Assembly (NCBI GenBank): GCA_021107945.1
Contig: JAIORV010000131.1
Span: 1 to 64,000, forward strand
Origin: Vulcanimicrobiota bacterium
GTDB lineage: Bacteria; Vulcanimicrobiota; JAJTBE01
DNA length: 64,000 bases
Direction of reading: 5' to 3'
A program made the position numbers and the translations under genes. Positions within the stretch are counted from its first letter, which is position 1. Each line of letters starts with the position of its first letter. Below the pieces are notes generated by a model that saw only the letters and a program-made list of their open reading frames with translations, ran no database searches and was not told the origin of the DNA. Below, piece after piece: positions 1 through 64,000 of the stretch.

Positions 1-205
1 AGCGGTTCAACCTGGTGATATTCTTCTGTTTAATGCGCAAATTATGGTTCTCACATTGGATTCTATACCACAATGTCCTTATCATCCCAGGACAAGTCAT
101 TATCGGTGGAGCATTGAAATACCTCATCCACAATTCCTTGAGTCGATCAATATCAAGAGATTGCAGTTCCTTCAGGGTCTTTGGCAAGTAGATCTTCTTT
201 TTCAT
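1..205 (-). CDS. DUF2924-like protein, partial (runs off window edge)
   Basis: Minus-strand translation MKKKIYLPKTLKELQSLDIDRLKELWMRYFNAPPIMTCPGMIRTLWYRIQCENHNLRIKQKNITRLNR; pattern resembles DUF2924 N-terminus. Not in the ORF track because it is open at the edge. Confidence 0.6.
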   Translation of the reverse strand, partial: MKKKIYLPKTLKELQSLDIDRLKELWMRYFNAPPIMTCPGMIRTLWYRIQCENHNLRIKQKNITRLNR

Positions 206-272
206 AACTCTATCTTCCCTCCAGCAACACAATGAAGCCATACAAAGAGGGAGAAGTCAACTGTTAAAGTGC

Positions 273-1763
273 TTAAATAAAAGTAATTCTTGGCCCGCGA
301 ACAACTTTCTGAATATTCCCCAACGCTTGGCTAAGAGCGTCGCACTGGTCATCGTGTTTGGCTTTGGGAAAGCGCAGAAGCTCATGAAGAAAGTCATGCC
401 ACCAATGGGGTTCATTATTGGGAAAGAGACAGGAACCGTTTTCTATCATATAGGAAACCGATTGTAAACGCGTGGCCTTGTCATATTCGGGCTTTATGGC
501 TTGCGGATAGATTTTATGTTCATTTTTCAGCGTCTGGATAAGCTGAGTTCCGGAACCATTGTCTTCAATAAAGAGCTTGATTGGGCATTTGTATGTGTTC
601 TTTACCAATTCATATTTCTCTTTTACTTTTCTTATGAGGGACGGGAATTCGAGCTTCTCCCGATAACTCTCCAGGACGTAAGACTTTTTTTGCATGTCGA
701 ACAATATAGTGATGCAGGCGGAATAGTCGTTATGCTCTTCCACCTTATTGGCCGTATCCCAGGACTGCACAACACAATGAGGCTTAATGCTTCCGTCTTC
801 CAGTCCTTTTTTCAACTCTTCCGGGTCATAATATTGGAGCCAGTCACTCTTGATAATCGCTCCTTCCCGTGGAACAGGGTTCTGCTGATATTGTCCGGCA
901 AAATTATACTCCCCATTAGTTTTTCTTGTGTTTTGAAGTTCAACCAAATTTTCCCTGGCGGGGTGCAGAGCTTCACCCTGTTTTCTCCTAATAATCTTCC
1001 TTCTGCCAGTAATGCGGTTTTCAATAATCCATTCTTCATCCTGTTCCGCTATGCCCTGTATCTTGATGTGTTTGAATCGAGAATCGGTATCAAGCAGGTA
1101 TCCTGTAAAATCTTCATCGTGAAGCCTTTGCATGATGACGATGATCTTACCCGTGTTCTTGTTGTTGAGGCGGGAATAGAGCGTATGTCCATACCATTGG
1201 TTGGTCTTCTCTCTCAAGGTGTCGGAGATGGCTTCTATCGGTTTCATCGGGTCGTCAATTATGATATAATCCCCGCCCCGCCCGGTCAGAGTTCCATTGA
1301 CAGATGTGGTGTAGCGTCCTCCTCCCCTGGTGGTGGTGAAATCCCCGACCGCTTTTTTGTCCTTAGCTATCACTGTTTTGGGAAACAGATCTTTATACCA
1401 GGCGGTTTCCATCACCCGTTTGCAATCCAGCGCAAACCTTTCGGCCAGTTCGTCGGAATAACTTACGCACATAATATTGACTTTGGGATTATGTCCCAGA
1501 ATGAAGGCGGGATAGGCGACGGAGCAGATAATGGATTTCATATAGCGAGGTGGGACATTGATGATCAGCCGGTTTTCATCGTTGTTTTCATCGGCGGCCC
1601 TCATTAGATGATGGCAGATAACGTCAATATGCCAGTTATCCAGGTATTCATCATTTGGTGAAACCTCGTTGAAAACCTTGATGACGAACGATTTGAAATC
1701 CTCTCGCAATAAGGCTTTCAAGAATTGCTTCTGTTCATCAATCATCAGCATCACAATTCTCAT
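273..1763 (-). CDS. Phage terminase large subunit-like protein
   Basis: 496 aa; NVPPRYMKSIICSVAYPAFILGHNPKVNIMCVSYSDELAERF (Walker A-like), YIIIDDPMKP (Walker B-like), C-terminal nuclease-like SWDTANK / HDDQCDALSQAL. Confidence 0.9.
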   Translation of the reverse strand: MRIVMLMIDEQKQFLKALLREDFKSFVIKVFNEVSPNDEYLDNWHIDVICHHLMRAADENNDENRLIINVPPRYMKSIICSVAYPAFILGHNPKVNIMCVSYSDELAERFALDCKRVMETAWYKDLFPKTVIAKDKKAVGDFTTTRGGGRYTTSVNGTLTGRGGDYIIIDDPMKPIEAISDTLREKTNQWYGHTLYSRLNNKNTGKIIVIMQRLHDEDFTGYLLDTDSRFKHIKIQGIAEQDEEWIIENRITGRRKIIRRKQGEALHPARENLVELQNTRKTNGEYNFAGQYQQNPVPREGAIIKSDWLQYYDPEELKKGLEDGSIKPHCVVQSWDTANKVEEHNDYSACITILFDMQKKSYVLESYREKLEFPSLIRKVKEKYELVKNTYKCPIKLFIEDNGSGTQLIQTLKNEHKIYPQAIKPEYDKATRLQSVSYMIENGSCLFPNNEPHWWHDFLHELLRFPKAKHDDQCDALSQALGNIQKVVRGPRITFI

Positions 1764-2151
1764 CCTCTGCTATTATTTCCAGGTTGTCCCGATTGGACAA
1801 ATATGTATTGATGATTGCCCGGTCGTCCCTGTTCAGGGTGGTCAAGATTTTTCTCATCTCTTCCTCTTTCATGTCCGCAAATATCAGATGGGGAAACAAG
1901 GTCTGAATAGCTCTGATATTTCCTTTCACTCCCTTGTTGACAAGTTGGATGAGCATTGCCGCCTTCTTCGAAATCTTCATTGTTTCCCCATTTTCCTTTA
2001 TCGCAATCTTCTGGCTCAGGATTTCATTGAGGAGGGTATAAGTATTTTTACTTCCCCTGGGGCGTCCTTTTTGGTTGCCCGATTCTCCCGGTCTAAATTG
2101 ATGGTCTTTGGGAGGCTTGCCGTAGCCTATTTCGTAGGATTCACTACTCAT
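1738..2151 (-). CDS. DUF5681 domain protein (terminase-adjacent)
   Basis: GYGKPPKDHQFRPGESGNQKGRPRGSKN signature; overlaps the terL start. Confidence 0.8.
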   Translation of the reverse strand: MSSESYEIGYGKPPKDHQFRPGESGNQKGRPRGSKNTYTLLNEILSQKIAIKENGETMKISKKAAMLIQLVNKGVKGNIRAIQTLFPHLIFADMKEEEMRKILTTLNRDDRAIINTYLSNRDNLEIIAEDENCDADD

Positions 2152-2294
2152 TTATTGCTCCTTTCTATTTCCTTGAAGAGATTGGCATTCCAATTAAGCT
2201 TCCCGCTGTCGCCGGATTGCTATAAATCCTTGATTTCCAGCAATCCGGTAGTTTAAAGTTCTTTGCGGAATGGGTTCGGGAAAACTGCTTTCTT

Positions 2295-3626
2295 TCAAGA
2301 AAGAGGTTTTCCTGAGAGCAGAATTTCCATTAATTCCCGGTATGTCTTGCCGGTTTCCAGGTGAACAGCGGGCTTGCCGGTAAGTTCTTGCCATCGTCGG
2401 ATGGTTGTGTCCACGTAAAGAGGTTCTATCTCTAAGCCGTAACAGATTCTGCCCGCTTGTTCTGCGGCGATGAGGGTGGAGCCGCTGCCCAGGAAGCCGT
2501 CCAGTACAATGTTGCCGCGGTTTGTTACGTCCAGAATGGCATCCCGGATCATCTCCACCGGCTTCACCGTAGGGTGCATCTTCAGTTTGTCCTTATCGCC
2601 GCTGAAGGAGTTGACTCCCGGATAATCCCAGACATTTGTGCGATAACGTCCGTGGGAACCCAGCTCAACATTGTTTTTGTGGGGTCTTCTGCCATTCTTG
2701 AAAACAAAGACAAGTTCGTGTTTTGAACGGTAAAGGCTACCCATCCCCCCGTTGTCTTTATTCCAGACGCAAAGATTCTTGAGTTCATCAAATACATCCG
2801 TTCCGGCATTAATGATTTCTTTGATATGCCGCCAGTCCATACAAATGAAAACAAGAGACCCGTTTTTGGAGAACTGTTTTAACAGGGCTAAATTGGAAGA
2901 GAGAAACTCCTGGAACTCCTCCGCCGACATTTCACCCGAGGCCATTTTAAACTCCGAATGCTTAACCTTACCGTTTCCGCAAATATGCCCTTGAACCCTG
3001 ACATTGTAGGGAGGGTCAGTAAATATCATATCCGCTTTCTTATCTGCAAACAGGCGAGAGTAAAATTCTTTCTTAATAGCATTGCCGCAGATGACCCGGT
3101 GCTTGCCCAACTGCCAGATCCAGCCAATCTCAGATATCACTTCATTTTTAGGGATGAATGGAATCGCATTGGCCTTTTCATCCAACTTTATCTCCTTGTC
3201 ACCCAGGCTTTCATCAAGCATCAAATCAATATCGGCCGTATCAAACCCGGTTATATCCAGAGAAAAGTCAAGCTCAAGCTTTTCAATCTCCACAAGTTCA
3301 AGTTTAAGCAAATCAACATCCCATTCGCCGTTCTCAGTAAGCTTGTTATCGGCGATGCGATACGCCTTCTTTTCAGCTTCCGAAAGGTGTGTCAATCTTA
3401 TCACCGGAACCTTGAGAAGGTTCAAGTGCTCAGCGGCCAGAAGGCGACCATGACCGGCAATAATGACATTATCCTCATCAATCAAGATAAGATTATTAAA
3501 ATTAAATTCCTTGATTGAGTCCACAATCTGCCTGACTTGCTTGTTCTTATGAATTCTCGGGTTGTTTGTGTATGGAATTATACTGTCGGTCGAAATATAT
3601 TCCACACTCAGCTTTGTGTTTTGCAT
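2295..3626 (-). CDS. ParB-like N-terminal domain fused to DNA adenine methyltransferase
   Basis: IIAGHGRLLAAEHL (ParB-like), DMIFTDPPYNV (motif IV), VLDGFLGSGSTLIAAEQAGR (motif I). Confidence 0.9.
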   Translation of the reverse strand: MQNTKLSVEYISTDSIIPYTNNPRIHKNKQVRQIVDSIKEFNFNNLILIDEDNVIIAGHGRLLAAEHLNLLKVPVIRLTHLSEAEKKAYRIADNKLTENGEWDVDLLKLELVEIEKLELDFSLDITGFDTADIDLMLDESLGDKEIKLDEKANAIPFIPKNEVISEIGWIWQLGKHRVICGNAIKKEFYSRLFADKKADMIFTDPPYNVRVQGHICGNGKVKHSEFKMASGEMSAEEFQEFLSSNLALLKQFSKNGSLVFICMDWRHIKEIINAGTDVFDELKNLCVWNKDNGGMGSLYRSKHELVFVFKNGRRPHKNNVELGSHGRYRTNVWDYPGVNSFSGDKDKLKMHPTVKPVEMIRDAILDVTNRGNIVLDGFLGSGSTLIAAEQAGRICYGLEIEPLYVDTTIRRWQELTGKPAVHLETGKTYRELMEILLSGKPLS

Positions 3627-3719
3627 TTGCTTATCTCCTTTGCTATGAAATTCGGGTTATCATTTGAATGTTAAACTAACAAATTGTTAATTTAACAGTA
3701 AACAGTGTGGGCAAAAAAA

Positions 3720-4373
3720 TTACAAAAATGATATCTGGGATGAGTTTTTCAATAACTTAAGTTCTTCTATCCTGATTCTCATCGCCTGTTTGGATACTCT
3801 AAATAGATTCTTCATTTGAAAAACGATGTTGTTCAGAATAGCGGGATTCTTGTTGTAATGTCTGCGAAAGTCGTCAATGCTTCCAAATTTTTCATGAATA
3901 TATTTACATATCATTTTTTTGGGCATCAGCAAATTTGCAGCAAACTTGTCTGCCTGCCGTTCTACGGGTTCTTTATACATTGAAGACCTGCAGATTATTG
4001 ACGGTTGAGCAAAATTATCGAAAAATGTAAGTTGGTTTTCATTGTAATTGAGATAATCTCGGTGTAGAACCCAGTGTCCCAATTCGTGGGCACAAGTGTA
4101 ATGGTATCTGCCTTCCTGTTCAACAACGCTTTCATCAATGGAAATCTTTCTGTCTTTTCTGAATAACGCTCCCAGCACATCGGTGTTGCCGAGCTTTTTC
4201 CTGAGATTATCAATTTCCAAATAAAGCTCGAACAGAGCTTCAATAATATTTTCGATCGGCACCGGCGGTTCGGTTATTTTGGCATCAGGAAATTTAAGGT
4301 TGTATTCCTGAATAACCAGTTCTGCCTTGTCCTCAATGACCTTTAAATGCAAAAAAGGGACTTTGACTGACAT
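3720..4373 (-). CDS. ImmA/IrrE family metallopeptidase
   Basis: HELGHWVLH zinc motif and RQADKFAANLLMPKKMI. Confidence 0.9.
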   Translation of the reverse strand: MSVKVPFLHLKVIEDKAELVIQEYNLKFPDAKITEPPVPIENIIEALFELYLEIDNLRKKLGNTDVLGALFRKDRKISIDESVVEQEGRYHYTCAHELGHWVLHRDYLNYNENQLTFFDNFAQPSIICRSSMYKEPVERQADKFAANLLMPKKMICKYIHEKFGSIDDFRRHYNKNPAILNNIVFQMKNLFRVSKQAMRIRIEELKLLKNSSQISFL

Positions 4374-4375
4374 CT

Positions 4376-4723
4376 TTATTTTCCATCCTTTAGCTGCTGA
4401 ATCAGTTTGTTCCAGTCTTCGGGCGTCAGGGATTTTTCCTTTGCAAGTCTTAAAAATTCAGGAACCTTGCTTCCGTCGGTAATGTTTTCTGTGATTATCT
4501 CCTTGATATCCGATGAAATCTTTTTTGCCTGGGCAAGCAGGTAATCTTCATCAAATCCAAGAACCTGAGCCATCCTCCTGATGGTATCCTCACCGGGCGG
4601 CTTAAACTCGCCTTTCTCCATCTGCGAAACAAAAGCAGGCGAAATTCCCACCATACGGGCAAACTCCCGAAGTCCAATCTTTCTGTCAACCCTAAATTTT
4701 CTTATTAAATCTCCAAAACCCAT
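4376..4723 (-). CDS. XRE-family HTH regulator
   Basis: MGFGDLIRKFRVDRKIGLREFARMVGISPAFVSQMEKGEFKPPGEDTIRRMAQVLG; the annotated ORF extends upstream to 5044 but the domain begins at Met 4723. Confidence 0.85.
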   Translation of the reverse strand: MGFGDLIRKFRVDRKIGLREFARMVGISPAFVSQMEKGEFKPPGEDTIRRMAQVLGFDEDYLLAQAKKISSDIKEIITENITDGSKVPEFLRLAKEKSLTPEDWNKLIQQLKDGK

Positions 4724-4871
4724 ACAATCACCCTTAATGTTTACTGAACAATTAACATTATAGTCGATGGTTTCAAATTTGTCAATATAGGAGTCAGGCA
4801 TTTTTCTGACGGAATGTTGATTCATAATGCCCCCATAAGTATGTGGTGATCTACCCCCGATTATTCTTGAT

Positions 4872-5213
4872 ATGAAATTACGCGCAAGAAAAAATATACC
4901 CAGGGAAAAGAATAAACTCTCGGTGAAAGAAATCGCCGTTCCCCTGAAACTGCCTGAAAAGATGATAAAAGACATAGAAAAAGAAAGCGCCCCACTTGAA
5001 ATGGAATATTTACACCGGATATGTTTCGTATTGGGATATCCCATAACATGGTTCCTCGCTGATGAGTCGAACGAGGCTTGGAATAGGAGTAAGAAGTTCT
5101 ATGAACGGTGGTTGGACAGGGGAAAAGAGGATTGGAAATTCCGGGGCAAAATGTCGCAATCCCTTATTCATCAGGGGGGTCTTTCCGAGGGAGATGTTAG
5201 TAGAGCGCAATGA
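4872..5213 (+). CDS. Small HTH-like protein whose 3' end runs into the first CRISPR repeat
   Basis: MKLRARKNIPREKNKLSVKEIAVPLKLPEKMIKDIEKESAPLEMEYLHRICFVLGYPITWFLADE; residues after GKM are translated repeat. Confidence 0.45.
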   Translation: MKLRARKNIPREKNKLSVKEIAVPLKLPEKMIKDIEKESAPLEMEYLHRICFVLGYPITWFLADESNEAWNRSKKFYERWLDRGKEDWKFRGKMSQSLIHQGGLSEGDVSRAQ

Positions 5214-6219
5214 CACCAAAGAAAAGTCGCAATCCCTTATTCATCAGGGGGGTCTTTCCGAGATACGTCCAAAAGATAACGCACCATCAGAGGCAAATTA
5301 ACATGTCGCAATCCCTTATTCATCAGGGGGGTCTTTCCGAGAGAAAAATGACACCGATATGAGTTTTGATGAGTGTGTCGCAATCCCTTATTCATCAGGG
5401 GGGTCTTTCCGAGACGGAACCGTCCCATACACCAACAGCAACACACCAGCGGTCGCAATCCCTTATTCATCAGGGGGGTCTTTCCGAGACACCAGCGGTC
5501 AGACACGCACACGGTTTATTAATTGTCGCAATCCCTTATTCATCAGGGGGGTCTTTCCGAGATAGAATCCCTTCTATAGGCATAGAATGCTTCGAGAAGG
5601 TCGCAATCCCTTATTCATCAGGGGGGTCTTTCCGAGGGAGACATTGATCCAACCCAACCCAATGCCGGCAAAGTCGCAATCCCTTATTCATCAGGGGGGT
5701 CTTTCCGAGTGAGGGAATTCTTGAGACAATTGGTTTGATCAATATAGTCGCAATCCCTTATTCATCAGGGGGGTCTTTCCGAGATCACAGAGTTGTACTT
5801 CGTGAGAAACTTGAAGAAGTCGCAATCCCTTATTCATCAGGGGGGTCTTTCCGAGACACCACTCTCACAAAAGGAGAGGCTGAGGAAAAGATGTCGCAAT
5901 CCCTTATTCATCAGGGGGGTCTTTCCGAGGGATGCCGCTAAATTCGTCAACCAAGCGGCAGAAGGTCGCAATCCCTTATTCATCAGGGGGGTCTTTCCGA
6001 GGTTTCCAAATTATCATCTTACATTGTATCTGGAAATGTCGCAATCCCTTATTCATCAGGGGGGTCTTTCCGAGTCATTGGAGCCATAGGGATTTTCACA
6101 GTCGCCCTGGTGTCGCAATCCCTTATTCATCAGGGGGGTCTTTCCGAGATTACCGCGTCAGGTCATCAGGGAGAAGACTTTCGTCGCAATCCCTTATTCA
6201 TCAGGGGGGTCTTTCCGAG
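5153..6219 (-). CRISPR. CRISPR array, 15 repeats / 14 spacers
   Basis: Repeat (37 nt, + strand) GTCGCAATCCCTTATTCATCAGGGGGGTCTTTCCGAG starting at 5153, 5226, 5305, 5377, 5452, 5525, 5600, 5673, 5747, 5819, 5893, 5965, 6038, 6112, 6183; spacers about 34-42 nt. Minus orientation is inferred because the reverse complement ends ...GGATTGCGAC, like the usual ATTGAAAC 3' handle. Confidence 0.97.
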
Positions 6220-6977
6220 TCCATTCTCTGAAGTTCAGTATTCATGCGGGCTAAAAACAGGGTTTGCAAGAATCAGCAAAACATCATTTATTGAATTTTC
6301 TAAAATCGTTCTTTCCCAGCAACCACGGGGGATAGCGCGATTCACTAATTTTTGTTGAATATAATAAATCAAAATTCTTTTATAACCCTCCAAAAATCCC
6401 TTCCTGAAGCCTTTAATCCAGTCTTTATTATTCCTTTTAGTTATATTCGGTTGTGCTTAATTTCACGAGCCCGATCTCCCAAGCCAGCATAAAACCTGGG
6501 TTCCGTCCCTTGAATTTTATGCAATTCCTTGCAAGAAATTGAGAGCGTCTTAAGCCCGTAAAACAAGACGCCACGAAGGATCGGCCTTAAAAAAACGTGG
6601 TAAATATGCTTCAATACTTGGCGTGACATTCAATCATTCGCTACAAATGGATAGTAATGCCCGATAATTGAAAAATGCACACCTATACTTGACTGATTTG
6701 TATCATTCCAACTCTCAGAAACACGCAGATTGAAGAATATTCCTCAAGCCGCCTTGAGGCCAGAAAACATAACATCTCCAGCGATTCCTGACATCTTATA
6801 AAACCAACTCGAATTTCAAGTTGACCGGCATTATACAAAGCGCATTATATAACAGTTATACTCTTCATCGCCGGGGGTTAAAAATTAAAGATTACAAACC
6901 ATACTTGAAAACCCGATTAGATTAAATAATTTCGCTTTTTCTGAAGCTTCTCCTTCTTTAAAACAGTAGAAACATAT

Positions 6978-7430
6978 GATTTCGCAATCCCTTATTCATC
7001 AGGGGTGGGTTTCCTATAGCTGCCTCCGGAATACCGCATGAACACTGCCTTTCCGAGACCGATTTCGCGGACCCCATTGGATTTTAAATTATTTCAATAA
7101 ATATTTCTTGAAATAATATCAATTTATTGTCGGAAGTCCTTGGTACTTCTGAGTATCCTCGATTTATACAGCGATTACGGACTTATGCGGTTTATGAAGC
7201 CTCAAAATCGCGGTCTACTTTGTGAATGATTTCACCATCCAGCAATACTGCGGATTTGGGGGGATTGTCCCTGAAGAACCTGGCAATACCGCTATTTTTC
7301 CGATGACCACTGGGATTCCGCCCTTTTTGCCAATAAACTTGAATTTATTACTATTTTTTGCAGGGAAAAAACTAAACAATTAATACCATAAAAAGTTTTC
7401 TCCAGTCAAACCCAAAATCCTTCCCAATTT
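6978..7430. repeat. Left arm of a large inverted repeat, outer end is a CRISPR-type repeat
   Basis: TTTCGCAATCCCTTATTCATCAGGGGTGGGTTTCCTATAGCTGCCTCCGGAATACCGCATGAACACTGCCTTTCCGAGACC... matches the reverse complement of 9036-9470 nearly throughout. Confidence 0.9.
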
Positions 7431-7492
7431 GTATTTGTTCAGACCTTCCTTAGAGGAATAACTTTCCTACAGTGAGAGGTCTGAATAGTTAC
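7431..7492. repeat. MITE-like repeat with TATTCAGACC-type ends
   Basis: GTATTTGTTCAGACC...GAGAGGTCTGAATAGTTAC, terminal inverted repeat. Confidence 0.6.
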
Positions 7493-7584
7493 ATAATTTC
7501 TTTTAACACTACTGGTATATCTTAAACAATGTACAAAATTTTATGTTCTGTTATACTATTATACTATTTTCCATAAATCTGTCA

Positions 7585-7796
7585 CAATTCACTGTAGCAT
7601 TATTCCAATTTACCTTCCACCTTATTTGCCGGATCTAAATCCAATCGAAATTTTATGGAATGTTGTCAAAGACAAGCTTTTCAATGAAATCCCGCCCGAA
7701 GATCATAAAGAATTGCAAGACAGGATATAGGTCGTTATCAAACAGCCAATCGATAAGCCGGAGCAGGTTAAATCCATATGCAAAGTAAACTATTGA
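7585..7796 (+). pseudogene. IS630-family transposase C-terminal remnant
   Basis: Reads IYLPPYLPDLNPIEILWNVVKDKLFNEIPPEDHKELQDRI*VVIKQPIDKPEQVKSICKVNY*; DDE C-terminal motif PPY.PDLNPIE..W. Confidence 0.75.
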
Positions 7797-7891
7797 TTCA
7801 TGATGGAATTTTGGGAATTAGTATAAACTTACCGATATCGTGCAGAAGTGCCGCTATGGTTATTTCTTCCATTGAAAAATTCTTGCCGTTA

Positions 7892-8830
7892 CTACTCATC
7901 TCCCACCGCCTTCATTTCATATCTCCCTTGTCCAAACGAAGTGCCTCTGCCAATGTGAATGATTTCTCCTATTTTGAGGAAATCGTGGAATGGGGTAAGG
8001 TCTCCTTCCAGGATGAAATCACCAATAATCCCTTCCATGCCTATTTTCCTTCCCTGCCGAGTGCTGAATCTCTCACGATAGACGGGGGTCAGGTTAGGAT
8101 TCCTGACGGACAGTGGCTTCGCCTTTTCTTTTAATCCTCGAAAATCTATTTCCACTTCTTGTCCCAGATGAAAATAGGATATGTTGCCAAGCCTTCTCAG
8201 AAGCGTAATAATAAAGCTTTCAGGCACGATACCTTGCAGAGGAAGTCCGTTTTTTCGAATGGCAAGGGGAGATTTCAATGAGAATTTTATCCCGGATAAT
8301 CTTCCCGCCCCCGATGCTGGCTTTTTCTCGGCACAAATCTCAAAAGCGCAGGTCTCCGGTTTGTTCGAAGTCATATTGCCATCTTCAAAAAGACTCAGGT
8401 TGGCAGGTAAATCCACAACCCTCTCCAGGTCAAACCGGCTCCTGTCTCTCCCCAGCCCGGACTTTCCCAATCGGATAAAAGAATGGATAAAATAGGGAAG
8501 ATATTTTGACGCGCCTCCAAAAAGCTTCAAGCCGAACGAAATCCGTCTCTCTTCATTTTTAAGTAAATACAGGACAAAGGGATGGGGGACGTGGTTGTAT
8601 TTTCTCATTTTCTTTGTGTCCGGTGGAGGCATTGTCTCGAAGACATATTGATAAACACAGGTGTGCTTGTAATCACATTTGTTACATTCCGAATCCTGGT
8701 TTATACAGACTGTATTTTTAAAATTGAAGCCGAATCCCCCCCGGATTGTGGCTTCCAGGAACCTTGACTCCACTGGCTTTTCCAGGTTCAGGTCAAATTG
8801 ATAATGGCCGTAGGTAAATAGCAAGGGCAT
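7892..8830 (-). CDS. cas6: CRISPR pre-crRNA endoribonuclease Cas6 (RAMP)
   Basis: 312 aa; C-terminal LKIGEIIHIGRGTSFGQGRYEM glycine-rich RAMP motif; N-terminal Cys cluster CINQDSECNKCDYKHTC. Confidence 0.85.
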   Translation of the reverse strand: MPLLFTYGHYQFDLNLEKPVESRFLEATIRGGFGFNFKNTVCINQDSECNKCDYKHTCVYQYVFETMPPPDTKKMRKYNHVPHPFVLYLLKNEERRISFGLKLFGGASKYLPYFIHSFIRLGKSGLGRDRSRFDLERVVDLPANLSLFEDGNMTSNKPETCAFEICAEKKPASGAGRLSGIKFSLKSPLAIRKNGLPLQGIVPESFIITLLRRLGNISYFHLGQEVEIDFRGLKEKAKPLSVRNPNLTPVYRERFSTRQGRKIGMEGIIGDFILEGDLTPFHDFLKIGEIIHIGRGTSFGQGRYEMKAVGDE

Positions 8831-8930
8831 CGTTTCCTTTTTTCTTAACTTTCAATTGAAGGAAGGCTTCATCGTCAAGCATTCGTTTCCCCCTATTAGA
8901 TTAAGATTTGAAAGTCACTTGTACATGTTT

Positions 8931-9035
8931 TGTATTTATTCAGACCACCCCAGGATTTGGGTAGTGGCTGGTCTCCCGACCAGTCTGGAAATGGTATAAA
9001 ATCGAAGCTACAGTGAGAGGTTTGAATAGTTACAA
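8931..9035. repeat. MITE-like palindromic repeat
   Basis: TGTATTTATTCAGACC...GGCTGGTCTCCCGACCAGTCTGG...GAGAGGTTTGAATAGTTAC; reverse complement matches 10286-10402. Confidence 0.75.
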
Positions 9036-9470
9036 GGATTTTGGGTCCGATTGTTGAAAATTGTTTATAGGTAATTTAGTTTTTTCCCTGCAAAAAATGG
9101 TAATAAATTTAAGTTTTTTGGCAAAAATGGCGGAACCCCAGTAGTCATCGAACAAATCACAGCGCCGCCAAGGTTTTTAGAGACCATCCCCCAAAACTCG
9201 CAGTATTGCTGGATGGTGAAATCATTCGCAAAGTAGGCCGCGATTTTGAGGCTTCATAAACCGCATAAGTCCGTAATCGCTGTATAAATCGAGGAGCCTC
9301 AGAAGTACCAAGGACTTCCGGCAATAAATTGATATTGTTTCAAGAAATATTTATTGAAATATTTTAAAATCCAATAGGGTCCGCGAAATTGGTCTCGGAA
9401 AGACAGTGTTCATGCGGGATTCCGGAGGCAGCTATAGGAACCCCACCCCTGACGAATAAGGGATTGCGAC
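9036..9470. repeat. Right arm of the inverted repeat (counterpart of 6978-7430)
   Basis: Reverse complement aligns with 6978-7430 with scattered substitutions. Confidence 0.9.
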
Positions 9471-9765
9471 TCAATCAATTTTGTCATTGTGGGTTCTTTA
9501 ATACTTCCCAATAGGAAACCCACCTCTGACGAATAAGGGATTGCGACATATATGTGGTAGCGTCTGCATAGATTAAGAATTTACTCGGAAAGCCCCCCCT
9601 GATGAATAAGGGATTGCGACCTCTCCTGCATTGCCAACGCCCCATAAGCATTCATTCATAGGAAACCCATCCCTGATGAATAAGGGATTGAGACCAGTCA
9701 CAAGAGATCCTGAAACAAGTTCAGGATGACGTAGAAACCCACCACCGATCTATGGGGATTGAGAA
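9437..9765 (+). CRISPR. Degenerate second CRISPR array, about 5 repeats
   Basis: Repeats at 9437-9470, 9514-9547, 9584-9620, 9661-9694, 9733-9765. The 9584 copy CTCGGAAAGCCCCCCCTGATGAATAAGGGATTGCGAC is one mismatch from the main-array repeat; the others are GGAAACCCACCCCTGAYGAATAAGGGATTGCGAC-like. Confidence 0.85.
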
Positions 9766-10009
9766 TCAGTGTACTTCGGCCGGGAGGATATGAATACAAA
9801 ACCTCCCGGCATTCTTTTTCACCCCCCCTTCAATTCTTTGAATCTCCATTTTGAATCTCAACAAAAACCATTGTGTCTGACAGTAAATCAGATAGACTCT
9901 GGCGAGTTGCAAATGAAAGGATAGCTTTTGGTTTGGTTGTAAGTTTGGCGTTAAGCCATTTTTCGAAAATAATGTCTTGTTATTTGGGCGGCGGGACGCC
10001 ACCCCCACC

Positions 10010-10231
10010 ATTATAGCAACATAGGTGGCTGCGGCGTCTCGCCACAGGTTAAAAAGGATAATACTTATTAGAAACAGCTTAATATTATAGCAACATAGGT
10101 GGCTGCGGCGTCTCGCCACAGGTTAAAAAGGATAATACTTATTAGAAACAGCTTAATATTATAGCAACATAGGTGGCTGCGGCGTCTCGCCACAGGTTAA
10201 AAAGGATAATACTTATTAGAAACAGCTTAAT
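10010..10231 (+). repeat. Three tandem 74-bp units
   Basis: ATTATAGCAACATAGGTGGCTGCGGCGTCTCGCCACAGGTTAAAAAGGATAATACTTATTAGAAACAGCTTAAT starting at 10010, 10084, 10158. Confidence 0.95.
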
Positions 10232-10285
10232 ATTGATCATAAATTTGGAATCACAACAAAGGTTGCAGTTGAGCCTGCATATGTA

Positions 10286-10402
10286 GTATTTATTCATACC
10301 TCTCTTGTGGGAAGAACTCTTCAAGCTCGATTTCATACCGCTTCCAGACTGGTCGGGAGACCAGCCTTTACCCAAATAGCGGGTTAGTCTGAATAGTAAC
10401 AA
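10286..10402 (-). repeat. MITE-like palindromic repeat, inverted copy of 8931-9035
   Basis: TATTTATTCATACCTCTC...TTCCAGACTGGTCGGGAGACCAGCC...GTCTGAATAGTAAC. Confidence 0.75.
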
Positions 10403-10696
10403 TTTTTACCCTAAAAATGCATTTAGAATTTTGTAATCACCGTATTGTTGTTTTTTGCTCGGAGATCAGTCCATTTATCGCCGGTTTAAAATTATATCGG
10501 AGAATGCCTGAAATTTGATGCGATTAATTGACAGTGAACTCTCGTATACAATCAAATTTCTGCGCCCTCCGTATCCTTTGCGGTGAATTTAAAAGCATTA
10601 TCCGGGTTTTAATGCCATTTTGCAGCCAACCTTAATAGGATTGTGTGCTTGACTCGTAGAAATTGTATTTTGATCTTAATAATTAGGAGAGAAACC

Positions 10697-13600
10697 GTGA
10701 ATGTATTCGAATTCCGGGATCAGTTGATCAAAGATTTTTCATCATACATCAACAGCTTTATTGAAATAAAGGATGAGAGAATAGCCACGAAGGTTGAGAA
10801 TTGGCTGCACAATGGTATCTTATGGCCGGAGCCGTTAATTCATCTCAATCCATTCTTTGAACCCGGTCATTCCATGGATGAACTTGTGAGCAATGATACA
10901 CTGCATCCTGAATGCAGTAGAATATTCAGTATAAAGAAGGGCACACCGTTAAGGTTACATAAACACCAAGATGATGCCTTAATGGCTGCAAAGAATGGAG
11001 CTAATTACATTCTCACTACCGGGACAGGTTCCGGCAAAAGTCTTGCGTATATTGTGCCTATTGTTGACCATGTGCTTCGAAACGGAAGTGGGAAGGGAAT
11101 ACAAGCAATCATAGTTTACCCGATGAATGCGCTAGTTAACAGTCAGTTTGGTGAGTTAGAGAAGTTTCTTTGCCGAGATTTTGAAGGAAAAAAAGCCCCT
11201 GTTACTTTCAGAAAGTATACGGGACAAGAGAAAGAGAGGGAAAAACATGCAATAATTTCAAACCCACCAGATATACTACTGACGAATTATGTAATGCTTG
11301 AATTAATCTTGACCCGGCCGTTCGAAAGTGGTTTAGTTTCTGCGGCACAAGGATTGAAATTCCTGGTATTGGACGAACTCCATACCTACAGGGGGCGTCA
11401 GGGTGCTGATGTGGCAATGCTCACGAGGAGACTAAGAGACGCTTGCAATGCAAGAGAGTTGCAGTGTGTAGGGACTTCCGCTACTTTAGCCGGCTCAGGC
11501 AGTTTCGATGAACAAAAAACAGAAGTGGCACGTGTAGCTACTCAATTATTCGGTGACACTGTTGAGTCGAAAAATGTAATTGGTGAAACTCTGAGAAGAA
11601 TAACTCCCCTCCATGATTCATATGATTCAGATTTCATAAGCAGTTTGACCAGAATTATCTCTTCCGATGGAGATTTGGCATCAAAATCTTTTGAAAAATT
11701 TATTCAGAGTCCTTTGTCAACATGGATTGAAGATACATTTGGTATAGTAAAGGCGTCCGGTTCAGGACGACTGATTCGAAGTAATCCCATATCTATTGGG
11801 GGGGAAAATGGCGCAGCAAAAAAACTTTCAGAATTGACCAAAGAACCGGAGGAGAAATGTGAAAAGAGAATTCAGGACGCATTATTATTGGGTTACTCTA
11901 TTCAGAATCCTCAAACTGAACGGCCAATATTTGCTTTTCGCCTTCATCAGTTTATCAGCAGCGGAGATCGCGTTTATGCTTCCCTCGAACCTGAGAACCA
12001 GAGATATATTACAATCTTCGGACAAAGATTTGTTCCAAATGAAGATCGTCAGAAAATCTTACTTCCTTTGACTTTCTGCAGGGAGTGCGGGCAAGAATAT
12101 TATTGTGTACGGATGAAGCATAACAATCAGGGGGAGACATTCTTCGACGCAAGGAATCTATCGGACACAAAAAAGGATGAAGAAGGGGAACCCGGATTCT
12201 TATATCTAAGCTTTGCTAACCCCTGGCCGGAAGATGGAAACGGAGTAATTGAGAGACTTCCCGAAGGTTGGGTTGAAGAAGAAAAGGGGAAATTAAGAGT
12301 TAAAAGAGATTCTCGCCGCTTTGTTCCCAGGTCTATTCGGGTGAAATCAAATGGATTTGAATGCGCAGGAGGGCTGGAATATCAGTTTTTCACTGCTCCT
12401 TTTAGGTTTTGTCTCAACTGTGGGGTTGCCTATGGAGGAAGACAACGCTCGGACTTCGGAAAACTTACTACATTGGGAAATGAAGGCAGAAGCACAGCAA
12501 CAACAATTCTAAGCCTTTCATCTATTCGCTATCTGAGAGATCAAATAAGATTGAGCAAGAAGGCCCGCAAACTGCTCAGTTTCACCGACAACAGGCAGGA
12601 TGCTTCTCTCCAGGCTGGACATTTCAATGACTTCATTCAGGTCAGCCTTTTACGTGCGGCTTTATACAAAGCTATGAAAGAAGCCGGCACGGAGGGAATC
12701 TCACATGAGGTGTTAGCACAAAAAGTCTTTAAATCTTTAAATTTCCCCCTGGAACGATATGCAAGAGATGCCGAAGTGCGATTTGCCGCTCTCAATGATA
12801 CTCAGAAGGCATTCCGACAGGTAATTGGGTACAGACTTTATCGAGATTTGCGTCGAGGTTGGCGTGTAACCTCTCCTAACCTTGAGCAATGCGGGCTTTT
12901 GAAAGTTATATATAAATCCATTGATGAGCTTTGTGAAGCTCAAGATGTGTGGCAAGATCTTCATCCATCATTATCCACCGCAAGTTCAAAAACGCGTAAA
13001 AAAATTGCGATTACTCTATTGGATTATATGAGAAGAGAACTTGCAATTAAAGTTGACTATCTGAATCGAGAATTTCAGGAGCAAATTAAAAGAAACAGTG
13101 ATCAACGGTTGATTTCCCCCTGGGCAATTGATGAGAATGAGAAATTGGAATATGCAACGGTAATGTTTCCCCGCTCCAGAAGAAAAGGAAAAGATTCCAG
13201 GGAAAACAGATACATATCTCCACGAGGTGGCTTTGGTCAATTCATTCGCAGGAGATCTACACTTGAGAATTATGATGAAAAAATCACTCTTGATGAGACC
13301 GGAATCATTATCGGGGATCTTCTCGAAGCGCTGAGAGCGGCAGGATTGGTTGAAATTGTGAGTGATCCGGGAAACGAGAATGATGTGCCAGGGTATAAAA
13401 TTCCTGCATCTGCGATGATTTGGGCCGCCGGCGAAGGCGCTATGGGATTTCACGATCCTATACGAGTTCCGAATCAATCGGAATTAGGTGTGAGGACAAA
13501 CCAGTTCTTCGTAGATTTCTATATCTCCATTGCTTTGGGTTTGGTCGGTTTTAAGGCTCGCGAACATACAGCTCAGGTTCCCAGTGATGAACGCATAAAA

Positions 13601-15865
13601 AGAGAAAAAGCTTTCAGGGAAGGCAACCTTCCCATATTATACTGTTCTCCCACAATGGAGCTGGGGGTTGATATTTCCGAGCTTAATGCAGTTAACATGA
13701 GAAATATTCCACCTACCCCCGCCAATTATGCACAGCGCAGCGGGCGTGCCGGGCGTAGCGGTCAGCCTGCTCTTGTATTTACATACTGCTCAACAGGCAG
13801 TCCCCACGATCAACATTTTTTCAAAAGGCCTGCACTTATGGTTGCCGGTTCAGTGACTCCACCTCGGCTTGATTTAGCAAATGAAGACTTAGTGCGGTCT
13901 CATGTGCAAGCTATATGGCTTACTGAAACGGGAATGTGGCTTGGAAGCTCACTGAAAGACATTCTAAATCTTCCTCCTGAAAGCCTGAATTTTGAACTCA
14001 ACGATTCAGTTGTAAATGATATAAATCGGAAAGCAACGCTTCAGAGAACGCTTTCCAAAGCAAGAAGGACACTAAGGTCAATTTCCAATGAATTGAATCA
14101 GTCAGATTGGTATAATGACGAATGGCTTCAAAAAGCGATTCAATCAATTCCTCGTCGATTTGATAAAGCCTGCGATCGATGGAGGGGTCTATATATTGCG
14201 GCAATGACACAACGGGACTTGCAACATCAGATAATATGTGACGCATCAAGACCGCAAAATGAAAAGGAAAATGCAAAGAGACTCAGGAGAGAAGCGGAAG
14301 CCCAACTTGAGTTGTTGGAAGATTCATCCAGTGCTGTCCGGTCCGATTTCTACAGTTACAGGTATTTTGCCAGCGAAGGATTCTTGCCAGGTTATAATTT
14401 CCCCCGCCTTCCTCTGTCTGCATATATTCCCGGAAGGAGAACAAATAATGGAAGGGACGAATTCCTGTCCAGACCGCGGTTTCTGGCGATTTCAGAATTT
14501 GGTCCCAATAGTATCATTTATCACGAGGGTTCAAAGTATGTTATCAGCAAGGTGATATTGCCGGTTGGTAGGGATGAAAATATCAGGACTAATCTGGCAA
14601 AGTTATGTTCTAATTGCGGATACTTCCATAGTATGAGTGATGATGTTGGGCCGGATCTTTGCGAGTTTTGTGAGAAACCACTTGGCCAACCCATCAGACA
14701 GCTCTTTCGGTTGCAGAATGTTTCCACAAGGCGGCGTGAACGTATTAATTCAGATGAAGAAGAACGTTCCCGTATCGGTTATGAGATCAAAACGGCAATA
14801 AGATTTGCTGAATATGGAGGCAAGCACTCCTGCCGGACGTCAACCATAAAAGATGGAGATGAAGTGCTTGGTTATCTTACGTACGGAAGCACCGCCTCAA
14901 TATGGCGTATCAATTTCGGCGGGAAGAGACGCTCAAAAAAGGAGCAGTTTGGTTTTATCCTGGATACTGAAAGTGGGTATTGGAAGAGCGATAAAGATGA
15001 TGTTGAAGATGGCAATAATAATGAACCTGTAAGTAGTAGTTTGGCAAGAGTAATTCCATTTGTGGAAGACCGCAGGAACTGCCTGTTGTTTAAGCCCGAA
15101 GTGAATCTTGACATTTCCCAGATGGCTTCTCTTCAGTCAGCACTTAAAAATGCGATTCAAGTTGAATTCCAATTAGAAGAAAATGAATTGGCGGCGGAAC
15201 CGTTGCCTGATGACAAAGTGCGTCGCGTGCTTATATTCTATGAATCTGCCGAAGGAGGAGCCGGTGTCCTCCGCCATCTCCTTGATGACTCTCATGCCTT
15301 TGGTGAGGTGGCGAAGAAAGCACTTGAAATATGTCACTTTGACAGTGAAACAGGAGAAGACCTGAAAAGAGCTCCGCAATCAATAGAAGATTGTGAAGCT
15401 GCCTGTTACGACTGCCTTATGAGTTATAGAAACCAGCGCGAACACGATTTGCTGGATCGCAAGGCAATCAAATCCTTCCTGATGAGGCTGGCTCAGGCAA
15501 AAGCAGAATCTTCACCGGCTGAGCTATCAAGACAGGAGCATTTCCGGCGTTTAATGAATCTTTCAACTACCAACCTTGAAAAGAGATGGTTAGGATGGTT
15601 GGAAGAAAACGAATTCAATCTGCCATCCGATGCTCAAGTATATATCGAAAGATGTAAAACCCGACCGGACTTTGAATACAAGAGACAAAATGCGGTCATA
15701 TATGTGGATGGACCACACCATGATTATCCGGATAGACAGGAGAGAGACATGGAGCAGGTTGAATGTCTTGAAGATTATGGTTATACGGTCATCAGGTTCA
15801 AACATGATGGGGATTGGCAGATTATTGCAGAGCAATATCCTAATATTTTTGGGAGGGGAACATGA
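10697..15865 (+). CDS. DEAD/DEAH helicase with DUF1998 and C-terminal DUF559/Vsr-like nuclease domain (DruE/DrmAB-like)
   Basis: LTTGTGSGKSLAYIVPI, LDELHTYRGRQGAD, SGRAGRSGQPAL; DUF1998-type ESAEGGAGVLRHLL...CEAACYDCLMSYRNQREHDLLDR; C-terminal RPDFEYKRQNAVIYVDGPHHD...YGYTVIRF. GTG start at 10697 after AGGAGA preferred over 10643. Confidence 0.85.
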   Translation: MNVFEFRDQLIKDFSSYINSFIEIKDERIATKVENWLHNGILWPEPLIHLNPFFEPGHSMDELVSNDTLHPECSRIFSIKKGTPLRLHKHQDDALMAAKNGANYILTTGTGSGKSLAYIVPIVDHVLRNGSGKGIQAIIVYPMNALVNSQFGELEKFLCRDFEGKKAPVTFRKYTGQEKEREKHAIISNPPDILLTNYVMLELILTRPFESGLVSAAQGLKFLVLDELHTYRGRQGADVAMLTRRLRDACNARELQCVGTSATLAGSGSFDEQKTEVARVATQLFGDTVESKNVIGETLRRITPLHDSYDSDFISSLTRIISSDGDLASKSFEKFIQSPLSTWIEDTFGIVKASGSGRLIRSNPISIGGENGAAKKLSELTKEPEEKCEKRIQDALLLGYSIQNPQTERPIFAFRLHQFISSGDRVYASLEPENQRYITIFGQRFVPNEDRQKILLPLTFCRECGQEYYCVRMKHNNQGETFFDARNLSDTKKDEEGEPGFLYLSFANPWPEDGNGVIERLPEGWVEEEKGKLRVKRDSRRFVPRSIRVKSNGFECAGGLEYQFFTAPFRFCLNCGVAYGGRQRSDFGKLTTLGNEGRSTATTILSLSSIRYLRDQIRLSKKARKLLSFTDNRQDASLQAGHFNDFIQVSLLRAALYKAMKEAGTEGISHEVLAQKVFKSLNFPLERYARDAEVRFAALNDTQKAFRQVIGYRLYRDLRRGWRVTSPNLEQCGLLKVIYKSIDELCEAQDVWQDLHPSLSTASSKTRKKIAITLLDYMRRELAIKVDYLNREFQEQIKRNSDQRLISPWAIDENEKLEYATVMFPRSRRKGKDSRENRYISPRGGFGQFIRRRSTLENYDEKITLDETGIIIGDLLEALRAAGLVEIVSDPGNENDVPGYKIPASAMIWAAGEGAMGFHDPIRVPNQSELGVRTNQFFVDFYISIALGLVGFKAREHTAQVPSDERIKREKAFREGNLPILYCSPTMELGVDISELNAVNMRNIPPTPANYAQRSGRAGRSGQPALVFTYCSTGSPHDQHFFKRPALMVAGSVTPPRLDLANEDLVRSHVQAIWLTETGMWLGSSLKDILNLPPESLNFELNDSVVNDINRKATLQRTLSKARRTLRSISNELNQSDWYNDEWLQKAIQSIPRRFDKACDRWRGLYIAAMTQRDLQHQIICDASRPQNEKENAKRLRREAEAQLELLEDSSSAVRSDFYSYRYFASEGFLPGYNFPRLPLSAYIPGRRTNNGRDEFLSRPRFLAISEFGPNSIIYHEGSKYVISKVILPVGRDENIRTNLAKLCSNCGYFHSMSDDVGPDLCEFCEKPLGQPIRQLFRLQNVSTRRRERINSDEEERSRIGYEIKTAIRFAEYGGKHSCRTSTIKDGDEVLGYLTYGSTASIWRINFGGKRRSKKEQFGFILDTESGYWKSDKDDVEDGNNNEPVSSSLARVIPFVEDRRNCLLFKPEVNLDISQMASLQSALKNAIQVEFQLEENELAAEPLPDDKVRRVLIFYESAEGGAGVLRHLLDDSHAFGEVAKKALEICHFDSETGEDLKRAPQSIEDCEAACYDCLMSYRNQREHDLLDRKAIKSFLMRLAQAKAESSPAELSRQEHFRRLMNLSTTNLEKRWLGWLEENEFNLPSDAQVYIERCKTRPDFEYKRQNAVIYVDGPHHDYPDRQERDMEQVECLEDYGYTVIRFKHDGDWQIIAEQYPNIFGRGT

Positions 15866-18693
15866 GTTACGCCATTGGTTCATTAGTAAAAGCCCGGGGA
15901 AGGGAATGGGTTGTCCTTCCTGATTCTACTTCTGATTTTCTACTTTTGAAACCTATCGGTGGAACAGAAGATGAAGTTACCGGAATATACTTGCCTATTG
16001 AACCTGTTGAAAGTGCACGGTTTGATCTGCCTGATTCTTCGAAGCTCGGCGATTATCGTTCCTGCCGACTTCTCCGGGATGCGGTAAAACTTGGTTTTCG
16101 TTCAAGTGCAGGGCCGTTTCGTTCTTTTGCTTCAATCGCTGTTGAACCTCGACCTTACCAGTTGGTTCCTTTACTTATGGCGTTGAAACTTGAACCAATG
16201 AGACTGCTTATTGCCGATGATGTCGGCGTTGGAAAAACCATTGAGGCGGGACTCGTTGCCAAAGAGATACTTGAACGGGGTGAGGAGAACAGACTAGCTG
16301 TTTTATGTCCCCCACACCTTGTGGAACAGTGGCAAAGGGAGTTGGCTGATAAGTTTCATATTGAAGCGGAATTGGTATTGTCCAGCACAGCTTCAAGGCT
16401 TGAGAGAGGTTGCGGTATAGGGCAATCGTTGTTTGAAGTTTATCCCCATGTGGTGGTTTCAACCGATTTTATAAAATCAGACCGACGCCGGGATGATTTT
16501 CTGAGAACCTGCCCTAATCTGGTAATTGTCGATGAAGCTCATACTTTCGCTTTTGGGAATAAGGGGAGAGGCGGCAGGCATCAAAGACATCAACTATTAA
16601 GCGGGCTTGCCAGAGATCCTGAGCGTCATCTTATTCTTCTCACGGCAACGCCCCATAGCGGCAAGGAAGAGAATTTTCGCTCGCTATTGGGTTTTCTTAA
16701 AAAGGATTTTGAGGATTTACCCGAAGACCTGAGCGGTAAGCATAATGAGAAGAATCGTCGCCACCTTGCCGAACATTTTATCCAGCGTCGAAGGGTGAAT
16801 ATTCGTCATTATATGGATTCAGAAACTCCTTTCCCGGAGCGTGAAGATGCGGAGCATACGCATAAACTCTCACCGGAGTATAAAAAGTTATTTGAAAGAG
16901 TCTTAAAGTATGCCAGGGGAATAGTTACGGATGAATCCGGGGGGCGTCACCATCAGAGGGTGAGATGGTGGTCGGCGCTTGCTCTTTTACGGTCTCTTGC
17001 CAGTAGTCCGGCAGCCGCCGCGGCAACATTAAAGAGCCGAGCTGCAACGGCTGACACGGAAACATCCGAGGAGGCTGATGAAATTGGGCGTCATACGATC
17101 CTTGATCTGGATATTAACGATGACTCGGATATTGTCGATGTTATTCCCGGCAGTGATGCGGGGGAGTTTTCCGGGGAACAGGAAAAAAATCGCCGCCGTC
17201 TTCTTGATATGGCTCGTCAGGCTGAATCTCTTTATGGAGATAAAGATGAGAAAGTCAAGGAAATTTCAAAAATCGTCAATAAAATGATAAAAGAGGGTTT
17301 CAAACCAATTCTTTTTTGCAGGTTTATCCCCACCGCTGAATATGTGGCGGAATACTTGAGGAAAAGTTTGCCTAAAAAGGTTGATGTCACTGCTATAACG
17401 GGAACATTGCCTCCTGCCGAGCGTGAAGAAAGAGTGTTGCAGTTATCACAATCTCCCCAAAGAGTTCTTGTTGCAACCGACTGCCTGTCTGAAGGAATTA
17501 ACCTGCAAGAGCATTTTGATGCTGTTATTCACTATGATTTGAGTTGGAATCCTACCCGTCATGAGCAGAGGGAAGGGCGTGTTGACCGATTCGGACAACC
17601 CCGGGATAAGATTCGGGTTCTTACTTATTATGGGATTGACAACCAGATTGACGGTATTGTCATTGATGTGTTAATCCGAAAACACAAGCAGATACGGAGT
17701 TCTCTCGGCATATCAGTTCCTGTTCCGGTGGATACCAATACAGTCATAGAAGCGATTTTAGAGGGACTTCTCCTTCGCGAGGAAAGAGGAGCGCCTGTAG
17801 GTGATCGGTTTGAACAACTTACTATGTTTGAGGACTATTTCAAGCCGACTAAAGAAGATCTTTATGGAAAGTGGGATGATGTCGCAGCAAAAGAAAAACT
17901 ATCGAGAACAATATTTGCTCAGCATTCTATTAAAGTGGATGAAGTTGCCGGGGAGTTAAAGGCGGCTCGCAATGCAACGGGTTCCGGAGTTGAAGTTGAG
18001 TCCTTTGTCAGGGAAGCCCTTGAATCTTACGGCGCTTCGGTATCAAAAAAAGATCCTGTAGAGATTGATCTTGCAGAATCACCGCGTTCAGTTAAGGATT
18101 CTTTTGGTCAGGAATATCAAAAATTTAAGGCAAGATTTGATATGCCCGTAAAAGAGGGGGTAAAGTATCTCAGCAGGACCCATCCTTTTGTGGAAAATCT
18201 TGCTTCTTATGTTTTTAATTCTGCAATGGACCCTCTCATTGAGAGCGGGGCGGAGCGATGCGGTGTTATACGAACAGGCGATGTTGAGCGAAGGACAACG
18301 CTCATTCTCATTAGATTACGCTATCACATAATAACAAAACTTCAAAACGGTGAATCGCAGCTTCTGGCGGAAGATTGCTGCCTTACCGGTTTTACCGGTT
18401 CTCCTCAAAATGCACGATGGCTTGATGACACTGAAGCGGAAAAACTTCTTAATTCGAAGCCTTCCGCCAATATTGCTCCCGAACAAGCCCGCTATTTTAT
18501 TGATAAAGTTATCAATGACTTTGAATCTTTAATGCCCCATCTGGAAGAAATTGCAAAATCCAGGGGTAAAGAACTACTTGACGCCCACCGCCGAATCAGA
18601 AGCGCTTCAAAGTTAAGAGGGGTTCAATACAGGGTTGAGCCACAGTTGCCGCCCGACATCCTGGGAATATATGTTTATCTGCCCGAAAATTAA
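15862..18693 (+). CDS. SNF2-family helicase, DrmD-like
   Basis: LIADDVGVGKTIEAGL, VIVDEAHTF, LLTATPHSGKEENF, REGRVDRFGQ; start overlaps previous stop (ATGA). Confidence 0.85.
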   Translation: MSYAIGSLVKARGREWVVLPDSTSDFLLLKPIGGTEDEVTGIYLPIEPVESARFDLPDSSKLGDYRSCRLLRDAVKLGFRSSAGPFRSFASIAVEPRPYQLVPLLMALKLEPMRLLIADDVGVGKTIEAGLVAKEILERGEENRLAVLCPPHLVEQWQRELADKFHIEAELVLSSTASRLERGCGIGQSLFEVYPHVVVSTDFIKSDRRRDDFLRTCPNLVIVDEAHTFAFGNKGRGGRHQRHQLLSGLARDPERHLILLTATPHSGKEENFRSLLGFLKKDFEDLPEDLSGKHNEKNRRHLAEHFIQRRRVNIRHYMDSETPFPEREDAEHTHKLSPEYKKLFERVLKYARGIVTDESGGRHHQRVRWWSALALLRSLASSPAAAAATLKSRAATADTETSEEADEIGRHTILDLDINDDSDIVDVIPGSDAGEFSGEQEKNRRRLLDMARQAESLYGDKDEKVKEISKIVNKMIKEGFKPILFCRFIPTAEYVAEYLRKSLPKKVDVTAITGTLPPAEREERVLQLSQSPQRVLVATDCLSEGINLQEHFDAVIHYDLSWNPTRHEQREGRVDRFGQPRDKIRVLTYYGIDNQIDGIVIDVLIRKHKQIRSSLGISVPVPVDTNTVIEAILEGLLLREERGAPVGDRFEQLTMFEDYFKPTKEDLYGKWDDVAAKEKLSRTIFAQHSIKVDEVAGELKAARNATGSGVEVESFVREALESYGASVSKKDPVEIDLAESPRSVKDSFGQEYQKFKARFDMPVKEGVKYLSRTHPFVENLASYVFNSAMDPLIESGAERCGVIRTGDVERRTTLILIRLRYHIITKLQNGESQLLAEDCCLTGFTGSPQNARWLDDTEAEKLLNSKPSANIAPEQARYFIDKVINDFESLMPHLEEIAKSRGKELLDAHRRIRSASKLRGVQYRVEPQLPPDILGIYVYLPEN

Positions 18694-18705
18694 TGGAGGG
18701 GTTTT

Positions 18706-21700
18706 ATGGCTCGTTTACAACGTAATATCTTCACCACGATTCGAACTGAAGGCGCAATCCTTCCGGTTGATGTCCTTGCTCGAATATCTCGAAATGATCC
18801 TGACATTAAAGGGCTGAAGCCTGAAGACTATCACCTTGCAGAAAGGGAAAAGATTAACGAGGCAATCAACCGCTCATGGAACCGCCTTGTTTCAGTGTGG
18901 AAATCATTCAGTAACGACCGGGAGAAACTTCCCGATGGAGTTATGGGAACAACCATTACAAGGGAGCGATGGCTCCTTATTCTCTTCCAGGAACTGGGCT
19001 ATGGCAGATTGCTGACCTCGAAGGCAATAGACATTAATGAAAAGTCATACCCTATTTCCCATATGTGGAATAATGCGCCGATTCATCTGGTGGGATTTCG
19101 AGTCAATCTGGATCGTCGGACTAAAGGTGTTGCCGGAGCTTCCCGGACAAGCCCTCATAGCCTTGTTCAGGAGTTCCTGAATCGCTCCGAAGAACACCTC
19201 TGGGGCTTTGTGTCAAACGGGCTTACATTTCGAATCCTGCGGGACAATATCAGTCTGACAAGGCAGGCTTACGTCGAGTTTGATCTTGAATCGATGATGG
19301 ACGGCGAAATCTATTCCGATTTTGTCCTTCTTTGGCTGTTATGTCATCAGTCAAGGGTTGAATCTGAGAAACCTCACGAATGTTGGCTTGAAAAATGGAG
19401 CCGGTTTGCAAAGGATAAAGGCGTCCGCGCTCTGGAGGGACTCCGGAAAGGTGTTGAAAAGGCAATTTCCTTTCTTGGAGAGGGCTTTTTTTCTTTTGAG
19501 AGGAATCGGGAATTAAAAGACAAGCTGAAGACAGGAACCCTTTCCACCCAGGATTACTATCGCCAGTTGCTAAGGCTGGTATATCGCCTTATATTTCTCT
19601 ATGTCGCCGAGGACAGGGGACTTCTTCTTATTTCTGACGTCGATGACAGGTCAAAAAAAATGTATATGAAGTATTACTCAACGGGGCGGATAAGGAATAT
19701 GGCGAGTCGAATCAGGGGAACCCGGCACTTTAACCTTTACAGGGGTTTAAGGCTGGTTATGGATAAGCTGTCTTCAGACGAGGGGTGTCTGGAACTTGCG
19801 CTCCCGACTCTTGGCAGTTTCCTCTGGAGTGAAAATGCAATACCTGATATTACACAATGCGATATTTCAAACAATTGTTTTCTTGATGCCGTTCGATCTC
19901 TTGCCTATATACAGGAAGGCAGGGTTCGCCGGATTGTTGATTACAAGAATCTTGGAGCGGAGGAGTTGGGAAGTGTTTATGAATCTCTTTTAGAGTTACA
20001 TCCCAACATAAATGTGGATGCCGGGACATTCTCCCTTGGAACCGCCGGTGGACACGAAAGGAAAACCACCGGCAGTTACTACACACCCACAAGTCTTATC
20101 ACCTGCCTCCTCGATTCCGCCCTGGATCCGGTTCTGGAAGAGGCGGTAAAAAGGGCGAATAAAATCCCCCCCGTTCGGGGGGGAATAAAAGGGGGGGTTA
20201 ATCCCGCTGAAACTGCAATTCTGAATTTAAAAGTATGTGATCCCGCCTGTGGAAGCGGACACTTCCTCGTTGCCGCCGCTCACAGAATGGCGAAACACCT
20301 TGCCTCGGTGAGAACCGGCGACGAGGAGCCTTCCCCGGAAGAAACACGACATGCGTTGAGGGATGTCATCGGCAGGTGTATCTATGGTGTTGACATAAAC
20401 CCCATGTCTGTTGAATTGTGCAAGGTGAGCCTGTGGATGGAGGCGATGGAGCCTGGGAAACCCCTCTCATTTCTGGATCATCACATCAAATGTGGAAACA
20501 GTCTTATTGGGACAACTCCCGTCCTTATAGAAAACGGCATTCCCGATGATGCTTTCAAGCCCATTATCGGGGACGACAAGAAATTCTGCCGGGAGTATAA
20601 AAGTCAGAACAAAAAAGAACGTGAGACTTATGGAAAAGATTATGAGGGACAGTTGGAAATGTTCGGCAGGGGGAAAGATTTTAAACCCTGGGAACACCTG
20701 GGAAATTTTGCATCAGCGATGATGAAACTCGACGACATTGATGACAGCAGTATAAAAGGGGTTCACAGAAAAGAAGAACGGTATGAAAAATTGGTTAAAT
20801 CCACCGGATATATATTCGGAAAACTCCTCGCCGACGCGTGGTGCGCCGCTTTCATGTGGAAGAAGAAAGAGACCGATGATCTTCCATATCCAATAACAGA
20901 AGATATATTCCGCCGGATAGAGCGAAACCCCCATTCATGCCCCAAATGGATGAAAGAGGAAATAAAGAAGCTTTCAGATCAATACCAGTTCTTCCACTGG
21001 CATCTTGAATTCCCCGATGTATTCCGCCCTGATGTCTCCAATCCCGATACCTCCAATAACGGGAACGTAGCTCAAGGCTTCAGCCTTGATGTCACCCAAC
21101 CCAAAACCTCCAATAATGTGAACGTAGCTCAAGGCTTCAGCCCTGCCGTCACCCACCCGGAAAGTGTCATTGCGAGGAGCAAAGCGACGAAGCAATCTCA
21201 TAATAACCCCACCGGATGGAACGGGGGTTTTGATGTTGTACTGGGAAACCCGCCTTGGGAGAGGATCAAACTCCAGGAAAAAGAATGGTTTGCCAATCGG
21301 AGACTTGATATAGCCGCGGCAAGGAATGCATCCGTGAGAAAGAAAATGATACAAGCCCTTGCGTGGGAGGATCCAGCTCTATATAAAGATTTTCAGGACC
21401 ACAAGAGAAAATCCGAGGGAGACAGCCATTTTGTAAGAAACTCCGAAAGGTATCCATTATGCGGCAGGGGAGATATAAATACATATACGATATTTGCGGA
21501 GCTAAACCGCTCGATGATTAACGCTATGGGAAAAGTAGGATGCATTGTCCCATCGGGCATCGCCACCGATGATACGACTAAATACTTCTTCCAGGATCTT
21601 ATGAATAAGAAGTCCTTGGTGAGTTTGTATGATTTTGAAAACAGGAAGGGAATTTTTGTGGGAGTTCACAGAAGCTACAAATTTTGCCTTCTTACATTGA

Positions 21701-23004
21701 CTGGCACAGACCATCCCAATGATGGAGGTACAGAATTTATCTATTATGCCATAGACACCCATGATTTGATGGATAAGAGAAGGGTATTTTCACTTTTGGC
21801 AAAGGATGTTGAATTAATTAATCCGAATACAAAAACATGTCCCATATTCAGGAGTAAAAGGGATGCCGAACTAATTAAATCCATTTATAAAAAATTTCCT
21901 GTTTTAATTCGTGATGAGTATCCAAAGGAGAATCTCTGGAGAATCTCTTTTAGAAGAATATTTGATATGAATAAAAGAGAGGTTGTAGGTAAATGTAAAC
22001 AAATATTTGAAGATGCCTGCATAAAAATGTATGAAGCAAAATTACTCCATCAATTTAATCACAGATGGGGAACTTATCAGGAAACCAAGGTGGTTGGCAT
22101 AAGTAAAAATCAACTGATCGATCCCCTTTTTGAGATAGAACCAAGATACTGGATTGATAGATATGAAGTAGACTTAAGGTTAGAACGATTGTATATGAAA
22201 AAATGGATTTTTGGGTATCGGGATATTTCAAATGTTACTAATGAACGGACTCTTCTTGCAACCTTAATACCATATTCCGGTACAGACTTTTCTATCAGAG
22301 TGATAGTCGGTATTGACAAACACAAAGCAATTTGCCTCCTATCCAACTTGAATTCTTTCATGTTGGATTATATTGTTAGACAAATGATGGGGGGATTGCA
22401 TCTCTCTGACTATATTATTAAACAGGTGGCAATAATTCCACCCAATTATTACAACAAAAATATAGAATGGCTAATATGTGGTTCTTTATATAAATGGCTT
22501 TTCTATAGGGTATTAGAACTAATATATACTTCGTGGGATCTAAAAGTCTTTTCAGATGATTTAGATTTTTCTGGTCCACCATTCAAATGGAACGAACAAC
22601 GCCGATTCCTCATCCGTTGCGAACTTGACGCCGCATATTTCCACCTTTACGAAATTAACCGTGAAGACCTCGACTACATTATGGAAACATTCCCCATCGT
22701 AAAACGAAAAGACGAGAAAAAATACGACTCCTTCTACGCAAACATTCCATTTGTGAAGGAATGCTGTGAAAAATATCAAAATCCCGAGAAGGGCGAAGTA
22801 TCAAATGGAGATGCCATAAAACATGGGGAATCACCCGATGAAGTCGGCACAAAATACGCCACAAAAGCAGTAATACTTGAGATATATAACCGAATGAAAA
22901 AAGCGATGGAGACAGACATCCCATATCAAACCGTCCTCAACCCACCCCCTTCGGATCCGTCGGTTGCGCATTCAAAAAAAGGAGTTGAGATTGATCATAC
23001 CTAA
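18706..23004 (+). CDS. Eco57I-like adenine-specific DNA methyltransferase, DrmMI-like
   Basis: LKVCDPACGSGHFLVAAAHRMA (motif I), FDVVLGNPPWERIKL (motif IV); 1432 aa. Confidence 0.9.
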   Translation: MARLQRNIFTTIRTEGAILPVDVLARISRNDPDIKGLKPEDYHLAEREKINEAINRSWNRLVSVWKSFSNDREKLPDGVMGTTITRERWLLILFQELGYGRLLTSKAIDINEKSYPISHMWNNAPIHLVGFRVNLDRRTKGVAGASRTSPHSLVQEFLNRSEEHLWGFVSNGLTFRILRDNISLTRQAYVEFDLESMMDGEIYSDFVLLWLLCHQSRVESEKPHECWLEKWSRFAKDKGVRALEGLRKGVEKAISFLGEGFFSFERNRELKDKLKTGTLSTQDYYRQLLRLVYRLIFLYVAEDRGLLLISDVDDRSKKMYMKYYSTGRIRNMASRIRGTRHFNLYRGLRLVMDKLSSDEGCLELALPTLGSFLWSENAIPDITQCDISNNCFLDAVRSLAYIQEGRVRRIVDYKNLGAEELGSVYESLLELHPNINVDAGTFSLGTAGGHERKTTGSYYTPTSLITCLLDSALDPVLEEAVKRANKIPPVRGGIKGGVNPAETAILNLKVCDPACGSGHFLVAAAHRMAKHLASVRTGDEEPSPEETRHALRDVIGRCIYGVDINPMSVELCKVSLWMEAMEPGKPLSFLDHHIKCGNSLIGTTPVLIENGIPDDAFKPIIGDDKKFCREYKSQNKKERETYGKDYEGQLEMFGRGKDFKPWEHLGNFASAMMKLDDIDDSSIKGVHRKEERYEKLVKSTGYIFGKLLADAWCAAFMWKKKETDDLPYPITEDIFRRIERNPHSCPKWMKEEIKKLSDQYQFFHWHLEFPDVFRPDVSNPDTSNNGNVAQGFSLDVTQPKTSNNVNVAQGFSPAVTHPESVIARSKATKQSHNNPTGWNGGFDVVLGNPPWERIKLQEKEWFANRRLDIAAARNASVRKKMIQALAWEDPALYKDFQDHKRKSEGDSHFVRNSERYPLCGRGDINTYTIFAELNRSMINAMGKVGCIVPSGIATDDTTKYFFQDLMNKKSLVSLYDFENRKGIFVGVHRSYKFCLLTLTGTDHPNDGGTEFIYYAIDTHDLMDKRRVFSLLAKDVELINPNTKTCPIFRSKRDAELIKSIYKKFPVLIRDEYPKENLWRISFRRIFDMNKREVVGKCKQIFEDACIKMYEAKLLHQFNHRWGTYQETKVVGISKNQLIDPLFEIEPRYWIDRYEVDLRLERLYMKKWIFGYRDISNVTNERTLLATLIPYSGTDFSIRVIVGIDKHKAICLLSNLNSFMLDYIVRQMMGGLHLSDYIIKQVAIIPPNYYNKNIEWLICGSLYKWLFYRVLELIYTSWDLKVFSDDLDFSGPPFKWNEQRRFLIRCELDAAYFHLYEINREDLDYIMETFPIVKRKDEKKYDSFYANIPFVKECCEKYQNPEKGEVSNGDAIKHGESPDEVGTKYATKAVILEIYNRMKKAMETDIPYQTVLNPPPSDPSVAHSKKGVEIDHT

Positions 23005-23164
23005 TTTCGACATAACGGCATGGTACATAAATTTACGAAGGATTTTTGAGGTTACTGATACATCTCCTGCCAGTCAATTCCTTAATCAAAATTAGACTCA
23101 GAATGACCATCTAAGAAATCTGGCCGAGTTCTCTGCCTATAAAGATGTATTAATAAAATGGGCG

Positions 23165-24061
23165 GTGGAAAAAGAGGTCAAACCAATTGCTGAGTTAATT
23201 CTCAGGAACCAACTCAGGCCAGGCATCTTCTTTACACACAATGGCGCATTCTTTTGTAAAGGATTGAGCAAATTCTCGAACGGCTATCCTGAAATAATTC
23301 CTCCTGACAAGATGCCCAGAATTCGGTTGAAATTATCCATCTCAGGTCTCGATTACGCTTTGTATCTCCCTTATCATCCATCTCATTTGACGAGTGCATC
23401 GGCCCGGAGTGAGTTGTCAGGGAAGAAGAGGCTCTTTGTTCTAGGGCTTGTTACGAATATAGATGAAAGCTCCATTGAGGCAAAACCCTATATAATTGGA
23501 AATCTGATAGCTCAAGGGAAGGATCTACTCGCTTGGGAGAATACATTGTGGCAACGACAGAGAGAAATTTACTTTGACGAAATTGATAACTTCTCACGAG
23601 CAAAGAGCTTGGCGGAGAGAAGAATAGGCTATAAGGAATTAGGGGTCTTGAAGAGTATTTCTGAAAAAGAAATCAAGAATGCCTTCGCAGAAATCATAAA
23701 TGAACCCACAGTTCCGAAGGATTGGGCTGGCGAGAAATCAGATCTTTTCTCGACCATGGTTAGAATAGGAGGCAAGAATTACTCTACTGCTTTTGTTCTT
23801 AAAGGGCCATCAAAGTTTCACCCAATGAAAATGAGTGATTTGGGCAAGAATGGCGATCAAATAGTCAGGCTTTACGATGAACCCGCTGAATTATTAATTC
23901 TGCAGCATTGCCATACAATCGAGAATCCGGTGAGAGTAATGATGCGTGCATTTGCAGAGAACATAAGGAGACCCAGAATGTTCTGTCTCATTGATGGATT
24001 TGCAACTCTGAGAATTTTGAAGGCATATAAGAAATGCGGACAGAAGCCTGACGATGATTGA
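23165..24061 (+). CDS. Uncharacterised protein, possible PD-(D/E)XK-type fold
   Basis: FSTMVRIGGKNYSTAFVLKGPSKFHPMKMSDLGKNGDQIVRLYDEPAELLILQHCHTI; nuclease idea is inference from the AFVLKG-type motif; N-terminus uncertain. Confidence 0.5.
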   Translation: MEKEVKPIAELILRNQLRPGIFFTHNGAFFCKGLSKFSNGYPEIIPPDKMPRIRLKLSISGLDYALYLPYHPSHLTSASARSELSGKKRLFVLGLVTNIDESSIEAKPYIIGNLIAQGKDLLAWENTLWQRQREIYFDEIDNFSRAKSLAERRIGYKELGVLKSISEKEIKNAFAEIINEPTVPKDWAGEKSDLFSTMVRIGGKNYSTAFVLKGPSKFHPMKMSDLGKNGDQIVRLYDEPAELLILQHCHTIENPVRVMMRAFAENIRRPRMFCLIDGFATLRILKAYKKCGQKPDDD

Positions 24062-24085
24062 ACATTCAAAGAGAGGTGGATTATT

Positions 24086-25171
24086 GTGATCAAGAATGCG
24101 CTCTATTATCCATACATATATTTTCAGGACATCAATTGGCTGAAGGCTATGGCATTATTCTATGACAGGATTTATAGAATTGTCCCCCCTCAAATGGAAG
24201 TAGATGATAGGGAAGAAATCAAACCATTCCACAGCGATCATAAGATTTTTTGTGAGATTAGCCCGATCCCTTATTCGGAAGAAGCTTCAAGGATGTTTCT
24301 GGAAAAAATGCGAAACTGGAAAGCTGCATCACTCCATTTTGCTGGAGAAAAACATATTGACATTCACTTATCAAAAATTAGCAAAGACGTTGGCAATCTA
24401 TTTAAAGAACTGGGATATAAGACAAGTGATTATTGGGTAAACCTTCCCGAAAGGATTGCCTCAAATTATATGCTTTACCTCGCCACCGTTATTTCAGAAA
24501 AGAACAAGTTATCATTATTGACGGATAAATTGGCCCCCTGGACGGCCACCAACTATTTCATTTATGATGGGCAGTTTGACGAATTTTCCTTGGATATTAA
24601 TAGCGTATCAGAATCCAATAATCCATTGTATTTCTTCACTTTCGTCCTACATGAATTGATTCCAGCCAATATTTCCGACATACCCATTTCGAGTATCCTG
24701 GAATTCCGCAAGAGAAGACAAGATGAGATGGCTCAATTGAGGAATGCAATTTCGGTTGTTTATAATAGTCTTCAGGAAATACAGGATCGTGGTGTCTTGA
24801 CAGATAGAATTAATGACTCCATCTCTGATGTCAGGAAGGCGGTTGATGAATATAAGAAGAGTGCTGATTTATTGAAAGCGAGGGGATGGAAGGGGAGTTT
24901 ATTAATGGGATTACCGGCTTCCGTTGGTCTGGCAACGCTTTTTGGGGGTTCAAATCCTCAGTTAATTATACTTGGCGCTGCGGGATTTGCGATTAACGCT
25001 GTCTATTCCTTCTACAATACCAAGCGAGAATTAAGAGAACTCGCGCGGAAGAATCCATATTCTTGCTTAGCGATGATGGGAAGGGACTTTGGAAGGTATG
25101 CTGGGCAGCGGAGGGGCAGGAGTATAGACTTCCACGTCATAGATTATTTAAAGAGATTTATTGGCAGTTAG
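24086..25171 (+). CDS. DUF6236-like protein with C-terminal hydrophobic segments
   Basis: IKNALYYPYIYFQDINWLKAMALFYDRIYRIVP resembles DUF6236 N-termini; SLLMGLPASVGLATLFGGSNPQLIILGAAGFAINAVYSFY. Confidence 0.6.
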   Translation: MIKNALYYPYIYFQDINWLKAMALFYDRIYRIVPPQMEVDDREEIKPFHSDHKIFCEISPIPYSEEASRMFLEKMRNWKAASLHFAGEKHIDIHLSKISKDVGNLFKELGYKTSDYWVNLPERIASNYMLYLATVISEKNKLSLLTDKLAPWTATNYFIYDGQFDEFSLDINSVSESNNPLYFFTFVLHELIPANISDIPISSILEFRKRRQDEMAQLRNAISVVYNSLQEIQDRGVLTDRINDSISDVRKAVDEYKKSADLLKARGWKGSLLMGLPASVGLATLFGGSNPQLIILGAAGFAINAVYSFYNTKRELRELARKNPYSCLAMMGRDFGRYAGQRRGRSIDFHVIDYLKRFIGS

Positions 25172-25224
25172 ATGTTTGATGAGTCTGCTGTTCTTTTGTG
25201 CAGAATTAAATACAACCAATCCGA

Positions 25225-25630
25225 TTTCAATGGGAACGAATGGCGAATAAATTGATTGGATCGTGGTAACTTCCCTATCGTCAAACGAAAAGACGAAGCA
25301 AAATATAACACATTCTATGCAAACATCCCGTTCGCAAAGGAATGCTGTGAGAAATACAAAAACCCGGAAACAGGAGAAACCGCAACGGGACAAAACACAA
25401 GACAAGAGAAATTACCCGGTAAAATCGGCACTGGACACGCGCCCAAACAAGTATTATCAAATGCGGGAGTCAGCACAAAATACGCCACAAAAGCCGTCAT
25501 CCTTGAAGTCTATGACCGCATGAAAAACGTGATGGAAACCGGCATCCCATATCAGACTATTCTCAACCTACCCCCGGCCGATCCGTCCATTGCTCACCAG
25601 GACAACAGGGATAAACGGCAAGAGATTTAG
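25225..25630 (+). pseudogene. Decayed copy of the methyltransferase 3' end (tail copy 2)
   Basis: NFPIVKRKDEAKYNTFYANIPFAKECCEKYKNPETGE...STKYATKAVILEVYDRMKNVMETGIPYQTILNLPPADPSIAH matches TFPIVKRKDEKKYDSFYANIPFVKECCEKYQNPEKGE...GTKYATKAVILEIYNRMKKAMETDIPYQTVLNPPPSDPSVAH at the end of 18706..23004. Confidence 0.95.
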
Positions 25631-25664
25631 TATAATAGGATCACTAAAAGCGAGGTACTTATAA

Positions 25665-27032
25665 ATGAGTAGTGAAAGAATGAGCTGGAGAAAGCTATTG
25701 TCCAAAAAGACATTGAGTCTGAAAAGTGAAGATGGGCAAGAAGAATCAGATTTCTATAGAGACATACAGAGTATCGTTTTTTCTTATGCTTTTCGCAGAA
25801 TGCAAAATAAAACCCAGCTTCTGCCAGTTCCTGAATTGGATTTTGTGCATACCAGATTAACGCACAGCTTGGAGGCATTCTGTATCGGAAGAGAGTTGGG
25901 AAGGGAAGTGGGAAAGGTAGTTGTTGAAATAGAAAAAGATAAACTCAAAGATTTTACACCAGATAGTTTTGCAAATATCGTGGGGGCCGCTTGCCTTGCG
26001 CATGACATCGGTAATCCTGCGTTTGGGCATTCCGGGGAAGATGCTTTCAGGGACTTTTTTAAGTATAATGATTCTGGAAAAGATATAATTGAGAATCTCA
26101 ATGATTATCAAAAGAATGACTTCTTATACTTTGAAGGAAACGCACAAGGCTTTAGAACATTGAATAAAGAAGATAAAATACTCCCCAAATTAACCTGTGC
26201 AACATTAGCCTCTTTCATAAAGTATCCAAGAGAATCAAGACACATTGAATCTGAAAATAGAAAAAGAAAAGATCAGAATAAATTTGGCTTTTTTCAGACT
26301 GAAAAAGATTTATTTATAAAATTGGTAAAAGAGGTCGAATTAATAAAACTTGGCCGAAACGATACATTGGCTTATTGCAGACATCCGCTTGCTTATCTTG
26401 TTGAAGCTGCAGATGATATATCCTATAAGATGTTTGATATTGATGACGGCTTCAGACTCAGACTTTTTAATTTGGATGAACGTATTAATGGTACCGATGA
26501 GTCTCTTAAAGAATCACTTGAAAAAATAATCAAAGCAGGCGGGAAGATTCCAGATGAGAAAAAGGAAAAGTTGAATGATGAAAAAGACATTCTTGCATAT
26601 CTCCGTTCAAAATCAATTGAAAGTTTGATAAAGCAGATTGAAAAGGCATTCATGGACAATTACGATAAAATAATGGAAGGAGAATTTGAATGTGATTTAA
26701 TGGAAAAAATTTCATCGAAAAAAGAAGTTGAGAACTTGGATAAGATCGCCAAAGAAAAAATTTATAAATATTTTCCCGTATTGGAAATTGAAGCTGCAGG
26801 CTTTAAAACAATCGGTGGGTTACTTGAGGCATTTCTAAAAGCTGTAATCAAAAAAGATTCAAGATATTCAAGAAAAGTAAAAGAAATGATTCCACCTGAA
26901 TATGATATAGATAATGGAGGCGACTATAAAAAAGCAATGAAAATTGTTGATTACATATGCGGCATGTCCGATGATTATGCGATTTCACTATATAAAAAAA
27001 TTCATGGAATTTCATTACCTCGTTTATATTAA
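25665..27032 (+). CDS. dGTPase-like HD-domain triphosphohydrolase
   Basis: AFRRMQNKTQLLP...RLTHSLEAFCIGREL...ACLAHDIGNPAFGHSGE...YLVEAADDISYKMFDIDDG. Confidence 0.9.
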   Translation: MSSERMSWRKLLSKKTLSLKSEDGQEESDFYRDIQSIVFSYAFRRMQNKTQLLPVPELDFVHTRLTHSLEAFCIGRELGREVGKVVVEIEKDKLKDFTPDSFANIVGAACLAHDIGNPAFGHSGEDAFRDFFKYNDSGKDIIENLNDYQKNDFLYFEGNAQGFRTLNKEDKILPKLTCATLASFIKYPRESRHIESENRKRKDQNKFGFFQTEKDLFIKLVKEVELIKLGRNDTLAYCRHPLAYLVEAADDISYKMFDIDDGFRLRLFNLDERINGTDESLKESLEKIIKAGGKIPDEKKEKLNDEKDILAYLRSKSIESLIKQIEKAFMDNYDKIMEGEFECDLMEKISSKKEVENLDKIAKEKIYKYFPVLEIEAAGFKTIGGLLEAFLKAVIKKDSRYSRKVKEMIPPEYDIDNGGDYKKAMKIVDYICGMSDDYAISLYKKIHGISLPRLY

Positions 27033-27084
27033 TCCTGAGGTGAAGCATAATTCCAAATTTGCGAAATCAAGGGCGAATCATCAA

Positions 27085-27165
27085 CCGGATGCACAACAAG
27101 ACAAGAGAAATCAATCGACGGAAACGGCATAAAATACGCCACATAAGCCGTTCTTTTTGAGAAGG
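27085..27165 (+). pseudogene. Very short third remnant of the methyltransferase tail (tail copy 3)
   Basis: CAACAAGACAAGAGAAAT...GGCATAAAATACGCCACATAAGCCGTTCTTTTTGAG vs CACAAGACAAGAGAAAT...GCACAAAATACGCCACAAAAGCCGTCATCCTTGAAG in copy 2. Confidence 0.75.
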
Positions 27166-27241
27166 AATTTACATTACTGGGAACTTGAGCGAGAAACTTA
27201 TATGTTGGCGTTTAAGAATTTCTATCTCACCAGGCAAAAGT

Positions 27242-28978
27242 CTAATCTGGGTTCAATAAATCAAACCCTTTACCGCGAACGATCCTGAGTTCAGTATCCC
27301 CAGCATTGCCTGTCGGCTTCGCACTGATAACGCCAAGCCATGGATAATCCTTAAGGTAGGAATCAAGGATCATATAACCCCAAATTGGACCCCGCATATC
27401 AATGCAAGCTCCACGCCCATCAGTCGATTCTTTAAAGTCTTCAATATTAGCATCTAGCAACTCAATCAGTTGCGCGGGCGAAAACAATCCATTAGATATT
27501 ATTTTGAAGCGCTTTGCCGCTACACAAGGTGTGTCAACTTTTAAATTTAATATTGAATTTAGATTATAGTTACCCAGGATTTCTTTGTTCCCATTATCAA
27601 ATTCCTTATATATATAATCTCCAACTTTAATAGTGGCATTATCGGCATTCTCATCAGCATAACAAACCACATAAGCGTCGATAGACGGACAATACACCGC
27701 AATATATCTGAATTCCTTAAGATAATCCGCAAGCATAAGATATGTCCAGGCAGGCCCGCCCATATTGATAAGGATCCCAAAATCAGATGGATTTTCCTTT
27801 AATGTTGGATCATTTTCTACCAGATTTTTAAATTCCAACGAAAGAAGATTGGATTTCTTTTTAAGAATTCTACGAATTTCTATTGCATCTTTAGTCAACC
27901 CGTTTTCTTTAACTTTTATCTTGCTAACTCTGTCATTATCAAAAATTGTGTTTTCATCAATTACTGCATTTGAAAGATCAACGCCCATTAGATCCGCTTC
28001 CGTCAAATTCGCACCGGATAAATCAGTTTTAAATATAATTGCATCTTTTAATCGCGCTTTCATCAATTTGGCATTCTGAAGTTTTGCCTTGGATAAATCA
28101 CTGCCCTCTAAATATGCTGAAGATAAATCGGCGCCGGTAAGAATCGCAGATTTTAATTTTGCCCCGTTAAGCTTTGCAGCCTTTAAATTTATTCCGGCAA
28201 GTTCAAGACCGCTCAGGTTTGCTTTTGACAAATCGGCCCCGGACAGATTTGTTCCACCAAACTCCGCCTTGCTAAGATCGGCATTCATAAATTCCGCCCT
28301 GCAAAGATTTGCTCCAAGGAATTCTGTGCCTTCCAAGCTGGCGGTTTTGTGACGATCGTCTCTATCTCCAAATACTGCGCCTGATAAATTTAAACCGGAC
28401 AAATCCAGTCCGTTAAGAATTGCCCCCCTGAAAGATGCACCTTTGAGTTTTATGTTATCAAATTTTGCACGTCTGAGGTCAAGTTTGTCCAGGGTTGCCC
28501 CGGTCAAGTTAACTGATTTTAAATTAGCGCCATTTAAGTCAGCGGAAGTTAAATCCGCTGCCGTGAGGTCTGTTCCAGAGAGATTTGCGCTATTTAAATT
28601 AGCGGAAGTTAAATCAGCCGCCGTAAGATCTGCTCCTGAGAGATTGGTGTCAATTAATACAGCCAATCTTAAATTCGCTCCCGATAGATTTGCTCCACCA
28701 AACTTCGCCTTGCTCAGATCGGCACTCATAAACTCCGCCTTGCATAGATTGGCATTCATAAACTCCGCCTTGTAAAGATTTGCTCCAAGGAATTTTGTAC
28801 CTTCCAAACTGGCGGCTTTGTGATGATCGTCTCTATCTCCAAATACTGCGCCTGATAAATTTAAACCGGACAAATTCAGCCCGTCAAGAATTGATCCCCT
28901 GAAAGATGCATCTTTCAGTATTGTTCGATCAAATGTTGTATTTCTGAGGTCAAGTTTGTCCAGGGTTGCCCCGGTCAA
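27242..28978 (-). CDS. Pentapeptide-repeat protein with C-terminal Csx3-like domains, probably 5'-truncated
   Basis: Many A(D/N)LXX repeats; C-terminus FGILINMGGPAWTYLMLADYLKEFRYIAVYCPSIDAYVVCY...KVGDYI and ACIDMRGPIWGYMILDSYLKDYPWLGVISAK. Predicted start is TTG in mid-repeat. Confidence 0.8.
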   Translation of the reverse strand: MTGATLDKLDLRNTTFDRTILKDASFRGSILDGLNLSGLNLSGAVFGDRDDHHKAASLEGTKFLGANLYKAEFMNANLCKAEFMSADLSKAKFGGANLSGANLRLAVLIDTNLSGADLTAADLTSANLNSANLSGTDLTAADLTSADLNGANLKSVNLTGATLDKLDLRRAKFDNIKLKGASFRGAILNGLDLSGLNLSGAVFGDRDDRHKTASLEGTEFLGANLCRAEFMNADLSKAEFGGTNLSGADLSKANLSGLELAGINLKAAKLNGAKLKSAILTGADLSSAYLEGSDLSKAKLQNAKLMKARLKDAIIFKTDLSGANLTEADLMGVDLSNAVIDENTIFDNDRVSKIKVKENGLTKDAIEIRRILKKKSNLLSLEFKNLVENDPTLKENPSDFGILINMGGPAWTYLMLADYLKEFRYIAVYCPSIDAYVVCYADENADNATIKVGDYIYKEFDNGNKEILGNYNLNSILNLKVDTPCVAAKRFKIISNGLFSPAQLIELLDANIEDFKESTDGRGACIDMRGPIWGYMILDSYLKDYPWLGVISAKPTGNAGDTELRIVRGKGFDLLNPD

Positions 28979-29721
28979 GTCAACTGATGTTAAATCAGCG
29001 GAAGTTAAATCAGCCGCTGTAAGATCTGCTCTTGAGAGATTGGCACCTATTAATTCAGCGGAAGTTAAATCAGCCGCCGTGAGGTATATTCCTGAGAGAT
29101 TGGCGCCTATTAATTTGGGTGCACATGTTTCCTGTCAAAAATATTTATTACTATTCAGATCCCACCATCATGTCGTCCTGAACGGAATACGATCTCTTAA
29201 TTTACTGGATAAGCTTTGGTAAGACCTATCCCCGAACCCTTCGCTCCGCTCGAGGGCAAGCTCCGTGAAGGAACGGATTTTACTTACCTCCGATGTATAA
29301 ATCAGCGAAGGATCTCCTCTCCCGGGTTCTTCTCACAACAATCATTCATATTAATACTTGCTCCTCCATGCCACGGGGGTTGAGATTCTTCGCTGTGTTA
29401 ATCCTCGTAGATCAAGATAATCCCGTCTTTGAGAAAATCATAGAAGTAAAGCTCTTCTCTCGTGATCCGCTCAGAAGGACATGCTCAAGTCTTTCTTGAT
29501 CCGCTCAGAAGGACAAGAATTCCTGGGGGATTGAATAATTACGCCTGAACCTTTGACAAAAAGTAAATGCACACATATGATTTTATACCGATAGATCCTG
29601 AAACAAGTTCAGGATGACGAATTCAAGCCGTTTCTTTTAATAATGCATAAGTCCTGTTGAATGAAACCATGCCTCATGATAAAGGTTTGAAAAAGAGTGA
29701 AAATGATATATCTGATTGAGC

Positions 29722-30162
29722 CTACTTGACAAGTTTTACAGGGACAATATATTTGGTGTTTGCTCGTACAAAACAGTATTTTCCTTTAGAAATTTCAATC
29801 ATAATCCAGGGCTTTTTATTACGGTCTCTTAAAAAGATAATTCCCCTGTTACCTCTTGTGGCGTTCAGAATGGAACCCTTCCGGAATCTAGCTGCTATTG
29901 GCCACTGAGCGACATTGCTCTTTGGCCATGCAACTCTTGGGTCTTCCCAATTAACTGGAAAATTTGTCGCAAGCCTTCCATTAAGGCCATTCCGGTCATT
30001 GTCAACAACTTTCCAGTATCTGTGTGATCTGGGAATAACAAAATCCCCTTTTTTATCTGGAGTCGGGAATGTATATCCGTGGTCTTGAGCGCCTGCAATA
30101 GAATTTGCCGTTAAAAACAGCAAAAACATAATGATAAAAAAAATGGATGCTTTATTTTTCAT
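29722..30162 (-). CDS. Secreted SH3-like hypothetical protein
   Basis: Signal peptide-like MKNKASIFFIIMFLLFLTANSIAGAQ. Confidence 0.5.
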   Translation of the reverse strand: MKNKASIFFIIMFLLFLTANSIAGAQDHGYTFPTPDKKGDFVIPRSHRYWKVVDNDRNGLNGRLATNFPVNWEDPRVAWPKSNVAQWPIAARFRKGSILNATRGNRGIIFLRDRNKKPWIMIEISKGKYCFVRANTKYIVPVKLVK

Positions 30163-30323
30163 ATTGTCCTCCTGATAAATGGATTATTACAAACTCAAGG
30201 AATACCGGGGATCTGAATAAATACGTGTTTTATATTCATTTCGCAGGGAATTTTCTGGATTCACGTGATGTATTGAGGGTTCTCTATGTTGCAGGAGTTC
30301 CCTGTCCTGTTTTTCCAGTCTTG

Positions 30324-30890
30324 CTAATAATCACCATAGTCCCTGCCTTGCAATTGACTCTTTCCAGACTCCAGCTGACCGGGAGTAAACGAGAATTGAT
30401 TATGAATATAGAGACCCCATTGTGCAGCAAGATCTTCCAATCTCTTCAGAGTAGTCTTTCCCCATACATTTATTTCATCAGGATTATTCTCTTCCGGTTC
30501 CTTAGGCAATGTGTCTAAATATTGAATTAATTGATAATGCTCAAGATTCTTGAATTCAAAATTGAAGAACTGCAGACTCCAAGTGGGGTCATAGTGCAAC
30601 TTTCCTTTTCTTACCCACAAATGAGGCGTAGGTCCGTTCAAATTAGGATTCCAGGCAAATCCAGGGACTATATGCCAATCATCTTCGCCTTTCTCACGCA
30701 TTGCCTTTACAACACATATACTATTGTCTTGGCAATGAAAAGCTGGCAGTCCTTCTTGGGAAAAACATTGTTTCTTAAATAATGTCGGATATTGTTTCTT
30801 CCCATAATCCATAACAAATTCAGGTGCTTTCAGAACCTTCACTTGTCTCAGGAATCCTTTTTCCACCAATTCATCAATAGTCACGTGCAT
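30324..30890 (-). CDS. Hypothetical protein
   Basis: 188 aa intact ORF; no family recognised. Confidence 0.5.
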   Translation of the reverse strand: MHVTIDELVEKGFLRQVKVLKAPEFVMDYGKKQYPTLFKKQCFSQEGLPAFHCQDNSICVVKAMREKGEDDWHIVPGFAWNPNLNGPTPHLWVRKGKLHYDPTWSLQFFNFEFKNLEHYQLIQYLDTLPKEPEENNPDEINVWGKTTLKRLEDLAAQWGLYIHNQFSFTPGQLESGKSQLQGRDYGDY

Positions 30891-30938
30891 TCTTCCTCAT
30901 TCCTTCACCAAAACGCTAATTTTGATAAATAAATAAAG

Positions 30939-30992
30939 TAGAGAGCCGGCGTAGTAGCATTGCTCTATCTCCTGAGGCCTACTCTACTCAAT
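30939..30992 (-). repeat. Dispersed repeat (copy 1 of 4)
   Basis: Reverse complement GGAGATAGAGCAATGCTACTACGCCGGCTCTCTACTTT matches copies near 52600, 55075 and, in part, 61350. Confidence 0.7.
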
Positions 30993-31024
30993 TTTCCTAA
31001 GTTTATATAATAAAAAACCCTATC

Positions 31025-33709
31025 TCAACTAATTGCTACCGGAACTATCACGCCCACTTCTTGTGCCACGGGAGTATAAATATCTACTTTCTGTTCAGGA
31101 GTTCTTATTGTAACTATCAAGGAATATCGTGCCTTGCTTTCACATTTGCCGAGATAGGCTCTCTCCCGCCACCAGCCAACAATAGGGACAACAGCAATAT
31201 AGTGTGATTCTGCCAGATCTGCCGCTATTCCTTTCCAGATATCAGAATGGATAGATCCTTTATCACGGCCTTTACTTCCGATTACCCAACGGTCAGATGC
31301 GCTTTTTGTTTTCAGGTGCCCTTCATCTTCATCCCTTGCTTCAGCGTTAATTCTCTTAATGAATTGTTCCCGTTTTTCCGTAGGCGAATTTATTTTGAAA
31401 CGCAACGCATATGAGGGATAACGATAACGATCTTTCCATCCTATTTCACCTGGACCGGGTTCAATGAAATATGACAAAGTGACTCTCATTTCAACTTCTG
31501 CATCTTGCAATTCTCTGAGAATTTCTATTGGCCAAGGTAGATCATAGAGATGCATATCCCGCGTTCTGTTCTTTTCATAAGGTTGAATTTCTGCTTGAGA
31601 TATCAATGTAAGAGAATTCATCGCACTATATAATGCTCTCTCTAAATTCGGTACACCATATCCACAGGCACGTAGTACATCCCTTAGTTGAGTTTTAGAG
31701 TCACCCTTAGCAAATTGACTTTTTAATGCATCCGTCCATTCGGCAGAATGTACGACGAGAGCACGAATCGTTTCAGGCCAGTAGTCAGGGTAGCGAATTT
31801 GAATTTGCGCAGCAAAGTGTGCGCCCTGTGCCGCTGCGGCGCTTGTCATATTAAAGCTTTCAAATAACCGGGCTTGTGGCTGATAATTCGTTGAAAGAAG
31901 AGAAAGATCATCACACTCCGATGAAAATTCATGTTCTTTAACTGCCGCATTTCCGCCTTCCATAACTATTTCTGGTTTGATAGGCCATTTATTATCCCAA
32001 GTCAATGAAGTAGTAGAGAAGGGCGAAAGTTGGTTTACTTGTGCAATTGGCAAATAGCCTTTGAGGGTTGGATCGGTTATCGTCGTTAATTGTGTATAAG
32101 CTCCAACGGTAAGCGCATTCCATGACTGAGCCGGATCGTGCACAGAATCTGTGATTTGATTATCTGGATAATTTGATAACTGATTGAAATCGGTTATATT
32201 ACCGGCACTAACCACCATGAGTCGTTTTGTCCCATCATCGACACCAGAAGTTATCTGATCTAATGCTCCTGACCAGGAAGAAGGTTTTCCTCTGTCCCGA
32301 TTATCAGAAGCAGTAACTGCCATACAACAAATACGCTTTCGGTCTGGTGCTTGAATTTCAGCAAGACTTACGCCTTGAGAGGTAATATAGCCCCAAAGTT
32401 CAGGTTTATTTTTCCCTCTCCCTTCCGGTGGGAGAATCTTAACGGACTCAAGCATGTGATTTATGAATATAGGTCCTTGACCGGAAAGATGTTCTGCAAG
32501 ATTTCCATAGCCAGAAATTCCAGCCATTAAAGTGCCATGACCATAATGGTCGTGACTCCCCCATAGAGGATCAAAACTCTGGCAATCAGCACTGTCCAGT
32601 ATGGGAGAAATCAAGGGATGCCCGTTGTTTACCCCTGTATCGAGAATGCAGACTGAAACTAAAGACTCCCTATTCACCTGCAGGCGTTCTATAATATCTT
32701 CAGCCCACTTTGCCTGCTCCCGATTCGGCATCTCAGTCCAGAATGTTGTCGTATCTTTTGCTTTGCGGAACCCAGCAATATCATCAGAGAGCCGGGTTAA
32801 ATCTGCAAGTTGCTCATTATTAACAAATACCAGTTTAACCGCTCGCTCTGGGAATATAATATAATTCAATTTTGAAACTATATTCAGATCGTCAATAAGT
32901 TTCTCAAGACGTTTAATAACATCAGGTTTATCATCTTTAACCGCCCGCTCTGGAAATATAACATCAGGATTATCATCGCGGAGCCAGACTTCGCACCATT
33001 GCGGTTTTTCATCTGGGATGAGTGAGTGATCATCATGCCAAAATGATTCAATAAAAAGAGCTTTACGTATATCGGCAATACTATTAATTAAATTTGCATT
33101 TTTAGGTTTTCCGGGAATCTTCAGTCTCACTCCCACAACTGTAGGCAAAATTGAACGGGTAAACGGGTAAATCTTCGATGAATGCTTTCTCCAGATTTTT
33201 TTAAGTCCACGAAACTCATTCAAAAAAGAGGGGGGGTTGAATAAATATGGTTTTCCCGTTTCACTTTCCTTTCTGGCGTATTCTTTTATTTTATTAAAGA
33301 AGTATTGTTTTTTTTCTTTATTAACAAAAACTGTTGCAAAGGTAACGGGCAGTTCTTCAAATTCATCAGTTTCTTCATTTCTTATAAGTTCCTTTTCGAC
33401 ACGGATATTACACAACCTGATTTTTTTTGACAGCATATCCTCAAGACTTTTTGTCACTAAGTCGTATCCGGGAGAACCTCGAAATTCAAGATAGACTCCC
33501 TGTCTGACTACATGGCTTACAACAAACTCACTCTCCGCTTCTCTCCATGCCTGTTCAAGCTGTTTTTTTAGAAAAGCAGCATGCCTTCGCCTCCCTATCT
33601 TGGGAATCGGTATCTGCTTACGTGCTCCTCCTTGAGAAATGCTGGTAAACCCCCGTCTTTTAGGAGGTTTAGGAAGTAATATATGAGGTAAATTCTCTTG
33701 TGGCATCAT
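31025..33709 (-). CDS. Subtilisin-like S8 serine protease, IetS-like
   Basis: CILDTGVNNGHPLI (Asp), YGHGTLMAGISG (His), FNMTSAAAAQGAHFAAQI (Ser region); overlaps upstream AAA ATPase gene. Confidence 0.88.
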   Translation of the reverse strand: MMPQENLPHILLPKPPKRRGFTSISQGGARKQIPIPKIGRRRHAAFLKKQLEQAWREAESEFVVSHVVRQGVYLEFRGSPGYDLVTKSLEDMLSKKIRLCNIRVEKELIRNEETDEFEELPVTFATVFVNKEKKQYFFNKIKEYARKESETGKPYLFNPPSFLNEFRGLKKIWRKHSSKIYPFTRSILPTVVGVRLKIPGKPKNANLINSIADIRKALFIESFWHDDHSLIPDEKPQWCEVWLRDDNPDVIFPERAVKDDKPDVIKRLEKLIDDLNIVSKLNYIIFPERAVKLVFVNNEQLADLTRLSDDIAGFRKAKDTTTFWTEMPNREQAKWAEDIIERLQVNRESLVSVCILDTGVNNGHPLISPILDSADCQSFDPLWGSHDHYGHGTLMAGISGYGNLAEHLSGQGPIFINHMLESVKILPPEGRGKNKPELWGYITSQGVSLAEIQAPDRKRICCMAVTASDNRDRGKPSSWSGALDQITSGVDDGTKRLMVVSAGNITDFNQLSNYPDNQITDSVHDPAQSWNALTVGAYTQLTTITDPTLKGYLPIAQVNQLSPFSTTSLTWDNKWPIKPEIVMEGGNAAVKEHEFSSECDDLSLLSTNYQPQARLFESFNMTSAAAAQGAHFAAQIQIRYPDYWPETIRALVVHSAEWTDALKSQFAKGDSKTQLRDVLRACGYGVPNLERALYSAMNSLTLISQAEIQPYEKNRTRDMHLYDLPWPIEILRELQDAEVEMRVTLSYFIEPGPGEIGWKDRYRYPSYALRFKINSPTEKREQFIKRINAEARDEDEGHLKTKSASDRWVIGSKGRDKGSIHSDIWKGIAADLAESHYIAVVPIVGWWRERAYLGKCESKARYSLIVTIRTPEQKVDIYTPVAQEVGVIVPVAIS

Positions 33710-34680
33710 ATCTCACCTCTTAAACCTTTGAGGGCTTCCTGTCGATTGCGAATTACTTTGAGTAACGAGGTTGCATTGACTTTCGTAATATCGTTAAGGA
33801 TAGCAGTTTTTATTGAGTCTTTACAGGCGTGGTCAATTTCAGCGTGGCTTAAACCTTCACTATTAGAAAGCACCGTTTTCCAAGCGAACTTTCTTTCTTT
33901 GAATGTCCCCAGCACATTCTCGATCAAGCGTTTCCGGTCATCCTTGTCCGGGGCCCTATAATAAAGAACATCATCAAATCGGCGAAAAAGTGCCCGATCT
34001 AACAGTTTTGGATTATTAGTAGCTGCAATGATTATACTATCAGATGTATCCTGCTCGATGAATTGCAGAAATGCATTGAGGACACGCCGCATTTCACCCA
34101 CATCGTTATCCATGGAGCGTTCACCGCCAATTGCGTCAAATTCATCAAATAGATAAATTCCAGGGGACTGTTGCATAAGATCAAAAATCTGACGCAATTT
34201 AGCACTGGTTTCACCCATAAACTTGGTTACCAGGCGATCTACCTGGATTGTATTCAGGGATAGATGAAGTTCTTTAGCAAACACCCGAGCAGTCATAGTC
34301 TTTCCGGTCCCTGGAGGTCCAATTAACAATAGTTTACGGCGATGTGAGAGACCATAAGATTTAAGTTTCTCCTGCTGCCTATACTCATGAATGACCTGAT
34401 GAATTCGTTCCATAAGTAAGTCCGGTATAACAAGGGATGCCTTCGAAATCTGTGGCTCCTCAGTTAAAACTAAACCTTTTAAATCCTGTGGAAATGATAA
34501 GATACGTGGACCCTTTTTTTTACGCTCAGTATCTATAATCTGCCGAATATCGTGAGCTAAGGCAGCATGCCCCTGCTTAGCCTCATGAGCTGCAACCTGC
34601 AATGCCATAGTGTAAAATCGCTCCGACTGCTCACTAAAATGTGAGCGGATGAGGGATTTTAGTTGAGCTGCAGTAGCCAT
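33706..34680 (-). CDS. AAA+ ATPase, IetA-like
   Basis: LLIGPPGTGKTMTARVFAKEL, GIYLFDEFDAIGGER, IIAATNNPKLLDRALFRRFDDVL. Confidence 0.9.
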   Translation of the reverse strand: MATAAQLKSLIRSHFSEQSERFYTMALQVAAHEAKQGHAALAHDIRQIIDTERKKKGPRILSFPQDLKGLVLTEEPQISKASLVIPDLLMERIHQVIHEYRQQEKLKSYGLSHRRKLLLIGPPGTGKTMTARVFAKELHLSLNTIQVDRLVTKFMGETSAKLRQIFDLMQQSPGIYLFDEFDAIGGERSMDNDVGEMRRVLNAFLQFIEQDTSDSIIIAATNNPKLLDRALFRRFDDVLYYRAPDKDDRKRLIENVLGTFKERKFAWKTVLSNSEGLSHAEIDHACKDSIKTAILNDITKVNATSLLKVIRNRQEALKGLRGEI

Positions 34681-35126
34681 TTTAGCGCCTCCGGTTTTAA
34701 GATTAAAAAGGATAAATCTTTTATCCCTTCATCTTCAGTCTATTACTCCAAATTTATCTCATTGTCTTTTACTTTTTATTTAAAAGTATCTCACTCAACA
34801 TAATCGAGATGGATCACAAATAGCACTTTTCCGAATAATTAAAAAACATTGCAGACACTTCAACAAGGTTAATGCATTGCTTTTCTAAATCCAAATTAAA
34901 GGAGATACTTTGATAGATGTGAACAACGAATTATTTATTCTGCTACATGCTTTAAATTCGATGTATTCAACCACTTTTCCCTCTTTTTTATTCAAGCCAT
35001 CAATAAAACCATTTTCTCAGAAAACAAAAAAATCAGGCATTGGAAAGCAGGCGCTATGAAAATACTTCGGTATATTGGTTCACCGACTTTTGGACTTGGA
35101 CTTCCGTGGAAATACCCAATTTAAAC

Positions 35127-36299
35127 CTACCTGTTTTTTGGGATTATATATACTTCCCTTTTCAAAAAGATTGCGGCAATGGCTCCGGCGAAGGAGAAAA
35201 ATCCCAGGGATTCAAATCCCGCATGGAAACCGCCCAAATAATTCACTGAAAGCCCGGAGAGACTGGAGCCGAGAAAACATCCGAGCATCATTGCCGTCAT
35301 TATAATGCCATATCCCATATTGAGTTGACGAATGGGAATGACCCGGGGGACGAGGATATAAACCGGTGTTATTATCACTCCCGCCGAAATAGTGAAAAAT
35401 ATCAAGTCCAATGACAGTGGGATCTCCTTTATGGGAATTAAAATGAGCCATATTCCCTGAAACAGGCAGCCGCCAATGATAAGAATTTTTGCCATATTCC
35501 AGTGAGAAGTGAGAAGACCCGCAACGGGAGAAAGGAAAAGCGTTCCCCATAGTACGGCGGAAAGCATTAGTCCAATAACCGGGATGGAGAACTTCTGCGC
35601 CGTAAAATATGATGGAGCAATGGTAACATAGCCCATGGTTGACATATTTGCAAACAAGATAATAAGTCCAAGAATCCATATCGGGCTATTCAATGGAGGG
35701 ATCTCGAATTTATGAGAGTCCGGTTTTTGTTCTTCTTTTCCATGTAAAAAGAATATGGACATAATTAACACTAAAGAAGTGAATATGGCAGGAATCCAGA
35801 ACAACCTGAAGGGTCCGATGATATTCCCGATCTGTCCAAAAAAGCTGAGAGTAACTATGGACCCCAGGGGCAGTGCCGTATTGAAAATTCCCATTGCCAT
35901 TCCCAGGCTCTTGCCTTTAAAATAGGAGGTCACTATTCCGGGCAGGAGAACCGATATGCAGATACAACCGATTCCCGATATTAGTCTGCTCAGGTAAAGG
36001 ACATTATACCCCAGTTTTGTTGTAAATAATGCAGCGCCGAGGATCATAAGAACATAACCCGCAAAAATCAAGGTTCGCTTGCCCCAGCGATCTGCAAGCA
36101 TCCCCCCCGGAAGGGAAAGAAAAATGCCCGGAATTGAAATTGCTCCCATGAGAAAACCCAGCTTGCCAAAATCAATGTCAAGAGCTTTTTGAATTGCATG
36201 GCTAACCGGCGTCAGATCCTGGATTGTGATCGCCATTGACGCCATTCCAAGACAGCATAGAGTTAGAATAAGCCATTTCTTGTTACTATTGTTTTCCAT
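35127..36299 (-). CDS. MFS transporter
   Basis: 390 aa, 12-TM pattern; PGGMLADRWGKRTLI. Confidence 0.85.
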   Translation of the reverse strand: MENNSNKKWLILTLCCLGMASMAITIQDLTPVSHAIQKALDIDFGKLGFLMGAISIPGIFLSLPGGMLADRWGKRTLIFAGYVLMILGAALFTTKLGYNVLYLSRLISGIGCICISVLLPGIVTSYFKGKSLGMAMGIFNTALPLGSIVTLSFFGQIGNIIGPFRLFWIPAIFTSLVLIMSIFFLHGKEEQKPDSHKFEIPPLNSPIWILGLIILFANMSTMGYVTIAPSYFTAQKFSIPVIGLMLSAVLWGTLFLSPVAGLLTSHWNMAKILIIGGCLFQGIWLILIPIKEIPLSLDLIFFTISAGVIITPVYILVPRVIPIRQLNMGYGIIMTAMMLGCFLGSSLSGLSVNYLGGFHAGFESLGFFSFAGAIAAIFLKREVYIIPKNR

Positions 36300-36432
36300 A
36301 TTCCCTCAATTCCATGTAATTGGGATCATATCCTGAAATTGGCAATTTATTGACAATTAACAATGTAAAACAATCCAAATATAAAATTGGAAATCATCAA
36401 AATCAAGACCTGACCTCATACTTGAAATATTG

Positions 36433-37233
36433 CTAACCCCCTGCAATGTTGAGAGCCTCTTCAATGGAGATATTTTCGTGAATGAGGCGACTCATAGCAG
36501 TCACCATATTATATGGAGTCGGGCCTCCCCAGACATTTCTGCCCATTGCAATTCCGGCGCCTCCCGCATCGATTGAATCCTTTATCATCCGGAACAGTTC
36601 CTGCAATGAATCCATTTTTTCTCCTCCCAGGATGACAATCGGTGCCGGGCAACCTTTCACCATTTTATGAAAGTCCTCTTTATTTCCGGGGTAATGTGTT
36701 TTTACCAGGTCGGCTCCGGATTCAAAGGCAGCCCTGCAAGCAATTGAAAGGGATTTGCCAAGCCCCATTTCCTTTGCTCTTTGTCCAGTCGCCATAACTT
36801 CCACCAGGAGGGGCATGCCCCAGTTTCGGCATATATCACCTATCTTGGAGGCTTGCTCAATAAACTGTCCTTCCTTTTGATGACCGAATTTTATGGTAAC
36901 CGCTACTCCATCGGCTCCAAGTTTCAGGGCAGTATCCACGCTTGATATTATGCGATCTTCAAATTGAGCGGGATCTGTGAGAAGTGTGAATCCTCCCGAT
37001 ATTCTCAGTATAATCCCCATATCCCGTCTAACACTCTCTCTGCCTTTCTCCAACATCCCCCTTGTAACAAGAAGCGCGTCCGCTCCACCGGAAGCTATTT
37101 TCTCGATGATCTCTGAGGGATTCTCAAGATTCGCCATAGGCCCGGCAATGGCCGCGTGATCGATAACGACAATAAATGCGCGTGAGTCTTCACGAAAAAT
37201 CCTTTTAAGTCTCAGACATTTTCCCGTTTCCAT
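36433..37233 (-). CDS. Class I aldolase of the DhnA/DeoC/LacD type
   Basis: VIDHAAIAGP, ADLVKTHYPG, AGIAMGRNVWGGPTP. Confidence 0.8.
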   Translation of the reverse strand: METGKCLRLKRIFREDSRAFIVVIDHAAIAGPMANLENPSEIIEKIASGGADALLVTRGMLEKGRESVRRDMGIILRISGGFTLLTDPAQFEDRIISSVDTALKLGADGVAVTIKFGHQKEGQFIEQASKIGDICRNWGMPLLVEVMATGQRAKEMGLGKSLSIACRAAFESGADLVKTHYPGNKEDFHKMVKGCPAPIVILGGEKMDSLQELFRMIKDSIDAGGAGIAMGRNVWGGPTPYNMVTAMSRLIHENISIEEALNIAGG

Positions 37234-37243
37234 ATATCGCCTC

Positions 37244-38692
37244 CTAATTCAACTTTGACAGGGCAATGAATGTATCTTTGAGGGATGGATAAAGTCCTTC
37301 ATAAGTCTCCTGGAGTCCGGAATATAACCGATGATTTTCCTGTTTGGGGACATATTCCCGGGAAAATTTAACCAGATTCTCTGCGGCATCGACTATACTA
37401 TCAAATATTCCAGCTCCTTTTCCAGCGATTATTGTCAGGCCCAGGATTTCTCCATCAGTAATCTCCGGGACTTTTACCACAAGTCCTGTCACATCGGCTT
37501 TTATCTGGTTCCAGAGAGGACTGTCCGCCTGACCTCCACAGATTCTGATTTCACCGGGGGTTACCCCATTGGATTTGAAGATACGAATTATTTGATTTAT
37601 TCCAAAGGCCACTCCCTCAAGTATTGCCCTTGTAAAATCTTCTTTCGTATTTCGCAGCGAAAGTCCCACAAATGAACCCCGCGCATATGGATCCCACCAG
37701 GGAGTTCTTGCGCCGGAAAGATAGGGGAGAAATAATAACCCGTTGGAGCCGGGGGGAGAAGATGATGCTTTTTTCAGAATCTCTTCATATGAGACGTTTT
37801 GGCCATAAAAGAGATCCTTATGCCACTGGAGAGCTTTTCCCGTAGTGGACATCAGTCCGGCCACGCTGAATTGCCCCTCTGCGATGGGATGCGGCACGGA
37901 GAACAGTCCCTGATCGTTGATGGATTTGTCCCAGCAAAGGTCCACGCCCTGGGAGGTTCCCGCCCTGTCGCAGATCCGGCCCTTCCTGAGGGTGGCTGTG
38001 CCAACCAATACCTCGACAAAATCGGCTCCTCCCGTTCCTGCGAATACCGGTGAACCGGCGGGTATATCGGTAAGCCTGGAAGCCTCGGATGTAACCTCTC
38101 CCAGGTACTCTCCCATTTTTATAAGAGGAGGGAGTAAATCCCTGTCAATTCCTGCCGCGGAAATCTCCTTGTCACCCCAGGGATTTAGCGGCTCCGATGA
38201 AATGGAGGCCCTGATTTTACCGGTCAGTTTATAACTCACATAGTCCACCGGCTGGCAAAACCAACGAATTTTTTTATAAATTTCCGGTTCATTGTTCTTT
38301 ATCCATAGCGCCTTGGGTATCAACCGGGCCGGATCTTCCTTTCCACCAATCCGGGAAGAAATAAATTTCGCTTCCTGAACCGCCCGCTCGTCAAGCCACA
38401 AAAGCGCTGATCTTACCGGGTTTCCCTTCTCATCCAGAGCCACCAGCGAAGGACCCTGGCTTCCTATACAAATCCCTCCGACTTCTCCAACGGTTGTTTT
38501 CAAAGCGCATTCTTTGAGAACCGTCCGCACAGCTCTCCACCAGTCCTCCGGATCGGTGGTGGCGGCCCCGGCGCATTCCTGCGAAGAGAGGGCATAAGAA
38601 GACTTCGCCTGGCTGATTAGCTCCTCGTTGCCTGAAAAAATCCCGCCCTTTGTCTGGGTTGTTCCAATGTCGATTCCAATGAGTGTATTCAT
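37244..38692 (-). CDS. FGGY-family carbohydrate kinase
   Basis: MNTLIGIDIGTTQTKGGIF; GLLFLPYLSGARTPWWDPYARGSFVGLSL. Confidence 0.9.
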   Translation of the reverse strand: MNTLIGIDIGTTQTKGGIFSGNEELISQAKSSYALSSQECAGAATTDPEDWWRAVRTVLKECALKTTVGEVGGICIGSQGPSLVALDEKGNPVRSALLWLDERAVQEAKFISSRIGGKEDPARLIPKALWIKNNEPEIYKKIRWFCQPVDYVSYKLTGKIRASISSEPLNPWGDKEISAAGIDRDLLPPLIKMGEYLGEVTSEASRLTDIPAGSPVFAGTGGADFVEVLVGTATLRKGRICDRAGTSQGVDLCWDKSINDQGLFSVPHPIAEGQFSVAGLMSTTGKALQWHKDLFYGQNVSYEEILKKASSSPPGSNGLLFLPYLSGARTPWWDPYARGSFVGLSLRNTKEDFTRAILEGVAFGINQIIRIFKSNGVTPGEIRICGGQADSPLWNQIKADVTGLVVKVPEITDGEILGLTIIAGKGAGIFDSIVDAAENLVKFSREYVPKQENHRLYSGLQETYEGLYPSLKDTFIALSKLN

Positions 38693-38702
38693 ACTTCCTC
38701 CG

Positions 38703-39722
38703 TCATTCCATTTCAATAATTACCCGATATGTCGAAGGGTCAAGGGACGCTTTAATTGCATCATTTATTTCGTTGAGCTTGAATGTGGCGGAAATGAGAG
38801 GTGAGAAATTCATTGACCTGGAATTCTGAAAGCCCACCGCCTTGAAGAAATCTTTTTCGGTCTTGCTCTCAGTTCCCGTAATCTTAATCTCTTTGTAATG
38901 AATTATATTCGGATCGATGCATAACTCAATGGCGGGATAATTGGCCGCGTATATACATATACAGCCTTTGATACTCACAAGGTCGAAGGCCTGCTTGAGA
39001 GGAGCCTTTCCCGGCGTTGTGACAAAGATGACATTACAGCCCATTCCACCGGTAATTTCTTTTATCTTTTTCGAAACGTCCTCATTGCCTGCGTTTATGA
39101 TAAAGTCAGCCCCGCAATCCTTTGCAGTTTCCAATTTCTTTTCGTCCAGGTCGCTGATGATGGATCGAATTCCGTATTTTTTCAAAATCAGAAGATGCAG
39201 CAGTCCCATGGTTCCGGCCCCCATTACAAACACAGTATTTTCCGGAGAAAGACCCGCCTGCATACAACTGTGAATACAATCGGAAAGCGGTTCCGTGAGG
39301 GTTGCCTCATTAAATGGGACTTTCTCATCGATCTTGTACACCTCTTTGGAAGGCAAAACTATATACTCTGAGAATCCTCCCAGAACCCCGGCTTTTCCCT
39401 TGAATTGATTTATGCAATGATTGCTTTGTCCACTACGGCAAAAACGACATTCCCCGCACCTGTTGAGAAGATCCAACACGACCCTGTCGCCGGGTTTGAG
39501 AGCGTTGCTTCGGGATTCTTCCACCACTCCTGAAGCTTCATGCCCTCCCACTATAGGATAAAAGATCTTCATCGCACCGGTATAAAGTCGTTTTTCCAGG
39601 GTGCATATTCCGCAGGCTTTGATCCTTATCAGGACATCTCCGGGCTCAAGCGGCGAAATCTCTTTTTCTATAATCTCGATTTTTCCCGGTTCAAGCAATG
39701 ATGCGGCTCGATATTTTCTCAA
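38703..39722 (-). CDS. Zinc-dependent medium-chain alcohol dehydrogenase
   Basis: GGHEASGVVEE, CGECRFCRSGQSNHC, GAGTMGLLHL. Confidence 0.9.
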   Translation of the reverse strand: MRKYRAASLLEPGKIEIIEKEISPLEPGDVLIRIKACGICTLEKRLYTGAMKIFYPIVGGHEASGVVEESRSNALKPGDRVVLDLLNRCGECRFCRSGQSNHCINQFKGKAGVLGGFSEYIVLPSKEVYKIDEKVPFNEATLTEPLSDCIHSCMQAGLSPENTVFVMGAGTMGLLHLLILKKYGIRSIISDLDEKKLETAKDCGADFIINAGNEDVSKKIKEITGGMGCNVIFVTTPGKAPLKQAFDLVSIKGCICIYAANYPAIELCIDPNIIHYKEIKITGTESKTEKDFFKAVGFQNSRSMNFSPLISATFKLNEINDAIKASLDPSTYRVIIEME

Positions 39723-40208
39723 TTTTGATCATCCCTTCGTTTACTCATGAATATTATATGAAAACATTGTCTTTCATGCAGCGTTCAAGATGCATGAAGC
39801 TTTTTATTTGTTAGTTAAGGGAAGAAGTTATTCCTTTTTCCGCCGATAGAGGGAGGCATTCTAGCCCGCTATACCAATGGGCCGTTTTATTGTAATATAT
39901 GGAATCTTACATGTAATTATTCGTTTATGCATTATATCCATTCAGACCTTTATGGCGGGAAGTACCTTCAATCCCAATTTTCTCTCATTTTCAGGATGGT
40001 GGGGAGACCAACCGACACCCATTTGGAAGTTGGGAACGGGAAACGGGAAAATATGTGGATTTTTCGCTGTTAGAAAACAGCTCCTACATAATTGCCTAAA
40101 GTGCTAAATTCGTTAAAAACTCTACGCTTGCATTGAACCCTGGCCTTCGCCAGGACAGGCTTGTCTCAGTGTCCTCCGCGTTCTCTGCCGTGAACAGTTA
40201 CCAAAAAA

Positions 40209-41315
40209 TTACGATTCAGGTTGATTTTTCAATTTTTCAGAAGCTTCAAGTACCAACTCATCTATCAGTTCCTGAACGCTGACGATTTTATCTATTTTTG
40301 ACGCATTACTTCCACAAAAGACCACTGATTCATCAATATCGCCCTTCACTGCACTAAATAGCGCCTTTGCTATGCAATAAGGAGCTTTGCGCGGATCGCA
40401 TGATCTCAGGCAACGATAATTACATTTAAATGGAATTGTTTCTCCCATTTCAACCCTGTCAATAAAATCTGTTCTAATCACTCTTCCCGGCATACCAACG
40501 GGGCTTTTTATTATCACAACATCTTCTTCTTTTGCTTCTATGTATAGTTTTTTGAATTCATCGGATATGGAACATTCATGTGTTGTAACAAAACGGGTTC
40601 CTATTTGAACTCCTTTGGCTCCCATTCTAAAAAATTTCGCGATATCTTTGCCGTCGAAAATTCCACCCGCCGGAATGACCGGAATACTGATATCATTTTC
40701 TTTTTCATATTTATTTACTATCTCTAAAGTTTCAGATACAATTTTTTCAAGAGAATCAGCTTTATGATTTTCGAGTTCTTCATATTTAAAACCAAGATGC
40801 CCACCGGCAAGAGGCCCTTCTACGACAATTGCATCAGGAAAACGATTGTAACGTTTTTTCCATGTTCTGATAATTATATCCGCCGCTCTTGCAGAAGAGG
40901 CCATAGGGATTAGTTTTATTGATTTATTGTCTATAAAGCCTGGAAGCTTTAACGGCAGTCCTGCTCCTGAAACTATATAATCAATATTTTCTTTTGAGGC
41001 GGTTCTTGCAAGATCTTCATAATTACTAAGAGCAACCATAATATTTACGCCTATAACGCCATCCGTTATTTCTCTTGCACCATGAATTTCCTGCTGCAAT
41101 CCGATCCGGGAAGCCGCCATGTAATCCGTTTCGTTCAACTTTGTTCCATATCCAAGACCGACGCTTGCAATAGTGCCTGCCCCCCCGGCATTTGCCACCG
41201 CACCGGCGAGAGAAGCTGTGGATACCCTGACTCCCATACCGCCTTGAATAATAGGAACTTCAATCTTTAAATCGCCTATCCATAAGGGGTTTAGTCCTGC
41301 ATTCATTATTATCAC
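40209..41315 (-). CDS. Nitronate monooxygenase / NPD-type flavin oxidoreductase
   Basis: PIIQGGMGVRVSTASLAGAVANAGGAGTI, VIPAGGIFDGKDIAKFFRMGAKGVQIGTRFV. Confidence 0.9.
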   Translation of the reverse strand: MIIMNAGLNPLWIGDLKIEVPIIQGGMGVRVSTASLAGAVANAGGAGTIASVGLGYGTKLNETDYMAASRIGLQQEIHGAREITDGVIGVNIMVALSNYEDLARTASKENIDYIVSGAGLPLKLPGFIDNKSIKLIPMASSARAADIIIRTWKKRYNRFPDAIVVEGPLAGGHLGFKYEELENHKADSLEKIVSETLEIVNKYEKENDISIPVIPAGGIFDGKDIAKFFRMGAKGVQIGTRFVTTHECSISDEFKKLYIEAKEEDVVIIKSPVGMPGRVIRTDFIDRVEMGETIPFKCNYRCLRSCDPRKAPYCIAKALFSAVKGDIDESVVFCGSNASKIDKIVSVQELIDELVLEASEKLKNQPES

Positions 41316-41966
41316 TCACTTTACAAATTTTAGTTGTCAAATTTAACCTGAAAAAGAAGTTGCTATAACCATCTGCATTTCAATAAGAAGTTTATATAAA
41401 GATCAAATCGAAATTGTTATTTTCATGGATGGTTATAAACACCAACCTTTCCAACAGTTTTCGTTTCTTTTTATCAATAAATTTAGGTTATTTTGTAATT
41501 CCTCCATTAACACATTGGATTCTTCGCTGTTTCGTAAAGATCATAAATGACTATTTACCAAAATGACCACAAAAACTGCAAATACCACAAAGAATATAAA
41601 AATCTTTTATTTGCTTCTTTACGGTTGATTTTTATCCTCCAAATATTTACCTATATAATGCAACGAAGAGCATTTTTTTCTATTGTTATAATATTCACTA
41701 ATTATTGTGATAATCCTATCGACAAGTTATGTTTTATTAAAGGAAAACGATAACCAGAAAAAATGGGGACATTAACCTTGTAAAACCAAAAAATTTCTAA
41801 TATTGTAGGAACTTTTTAAATAATAGCCCGGATGCAGCTTTAATCCGAAACATCAATGTTGTTGATCTTTTATTGGATATTTAGTTTGTGAGGGATTATA
41901 GCACAAAGAAAATATTGGTAACGCCGAAAGGAAATGCCTCTCCATTTTTGGAGATGGCATCAAAAT

Positions 41967-44258
41967 TCAGCGGTCAAGTACTTCCCTAATTTTACCTAAA
42001 ATCTGACTCATATTGAAGGGCTTTGCGATAAAATCAGCATGCCTGTCAAGTTGAATATAGTGATCATAGGCTTCCTTGGCATATCCCGAGATAAAAACTG
42101 TTCTGAGGTCCGGAGTTCTCTCCTGCAAATTCAGCGCCAGTTCAACGCCACTCATATCTGGCAAAACCATATCCGTAATCAAAAGGGTAGGTCTTTCGCG
42201 TAAACTTTTAAATAAAATTTGAGCTTCTTCTCCATTGGAGGCACAATGAACCTTATAGCCTGCCCTGGTCAAAGCTTTTCGCAGTAATTTGCGAATGACT
42301 TTTTCATCGTCAACTATTATAATTGGCTCATCTCCGCCGAGAACCAATGAAGTCTGTCGTGATTCTTCTTGCCCTGATTTGGGCTTCCCCGATGAAAGTG
42401 GAAAGTACAATTTAAATGTTGTGCCTTTTCCAGGTTCACTTTGTGCCACGATGTGGCCGCAAGCCTGTTTCACAATTCCGTAAACTGTTGACAAACCTAA
42501 CCCCGTCCCCTTGCCTGTATCCTTTGTGGAGAAAAACGGCTCGAAAATTTGGGACAGGGTTTCTTTGTCTATACCAATTCCATTATCCATAAATTCAAGA
42601 ATCACGCATTGTCCCGGTTCGATAAGTGGATAAACTCTTTTTATATCCCCTTCCATGTCAGCGATTCCGGCTTTTATGGTCAATTTTCCCCCACGTGGCA
42701 TTGCATCCAACGCATTGACCACCAAGTTCATGATAATCTGATCCAGTTGCCCTGCATCTATTTTGATTGGCAAAACTTTCGGATGCAGGATGGATGTAAA
42801 TTCAATCCCCTCTCCAATGACGCGCCGGATGACCCTGTCCATACTTCTTATCGCTTCATTCAAATCAATGATAACCGGAGAAGTTATCTGTTTCCGGCTG
42901 AAGGCCAGGAGTTGGGCAACCAGATCGGCTGCGCGCCTGGAAGTTTCACTGATATCCTTGATATATTCCAACATCGGGTCACCATGTCTTAATTCTGCCT
43001 TGGCCATTTCGGCGCTTACGGTTATGCCTGTCAGGAGGTTGTTGAAATCGTGGGCAATTCCGCCCGCCAGGCGACCTATCGCTTCCATTTTTTGGGACTG
43101 GAGGAACTGTTTCTCCAGTTTTACTTCCTCAGTAACATCACGGCCAATTTTTGTGAAATTCACAATCTTTCCATCAGGGTCGATAACGGGGAAAATAGTG
43201 GCATTTTCCTCATATAGGGTTCCGTCTTTCTTTTTGTTTACAAACCTGCCCTTCCAAACCCCTTCGTTTTTAATTGTATCCCATAAATTCTTGTAGAATT
43301 CTGTTTCCTGCTTCCCGCTTTTAAGGATATTGGTGTTCTTTCCCATCGCTTCTTGCCGGGGATATCCTGTGATTTTCTCAAAAGCAGTGTTAACATATTG
43401 AATCGTTCCATCGGGAGCGGTCATGATAACAGCTTCAGAGGCCTGCTCGATAGCCGCTAATAGAATATGCATTCTTGCTTCTGCCCGCTTGCGTTCGGTG
43501 ATGTCTATTTGCAGGGTTATAGAATGCATTATTTCTTCATCTTTGTTTTTAACTGTGCTTGCGCTGAGAAGAACCGCGCGCCTTTCGCCTTTCTTTGTGA
43601 TGATAACAATTTCCTCACCCTTGAGGTTTCCGTCCTTTTTCCATATTGAAAAAAGTTGCTTCATCTTGGGCAGCGACTCGGGAGCGTAAATTGTTTTCAG
43701 GGGCTTTCCGATAAGTTCATCCTTCATGTATCCCAACGCCTCGAGAGCGGAACTGTTTGCATTAAGTATCAGGCCATTGGTTGAAATCATATAGCAGTAT
43801 AACGGAGCATTTTCAAAGAATTCTCTGAACCGCTCCTCGCTTTCCCGCAACGCCTTCTCTGCTTGTTCTTTTTTCTCTTTGTTTTGTTTGTTATCTAATG
43901 CCTTCTTAACCGCAGGACATAGACGGATAAGATTTTCCTTCAATACATAATCATCAGACCCGGCTTTAATACATTCTACAGCCACTTCTTCATTTATCGA
44001 ACCTGTAACGATTATGAAAGGAGTTGTGGGAGCATGCTCATTCTTCAGATAAAGTGCGCTTAGTCCGTCGAAACTTGGAAGTCTATAGTCTGAAAGAATA
44101 ATGTCGGGAGCGAATTCATCAAGTTCTCTAAGAAAGTCTTCTCTTGTTTCAACTCGTTTTGATATAAATGGAATCCCTGCTTTGCGCACTTCATGCACTA
44201 TTAACTCGGAATCGGCAGGAGCATCTTCCAGCATAAGAATGCGAAGTTTCTTTTCCAT
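41967..44258 (-). CDS. Hybrid histidine kinase: REC-PAS-PAS-HisKA-HATPase-REC
   Basis: [82 protein letters not shown]. Confidence 0.92.
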
Positions 44259-44288
44259 ATTTCCCCCAATAATTATTACAAATATGTA

Positions 44289-44729
44289 TTAATACGGCGG
44301 CTGGTTCAAAAGCAGCCAGTAGAGTCCCAGATCTGCAACAATATGAAAAAATTTGTCAAAATCAACAGGCTTGACTATATAGCTGTTTACACCAAGTTTG
44401 TAACTGGTAATGATATCTTGTTCTTCTTTCGATGATGTAAGAACCACGACTGGAATAGATTTCGTCCGTTTGTCGGATTTCATTTTTTGAAGAACTTCCA
44501 GACCGTCAACTTTGGGAAGTTTCAAGTCAAGAAGAACTAGCTTAAGAGAGTTTTCAATAATCCTTTCAGCGTAAGCTCCCGTTGCAAAAATGAAATCCAG
44601 CGCCTCTGCTCCATCTTCCACAACAAACACTTTATCGGAAAGATTATGCTTCTTTAATGATCTAAGCGTCAATTCCATGTCATGCGGGTTGTCTTCAACG
44701 AGAAGAATTTCAATAGCATTAAGGTCCAT
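44289..44729 (-). CDS. Response regulator (Rcp1-like single REC domain)
   Basis: [53 protein letters not shown]. Confidence 0.92.
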
Positions 44730-46186
44730 TATGATTTCTCCTTCTCTATCTCTATTATCGGCAGTGTGAAGTAAAATGTTGAGCCATTATTGATTTCACC
44801 TTCCGCCCAAACTCGACCTCCATGCCGATTAATAACTCTCTTTACAATGGCAAGCCCAACCCCGGTTCCTTCAAATTCCCTTGAACTATGGAGCCTACTG
44901 AAAACACCAAAAAGCTTGCCTACATATTTCATGTCAAATCCAACTCCGTTATCCCGGACAAAAAAGATGTTGAAATTTCCTTCAACCAGGCTTCCTATTT
45001 CAATAACAGCGAGCTCCCTGGTTCTGGTATATTTAATTGCATTAGAAATGAGATTTACAAAAACCTGGCGAATCATTGCCCGGTCGCCGAAGCCCGGGGG
45101 AAGATCTCCAATTATTGTTTCTATCTTTCTCCCTTGAATAAGGGGTTCGCTTTGCCTTAATACTTCTCTTACGAGTTGCCCCATATCAATATTCGATGAT
45201 TTCATAGAACTGCGACCCAGGCGGGAGAATGAAAGGAGGTCGTCTATAAGGTTTCCCATGTTTTTAGCACTTTCTCTAATATTATTCAGAAGTCTTTTTT
45301 CCTCGTCATCAAGTTTATCGTGATAATCTTCCAGGAACATAAGAGAAAAACCACTAATTGCTCGTAGCGGGGCCCGGAGATCATGGGATACAGAGTAACT
45401 GAAAGCCTGGAGTTCTTTATTGGCGGCTTGTAGCTGCGCAGTGCGTGTTTTTACTCTGTTTTCAAGTTCTTCGTTAAGTTTCCTGATTTCTTCCTCCACC
45501 CGTTTGCGTTTCGTCATTTCTTGTCGAAGTTTAGATGTACGCTGTTTAACCAGTTTCTCAAGGTGCAGACGGTGATTCGTTAATTCATTCTCCAATCGCC
45601 TTTTCTGGGTCTGATCCTGGAAAACCAGGACGATGCCTTGTTTGGTCTCATTGGTGTCACGAATAAATGAACAGTTAAATGAGATTGGCCGTTTATTTCC
45701 ATCTTTGTCAATCAAGGACATGAGGTTTGCCGGCAAGGTCATTATGCTCTCGTCGATTGCTCGTTTAAAAAAGCTTTTGACAGGTTCGGATGTCTCATCA
45801 TTGATGATGCGGAAGATCTTATCGAGGTGCATGCCGCGGGCTTCATTCATTTTATAACCTAACAGTTGCTCAGCTACCGGATTCATGCGAACGACATGTC
45901 CCTCGGTATTCGTCGCAATGATACCTTCGCCAATGCTCTGCAACGTCATTTTGAGGTTTTCCTTTGTTTCGTGCAACGCCTCATTTGCCAACGCGAGTTC
46001 ACTTGTCAGCGCCGAAACGCTTTGATAAGTTTCATCCAACTCAGTCTGCAGCCTCTTTATATCGCCCTGGTCGGCATTCTGAAGTTCATTAGCAAGTAAA
46101 GTGATACTTCGATAGGTATCTTCCAACTCGATTTGCAGTCGTATAAGTTCCTCTTCCGGGGAGGTTATTTCTGTTTCACCCTTCAC
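44729..46186 (-). CDS. PAS-containing sensor histidine kinase
   Basis: [59 protein letters not shown]. Confidence 0.92.
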
Positions 46187-47256
46187 TGCGACACCTCCTT
46201 TACCACTAAAACCGTTGCATCATCTGTGGAACGTTCATACCCACGCATCAGCAAGTGACTGAGCATTGTGACATGTTGGTCACGAAAGTTCGGTATCTCA
46301 TTTAGATTCCAGCGGCCTGAAATGCCGTCAGAAAAGACGACTAAAATACCATCTTTGGGCCAGGGAACCGTGGTGATTCTGGGGCGGGGTGGAGCTCCAA
46401 ATCCCAGAATCCCTCCTTTTGGTATCAGTGAATATCTGTCACTCAGGTTTATCCTTGCCTGTACATTACCTATTCCCGAATGGGTGAGGGTTCGGTTTAA
46501 AATGTTGATGCGGACCAGAGTCATAGCCACGCCGCGGGTTTTTCTTATTGCTTTGTGAGTTTCAAGAATCAGGTAGTCCAATTCTGCCCGGTAGTTCTTG
46601 CGAATGCATTCGATCGCCATTCCGCTTGCTTCCCCAGCTTCCGGACCATGTCCCAGTCCATCTGCCACAGCGACAAATAGTCCATCACGATCTTCGGTGA
46701 GAAAGAATCCATCTCCATTGATTTTTTCTCCCGGCATCGGCCGCGAGTTGACACTATAAACAAATCGCCTTGAGATTTGTGGGACCAGCCACTTACGCGC
46801 CGTGATAACGGTTCCGCATAGCTCCACATTGTCGCGTTTGCGCTCCGGGCTTCCAGTCGGTAAATTCGAATAAATGTCGAACTCGTCCATTATTCTTTTA
46901 ACAGCCCCCAAGCCGCAGCCAATTCCACCTGCCGTCGAGTAATGGTCCTGTACGGCGAGTTGAACATTTTCAATACCCGGGCCCCTATCCCGTGACATAA
47001 TTTCAACTCCCTTACCAAGATGGTCGCTGATTTCGCGCGCTACAACCTCACCGTTGATCGCGTAATGAACAACAAGATTGGTAGCCAACTCTGATACAAC
47101 AATGTCCAGTTCGGCAAGTGTTATCTTGTCAAAGCCGATCGCATGCGTCAGCTTTGATACAGCTCTGCGGGTTGCACCAACATCTTCGATAGTATCTACG
47201 GAAAAAATGACAGCAGTTTCATCAGAGTTTTGCTGTCCATTATAACCTATTTCCAC
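46183..47256 (-). CDS. RsbT-like ATPase fused to RsbX/SpoIIE-like phosphatase
   Basis: [59 protein letters not shown]. Confidence 0.85.
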
Positions 47257-47636
47257 TTTATCACTTCGATTCGCGTGCCATTACCGACTTCGGACTCGAT
47301 CTTGAAGTCGTCCATAAGGCGCTTGGAACCGGACAATCCAAACCCAAGGCCCTTACCGGTAGTGTAGCCCGGGGTCATCGCTTTTACGATATCTTCAATG
47401 CCCGGACCCTTATCAACAAAGATACAGTGAACACCGACTCTTGTTCTGTCAGAAATCTTTTCGAGCTTCATGCTCCCGCCTCCACCATAGGTGAACGTAT
47501 TTCGAGCTAATTCACTGACTGCAGTGGCGACCCGCGTCTTGCTAAGTATTGAGAAACCAAGACTTTCCGCAAGACTTCGTGCCGCCTGACGGGCTCTGAC
47601 GATATCACTTTCGATATGGATCTCAATCATCTCCAT
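47247..47636 (-). CDS. rsbT: Serine kinase RsbT-like
   Basis: RVATAVSELARNTFTYGGGG, GLGFGLSGSKRLMDDFKIES; start at Met 47636 (MEMIEIHI). Confidence 0.85.
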   Translation of the reverse strand: MEMIEIHIESDIVRARQAARSLAESLGFSILSKTRVATAVSELARNTFTYGGGGSMKLEKISDRTRVGVHCIFVDKGPGIEDIVKAMTPGYTTGKGLGFGLSGSKRLMDDFKIESEVGNGTRIEVIKWK

Positions 47637-48057
47637 AGTCAGGCGCCTCCTCGCCAGCGAGCATAGTTTCTCGCTCACTTCTTGTTTCCGGTGACTCGAT
47701 CTTACGGAGTTCGAATCCCAACTTTTTTAAGCCATCTTCAATGTCAATGGCAGAGTCAATGCCTTCTAGCTCCAGTCCCATCTCCAGCAGCGTTATTGTG
47801 ACTGCAGGGCGCATCCCCACCAGGACAACCCTGGTGTCCATAATCTTAGCCATCCTTGCCGTTTCGCTCAGGACACGACCAATAAATGAATCAACGATTT
47901 CCAGAGCTGTGATGTCAACTGTTACAACTGATGCACCGGTCTTCTGGATTCGTCTCAGGATTGCTTCCTGCAATTCCTCTGCCTTGCGATCGTGCAACTC
48001 TGTCTGGATCGTTACTATCAGGACAGGACCTATCTTTAAGATAGGAATTTGTTCCAT
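47623..48057 (-). CDS. rsbS: RsbS-like STAS protein
   Basis: VVTVDITALEIVDSFIGRVLSETARMAKIMDTRVVLVGMRPAVTITLLEMG. Confidence 0.85.
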   Translation of the reverse strand: MEQIPILKIGPVLIVTIQTELHDRKAEELQEAILRRIQKTGASVVTVDITALEIVDSFIGRVLSETARMAKIMDTRVVLVGMRPAVTITLLEMGLELEGIDSAIDIEDGLKKLGFELRKIESPETRSERETMLAGEEAPDYGDD

Positions 48058-48866
48058 TATTGCGTGCCCCTTTCTTTATTGACTATTTTCATACCCTTTT
48101 CCAGTCCCTGGGAAAGCGAAGCGCATGTACTAATAGAAGAAAGGTTAATTCCCAGGTGGACAATTGTTTTGGCGGTAGCCGGGGAAATTCCCGTCAGGAT
48201 GCAATCTCCACCCATTAATTTTACCGCTGACGACATTCGTATCAGGTGGTTAGCCACCATCGTATCGATAACAGGCACGCCGGTAATGTCAATGACTATA
48301 ACTCTGGCTTTTTCTTCCGCCAGGCGGACCAAAGCCTTCTCCATTACATCCTGTGTCCGCTTGCTGTCGAGTGTGCCAATCAGGGGAATACACAGAATGG
48401 AATCCCATAGCGATAGTACGGGCGTAGAGAGTTCCAGTATCTCCATCCGTAGTTGCTGGGCGCGGGATTCCGCATCCAGTCTATCAGTAATATCTACAAC
48501 GAACTCCAACCCGCCAATAACTTTTCCCTTATCATCCTTCAAAGGAGCTGCCGTAAAGTCGGTTTGCACCATCTCGTTTCCACGTTGCACCCGAATCTGT
48601 TTTATAACAGTCCTGTCATATTTCATCGCTTCGCTTACGGGACGTCCTTCGAGTGTACAATCGGGTGAGGGAAAAAGGCTGAAACACATGACACCGATTG
48701 CCTCCTTCAGGTCCTTCCGAGCCCATTTGCAAGCGGCAGGATTCATATAAGTAATCTTGGAAGCCTTGTCCACAACCACAAACGGCATGGGGATCTGATT
48801 CATCGCCAAGGATTTGAGAAGCTCTGAACTCTCGGTTGCTTCTAATGTACTGCACTTTTCAATCAT
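48057..48866 (-). CDS. RsbR-like PAS-STAS protein
   Basis: N-terminal PAS (MPFVVVDKASKITYMNPAACKWARKD) and C-terminal STAS (VIVIDITGVPVIDTMVANHLIRMSSAVKLMGGDCILTGISPATA). Confidence 0.85.
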   Translation of the reverse strand: MIEKCSTLEATESSELLKSLAMNQIPMPFVVVDKASKITYMNPAACKWARKDLKEAIGVMCFSLFPSPDCTLEGRPVSEAMKYDRTVIKQIRVQRGNEMVQTDFTAAPLKDDKGKVIGGLEFVVDITDRLDAESRAQQLRMEILELSTPVLSLWDSILCIPLIGTLDSKRTQDVMEKALVRLAEEKARVIVIDITGVPVIDTMVANHLIRMSSAVKLMGGDCILTGISPATAKTIVHLGINLSSISTCASLSQGLEKGMKIVNKERGTQ

Positions 48867-49200
48867 TTTTCTTACTCCTTTTGTCTTTGATTTTCACCAG
48901 GTTTGGCATTGTTTTGAGGTTGGCAACAACCGGCATCAAGATCACCACCCCGGGGACATTCGCCGCCTTTGCTCTTTGTTTGGAAGATACGCTTAATTCT
49001 ATATAAACTATGTAAGATTATTAAATATTCTCTTCTTAAAAAGGAGAATCCTTTATTTTCTTCCCAAATCTTGGCATGTAAAACATTCTCTTGAAAGGAC
49101 GCTTGAAGAGGATTGTGAGAAGCAGGCAAGGCAGTCCAGGACTCAGAAATAAGCGGGAACTTCTCTGAAATCACTAATGCTATTTTGTATTAAAATTTAC

Positions 49201-49340
49201 TATAAGCTATTTCTCGAAAATAATGTCTTGTCATTTGGGCGGCGGGACGCCACCCCCACCGGTATAACAACATCGGTAGCTGCGGCGTCTCGCCGCAGAT
49301 CAAAAAGCAAATGTCGGTAGCTGCGGCGTCTCGCCGCAGA
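49201..49340. repeat. Dispersed palindromic repeat related to 9960-10060
   Basis: CGAAAATAATGTCTTGTCATTTGGGCGGCGGGACGCCACCCCCACC...GGTAGCTGCGGCGTCTCGCCGCAGAT; near-identical start at 9963. Confidence 0.85.
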
Positions 49341-49341
49341 T

Positions 49342-49372
49342 AAAAAAAGCCCCTCCACATACGGAAGGGGCT
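49342..49372 (-). terminator. Rho-independent terminator for 49394..50749
   Basis: On the minus strand AGCCCCTTCCGTATGTGGAGGGGCTTTTTTTA. Confidence 0.8.
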
Positions 49373-49393
49373 ATAATATTGATTTTACATCAG

Positions 49394-50749
49394 CTACTTG
49401 TAAATTTCATCGAGCCAATCAAAAACGAGCTGCGCCATCAGACTGCGATTCTCACTGATGCAGTGAGAGGACGCTCCCTCATTGGCGGGAGTAATTATAA
49501 GTTTCTTGTTGGGGTTGGGCAGTGCATCCATGCATTCTTTCTGCTGCCTTTGTGTTTCCTCATTTTCATATTCGCCCTCTCCGACCAGGTCCAGGAAGGG
49601 GCCGGTAACTTTTGACGGATCGAACTGGAAATCCTTGGTTTTCTCGACCTGATCCTTAACGTCCAGGCGGTCACATCCCCAACGCCATGCAACTGCCGCG
49701 GTTGTGTAAAGCTTGAATGGAGGCCACTTGTCAATTTCTTCCTGAGTGTCCTTGGCAAACGGCATCTCTATGAACATACGGTAATTATCAACCACGGCGC
49801 TGCTGACAACAACTTCCTTGATTCTCTTGTCGTACATTGCCGCCCGTGGCACAAAATAGCCGCCGTTGCTGATGCCAAATACCGCCAGCTTTTCACGGTC
49901 AATCTCCGGACGGCTGTATGCGTAATCCATGACAACCTTCATCGGCACTTCCGTGTCAGCCCTGAAGAAATGTCCTTCCATCGGCAACATGCCCTGTCCC
50001 GGAAGATCAACGGTAAGGAAGTTATATCCCCTCTTGATTGCCTGGGGAGCGATGTAGAAAAAATTGTCCTCGGCAAAGGTTTCTCCTCCGCCGATCATGA
50101 GCAAAGTTTTTCGCTTCTTGCCGCTGTTATCCACTTTCATGAAATAGCCCGGCAGGACGGTGTTTTCAAATGGAATCTCAATATATTCCATGGGGGGATC
50201 GTAGAGTTTTCCTGCCTCTTTGAGACATGAGCGTGTCTTTTTTGCCAACCCCTTGAATTTGGGATTATCGGGAAGCATTGACACCATCGCTGTTCGATAG
50301 TAGTTGGACGCCCTCTGAAAAGATTGTCTTGCGCTTACCTTATGTCCCGCCGCCAGGGATGTCTTTGCCCGGGCTTCTACTCGCTGCGCCATTTTCTCCC
50401 ATTCTTCCTGCCAGCTTTTTGGGTCCCCGTCTTTGATGCAGCTTGCAGTATAGAATGCCTCTCCTAATTCGCATCCACCATTTGAAATGGATCCAAGAAC
50501 CCATTGAAGGGCGAAGTCCATTTCTTCGTCATCAAAATGGAGCTTCACATACGACCTGTGAGCGTCATAAGTTTCTTTCTGCTCCTCTTTCTGGTCTGTT
50601 TTGGCGCCCTCGCTACTCTTGTCTGCCTGGCAGATTTCCTTGCAGTTCATATTTGTCTCCCCCTGGACTATTGATGCACAAATTAATACACACAAGATTG
50701 TGACGATGTAAATGAAGATACCTTTCCTTCTCACGCCTTTAATTTTCAT
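49394..50749 (-). CDS. Secreted alpha/beta hydrolase
   Basis: LLMIGGGETFAEDNFF, AVFGISNGGYFVPRAAMYD; N-terminal signal-like segment. Confidence 0.75.
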   Translation of the reverse strand: MKIKGVRRKGIFIYIVTILCVLICASIVQGETNMNCKEICQADKSSEGAKTDQKEEQKETYDAHRSYVKLHFDDEEMDFALQWVLGSISNGGCELGEAFYTASCIKDGDPKSWQEEWEKMAQRVEARAKTSLAAGHKVSARQSFQRASNYYRTAMVSMLPDNPKFKGLAKKTRSCLKEAGKLYDPPMEYIEIPFENTVLPGYFMKVDNSGKKRKTLLMIGGGETFAEDNFFYIAPQAIKRGYNFLTVDLPGQGMLPMEGHFFRADTEVPMKVVMDYAYSRPEIDREKLAVFGISNGGYFVPRAAMYDKRIKEVVVSSAVVDNYRMFIEMPFAKDTQEEIDKWPPFKLYTTAAVAWRWGCDRLDVKDQVEKTKDFQFDPSKVTGPFLDLVGEGEYENEETQRQQKECMDALPNPNKKLIITPANEGASSHCISENRSLMAQLVFDWLDEIYK

Positions 50750-51022
50750 TTTTGCTCCCTTCCTGTTTACATTTTTTTTACAATTGATTATATAGAATGT
50801 TAAATTTTAGGGATTATTGAAATAATCCCTTTTGTCATTTACCATGAAATCTATATCATTAAGTTTATCATTAATATAGTGAGGAATTATGCGGGAAAAC
50901 AAATTCTGGTTTCACCTGGCAAAAAAACTTGTCTTTTATAATAAATCACACGCTGTTCCCGATTTCTCCATGAGAAAAAATTATGAATTCAAATTATAAC
51001 AGGAGTTACGCATTTTGTCATT

Positions 51023-51120
51023 GCGAGGAGCACAGCGGTCCCGAGCAAGGCGAAGAAACTAATTTCAATGCTCTTTGTCTATTGAGGAGATTTCTTCGAT
51101 AGCGCTCGCAATGACAATGT
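51023..51120. repeat. Dispersed palindromic repeat
   Basis: TCATTGCGAGGAGC...GCTCGCAATGACA; same family as the insert at 21165 inside the methyltransferase. Confidence 0.75.
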
Positions 51121-51329
51121 TTGCACGATTATTTGCGTATGTCCTGCTATAAATAAACCTGAAAAGAAATCGATAGGAAAGTCTCGTCAATGAGTGGAAT
51201 ATAATAGAGATGAAGAGAATGGATGATATCGGTAACCCATCTTGGCTCCCCCGAGTCTAAGTTCGGGGGCAGGTAGATGAGTTTTTGAAAAGAAATAAAT
51301 AATTCTAATATCAAGGAGGTGCCAGGTAA

Positions 51330-51575
51330 ATGACAATTGATATCATGCGTAGATTCTTTATGTGGTGTTTAGTGATTAATGCGGGACTTCTTATATGGTG
51401 GTTCTTATTTTTTATTTTTGCAGGCGATTGGATGCATAGGATGCATGGGAAATGGTTCAAACTATCAAAAGAACAATTTAACACAATTCACTACACGGGT
51501 ATGGCATTCTACAAGATTTGTATGTTAATTTTTAATCTTGTTCCATACATTGCTTTGTGTATTATTGGCAAATAA
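51330..51575 (+). CDS. Small membrane protein, DUF6868-like
   Basis: 81 aa with two hydrophobic helices and WMHRMHGKWFKLSKEQFNTIHYTGMAFYK. Confidence 0.65.
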   Translation: MTIDIMRRFFMWCLVINAGLLIWWFLFFIFAGDWMHRMHGKWFKLSKEQFNTIHYTGMAFYKICMLIFNLVPYIALCIIGK

Positions 51576-51746
51576 AACAAATTAAGGAAGACACCTTGTT
51601 TTACCACGGCCGGTAAATGCAAAATTACTCACCGGGCAAAGGATAGTATCATTGTTTCCAACAATGATGCTGTTTTAATCGATACTAAGAATTTAGCGAG
51701 TTTGGTAAAAGGAAAGGAAGTTCTCGAAATAGAATAATGAATTTGG

Positions 51747-52391
51747 GTGGTTTTGCGTAAGTTTTATCTCAGAAGATGGAGGGCACAGATGAATTCAGAA
51801 TTGAAAAGTGGTTCTGTGGACAAAAATGATAAACAATCCGACATAGTTATTTTTGGCATAGATCCGGAAAGTGGTTCCAGGGAATATGATAAGCTGACAG
51901 AAAAAGTAAGAGACGGAGAAATAAATAGAGAAGAATTCAAAGATCTTATGAAAACTATCACGGAGACTGAAAGGTTGAAAACTAAGGAAAAGGAAGGGGA
52001 CCTTACACAAAAAGAATTGGCACAACTGAAATTTTATGAGACTCAATACAAATTGAAATTTGGCGATCCAGATCATCAATACTACCTGGAAGGTGATTAT
52101 CACCCGGAAGTAACAGCAGACAATGAGTTTTTTAAAAAACAGATTGAGCAATTCGATAAGATTTTTAATAGCATCAAGGGCGGAGGGTTGACCAGAAAGG
52201 AAGCCGCCAGACTTATAGAACAGCAAAAGGATATCGCCAGAACTATGGGCTCGTTTAAAGAAAATAATGATGCTTTGAGTAGAAAACATAAAGGTGTGAT
52301 ACTTGAGAAACTGGGTGATGCTGAAAAAGATATTTTCATATTAGATAAGAATTCCGAAAGAGTAGATATCCTCAAGCTCTCCAAGACGTAG
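51747..52391 (+). CDS. Hypothetical charged protein
   Basis: Intact ORF, probable start at Met 51789 (MNSELKSGS). Confidence 0.55.
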   Translation: MVLRKFYLRRWRAQMNSELKSGSVDKNDKQSDIVIFGIDPESGSREYDKLTEKVRDGEINREEFKDLMKTITETERLKTKEKEGDLTQKELAQLKFYETQYKLKFGDPDHQYYLEGDYHPEVTADNEFFKKQIEQFDKIFNSIKGGGLTRKEAARLIEQQKDIARTMGSFKENNDALSRKHKGVILEKLGDAEKDIFILDKNSERVDILKLSKT

Positions 52392-52460
52392 CGCGGGTTT
52401 TCAAACCCGCAAAAATTAATACCCCAAACGTAGCGCGGGTTTTTAAACCCGCAAAAATAA
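52386..52460. repeat. Two tandem hairpin repeats
   Basis: ACGTAGCGCGGGTTTTCAAACCCGCAAAAAT twice, immediately after the 52391 stop. Confidence 0.8.
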
Positions 52461-52569
52461 AAGCCCCCCGCAACATATTGTATTTCTATTTCGGGTATGT
52501 GATCAACAAAAATTGTAAACCTGTTGCCAAATCCCATCCCAGGGCGCGGGCAAGGTGAAATAAAATGGG

Positions 52570-52625
52570 CAGGGTAGGGAACCGGAGACAGTGCAATGCC
52601 ACTACGCCGGCTCTCTACTCTACCC
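52570..52625 (+). repeat. Dispersed repeat (copy 2 of 4)
   Basis: GGAACCGGAGACAGTGCAATGCCACTACGCCGGCTCTCTACTCTACCC. Confidence 0.7.
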
Positions 52626-52717
52626 GATAAATTTGACAAACGATAAAGTGTCATTATCCCATTATAATTTCTGCCAAAATCGACCATAATGGGATTCTAT
52701 GGGAGTTATTATTGATT

Positions 52718-54439
52718 TTATTTCATAAGTCGGGATTTTTCATATTTGGTGGGTCCATTGATATACCCGGATTTCTCCAGCCACACCTTGGGATACCCCA
52801 CTTCTGTGCCGACCGTCGGAATATTGATGTAGCCATCGCTGTATTTTCCAAACAGGAAGAATGCCAGATCCCACCATTGTGCGACCACTTTGTCAGCATT
52901 CTCTATGCAGTATTCTGTGAGGTATTTCTTCGCCTCGTCGGGGTTCTTCCTGTAGATTTCAAGGGCTTTTTTATCAATCTTAGGCTGATTGGCAAATTCC
53001 TGGCTTTCGATTTCATTCTGTTTTGCCTTGATGTCTTTTATCATGTAGGAATACTTGAGATCAGCCAGGTTGGCGACGAAATTGAAAGCCCACCATGAAA
53101 AGTTTTTGTCGAATTTTTTCGTGCTTCCATAAGAATAGGACCGGGGTAATTTTGTTACACCCACATAAAAGGGAACAAAGCACGTTTCATAGGGCTTGTC
53201 CATGCCAAACCAGCATACGCCGCCGATAGGATCGGGAAGCCACGAGCGACCCTGGTTGACATAAACGAAACCGCAATAAAATACGGAGATAGGTCTTTCC
53301 CAGGCTCCGAACATTTTTCTGCCGGGGGAATTGACATCATTCTGGTTGCCGTCATATTTCCCAAGATAGCGGTTGGGGCTTCCAAAAGGTCCCGCGGTAA
53401 CGCCTTTTGTCATATCAAATTGGGTTCCCTCATAGTGATCCCGGTGCAGTGCCATCACGTCTCTCACTGACAGTTTCTTGTCAGGTTTTATAGAAAAGGG
53501 ATAGTCCCTTGTGAATCCGTTCTTGACCCAGGGGCTGAATTTTGCCGAAGGTTTGGCCCTGCGGAATATGCTCCAGACTCTCCTGAGGGAATAATAAGGA
53601 TGATTATATTCACCGTAACTCACCGTTTTAAGCCAGTCCAGCTTGCCGTCTTTCGGGTTATACCATCCATGTTTTTTGGTTACTTTGAAAAGGTTAGCGG
53701 AGTAAAGGATGTTTGGATCTTTGGGATCAATATCCCGAATACGGAATTCATTTGCCGCGGCAAATAGTTGATCGTCGGGAACCCTTTTAGCTACCCACAA
53801 TCCTTCCTTACCGTCAGGAGAAGCACACATCTCGATAATCCAGCCTTCCTTCGGGTCGGCTACAATCAGGGTTTCTCCTGTTCCGTAGTATCCATGCTTT
53901 TCGATAAGCTTTCCCATTAATAATATGGCGTCTTTTGACTTTTGACACCGTTCCAGGGCAACCCTGGACAGCTCGGCGCTATAGAAAATAAGTTTTCCGG
54001 GCTTGGGTTTCGGCTCATATTTCGCCCCGTCTGTGCATTCGCCAATCATAAGCTGCTTTTCATTCATTATTCCATAACTGCCGTCGAAGTATGCATAAGT
54101 ATGCGGCACCTGGTCGATGTAACCGATGGGCTTTGTGGGAGTGACACCCGGTGTGTCGTATGCGGGCCCCCTGCTTTTTCCCACATAGCGCACTATGCCC
54201 CCTCCGAAACAGGCAGGATCATAATAGACAGGCCTTTTGGAGCCTTTCGGGTGATCTGCCGCCGGTACCCGAATTATCCTTTGATCTTGCATCTCATTAT
54301 CATCGGAATGGGATACGATTACAGATCCGTCTGTAGTAGCGTCCTTGCCCACGAAAATCGTTGTGCAGGACTGTGATACTCCCTGCATTTGCATGGCCAG
54401 AACAAAAATCAGCATGATAACAACATAGCTTTTTTTCAT
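52718..54439 (-). CDS. C69-family dipeptidase (Ntn-hydrolase type), secreted
   Basis: SCTTIFVGKDATTDGSVIVSHSDDNE after a signal peptide; EMCASPDGKEGLWVAKRVPDDQLFAAANEFRI. Confidence 0.85.
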   Translation of the reverse strand: MKKSYVVIMLIFVLAMQMQGVSQSCTTIFVGKDATTDGSVIVSHSDDNEMQDQRIIRVPAADHPKGSKRPVYYDPACFGGGIVRYVGKSRGPAYDTPGVTPTKPIGYIDQVPHTYAYFDGSYGIMNEKQLMIGECTDGAKYEPKPKPGKLIFYSAELSRVALERCQKSKDAILLMGKLIEKHGYYGTGETLIVADPKEGWIIEMCASPDGKEGLWVAKRVPDDQLFAAANEFRIRDIDPKDPNILYSANLFKVTKKHGWYNPKDGKLDWLKTVSYGEYNHPYYSLRRVWSIFRRAKPSAKFSPWVKNGFTRDYPFSIKPDKKLSVRDVMALHRDHYEGTQFDMTKGVTAGPFGSPNRYLGKYDGNQNDVNSPGRKMFGAWERPISVFYCGFVYVNQGRSWLPDPIGGVCWFGMDKPYETCFVPFYVGVTKLPRSYSYGSTKKFDKNFSWWAFNFVANLADLKYSYMIKDIKAKQNEIESQEFANQPKIDKKALEIYRKNPDEAKKYLTEYCIENADKVVAQWWDLAFFLFGKYSDGYINIPTVGTEVGYPKVWLEKSGYINGPTKYEKSRLMK

Positions 54440-54939
54440 AAATACCTCCGATTAAATATTATTTTACGTATCTGCCAAGTCTGTCAATGATGATATTTCA
54501 TTGATTATATAAATTTCGATGGTCATTATTGTCTTCCTTTGATCTTTTCCGTTATTAATGGGAAATTGCCGGGAATATAATCTTTCACAACCAGGGGATT
54601 TTTTAGATGTTTAATAACTAGGGACAGACACCTATTATTATTTCTTGCCCGGCTCCGGGTTTCAAGAAATTAATGACAACGCCCAATACTAAAAAACCAA
54701 AAATCCCGACACAATTGCTTTTTTAATTTAATAGCCTGTACACGACCTTATAGTATTTCTCAAGATAAATGTCCGAATTGGTCATTGGGGGGCAATCGCC
54801 TTCTGGTTCTAAGAAAAGGATTTCGGATAAAATTTATCAGATTAACTATAAATCTTCTATGAGAATAATCCTCGGTTTACCCCATTAGAATAACCCCCGG
54901 TTTCAACCGGGGGAAAGAAAGGGATCCCACCCCATTTAC

Positions 54940-55105
54940 TTCTTCAGCCACTTCAGTGGCTTCCCTGTGAGGAATGCAGGAATTGCGAAAGTCCCTGGAA
55001 GAAGATGATTTGAAAGCTTTATTCGGGGAAACCGAATGAACGTACGGTTTGACGAGGGGGAACTGGAGATAGAGCAATGCCACTACGCCAGCTCTCTATT
55101 CTAAG
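54940..55105 (+). repeat. Dispersed repeat (copy 3 of 4), group II intron 3'-end-like
   Basis: ATTCGGGGAAACCGAATGAACGTACGGTTTGACGAGGGGGAACTGGAGATAGAGCAATGCCACTACGCCAGCTCTCTATTCT. Confidence 0.5.
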
Positions 55106-55269
55106 TTATTTTTCGATCAAATAAATTCGAGGGAATAGGGAATAATGTGAAAAACCAACAAGAAACCAGCGGGATAATCCTGCGAATGAGTTGAATATAA
55201 TAAGAAAAGAAACCGGAAAACATCAGGGGAATGTCCCCTTCTATTAGAAAATATCATGGGAGGTAACAT

Positions 55270-56796
55270 ATGCTTTTGTATAAAATTCTGGACAAAACAG
55301 TTGAGAAAACCCCCGACAAGATGGCATTGATATGCCGGGGGTCCAGTTGCACATACGAACAGTTGTTCGATAAGATGAATCAGTGGGCAAAAACCCTGCT
55401 TTCTCTTGGTGTCAGAAAGGGAGACCGGGTGGCATTGCTTATGAAAAACCGGGTGGAACTGGTGCAGATGTATTTTGCCTGTTTTCGCATCGGCGCAATT
55501 GCAGTACCGTTAAACACCCGTTACAAAACATCGGAAGCGGTGTTTGCCGTGAAACATAGCGGATGCAAAATCATAATTGCGAGTTCGGAATTATACTCGG
55601 TAGTTGCGGATATGAATAACGCCATTTCCTCTCTTGAAGGTATCTATATAATAGATGAAAATTCTGAGTATCAATCTATATCCTGGAATAAAGCAACATC
55701 TGATTCTGACGATCATGTAAGTTTTCCGGAAGTTAATATGTCTGATCCTGCCATGATTATGTACACATCGGGGAGCACAGCAAGACCCAAGGGAGCTATC
55801 CTCTCCAATTTTTCACTGTATAATCTAATCCTGATCAAGACAAAATCGCAGGAGCTTAATCATAATGAAATTGGCCTTGCAGCTACTCAAATCTCCCATA
55901 TTGCGGGTTTTGCCGGGCTCATGCTTCCCACCCTGTTCAATGGCGGAACTTTTGTAATGGTGAAAGAGTTTGAAGCAGGAGAGTATATTAGACATTTGAA
56001 AGAATTCAAACCAACACTAATTGTTTTGCTTCCCACCGAGCTTCTTGAGATATTGGAGCATCCTGACGCAAAAGATGCGGATTTCTCCCATGTTCGCTAC
56101 ATGCTTGTCGCCGGTGACAAGGTGCCCCACCATACATACGAGCTTTTCCGAAATCTGGCAGGATTTGATCTCCTGGAGGGCTGTGGAATGACTGAGTGTG
56201 AGGGATACTGCCTTCAGCCAAAGCATGAGAAGAAAAAACCGGGATCCATCGGGAAACCGATTCCGGGAGTAAAAATGAGACTTGTTGATAAAAATGGCAA
56301 TGATGTTCCGGACGGTAAAACGGGCGAAATCCTTTTGAAGTCAAAGTCGCTGATAACAGGTTACTGGGACAATCCGGAAGAAAACAAAAAAGCTTTTGTG
56401 GATGGCTGGTTCCGTACAGGCGACCTGGCTTATAAGGATCAGGATGGATATTATCATTTTGTGAGCAGAATCAAGGAGGTAATCATCAGGGGAGGCTCCA
56501 ATATCGCTCCCGGCGAGGTGGAAGATGTACTGGACGATCACCCGGGAGTCCAATCCAGCGGAGTGGTGGGATTCCCTGATGAGCACTATGGCAGTATCGT
56601 CGGAGCATTTATTGTGCCGGAACCTGGAATGCCAGTACCAACAATTGATCAACTATCAGCTTTTGCATCAAAAAGACTGTCTCAATACAAAGTGCCGGAG
56701 AAGTGGATAATGGTAAAGGAACTTCCGAGAAATGCCGTGGGAAAGATTGACCGAAGGAAACTCCACCATCGGGCAAAAGAACTAATCGCCACATAA
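55270..56796 (+). CDS. AMP-binding acyl-CoA synthetase/ligase
   Basis: MIMYTSGSTARPKGAILSNFS, GCGMTECEGYCL, GWFRTGDLAYKDQDGYYHFVSRIKEVIIRGGSNI, RNAVGKIDRRKL. Confidence 0.93.
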   Translation: MLLYKILDKTVEKTPDKMALICRGSSCTYEQLFDKMNQWAKTLLSLGVRKGDRVALLMKNRVELVQMYFACFRIGAIAVPLNTRYKTSEAVFAVKHSGCKIIIASSELYSVVADMNNAISSLEGIYIIDENSEYQSISWNKATSDSDDHVSFPEVNMSDPAMIMYTSGSTARPKGAILSNFSLYNLILIKTKSQELNHNEIGLAATQISHIAGFAGLMLPTLFNGGTFVMVKEFEAGEYIRHLKEFKPTLIVLLPTELLEILEHPDAKDADFSHVRYMLVAGDKVPHHTYELFRNLAGFDLLEGCGMTECEGYCLQPKHEKKKPGSIGKPIPGVKMRLVDKNGNDVPDGKTGEILLKSKSLITGYWDNPEENKKAFVDGWFRTGDLAYKDQDGYYHFVSRIKEVIIRGGSNIAPGEVEDVLDDHPGVQSSGVVGFPDEHYGSIVGAFIVPEPGMPVPTIDQLSAFASKRLSQYKVPEKWIMVKELPRNAVGKIDRRKLHHRAKELIAT

Positions 56797-56966
56797 TCCT
56801 TATCATTATTGGCAAAATTGGCATAAATGGAAAATTGATTTGCCATTTGTACCTCGCCTGGATTATTACATAATCAAGTATAGATTGCATGAATTAAACC
56901 ACATTATAAACAATATCTGGAATAAGTTATTCTCTTATTATCCCAAGGGAACTCTATTGGCAAAAG

Positions 56967-57545
56967 GTGATGTCTGTGGTCCGGAATATTTGGCATAAGA
57001 TAAAAGAATTTTTAGTCTTCATTTCAACAAAACCTGAAAATGTAGTTTCTCTTGATGATTGCCTTGGTACATTTAAAAACGGTTCAGTACAGATTTTTGT
57101 GTCCAGTGGTAAAACTATTTACATTATGGGAACCCGGCAGGGAATAGTTAAATTTTTCAGTTCACTTTCTCGAATGTTTCAGGGATTATCCTTGATGTTC
57201 GGGGATCATACTCACCTTGAAACATGGTTTGATGAAAAAGGGGATTCTTTACTTGCAAAAGGCTCTCTGCCGGTTGCATTATGCCTTTCAGACGTTCTTA
57301 CCGATCCGGAATCCGAGAGGAAGGAAGTAAAAACCGGCAGGGTGGCTTTCCGGTATTACGGTGAGAACTACGGCATTGAAATAATCGGTACAAGGGAAGG
57401 GCTTAAAGACTTCTCTTTAATTATAATCGAAAAAATGAGCAAAAAGATTATCCCTGATCATATCCATGTAAATGAAATAGAGATTGATGGAACGTCTATC
57501 ATTACAAATGATTCTCCTGACATAATTATAAAGATTGTGGAATGA
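56967..57545 (+). CDS. Imm32-like protein, paralog 1
   Basis: GTFKNGSVQIFVSSGKTIYIMGTRQGIVKFFSSLSRMF...GDHTHLETWF; second module IEIIGTREGLKDFSLIIIEKMSK...IHVNEIEIDGTSIITNDSPDIIIKIVE. Confidence 0.6.
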   Translation: MMSVVRNIWHKIKEFLVFISTKPENVVSLDDCLGTFKNGSVQIFVSSGKTIYIMGTRQGIVKFFSSLSRMFQGLSLMFGDHTHLETWFDEKGDSLLAKGSLPVALCLSDVLTDPESERKEVKTGRVAFRYYGENYGIEIIGTREGLKDFSLIIIEKMSKKIIPDHIHVNEIEIDGTSIITNDSPDIIIKIVE

Positions 57546-58613
57546 TTGCGAGTGCTTGCGATGTTACTGTCTTTGTTGCGTAAAATGTCAAAATGTTGGC
57601 ATCATCAACATACGAAGGTCCGGAAATATATGTTGCATAAAATGAGAAATATATTGAATAGATTTTTTGAATATATAGCATCTTCTTCCTTATTATCTTT
57701 CAATGAAATCAATTGGGATTCCATGTTTTACAATTTGAAATATCCCAAAAACCCCTATATTAAGTATGTTCTGAAATTCCTCAATGAGAGAAGCAGCAGC
57801 ATTATTGCTAAATGGAAATCAGGTAAGGCAATTTATGAATTTCCCGCCCAGGAGGTCCTGAAAGGTCTGAACGAAATCATAAAAGATAAGAAATTCTATA
57901 ATGAGACTGTTTTCAGCGATTTAAAGATTATTCCCGAAGGAAAGAAATTGATTGAGAAAGGAATATACAATTTAAGAAGACACGAGATTATCAGAATCAA
58001 TAGAAACCTTTTGGAAAGCATTTTTCCGGAGAGTATTGCCGGGTCGGAATCAATGAAACCAATTTGGACTGCCCGAATGTTTTCCCCGCCAAAAAGTCCC
58101 TTTTCTTTTGACATTTATGGAGATATTGAAGAAGGGGCAATAGAAATCAGCAAAATTGATGATGAAACAATTATGATATCGGGTACATGCAAAGGTTTAA
58201 TGGATTTTTGCGAAATTATTCTCAATGAATTGAAAAGGATGAATGTCAGGTATAATGATGAATTTTTTATGGATGGTGAGATAATTTTTAGGGAGGAATA
58301 CGGCCCCTTTTATTTACTCACAAAGAACTCGATTCCGGCAATTGTCATTCTATGCGGGAAAGAAGATGACAAGACTATAATATATAGAAATGGAATCGGA
58401 TATGAACTTGTGCAGATTCAATTTGATATGGAACCTTCCATAATTATTTATGGAGGAAAAAAAGGGATAAACAGGTTTTTCAACGCCCTTTCCAGGCTTT
58501 TGTCTTCCAATAAACTGAAGGGAAAAATGCTTTTAAATGGTATTATGATAGAGGACATTCCTCTTCTAACCGATGAGTCTATTGATATAATAATAAAGGT
58601 GATTGACGGTTGA
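57546..58613 (+). CDS. Imm32-like protein, paralog 2 (longer N-terminus)
   Basis: IMISGTCKGLMDFCEIILNELKRM...SIIIYGGKKGINRFFNALSRLLSS...IPLLTDESIDIIIKVIDG. Confidence 0.6.
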   Translation: MRVLAMLLSLLRKMSKCWHHQHTKVRKYMLHKMRNILNRFFEYIASSSLLSFNEINWDSMFYNLKYPKNPYIKYVLKFLNERSSSIIAKWKSGKAIYEFPAQEVLKGLNEIIKDKKFYNETVFSDLKIIPEGKKLIEKGIYNLRRHEIIRINRNLLESIFPESIAGSESMKPIWTARMFSPPKSPFSFDIYGDIEEGAIEISKIDDETIMISGTCKGLMDFCEIILNELKRMNVRYNDEFFMDGEIIFREEYGPFYLLTKNSIPAIVILCGKEDDKTIIYRNGIGYELVQIQFDMEPSIIIYGGKKGINRFFNALSRLLSSNKLKGKMLLNGIMIEDIPLLTDESIDIIIKVIDG

Positions 58614-58621
58614 CTGAATGA

Positions 58622-59287
58622 TTGCGAGTGCTTGTAATGTTCCTGTCTTTGTTGCGTAAAATGTTGAAATATTGGAAATCAATAATCAGAGCTTCGGAAG
58701 ATAGCTATAATCGACGTCTCGATAAAGAATTGGCGGCTCTCAAGGAAGAACTGGAGGGGAGTAAACCGCGTTATGGTCCATTCTATCCTGAAGATCAGTA
58801 TGGAACATTTGAAGACGGAGCGGTAGAGATTTCATACTCTAATTCAGACGAAGGCTGTATTTACATTACCGGAAGCAGAAAAGGACTCCTGGAATTTTTT
58901 GGCGAATTATTAGAAAGATCGGGACAGTTGGGCAGTTTGTTTTGCGACGAAGTCAGCCTGCAAGACATGTTTAATAAAAGAGACATTCTATCGCTTACTA
59001 TAAATTCAATCCCGGGAGAAATATGGCTGTATGACTCATTTGTTCTGGAATCACTGGAATCAGAGGAAGTAAATAACGGAAAAGTAGTTTTTGACTATAC
59101 AGAGGGCTTTGGAGTCGGAATTTGTGGCATAAAGGAAGGACTGAGGAATTTCGCTTCAATCTTAATCGAAAAAGTTAGTAAACAGCTTGATTCCAATAAC
59201 ATCTGTATAAATGAAATTGAGCTAAAAGGAGTGCCGCTACTGACTGATAACTCTATCAGGGTCTATATTAAAATAATTGCGGAATAA
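58622..59287 (+). CDS. Imm32-like protein, paralog 3
   Basis: GTFEDGAVEISYSNSDEGCIYITGSRKGLLEFFGELLERS...GVGICGIKEGLRNFASILIEKVSK...VPLLTDNSIRVYIKIIAE; 5' end nearly identical to paralog 2. Confidence 0.6.
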   Translation: MRVLVMFLSLLRKMLKYWKSIIRASEDSYNRRLDKELAALKEELEGSKPRYGPFYPEDQYGTFEDGAVEISYSNSDEGCIYITGSRKGLLEFFGELLERSGQLGSLFCDEVSLQDMFNKRDILSLTINSIPGEIWLYDSFVLESLESEEVNNGKVVFDYTEGFGVGICGIKEGLRNFASILIEKVSKQLDSNNICINEIELKGVPLLTDNSIRVYIKIIAE

Positions 59288-59305
59288 ATAACTAGGGACA
59301 GACAC

Positions 59306-60448
59306 CTATTTTGCTTCAGGCTTTTTGTTGTTTTGCATTAGAAAGAAATACGATAAAGCTCCGGCAGCGCAAATGATCGCAGATAGGATGATTGCAAACT
59401 GATAGTTTTTAGTGATGTCAAAAAGCTTGCCGCCAATCAAGGGACCAATAATTCCTGCAAGACCGAAGGATAAAAATACATAAGGATAAACAATGCCTAA
59501 TTTGTGGATACCGTAAACATGCGATACTTCTGTGGCGAATAGCACAAAATTTGCTCCAAATCCAAATCCTATGACCATGGAAAGAAAAATGAACACCGCG
59601 TCATGCCGGGCGCCAACAAGCAATAGAAGGGCAGATAAGGATAAAGAACTCAGCGCCAGGATGATCGAGCGTTTTCCTCCCAGTATATCGGACAACCTGC
59701 CCCATATAATTCTGCCGGCTGCGTTTCCTATAGCCAAAAAACTGATGGCAATTGTCGCAGTTCCTTCGCTGACCCCAAAAGCTAATCCAATCGGTTTCAG
59801 ATTTCCAGTTATCAGAAGACCTGCAAATGTTCCGGCGAACATACCCAGAAAAAGCGCCCACAGTTTTTTCTCTTTGAATAACCCGGTCATACTTAAGGAA
59901 TTTTCAGATGTTTCCTCATCTTGTTTTTGGGGAACAGAGAATCCCAGCGCGGAAAGAAAAATTATAATCCCATAAGTAATGCCCACCAGCCGGAATATAT
60001 CCAATACAGGCATTCCTTTTTCCAGAAAATTTTTCGCAAGAAAAGAGAGCAATATAGCTCCGCCGCCAAACCCTGCAACCGATAATCCGGTGATTAATCC
60101 TTTATAGCGCGGGAACCACTTGATCGGCGTCGCCAAAGCACAGAGATAACCAAATCCTATACCGGCGCCTGACAGAACGCCAATGCCCCCAAGAAGAAAA
60201 ACCCATCGCCCCCCGGAAAATGAAGCTAATAGGTACCCTGAACAAAAAAGAATCGCTCCAATGATTGCCGTCAATCTGGGTCCGCGGTTCTTTTCCATTC
60301 TGCCGGCGAATATCATGACAATGGCGAAAACAGCAATGGTTAATCCAAATATAAATTGTGTCTGCGCAGTTGTAAGTCCGTGCTCAGAACGCAGCGGTGG
60401 AACAAAAATGCTCCACGCATAAACGCCGCCAAGACACACCATGATCAA
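59306..60448 (-). CDS. OFA-type MFS transporter
   Basis: GGVYAWSIFVPPLRSEHGLTTAQTQFIFGLTIAVFA; 12-TM pattern. Confidence 0.88.
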   Translation of the reverse strand: MIMVCLGGVYAWSIFVPPLRSEHGLTTAQTQFIFGLTIAVFAIVMIFAGRMEKNRGPRLTAIIGAILFCSGYLLASFSGGRWVFLLGGIGVLSGAGIGFGYLCALATPIKWFPRYKGLITGLSVAGFGGGAILLSFLAKNFLEKGMPVLDIFRLVGITYGIIIFLSALGFSVPQKQDEETSENSLSMTGLFKEKKLWALFLGMFAGTFAGLLITGNLKPIGLAFGVSEGTATIAISFLAIGNAAGRIIWGRLSDILGGKRSIILALSSLSLSALLLLVGARHDAVFIFLSMVIGFGFGANFVLFATEVSHVYGIHKLGIVYPYVFLSFGLAGIIGPLIGGKLFDITKNYQFAIILSAIICAAGALSYFFLMQNNKKPEAK

Positions 60449-60659
60449 AATTGACGAAATCAGATTAATGAATTTTTTAATTATTCTTCTCCATATTCAT
60501 ATATATTTGCAGACAAGAGAACAAATTTACCACAATTTCCCGGAGATTGCTCTTTGGCAAAAGAATCTCGAATGTTTCAAAGGGAGGTTTCTCCCAGGGC
60601 GATCTAAACGCTAATAAGCCCATTCTGTTCTCCTTATTAAACAAAGTTCCTTCAATTCC

Positions 60660-60783
60660 AAAAGACTGTCTCAATGCAAACTGCCGGAGAAGTGGATAAT
60701 GGTAAAGGACCTTCCGAGAAATGCCGTAGGAAAGATTGACCGAAGGAAACTCCACCATCTGGCAGAAAAACATATTGCCACAT
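60660..60783 (+). pseudogene. Duplicate of the acyl-CoA synthetase 3' end
   Basis: KRLSQCKLPEKWIMVKDLPRNAVGKIDRRKLHHLAEKHIAT* vs KRLSQYKVPEKWIMVKELPRNAVGKIDRRKLHHRAKELIAT* at 56796. Confidence 0.95.
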
Positions 60784-61254
60784 AATCCTCTTCTTTGGGA
60801 AGAGTTTCATTATGTCTATAAGGAGGGAATTATGAAAAAAATATTAATAACATGTCTTTTGCTGATGTTAACCGTTAAAATCGTAATTGAAAAACGTGGA
60901 CAGCGCCCGATAATACACCCAAAAACCCTGACAAAATCGGGGTTTCCGCTTTCATAGCCCGTATGCGACCTTACGACGAAACAGCAAGGTGGTTGATTTT
61001 GTAGTGTTAATCGAAGTTATAAAAGATGGTGCAGGAAAGCGAATATTAGCAAAGTCTAATAATATCGGTAAATTCTTTGAGGCTTTAGCAATATAATTTA
61101 TGGAAAGACTTGCTAAACTTCATTACAGAGAATATCAACGGACTAACATTCTGCCTGGTATCATTTTTTGGGAGCAGGTCAATACCCGAACAGCTTCCTG
61201 TATGAGACTCTCGGCCTTTTCAAGATACCAACCTCGTCTCCCTATACACAAACT

Positions 61255-61385
61255 GATAAAACTCCCGGAAGAAGATAGTTGGAAATGCGCGTATTCGGGA
61301 AAACCGAACTTACGGTTTGACGAGGGGGAGTCGGAGATAGAATGCCATACAGATAAACTGCGCAGTTCTCTGCTCTACCCTATTT
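61255..61385 (+). repeat. Dispersed repeat (copy 4 of 4)
   Basis: ATTCGGGAAAACCGAACTTACGGTTTGACGAGGGGGAGTCGGAGATAGAATGCC...CTCTGCTCTACCC. Confidence 0.5.
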
Positions 61386-61456
61386 ACTATATTTGTTATA
61401 CATGGTATTATCATCAGACTTAACAGTAATAATTATTGACCGGAGAGTATTTTTTT

Positions 61457-63301
61457 ATGATTAGAAATATTGCAATTATCGCTCATGTTGATCATGGCAA
61501 AACCACGCTGATTGACGGCTTCCTGAAGCAGTCGAAGACTTTTCGCTATAACGAAGCGGCCATGTTTCAAACGCTAATTCTTGACTCAAATGATCAGGAA
61601 CGGGAACGGGGTATAACCATTCTTGCAAAAAATACCGCCGTGAATTATGGAGATATAAAAATTAATATCATTGATACCCCCGGTCATGCCGATTTTAGCG
61701 GGGAAGTCGAACGAACGCTGAATATGGCAGATGGCGCAATACTTGTTATTGACGCGCAGGAAGGACCTATGCCGCAAACAAGGTTTGTACTTCAAAAAGC
61801 TCTTGAACTGGGTCTCAAACTCATTGTTGTCATAAATAAAATAGACAAACAATATGCGCGGATTGATGAGGTTACAGAGGAAATATATGACCTTTTTCTC
61901 GAACTGGTAACCGAAAATTCACACCTGGATTTTCCAATCTATTATGCCATTGGCAGGGATGGAAAAGCCTGGGAAAATATTCCTGAAGATATTTCAAAAG
62001 AAGCCGACCTTACACCGCTTTTTGACGGCATAATTAAGAACGTGCCTGCGCCGGAAATCAACGTTGACAGCCCATTACTGATGCAGGTTTCAGCGATTGA
62101 CTGGGACAGCTATCAGGGCAAATATGTTATCGGTAAAATAAAGCGAGGCTTCGTAACACCCGGTCTTGAAGTTTCAATTCTGAACAATAAGGGCAACTGG
62201 GAAAATGGCAAAATTACAAAGGTTTACACAACCCGGGGACTGAAACGAACCGAAGTAAACAAAGCTTGTTCCGGCGATATTGTCATAATTACGGGACTCA
62301 AAAATGCTTGCATAGGCGATACGATTGCAGATGTGGAATTTCCGGAAGCGCTTCCGAGAATAAGTATTGAGGAGCCTACTCTTAAAATGGCTATTTTACC
62401 TAATACCTCGCCATTTGCAGGAAAAGAGGGACAGTTCTGCACCGGGCGGCAGATTCTTGAGAGGATTTACAGGGAACTTGAATCAAACGTGGCTCTTCAA
62501 CTGGAAATTGACGAAAACAATGAATATGTTGTCTCAGGCAGAGGCGAATTACACTTATCCGTATTTGTTGAAAACATGAGAAGAGAAGGCTACGAGTTTT
62601 CAGTTGGCAAACCTCACGTAATCACAAAGAAAATTGACGGGGTTTTACACGAGCCGATTGAAGAGTTGACCATTGACGTTAACACGGAATTTGCAAACAC
62701 CGTAATCGGTCTGATTGGAAGACGCAGAGGCATTATGACTTCACAGGTGGAGAATAATAACGGAACGTCCAGACTTTTATTTGAGATCCCCACACGGGGA
62801 ATACTCGGACTGAAAAACCAGTTGATGACCTTATCCCGAGGCACAGCAGTAATGAATTCTTTGTTCATACGCTACGGCCCTGCGGGTTACGCTATTCCCA
62901 GACTCCGTAAAGGCGTACTTGTAGCATCGGAAACCGGCAAAGCGTTTGCTTATGGACTTAACATAGCGCAAGGCAGAGGAACTACCTTCATACATCCGGG
63001 AACGATGGTGTATAGCGGAATGATAATAGGGCTAAACTGTAAAAATGAGGATATAATTATTAATGTGAGCAAGGAGAAAAAGGCGACGAACGTGCGCTCG
63101 TCCGGAACGGATGACGCCATTCTGCTGGCTCCTCCGACAATCTTAAGCCTTGAGCGGGCAATAGATTTCCTTGATGACGACGAACTCCTTGAGGTAACTC
63201 CCAAAAGTCTTCGACTTAGAAAGAAAATTCTCGACAAATCCACAAGACTGCGAACTGAAAAAAATGCAGAAAAATTGAAAAATATAAAAAGATGCGCCTG
63301 A
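61457..63301 (+). CDS. typA: Translational GTPase TypA/BipA
   Basis: MIRNIAIIAHVDHGKTTLIDGFLKQ, IIDTPGHADFSGEVERTL, VINKIDK, C-terminal RSSGTDDAILLAPP. Confidence 0.95.
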   Translation: MIRNIAIIAHVDHGKTTLIDGFLKQSKTFRYNEAAMFQTLILDSNDQERERGITILAKNTAVNYGDIKINIIDTPGHADFSGEVERTLNMADGAILVIDAQEGPMPQTRFVLQKALELGLKLIVVINKIDKQYARIDEVTEEIYDLFLELVTENSHLDFPIYYAIGRDGKAWENIPEDISKEADLTPLFDGIIKNVPAPEINVDSPLLMQVSAIDWDSYQGKYVIGKIKRGFVTPGLEVSILNNKGNWENGKITKVYTTRGLKRTEVNKACSGDIVIITGLKNACIGDTIADVEFPEALPRISIEEPTLKMAILPNTSPFAGKEGQFCTGRQILERIYRELESNVALQLEIDENNEYVVSGRGELHLSVFVENMRREGYEFSVGKPHVITKKIDGVLHEPIEELTIDVNTEFANTVIGLIGRRRGIMTSQVENNNGTSRLLFEIPTRGILGLKNQLMTLSRGTAVMNSLFIRYGPAGYAIPRLRKGVLVASETGKAFAYGLNIAQGRGTTFIHPGTMVYSGMIIGLNCKNEDIIINVSKEKKATNVRSSGTDDAILLAPPTILSLERAIDFLDDDELLEVTPKSLRLRKKILDKSTRLRTEKNAEKLKNIKRCA

Positions 63302-63584
63302 ACCGGATTTGCCTTCAATTTTGCAGTTCGCAATAGCGGGGAGGGTCAGGTAAACAGGCTAGTGCATAGCGTAATAAAACAAATGGGCTTTTCTTGTTGT
63401 TATCAGTTTCGTATTCAAGGTTTTGTCTTACTTTTTTAGTCATACATTCACCCCCCTATATTATATACTCCCGTGAATTTAATTCGCCATCTTCCTGTAG
63501 AACGGTGCCGGCATTTTTCTGAGGGAGGCCGGGTTGCCCTGAAACCGGTTAAATCGACGGTAAAATGCCCGGTGCAATTCCTCT

Positions 63585-63960
63585 TTATTCTCCGAAATAT
63601 CGGTTGTGAGTAGATTCTCTCCGGGACAATCTCCAGACTCCTTCAGATGCATTCAGGTCAGGCGAATACGGAGGCAGATAATGAAGCTCAATTCTGCGAC
63701 AGTTCTTTTTGAGGCACTTTCTGACAAGCCTGGCGTGATGATATCGAGCGTTGTCCAGAATCAGGTGAATCATTCTGTACGGATACCGATGGACAAGCTG
63801 TTCGAGAAATTTTATGAAATTGAATGAATTGAAAACTTTGGCGAAACGAAAGTTAAATTTTGGGTTTTCGCTCACAGTTACGGCGCCGAAGGTCTTCACC
63901 GCCGCCCGTGTAGGCTTGCTTTCAACTTCTTTTTCGTTCTTATGACCTTTCTGAATCTAT
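63585..63960 (-). pseudogene. IS630-family transposase fragment, interrupted
   Basis: VKTFGAVTVSENPKFNFRF...HLILDNARYHHARLVRKCLKKNCRRIELHYLPPYSPDLNASEGVWRL; upstream in-frame EASFQVSGTRSRG*IQKG contains a TAG. Confidence 0.75.
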
Positions 63961-64000
63961 CCCCGGCTCCTTGTCCCAGAGACCTGAAAAGAAGCTTCGT

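Follow-up and report, generated by a model that had tools for sequence, protein, structure and literature searches.

The window analysed here, a stretch of 64,000 nucleotides from a Vulcanimicrobiota bacterium, encodes on its minus strand a long pentapeptide-repeat protein that ends in two Csx3-like domains, an architecture that is new although its parts are known. Our preferred reading, to which we give a probability of roughly 0.4, is that the two domains form a non-cleaving, Cat1-like tandem Csx3 module that would sense cyclic oligoadenylates and is carried on a pentapeptide-repeat scaffold. This reading is preferred because both domains belong to the Csx3 family, have lost their catalytic residues and share a lysine (Lys60) with Cat1 (K225), because tandem Csx3 chains have precedent, and because the genome encodes a GGDD-type Cas10 and a CARF-PDDEXK effector and the gene has defence neighbours. 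The fusion had been proposed in a first-pass annotation of this DNA, and Pfam, PADLOC and an independent HMM agree on its Csx3 part. Both peptides quoted in that annotation are encoded in the minus-strand frame with its end at 27242; the interval assigned to the feature, 27242-27800, is too small, as the frame reaches 29134.

The first Csx3-like domain (d1) lies at 27575-27850 on the minus strand, with a Pfam core match at 27659-27784 and the motif NMGGPAWTYLMLADYLKE...YCPS, and is joined to the repeats by a linker at 27851-27958 on the same strand that has no family match. The second domain (d2), at 27245-27499 on the minus strand, carries the motif DMRGPIWGYMILDSYLKD...ISAK, and its last strands are short or absent. 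The GPxW motifs of the two domains are 122 residues apart, and a pairwise comparison of d1 with d2 gives 39% over 36 aa (E 1e-8). With Pfam Cas_csx3, the whole protein scores 31.5 bits (E 1.6e-7), where 21 bits are needed to pass; with the PADLOC Csx3 profile it reaches 5.3e-9, d1 alone 5.2e-6 and d2 alone 1.1e-3, and Csx3 is still the top match of each domain taken by itself. Below the respective cut-offs are the NCBIfam equivalog TIGR02579 (26.1 bits, cut-off 55.4) and d2 alone with Cas_csx3 (16.2 bits). A Csx3 HMM made from other organisms only, and hence built without any window sequence, scores the frame at 41.2 bits and the next-best frame of the window at 7.9, and the top score among 5000 shuffles of the C-terminal region is 8.2 bits, which rules out a chance resemblance to Csx3; d2 alone is found by the same HMM at E 0.0014 in a search of 5000 sequences. 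At the level of sequence, the assignment of d1 as a Csx3-type domain can be regarded as secure, and that of d2 is weaker by itself, though d2 matches d1.

Structure prediction supports the fold only in part, since the AlphaFold inputs held Csx3 rows aligned to d1 and are biased in that direction: two models of the C-terminal region have mean pLDDT values of 47 and 56, with the d1 core at about 63-83 in the second. In Foldseek searches against the PDB, both low-confidence models rank AfCsx3 first and also find Cat1, and a structural search against viral models returned no match. AfCsx3 comes first in the profiles as well as in both models, so the outcome that would have refuted the first-pass reading, a lack of any structural match to Csx3, did not arise.

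The catalytic residues tell how far the two domains have diverged. H60 and D69 of AfCsx3 are essential, activity being abolished in the H60A and D69A mutants; R71 and H80 are important, with strongly reduced activity in R71A and H80A; H57 is absolutely conserved, and the pocket for cyclic tetra-adenylate (cA4) includes main-chain contacts at G45 and I49 (PMC7371418). The equivalents of H57, H60, D69, R71 and H80 are D, K, C, S and D in d1 and S, K, S, K and a gap in d2. The replacement of the DPR-type motif noticed earlier (as CPS and SAK) is borne out, with D69/P70/R71 reading C/P/S in d1 and S/A/K in d2, and the description of the domains as degenerate stands, all five residues examined being missing from both. 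Because all five ring-nuclease residues are lost, neither d1 nor d2 should cut cA4.

Residues were compared across 142 Csx3-like domains, comprising those of the fetched loci together with d1, d2, the Cat1 fragment and AfCsx3. H57, H60, D69 and R71 are retained together in 43 of the 142, and in 32 all three of H60, D69 and R71 are absent, so that dead Csx3 copies are not unique to the window. Two positions set the window domains apart. Gly45, in the G-R-G-P-I-W motif, is glycine in 139 of the 142 domains and methionine in both window domains and no others, which is a warning sign against simple cA4 binding. Position 60 is lysine in both window domains and in only four of the 140 others, namely Cat1, its homologue at locus L112 and two more. 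The Trp of GPxW, the Tyr two residues on and Lys60 are kept in d1 and d2. Lys60 is encoded at 27716-27718 in d1 and at 27350-27352 in d2, and the Trp at 27746-27748 and 27380-27382.

Cat1 itself is linked to Csx3 by sequence. A Csx3 profile matches residues 196-256 of Cat1 (PDB 9MUD) at E 0.005 without gaps, and this alignment equates W50 with W215, H60 with K225 and D69 with N234; the window-free Csx3 HMM finds the Cat1 fragment at E 3e-4. The TIR protein at L112 (7128-7991, minus strand), a Cat1 homologue that matches 9mud lengthwise at E 1e-60, scores 21.0 bits with Pfam Cas_csx3, exactly at the cut-off. By these alignments, Cat1 binds cA4 through what is itself a degenerate Csx3 domain, although the main text of the Cat1 paper mentions neither Csx3 nor Crn3 (PMC12162218). 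According to the same paper, W215, K225, N226, R227 and S235 are essential cA4 contacts and N234 is also a contact, cA4 is sandwiched between stacked dimers, filaments form, and there is no ring-nuclease activity (PMC12162218). Since Cat1 offers a natural case of a Csx3-type domain that holds cA4 uncut, the proposal that the window domains only bind a ligand is better founded than before, and we regard it as plausible by analogy. Of the Cat1 contacts, only the equivalents of W215 and K225 are kept in the window, in both domains; those of N226/R227 are E/F in d1 and D/Y in d2, and those of N234/S235 are C/P in d1 and S/A in d2, which counts against the preferred reading. Given the link between Cat1 and Csx3 by sequence, Csx3 is a reusable sensor whose cutting activity has been repeatedly lost, and the change from His to Lys at position 60 is a concrete residue of interest for Csx3-type sensing.

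The N-terminal part of the protein is a repeat region at 27959-29134 on the minus strand, with 392 residues in about 75 repeats that fall into three in-register runs (19, 30 and 26) and a net charge of -7. Pfam pentapeptide families match it at up to 4.6e-69, the value of PF00805, which covers 10 stretches. The repeats follow the A(D/N)LXX pattern of the family, and a right-handed beta-helix would be expected from this membership. A mimic of DNA in the manner of Qnr or MfpA is unsupported by the charge, -7 being spread over the whole region. Within the repeats, a unit of 300 nt is duplicated: the copy nearer the C terminus (28259-28558, minus strand) is 87% identical to, and 471 nt from, the N-terminal copy (28730-29029, minus strand).

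The gene lies in a defence island. A three-gene block at 10643-23004 matches a DruE-like helicase, DpdE (877 bits) and a DrmMI/type IIG methyltransferase, and has the look of a defence operon that is either mixed or new; a dGTPase is encoded at 25665-27032, and the defence pair IetS and IetA (31025-34680, minus strand) lies upstream of the Csx3 gene on the same strand, with two small genes between. The distance to cas6, put at about 18 kb in the first-pass annotation, proved accurate: cas6 lies at 7892-8830 between two CRISPR arrays, about 18.4 kb away. The arrays flanking it (within 5148-9694) have near-identical repeats in opposite orientation, and related repeats occur on contigs C5 and C94. 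In the intergenic stretch at 10010-10234, a 74-nt unit is repeated in tandem, three times and exactly. Of a type III CRISPR locus, the window contains only cas6 and the arrays, and the genes of the window that were scanned include no cas10, so the proximity of cas6 is weak evidence for a link to type III CRISPR. The one Cas10 match of the genome, on another contig (C109), is of III-D type, has an intact GGDD motif and adjoins a CARF-PDDEXK nuclease and RAMP genes. Given this GGDD-type Cas10, the host can probably make a cyclic oligoadenylate. Its genome has no Csx3 match other than the window gene.

With these elements, a mechanism can be proposed by analogy with Cat1. Domains d1 and d2 would pair inside one chain as a pseudo-dimer, and a cyclic oligoadenylate made by Cas10, most likely cA4, would be gripped uncut between the pseudo-dimers of successive chains, which would stack head to tail as Cat1 and inactive Csx3 do. 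The output would be a cluster of beta-helical rods that may serve as a scaffold or block some target, for instance a DNA enzyme. Known cA4 effectors are nucleases, proteases, TIR NADases, membrane pores and other enzymes, and a repeat-protein rod as the output of a cA4 effector would be new. In its stronger form, in which cA4 stacks the pseudo-dimer chains and the target of the clustered beta-helices is, for example, a DNA enzyme, the proposal would define a new class of cyclic-oligoadenylate-activated CRISPR effector, and in this form we consider it doubtful. If the putative binding holds, the protein may be a new type of sensor instead of an off-switch. Weighing against the preferred reading are the location of the gene outside the cas10 locus, a frame that perhaps has no proper start, the failure to find a homologue of the architecture, and the weak structure models.

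The alternative that survives best, somewhat unlikely in our estimate, is that the Csx3 fold has been kept for oligomerisation, for protein binding or for another ligand, unrelated to cyclic oligoadenylates, and that the rod does the work. It stays alive because of the loss of Gly45, and it gains from the loss of all catalytic residues along with this pocket glycine, from the absence of linkage to cas10 and from the occurrence of Csx3-type domains in non-CRISPR conflict proteins, the VMAP ternary systems (PMC7159879). However, the Trp of GPxW, Tyr+2 and Lys60 are kept, the Lys and Trp being those that Cat1 uses for cA4, and the genome can probably make cyclic oligoadenylates, both of which count against this alternative.

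The 5' end of the gene raises a different possibility, that of a decaying gene whose start is truncated or frameshifted and whose Csx3 domains are eroding. The whole open frame (27242-29134, minus strand) has 630 codons from stop to stop, and its first allowed in-frame start, TTG at 28978, gives a protein of 578 aa. Repeats homologous to the later ones already begin upstream of this TTG, and the N-terminal copy of the duplicated unit lies partly upstream of it. There is no in-frame ATG or GTG start for this frame; the nearest ATG (29124-29126, minus strand), which follows a ribosome-binding-like AGGA, is shifted by one base relative to the frame of the repeats. There may be a frameshift or a truncation at the 5' end, or else an error in the assembly. 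Decay would also fit the absence of a normal C-terminal end in d2 and of clear purifying selection between the copies of the internal duplication, where dN/dS is about 0.87 over only 27 changes, too few to decide. Against it, 630 codons run without a stop, the shifted frame could stem from the assembly, and the replacements common to both domains (Met45, Lys60 and a YLK motif) are non-random, which suggests a common divergent ancestor under constraint and not random decay. On balance we consider decay improbable.

We give a low probability, too, to a sponge, in which the tandem domains would sequester cA4 uncut and damp the type III response in the manner of the non-enzymatic Csx15, with the rod spacing or anchoring them. 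Sponging of cA4 by catalytically dead relatives has precedent in Csx15 (PMC13148439), and the gene lies outside the cas10 locus, but a sponge has no need of a long repeat rod, and cA4 binding by the window domains is only putative. An active ring nuclease that degrades cA4 with unusual catalytic residues has nothing but the family resemblance in its favour and is rejected as very improbable on residues, H57, H60, D69, R71 and H80 being replaced in both domains.

Searches for further proteins of this architecture found no second example. Among 149 genomes of the same phylum, the C-terminal region matched only in the window's own genome; no close relatives were found through exact peptides in viral contigs or by tblastn in plasmids and phages. 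When a degenerate GPxW pattern, a single motif that can miss members, was run over 85,488 species, it retrieved four ordinary Csx3 loci, none with pentapeptides. In total, no second pentapeptide-Csx3 chain appeared in 1,987 genome slots (some genomes repeated), in the species scan or in the plasmid, phage and viral sets, and pentapeptide runs are absent from all 102 Csx3-containing frames of the fetched loci, where the longest five-register run is 6, compared with 30 for the window protein. The literature passages found using both terms do not describe such a fusion.

Csx3 does occur in other multidomain chains, which were found as AAA-Csx3-Csx3, Csx3-Csx3-AAA, CARF-HEPN-Csx3 and TIR-Csx3. Chains of the AAA-Csx3-Csx3 type, of about 400 aa, are widespread in one phylum (L041, L042, L116 and many other loci); their second domain, in which Q often replaces both D69 and R71 and R replaces H60, is probably non-catalytic judging from these residues. 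The C-terminal Csx3-like domain of L134, L136 and L138 carries AP-I/V-W-x-Y, HALHGKA and SPV motifs, and D69 is not conserved in it. A phage-like Pyramidobacter plasmid record (L017:2902-3186) and IMG/VR viral contigs (L022-L025) carry Csx3 genes that are candidate viral ring nucleases of the Crn3 type. A full-length Csx3 with all catalytic residues at L019:7408-7797 adjoins a GGDEF protein, with no obvious cas gene nearby.

Compared with known systems, the window protein combines features of several. With Csx3/Crn3 (AfCsx3, PDB 3WZI and 6YUD; PF09620) it shares the profile match in both domains, d1 exceeding the Pfam cut-off, as well as the GPxW core and the predicted core topology; it differs in having two domains and a pentapeptide rod in one chain, five replaced functional residues and Met for Gly45, a score of 26 bits where the NCBIfam equivalog cut-off is 55, and a location outside the cas10 locus. 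The AAA-Csx3-Csx3 and Csx3-Csx3-AAA chains (L041, L042, L108-L111, L116) resemble it in their tandem Csx3 domains with catalytic residues often lost, whereas they are fused to a P-loop kinase-like domain, and their position 60 is usually R or A instead of K. CARF-HEPN-Csx3 proteins (L134, L136, L138; PADLOC CARF_HEPN_CSX3) likewise carry a Csx3-like module at the C terminus of a larger CRISPR effector, but keep the two histidines and are fused to CARF-HEPN. Pentapeptide-repeat proteins such as MfpA/Qnr and HetL (PF00805) are like its N-terminal region of about 75 pentapeptides; unlike them, the window protein is only mildly acidic, DNA mimicry is not obvious and a sensor-like C terminus is added. 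Cat1, the TIR-CARF filament effector (PDB 9MUD; PMC12162218), has a single sensor domain and a TIR, whereas the window protein has two sensor domains, no Pfam match to a TIR NADase domain and different residues at the equivalents of N226, R227, N234 and S235. Both nevertheless end in Csx3-type domains that are degenerate and, judged by their residues, non-cleaving, and they share the Trp equivalent to W215 and the Lys equivalent to K225.
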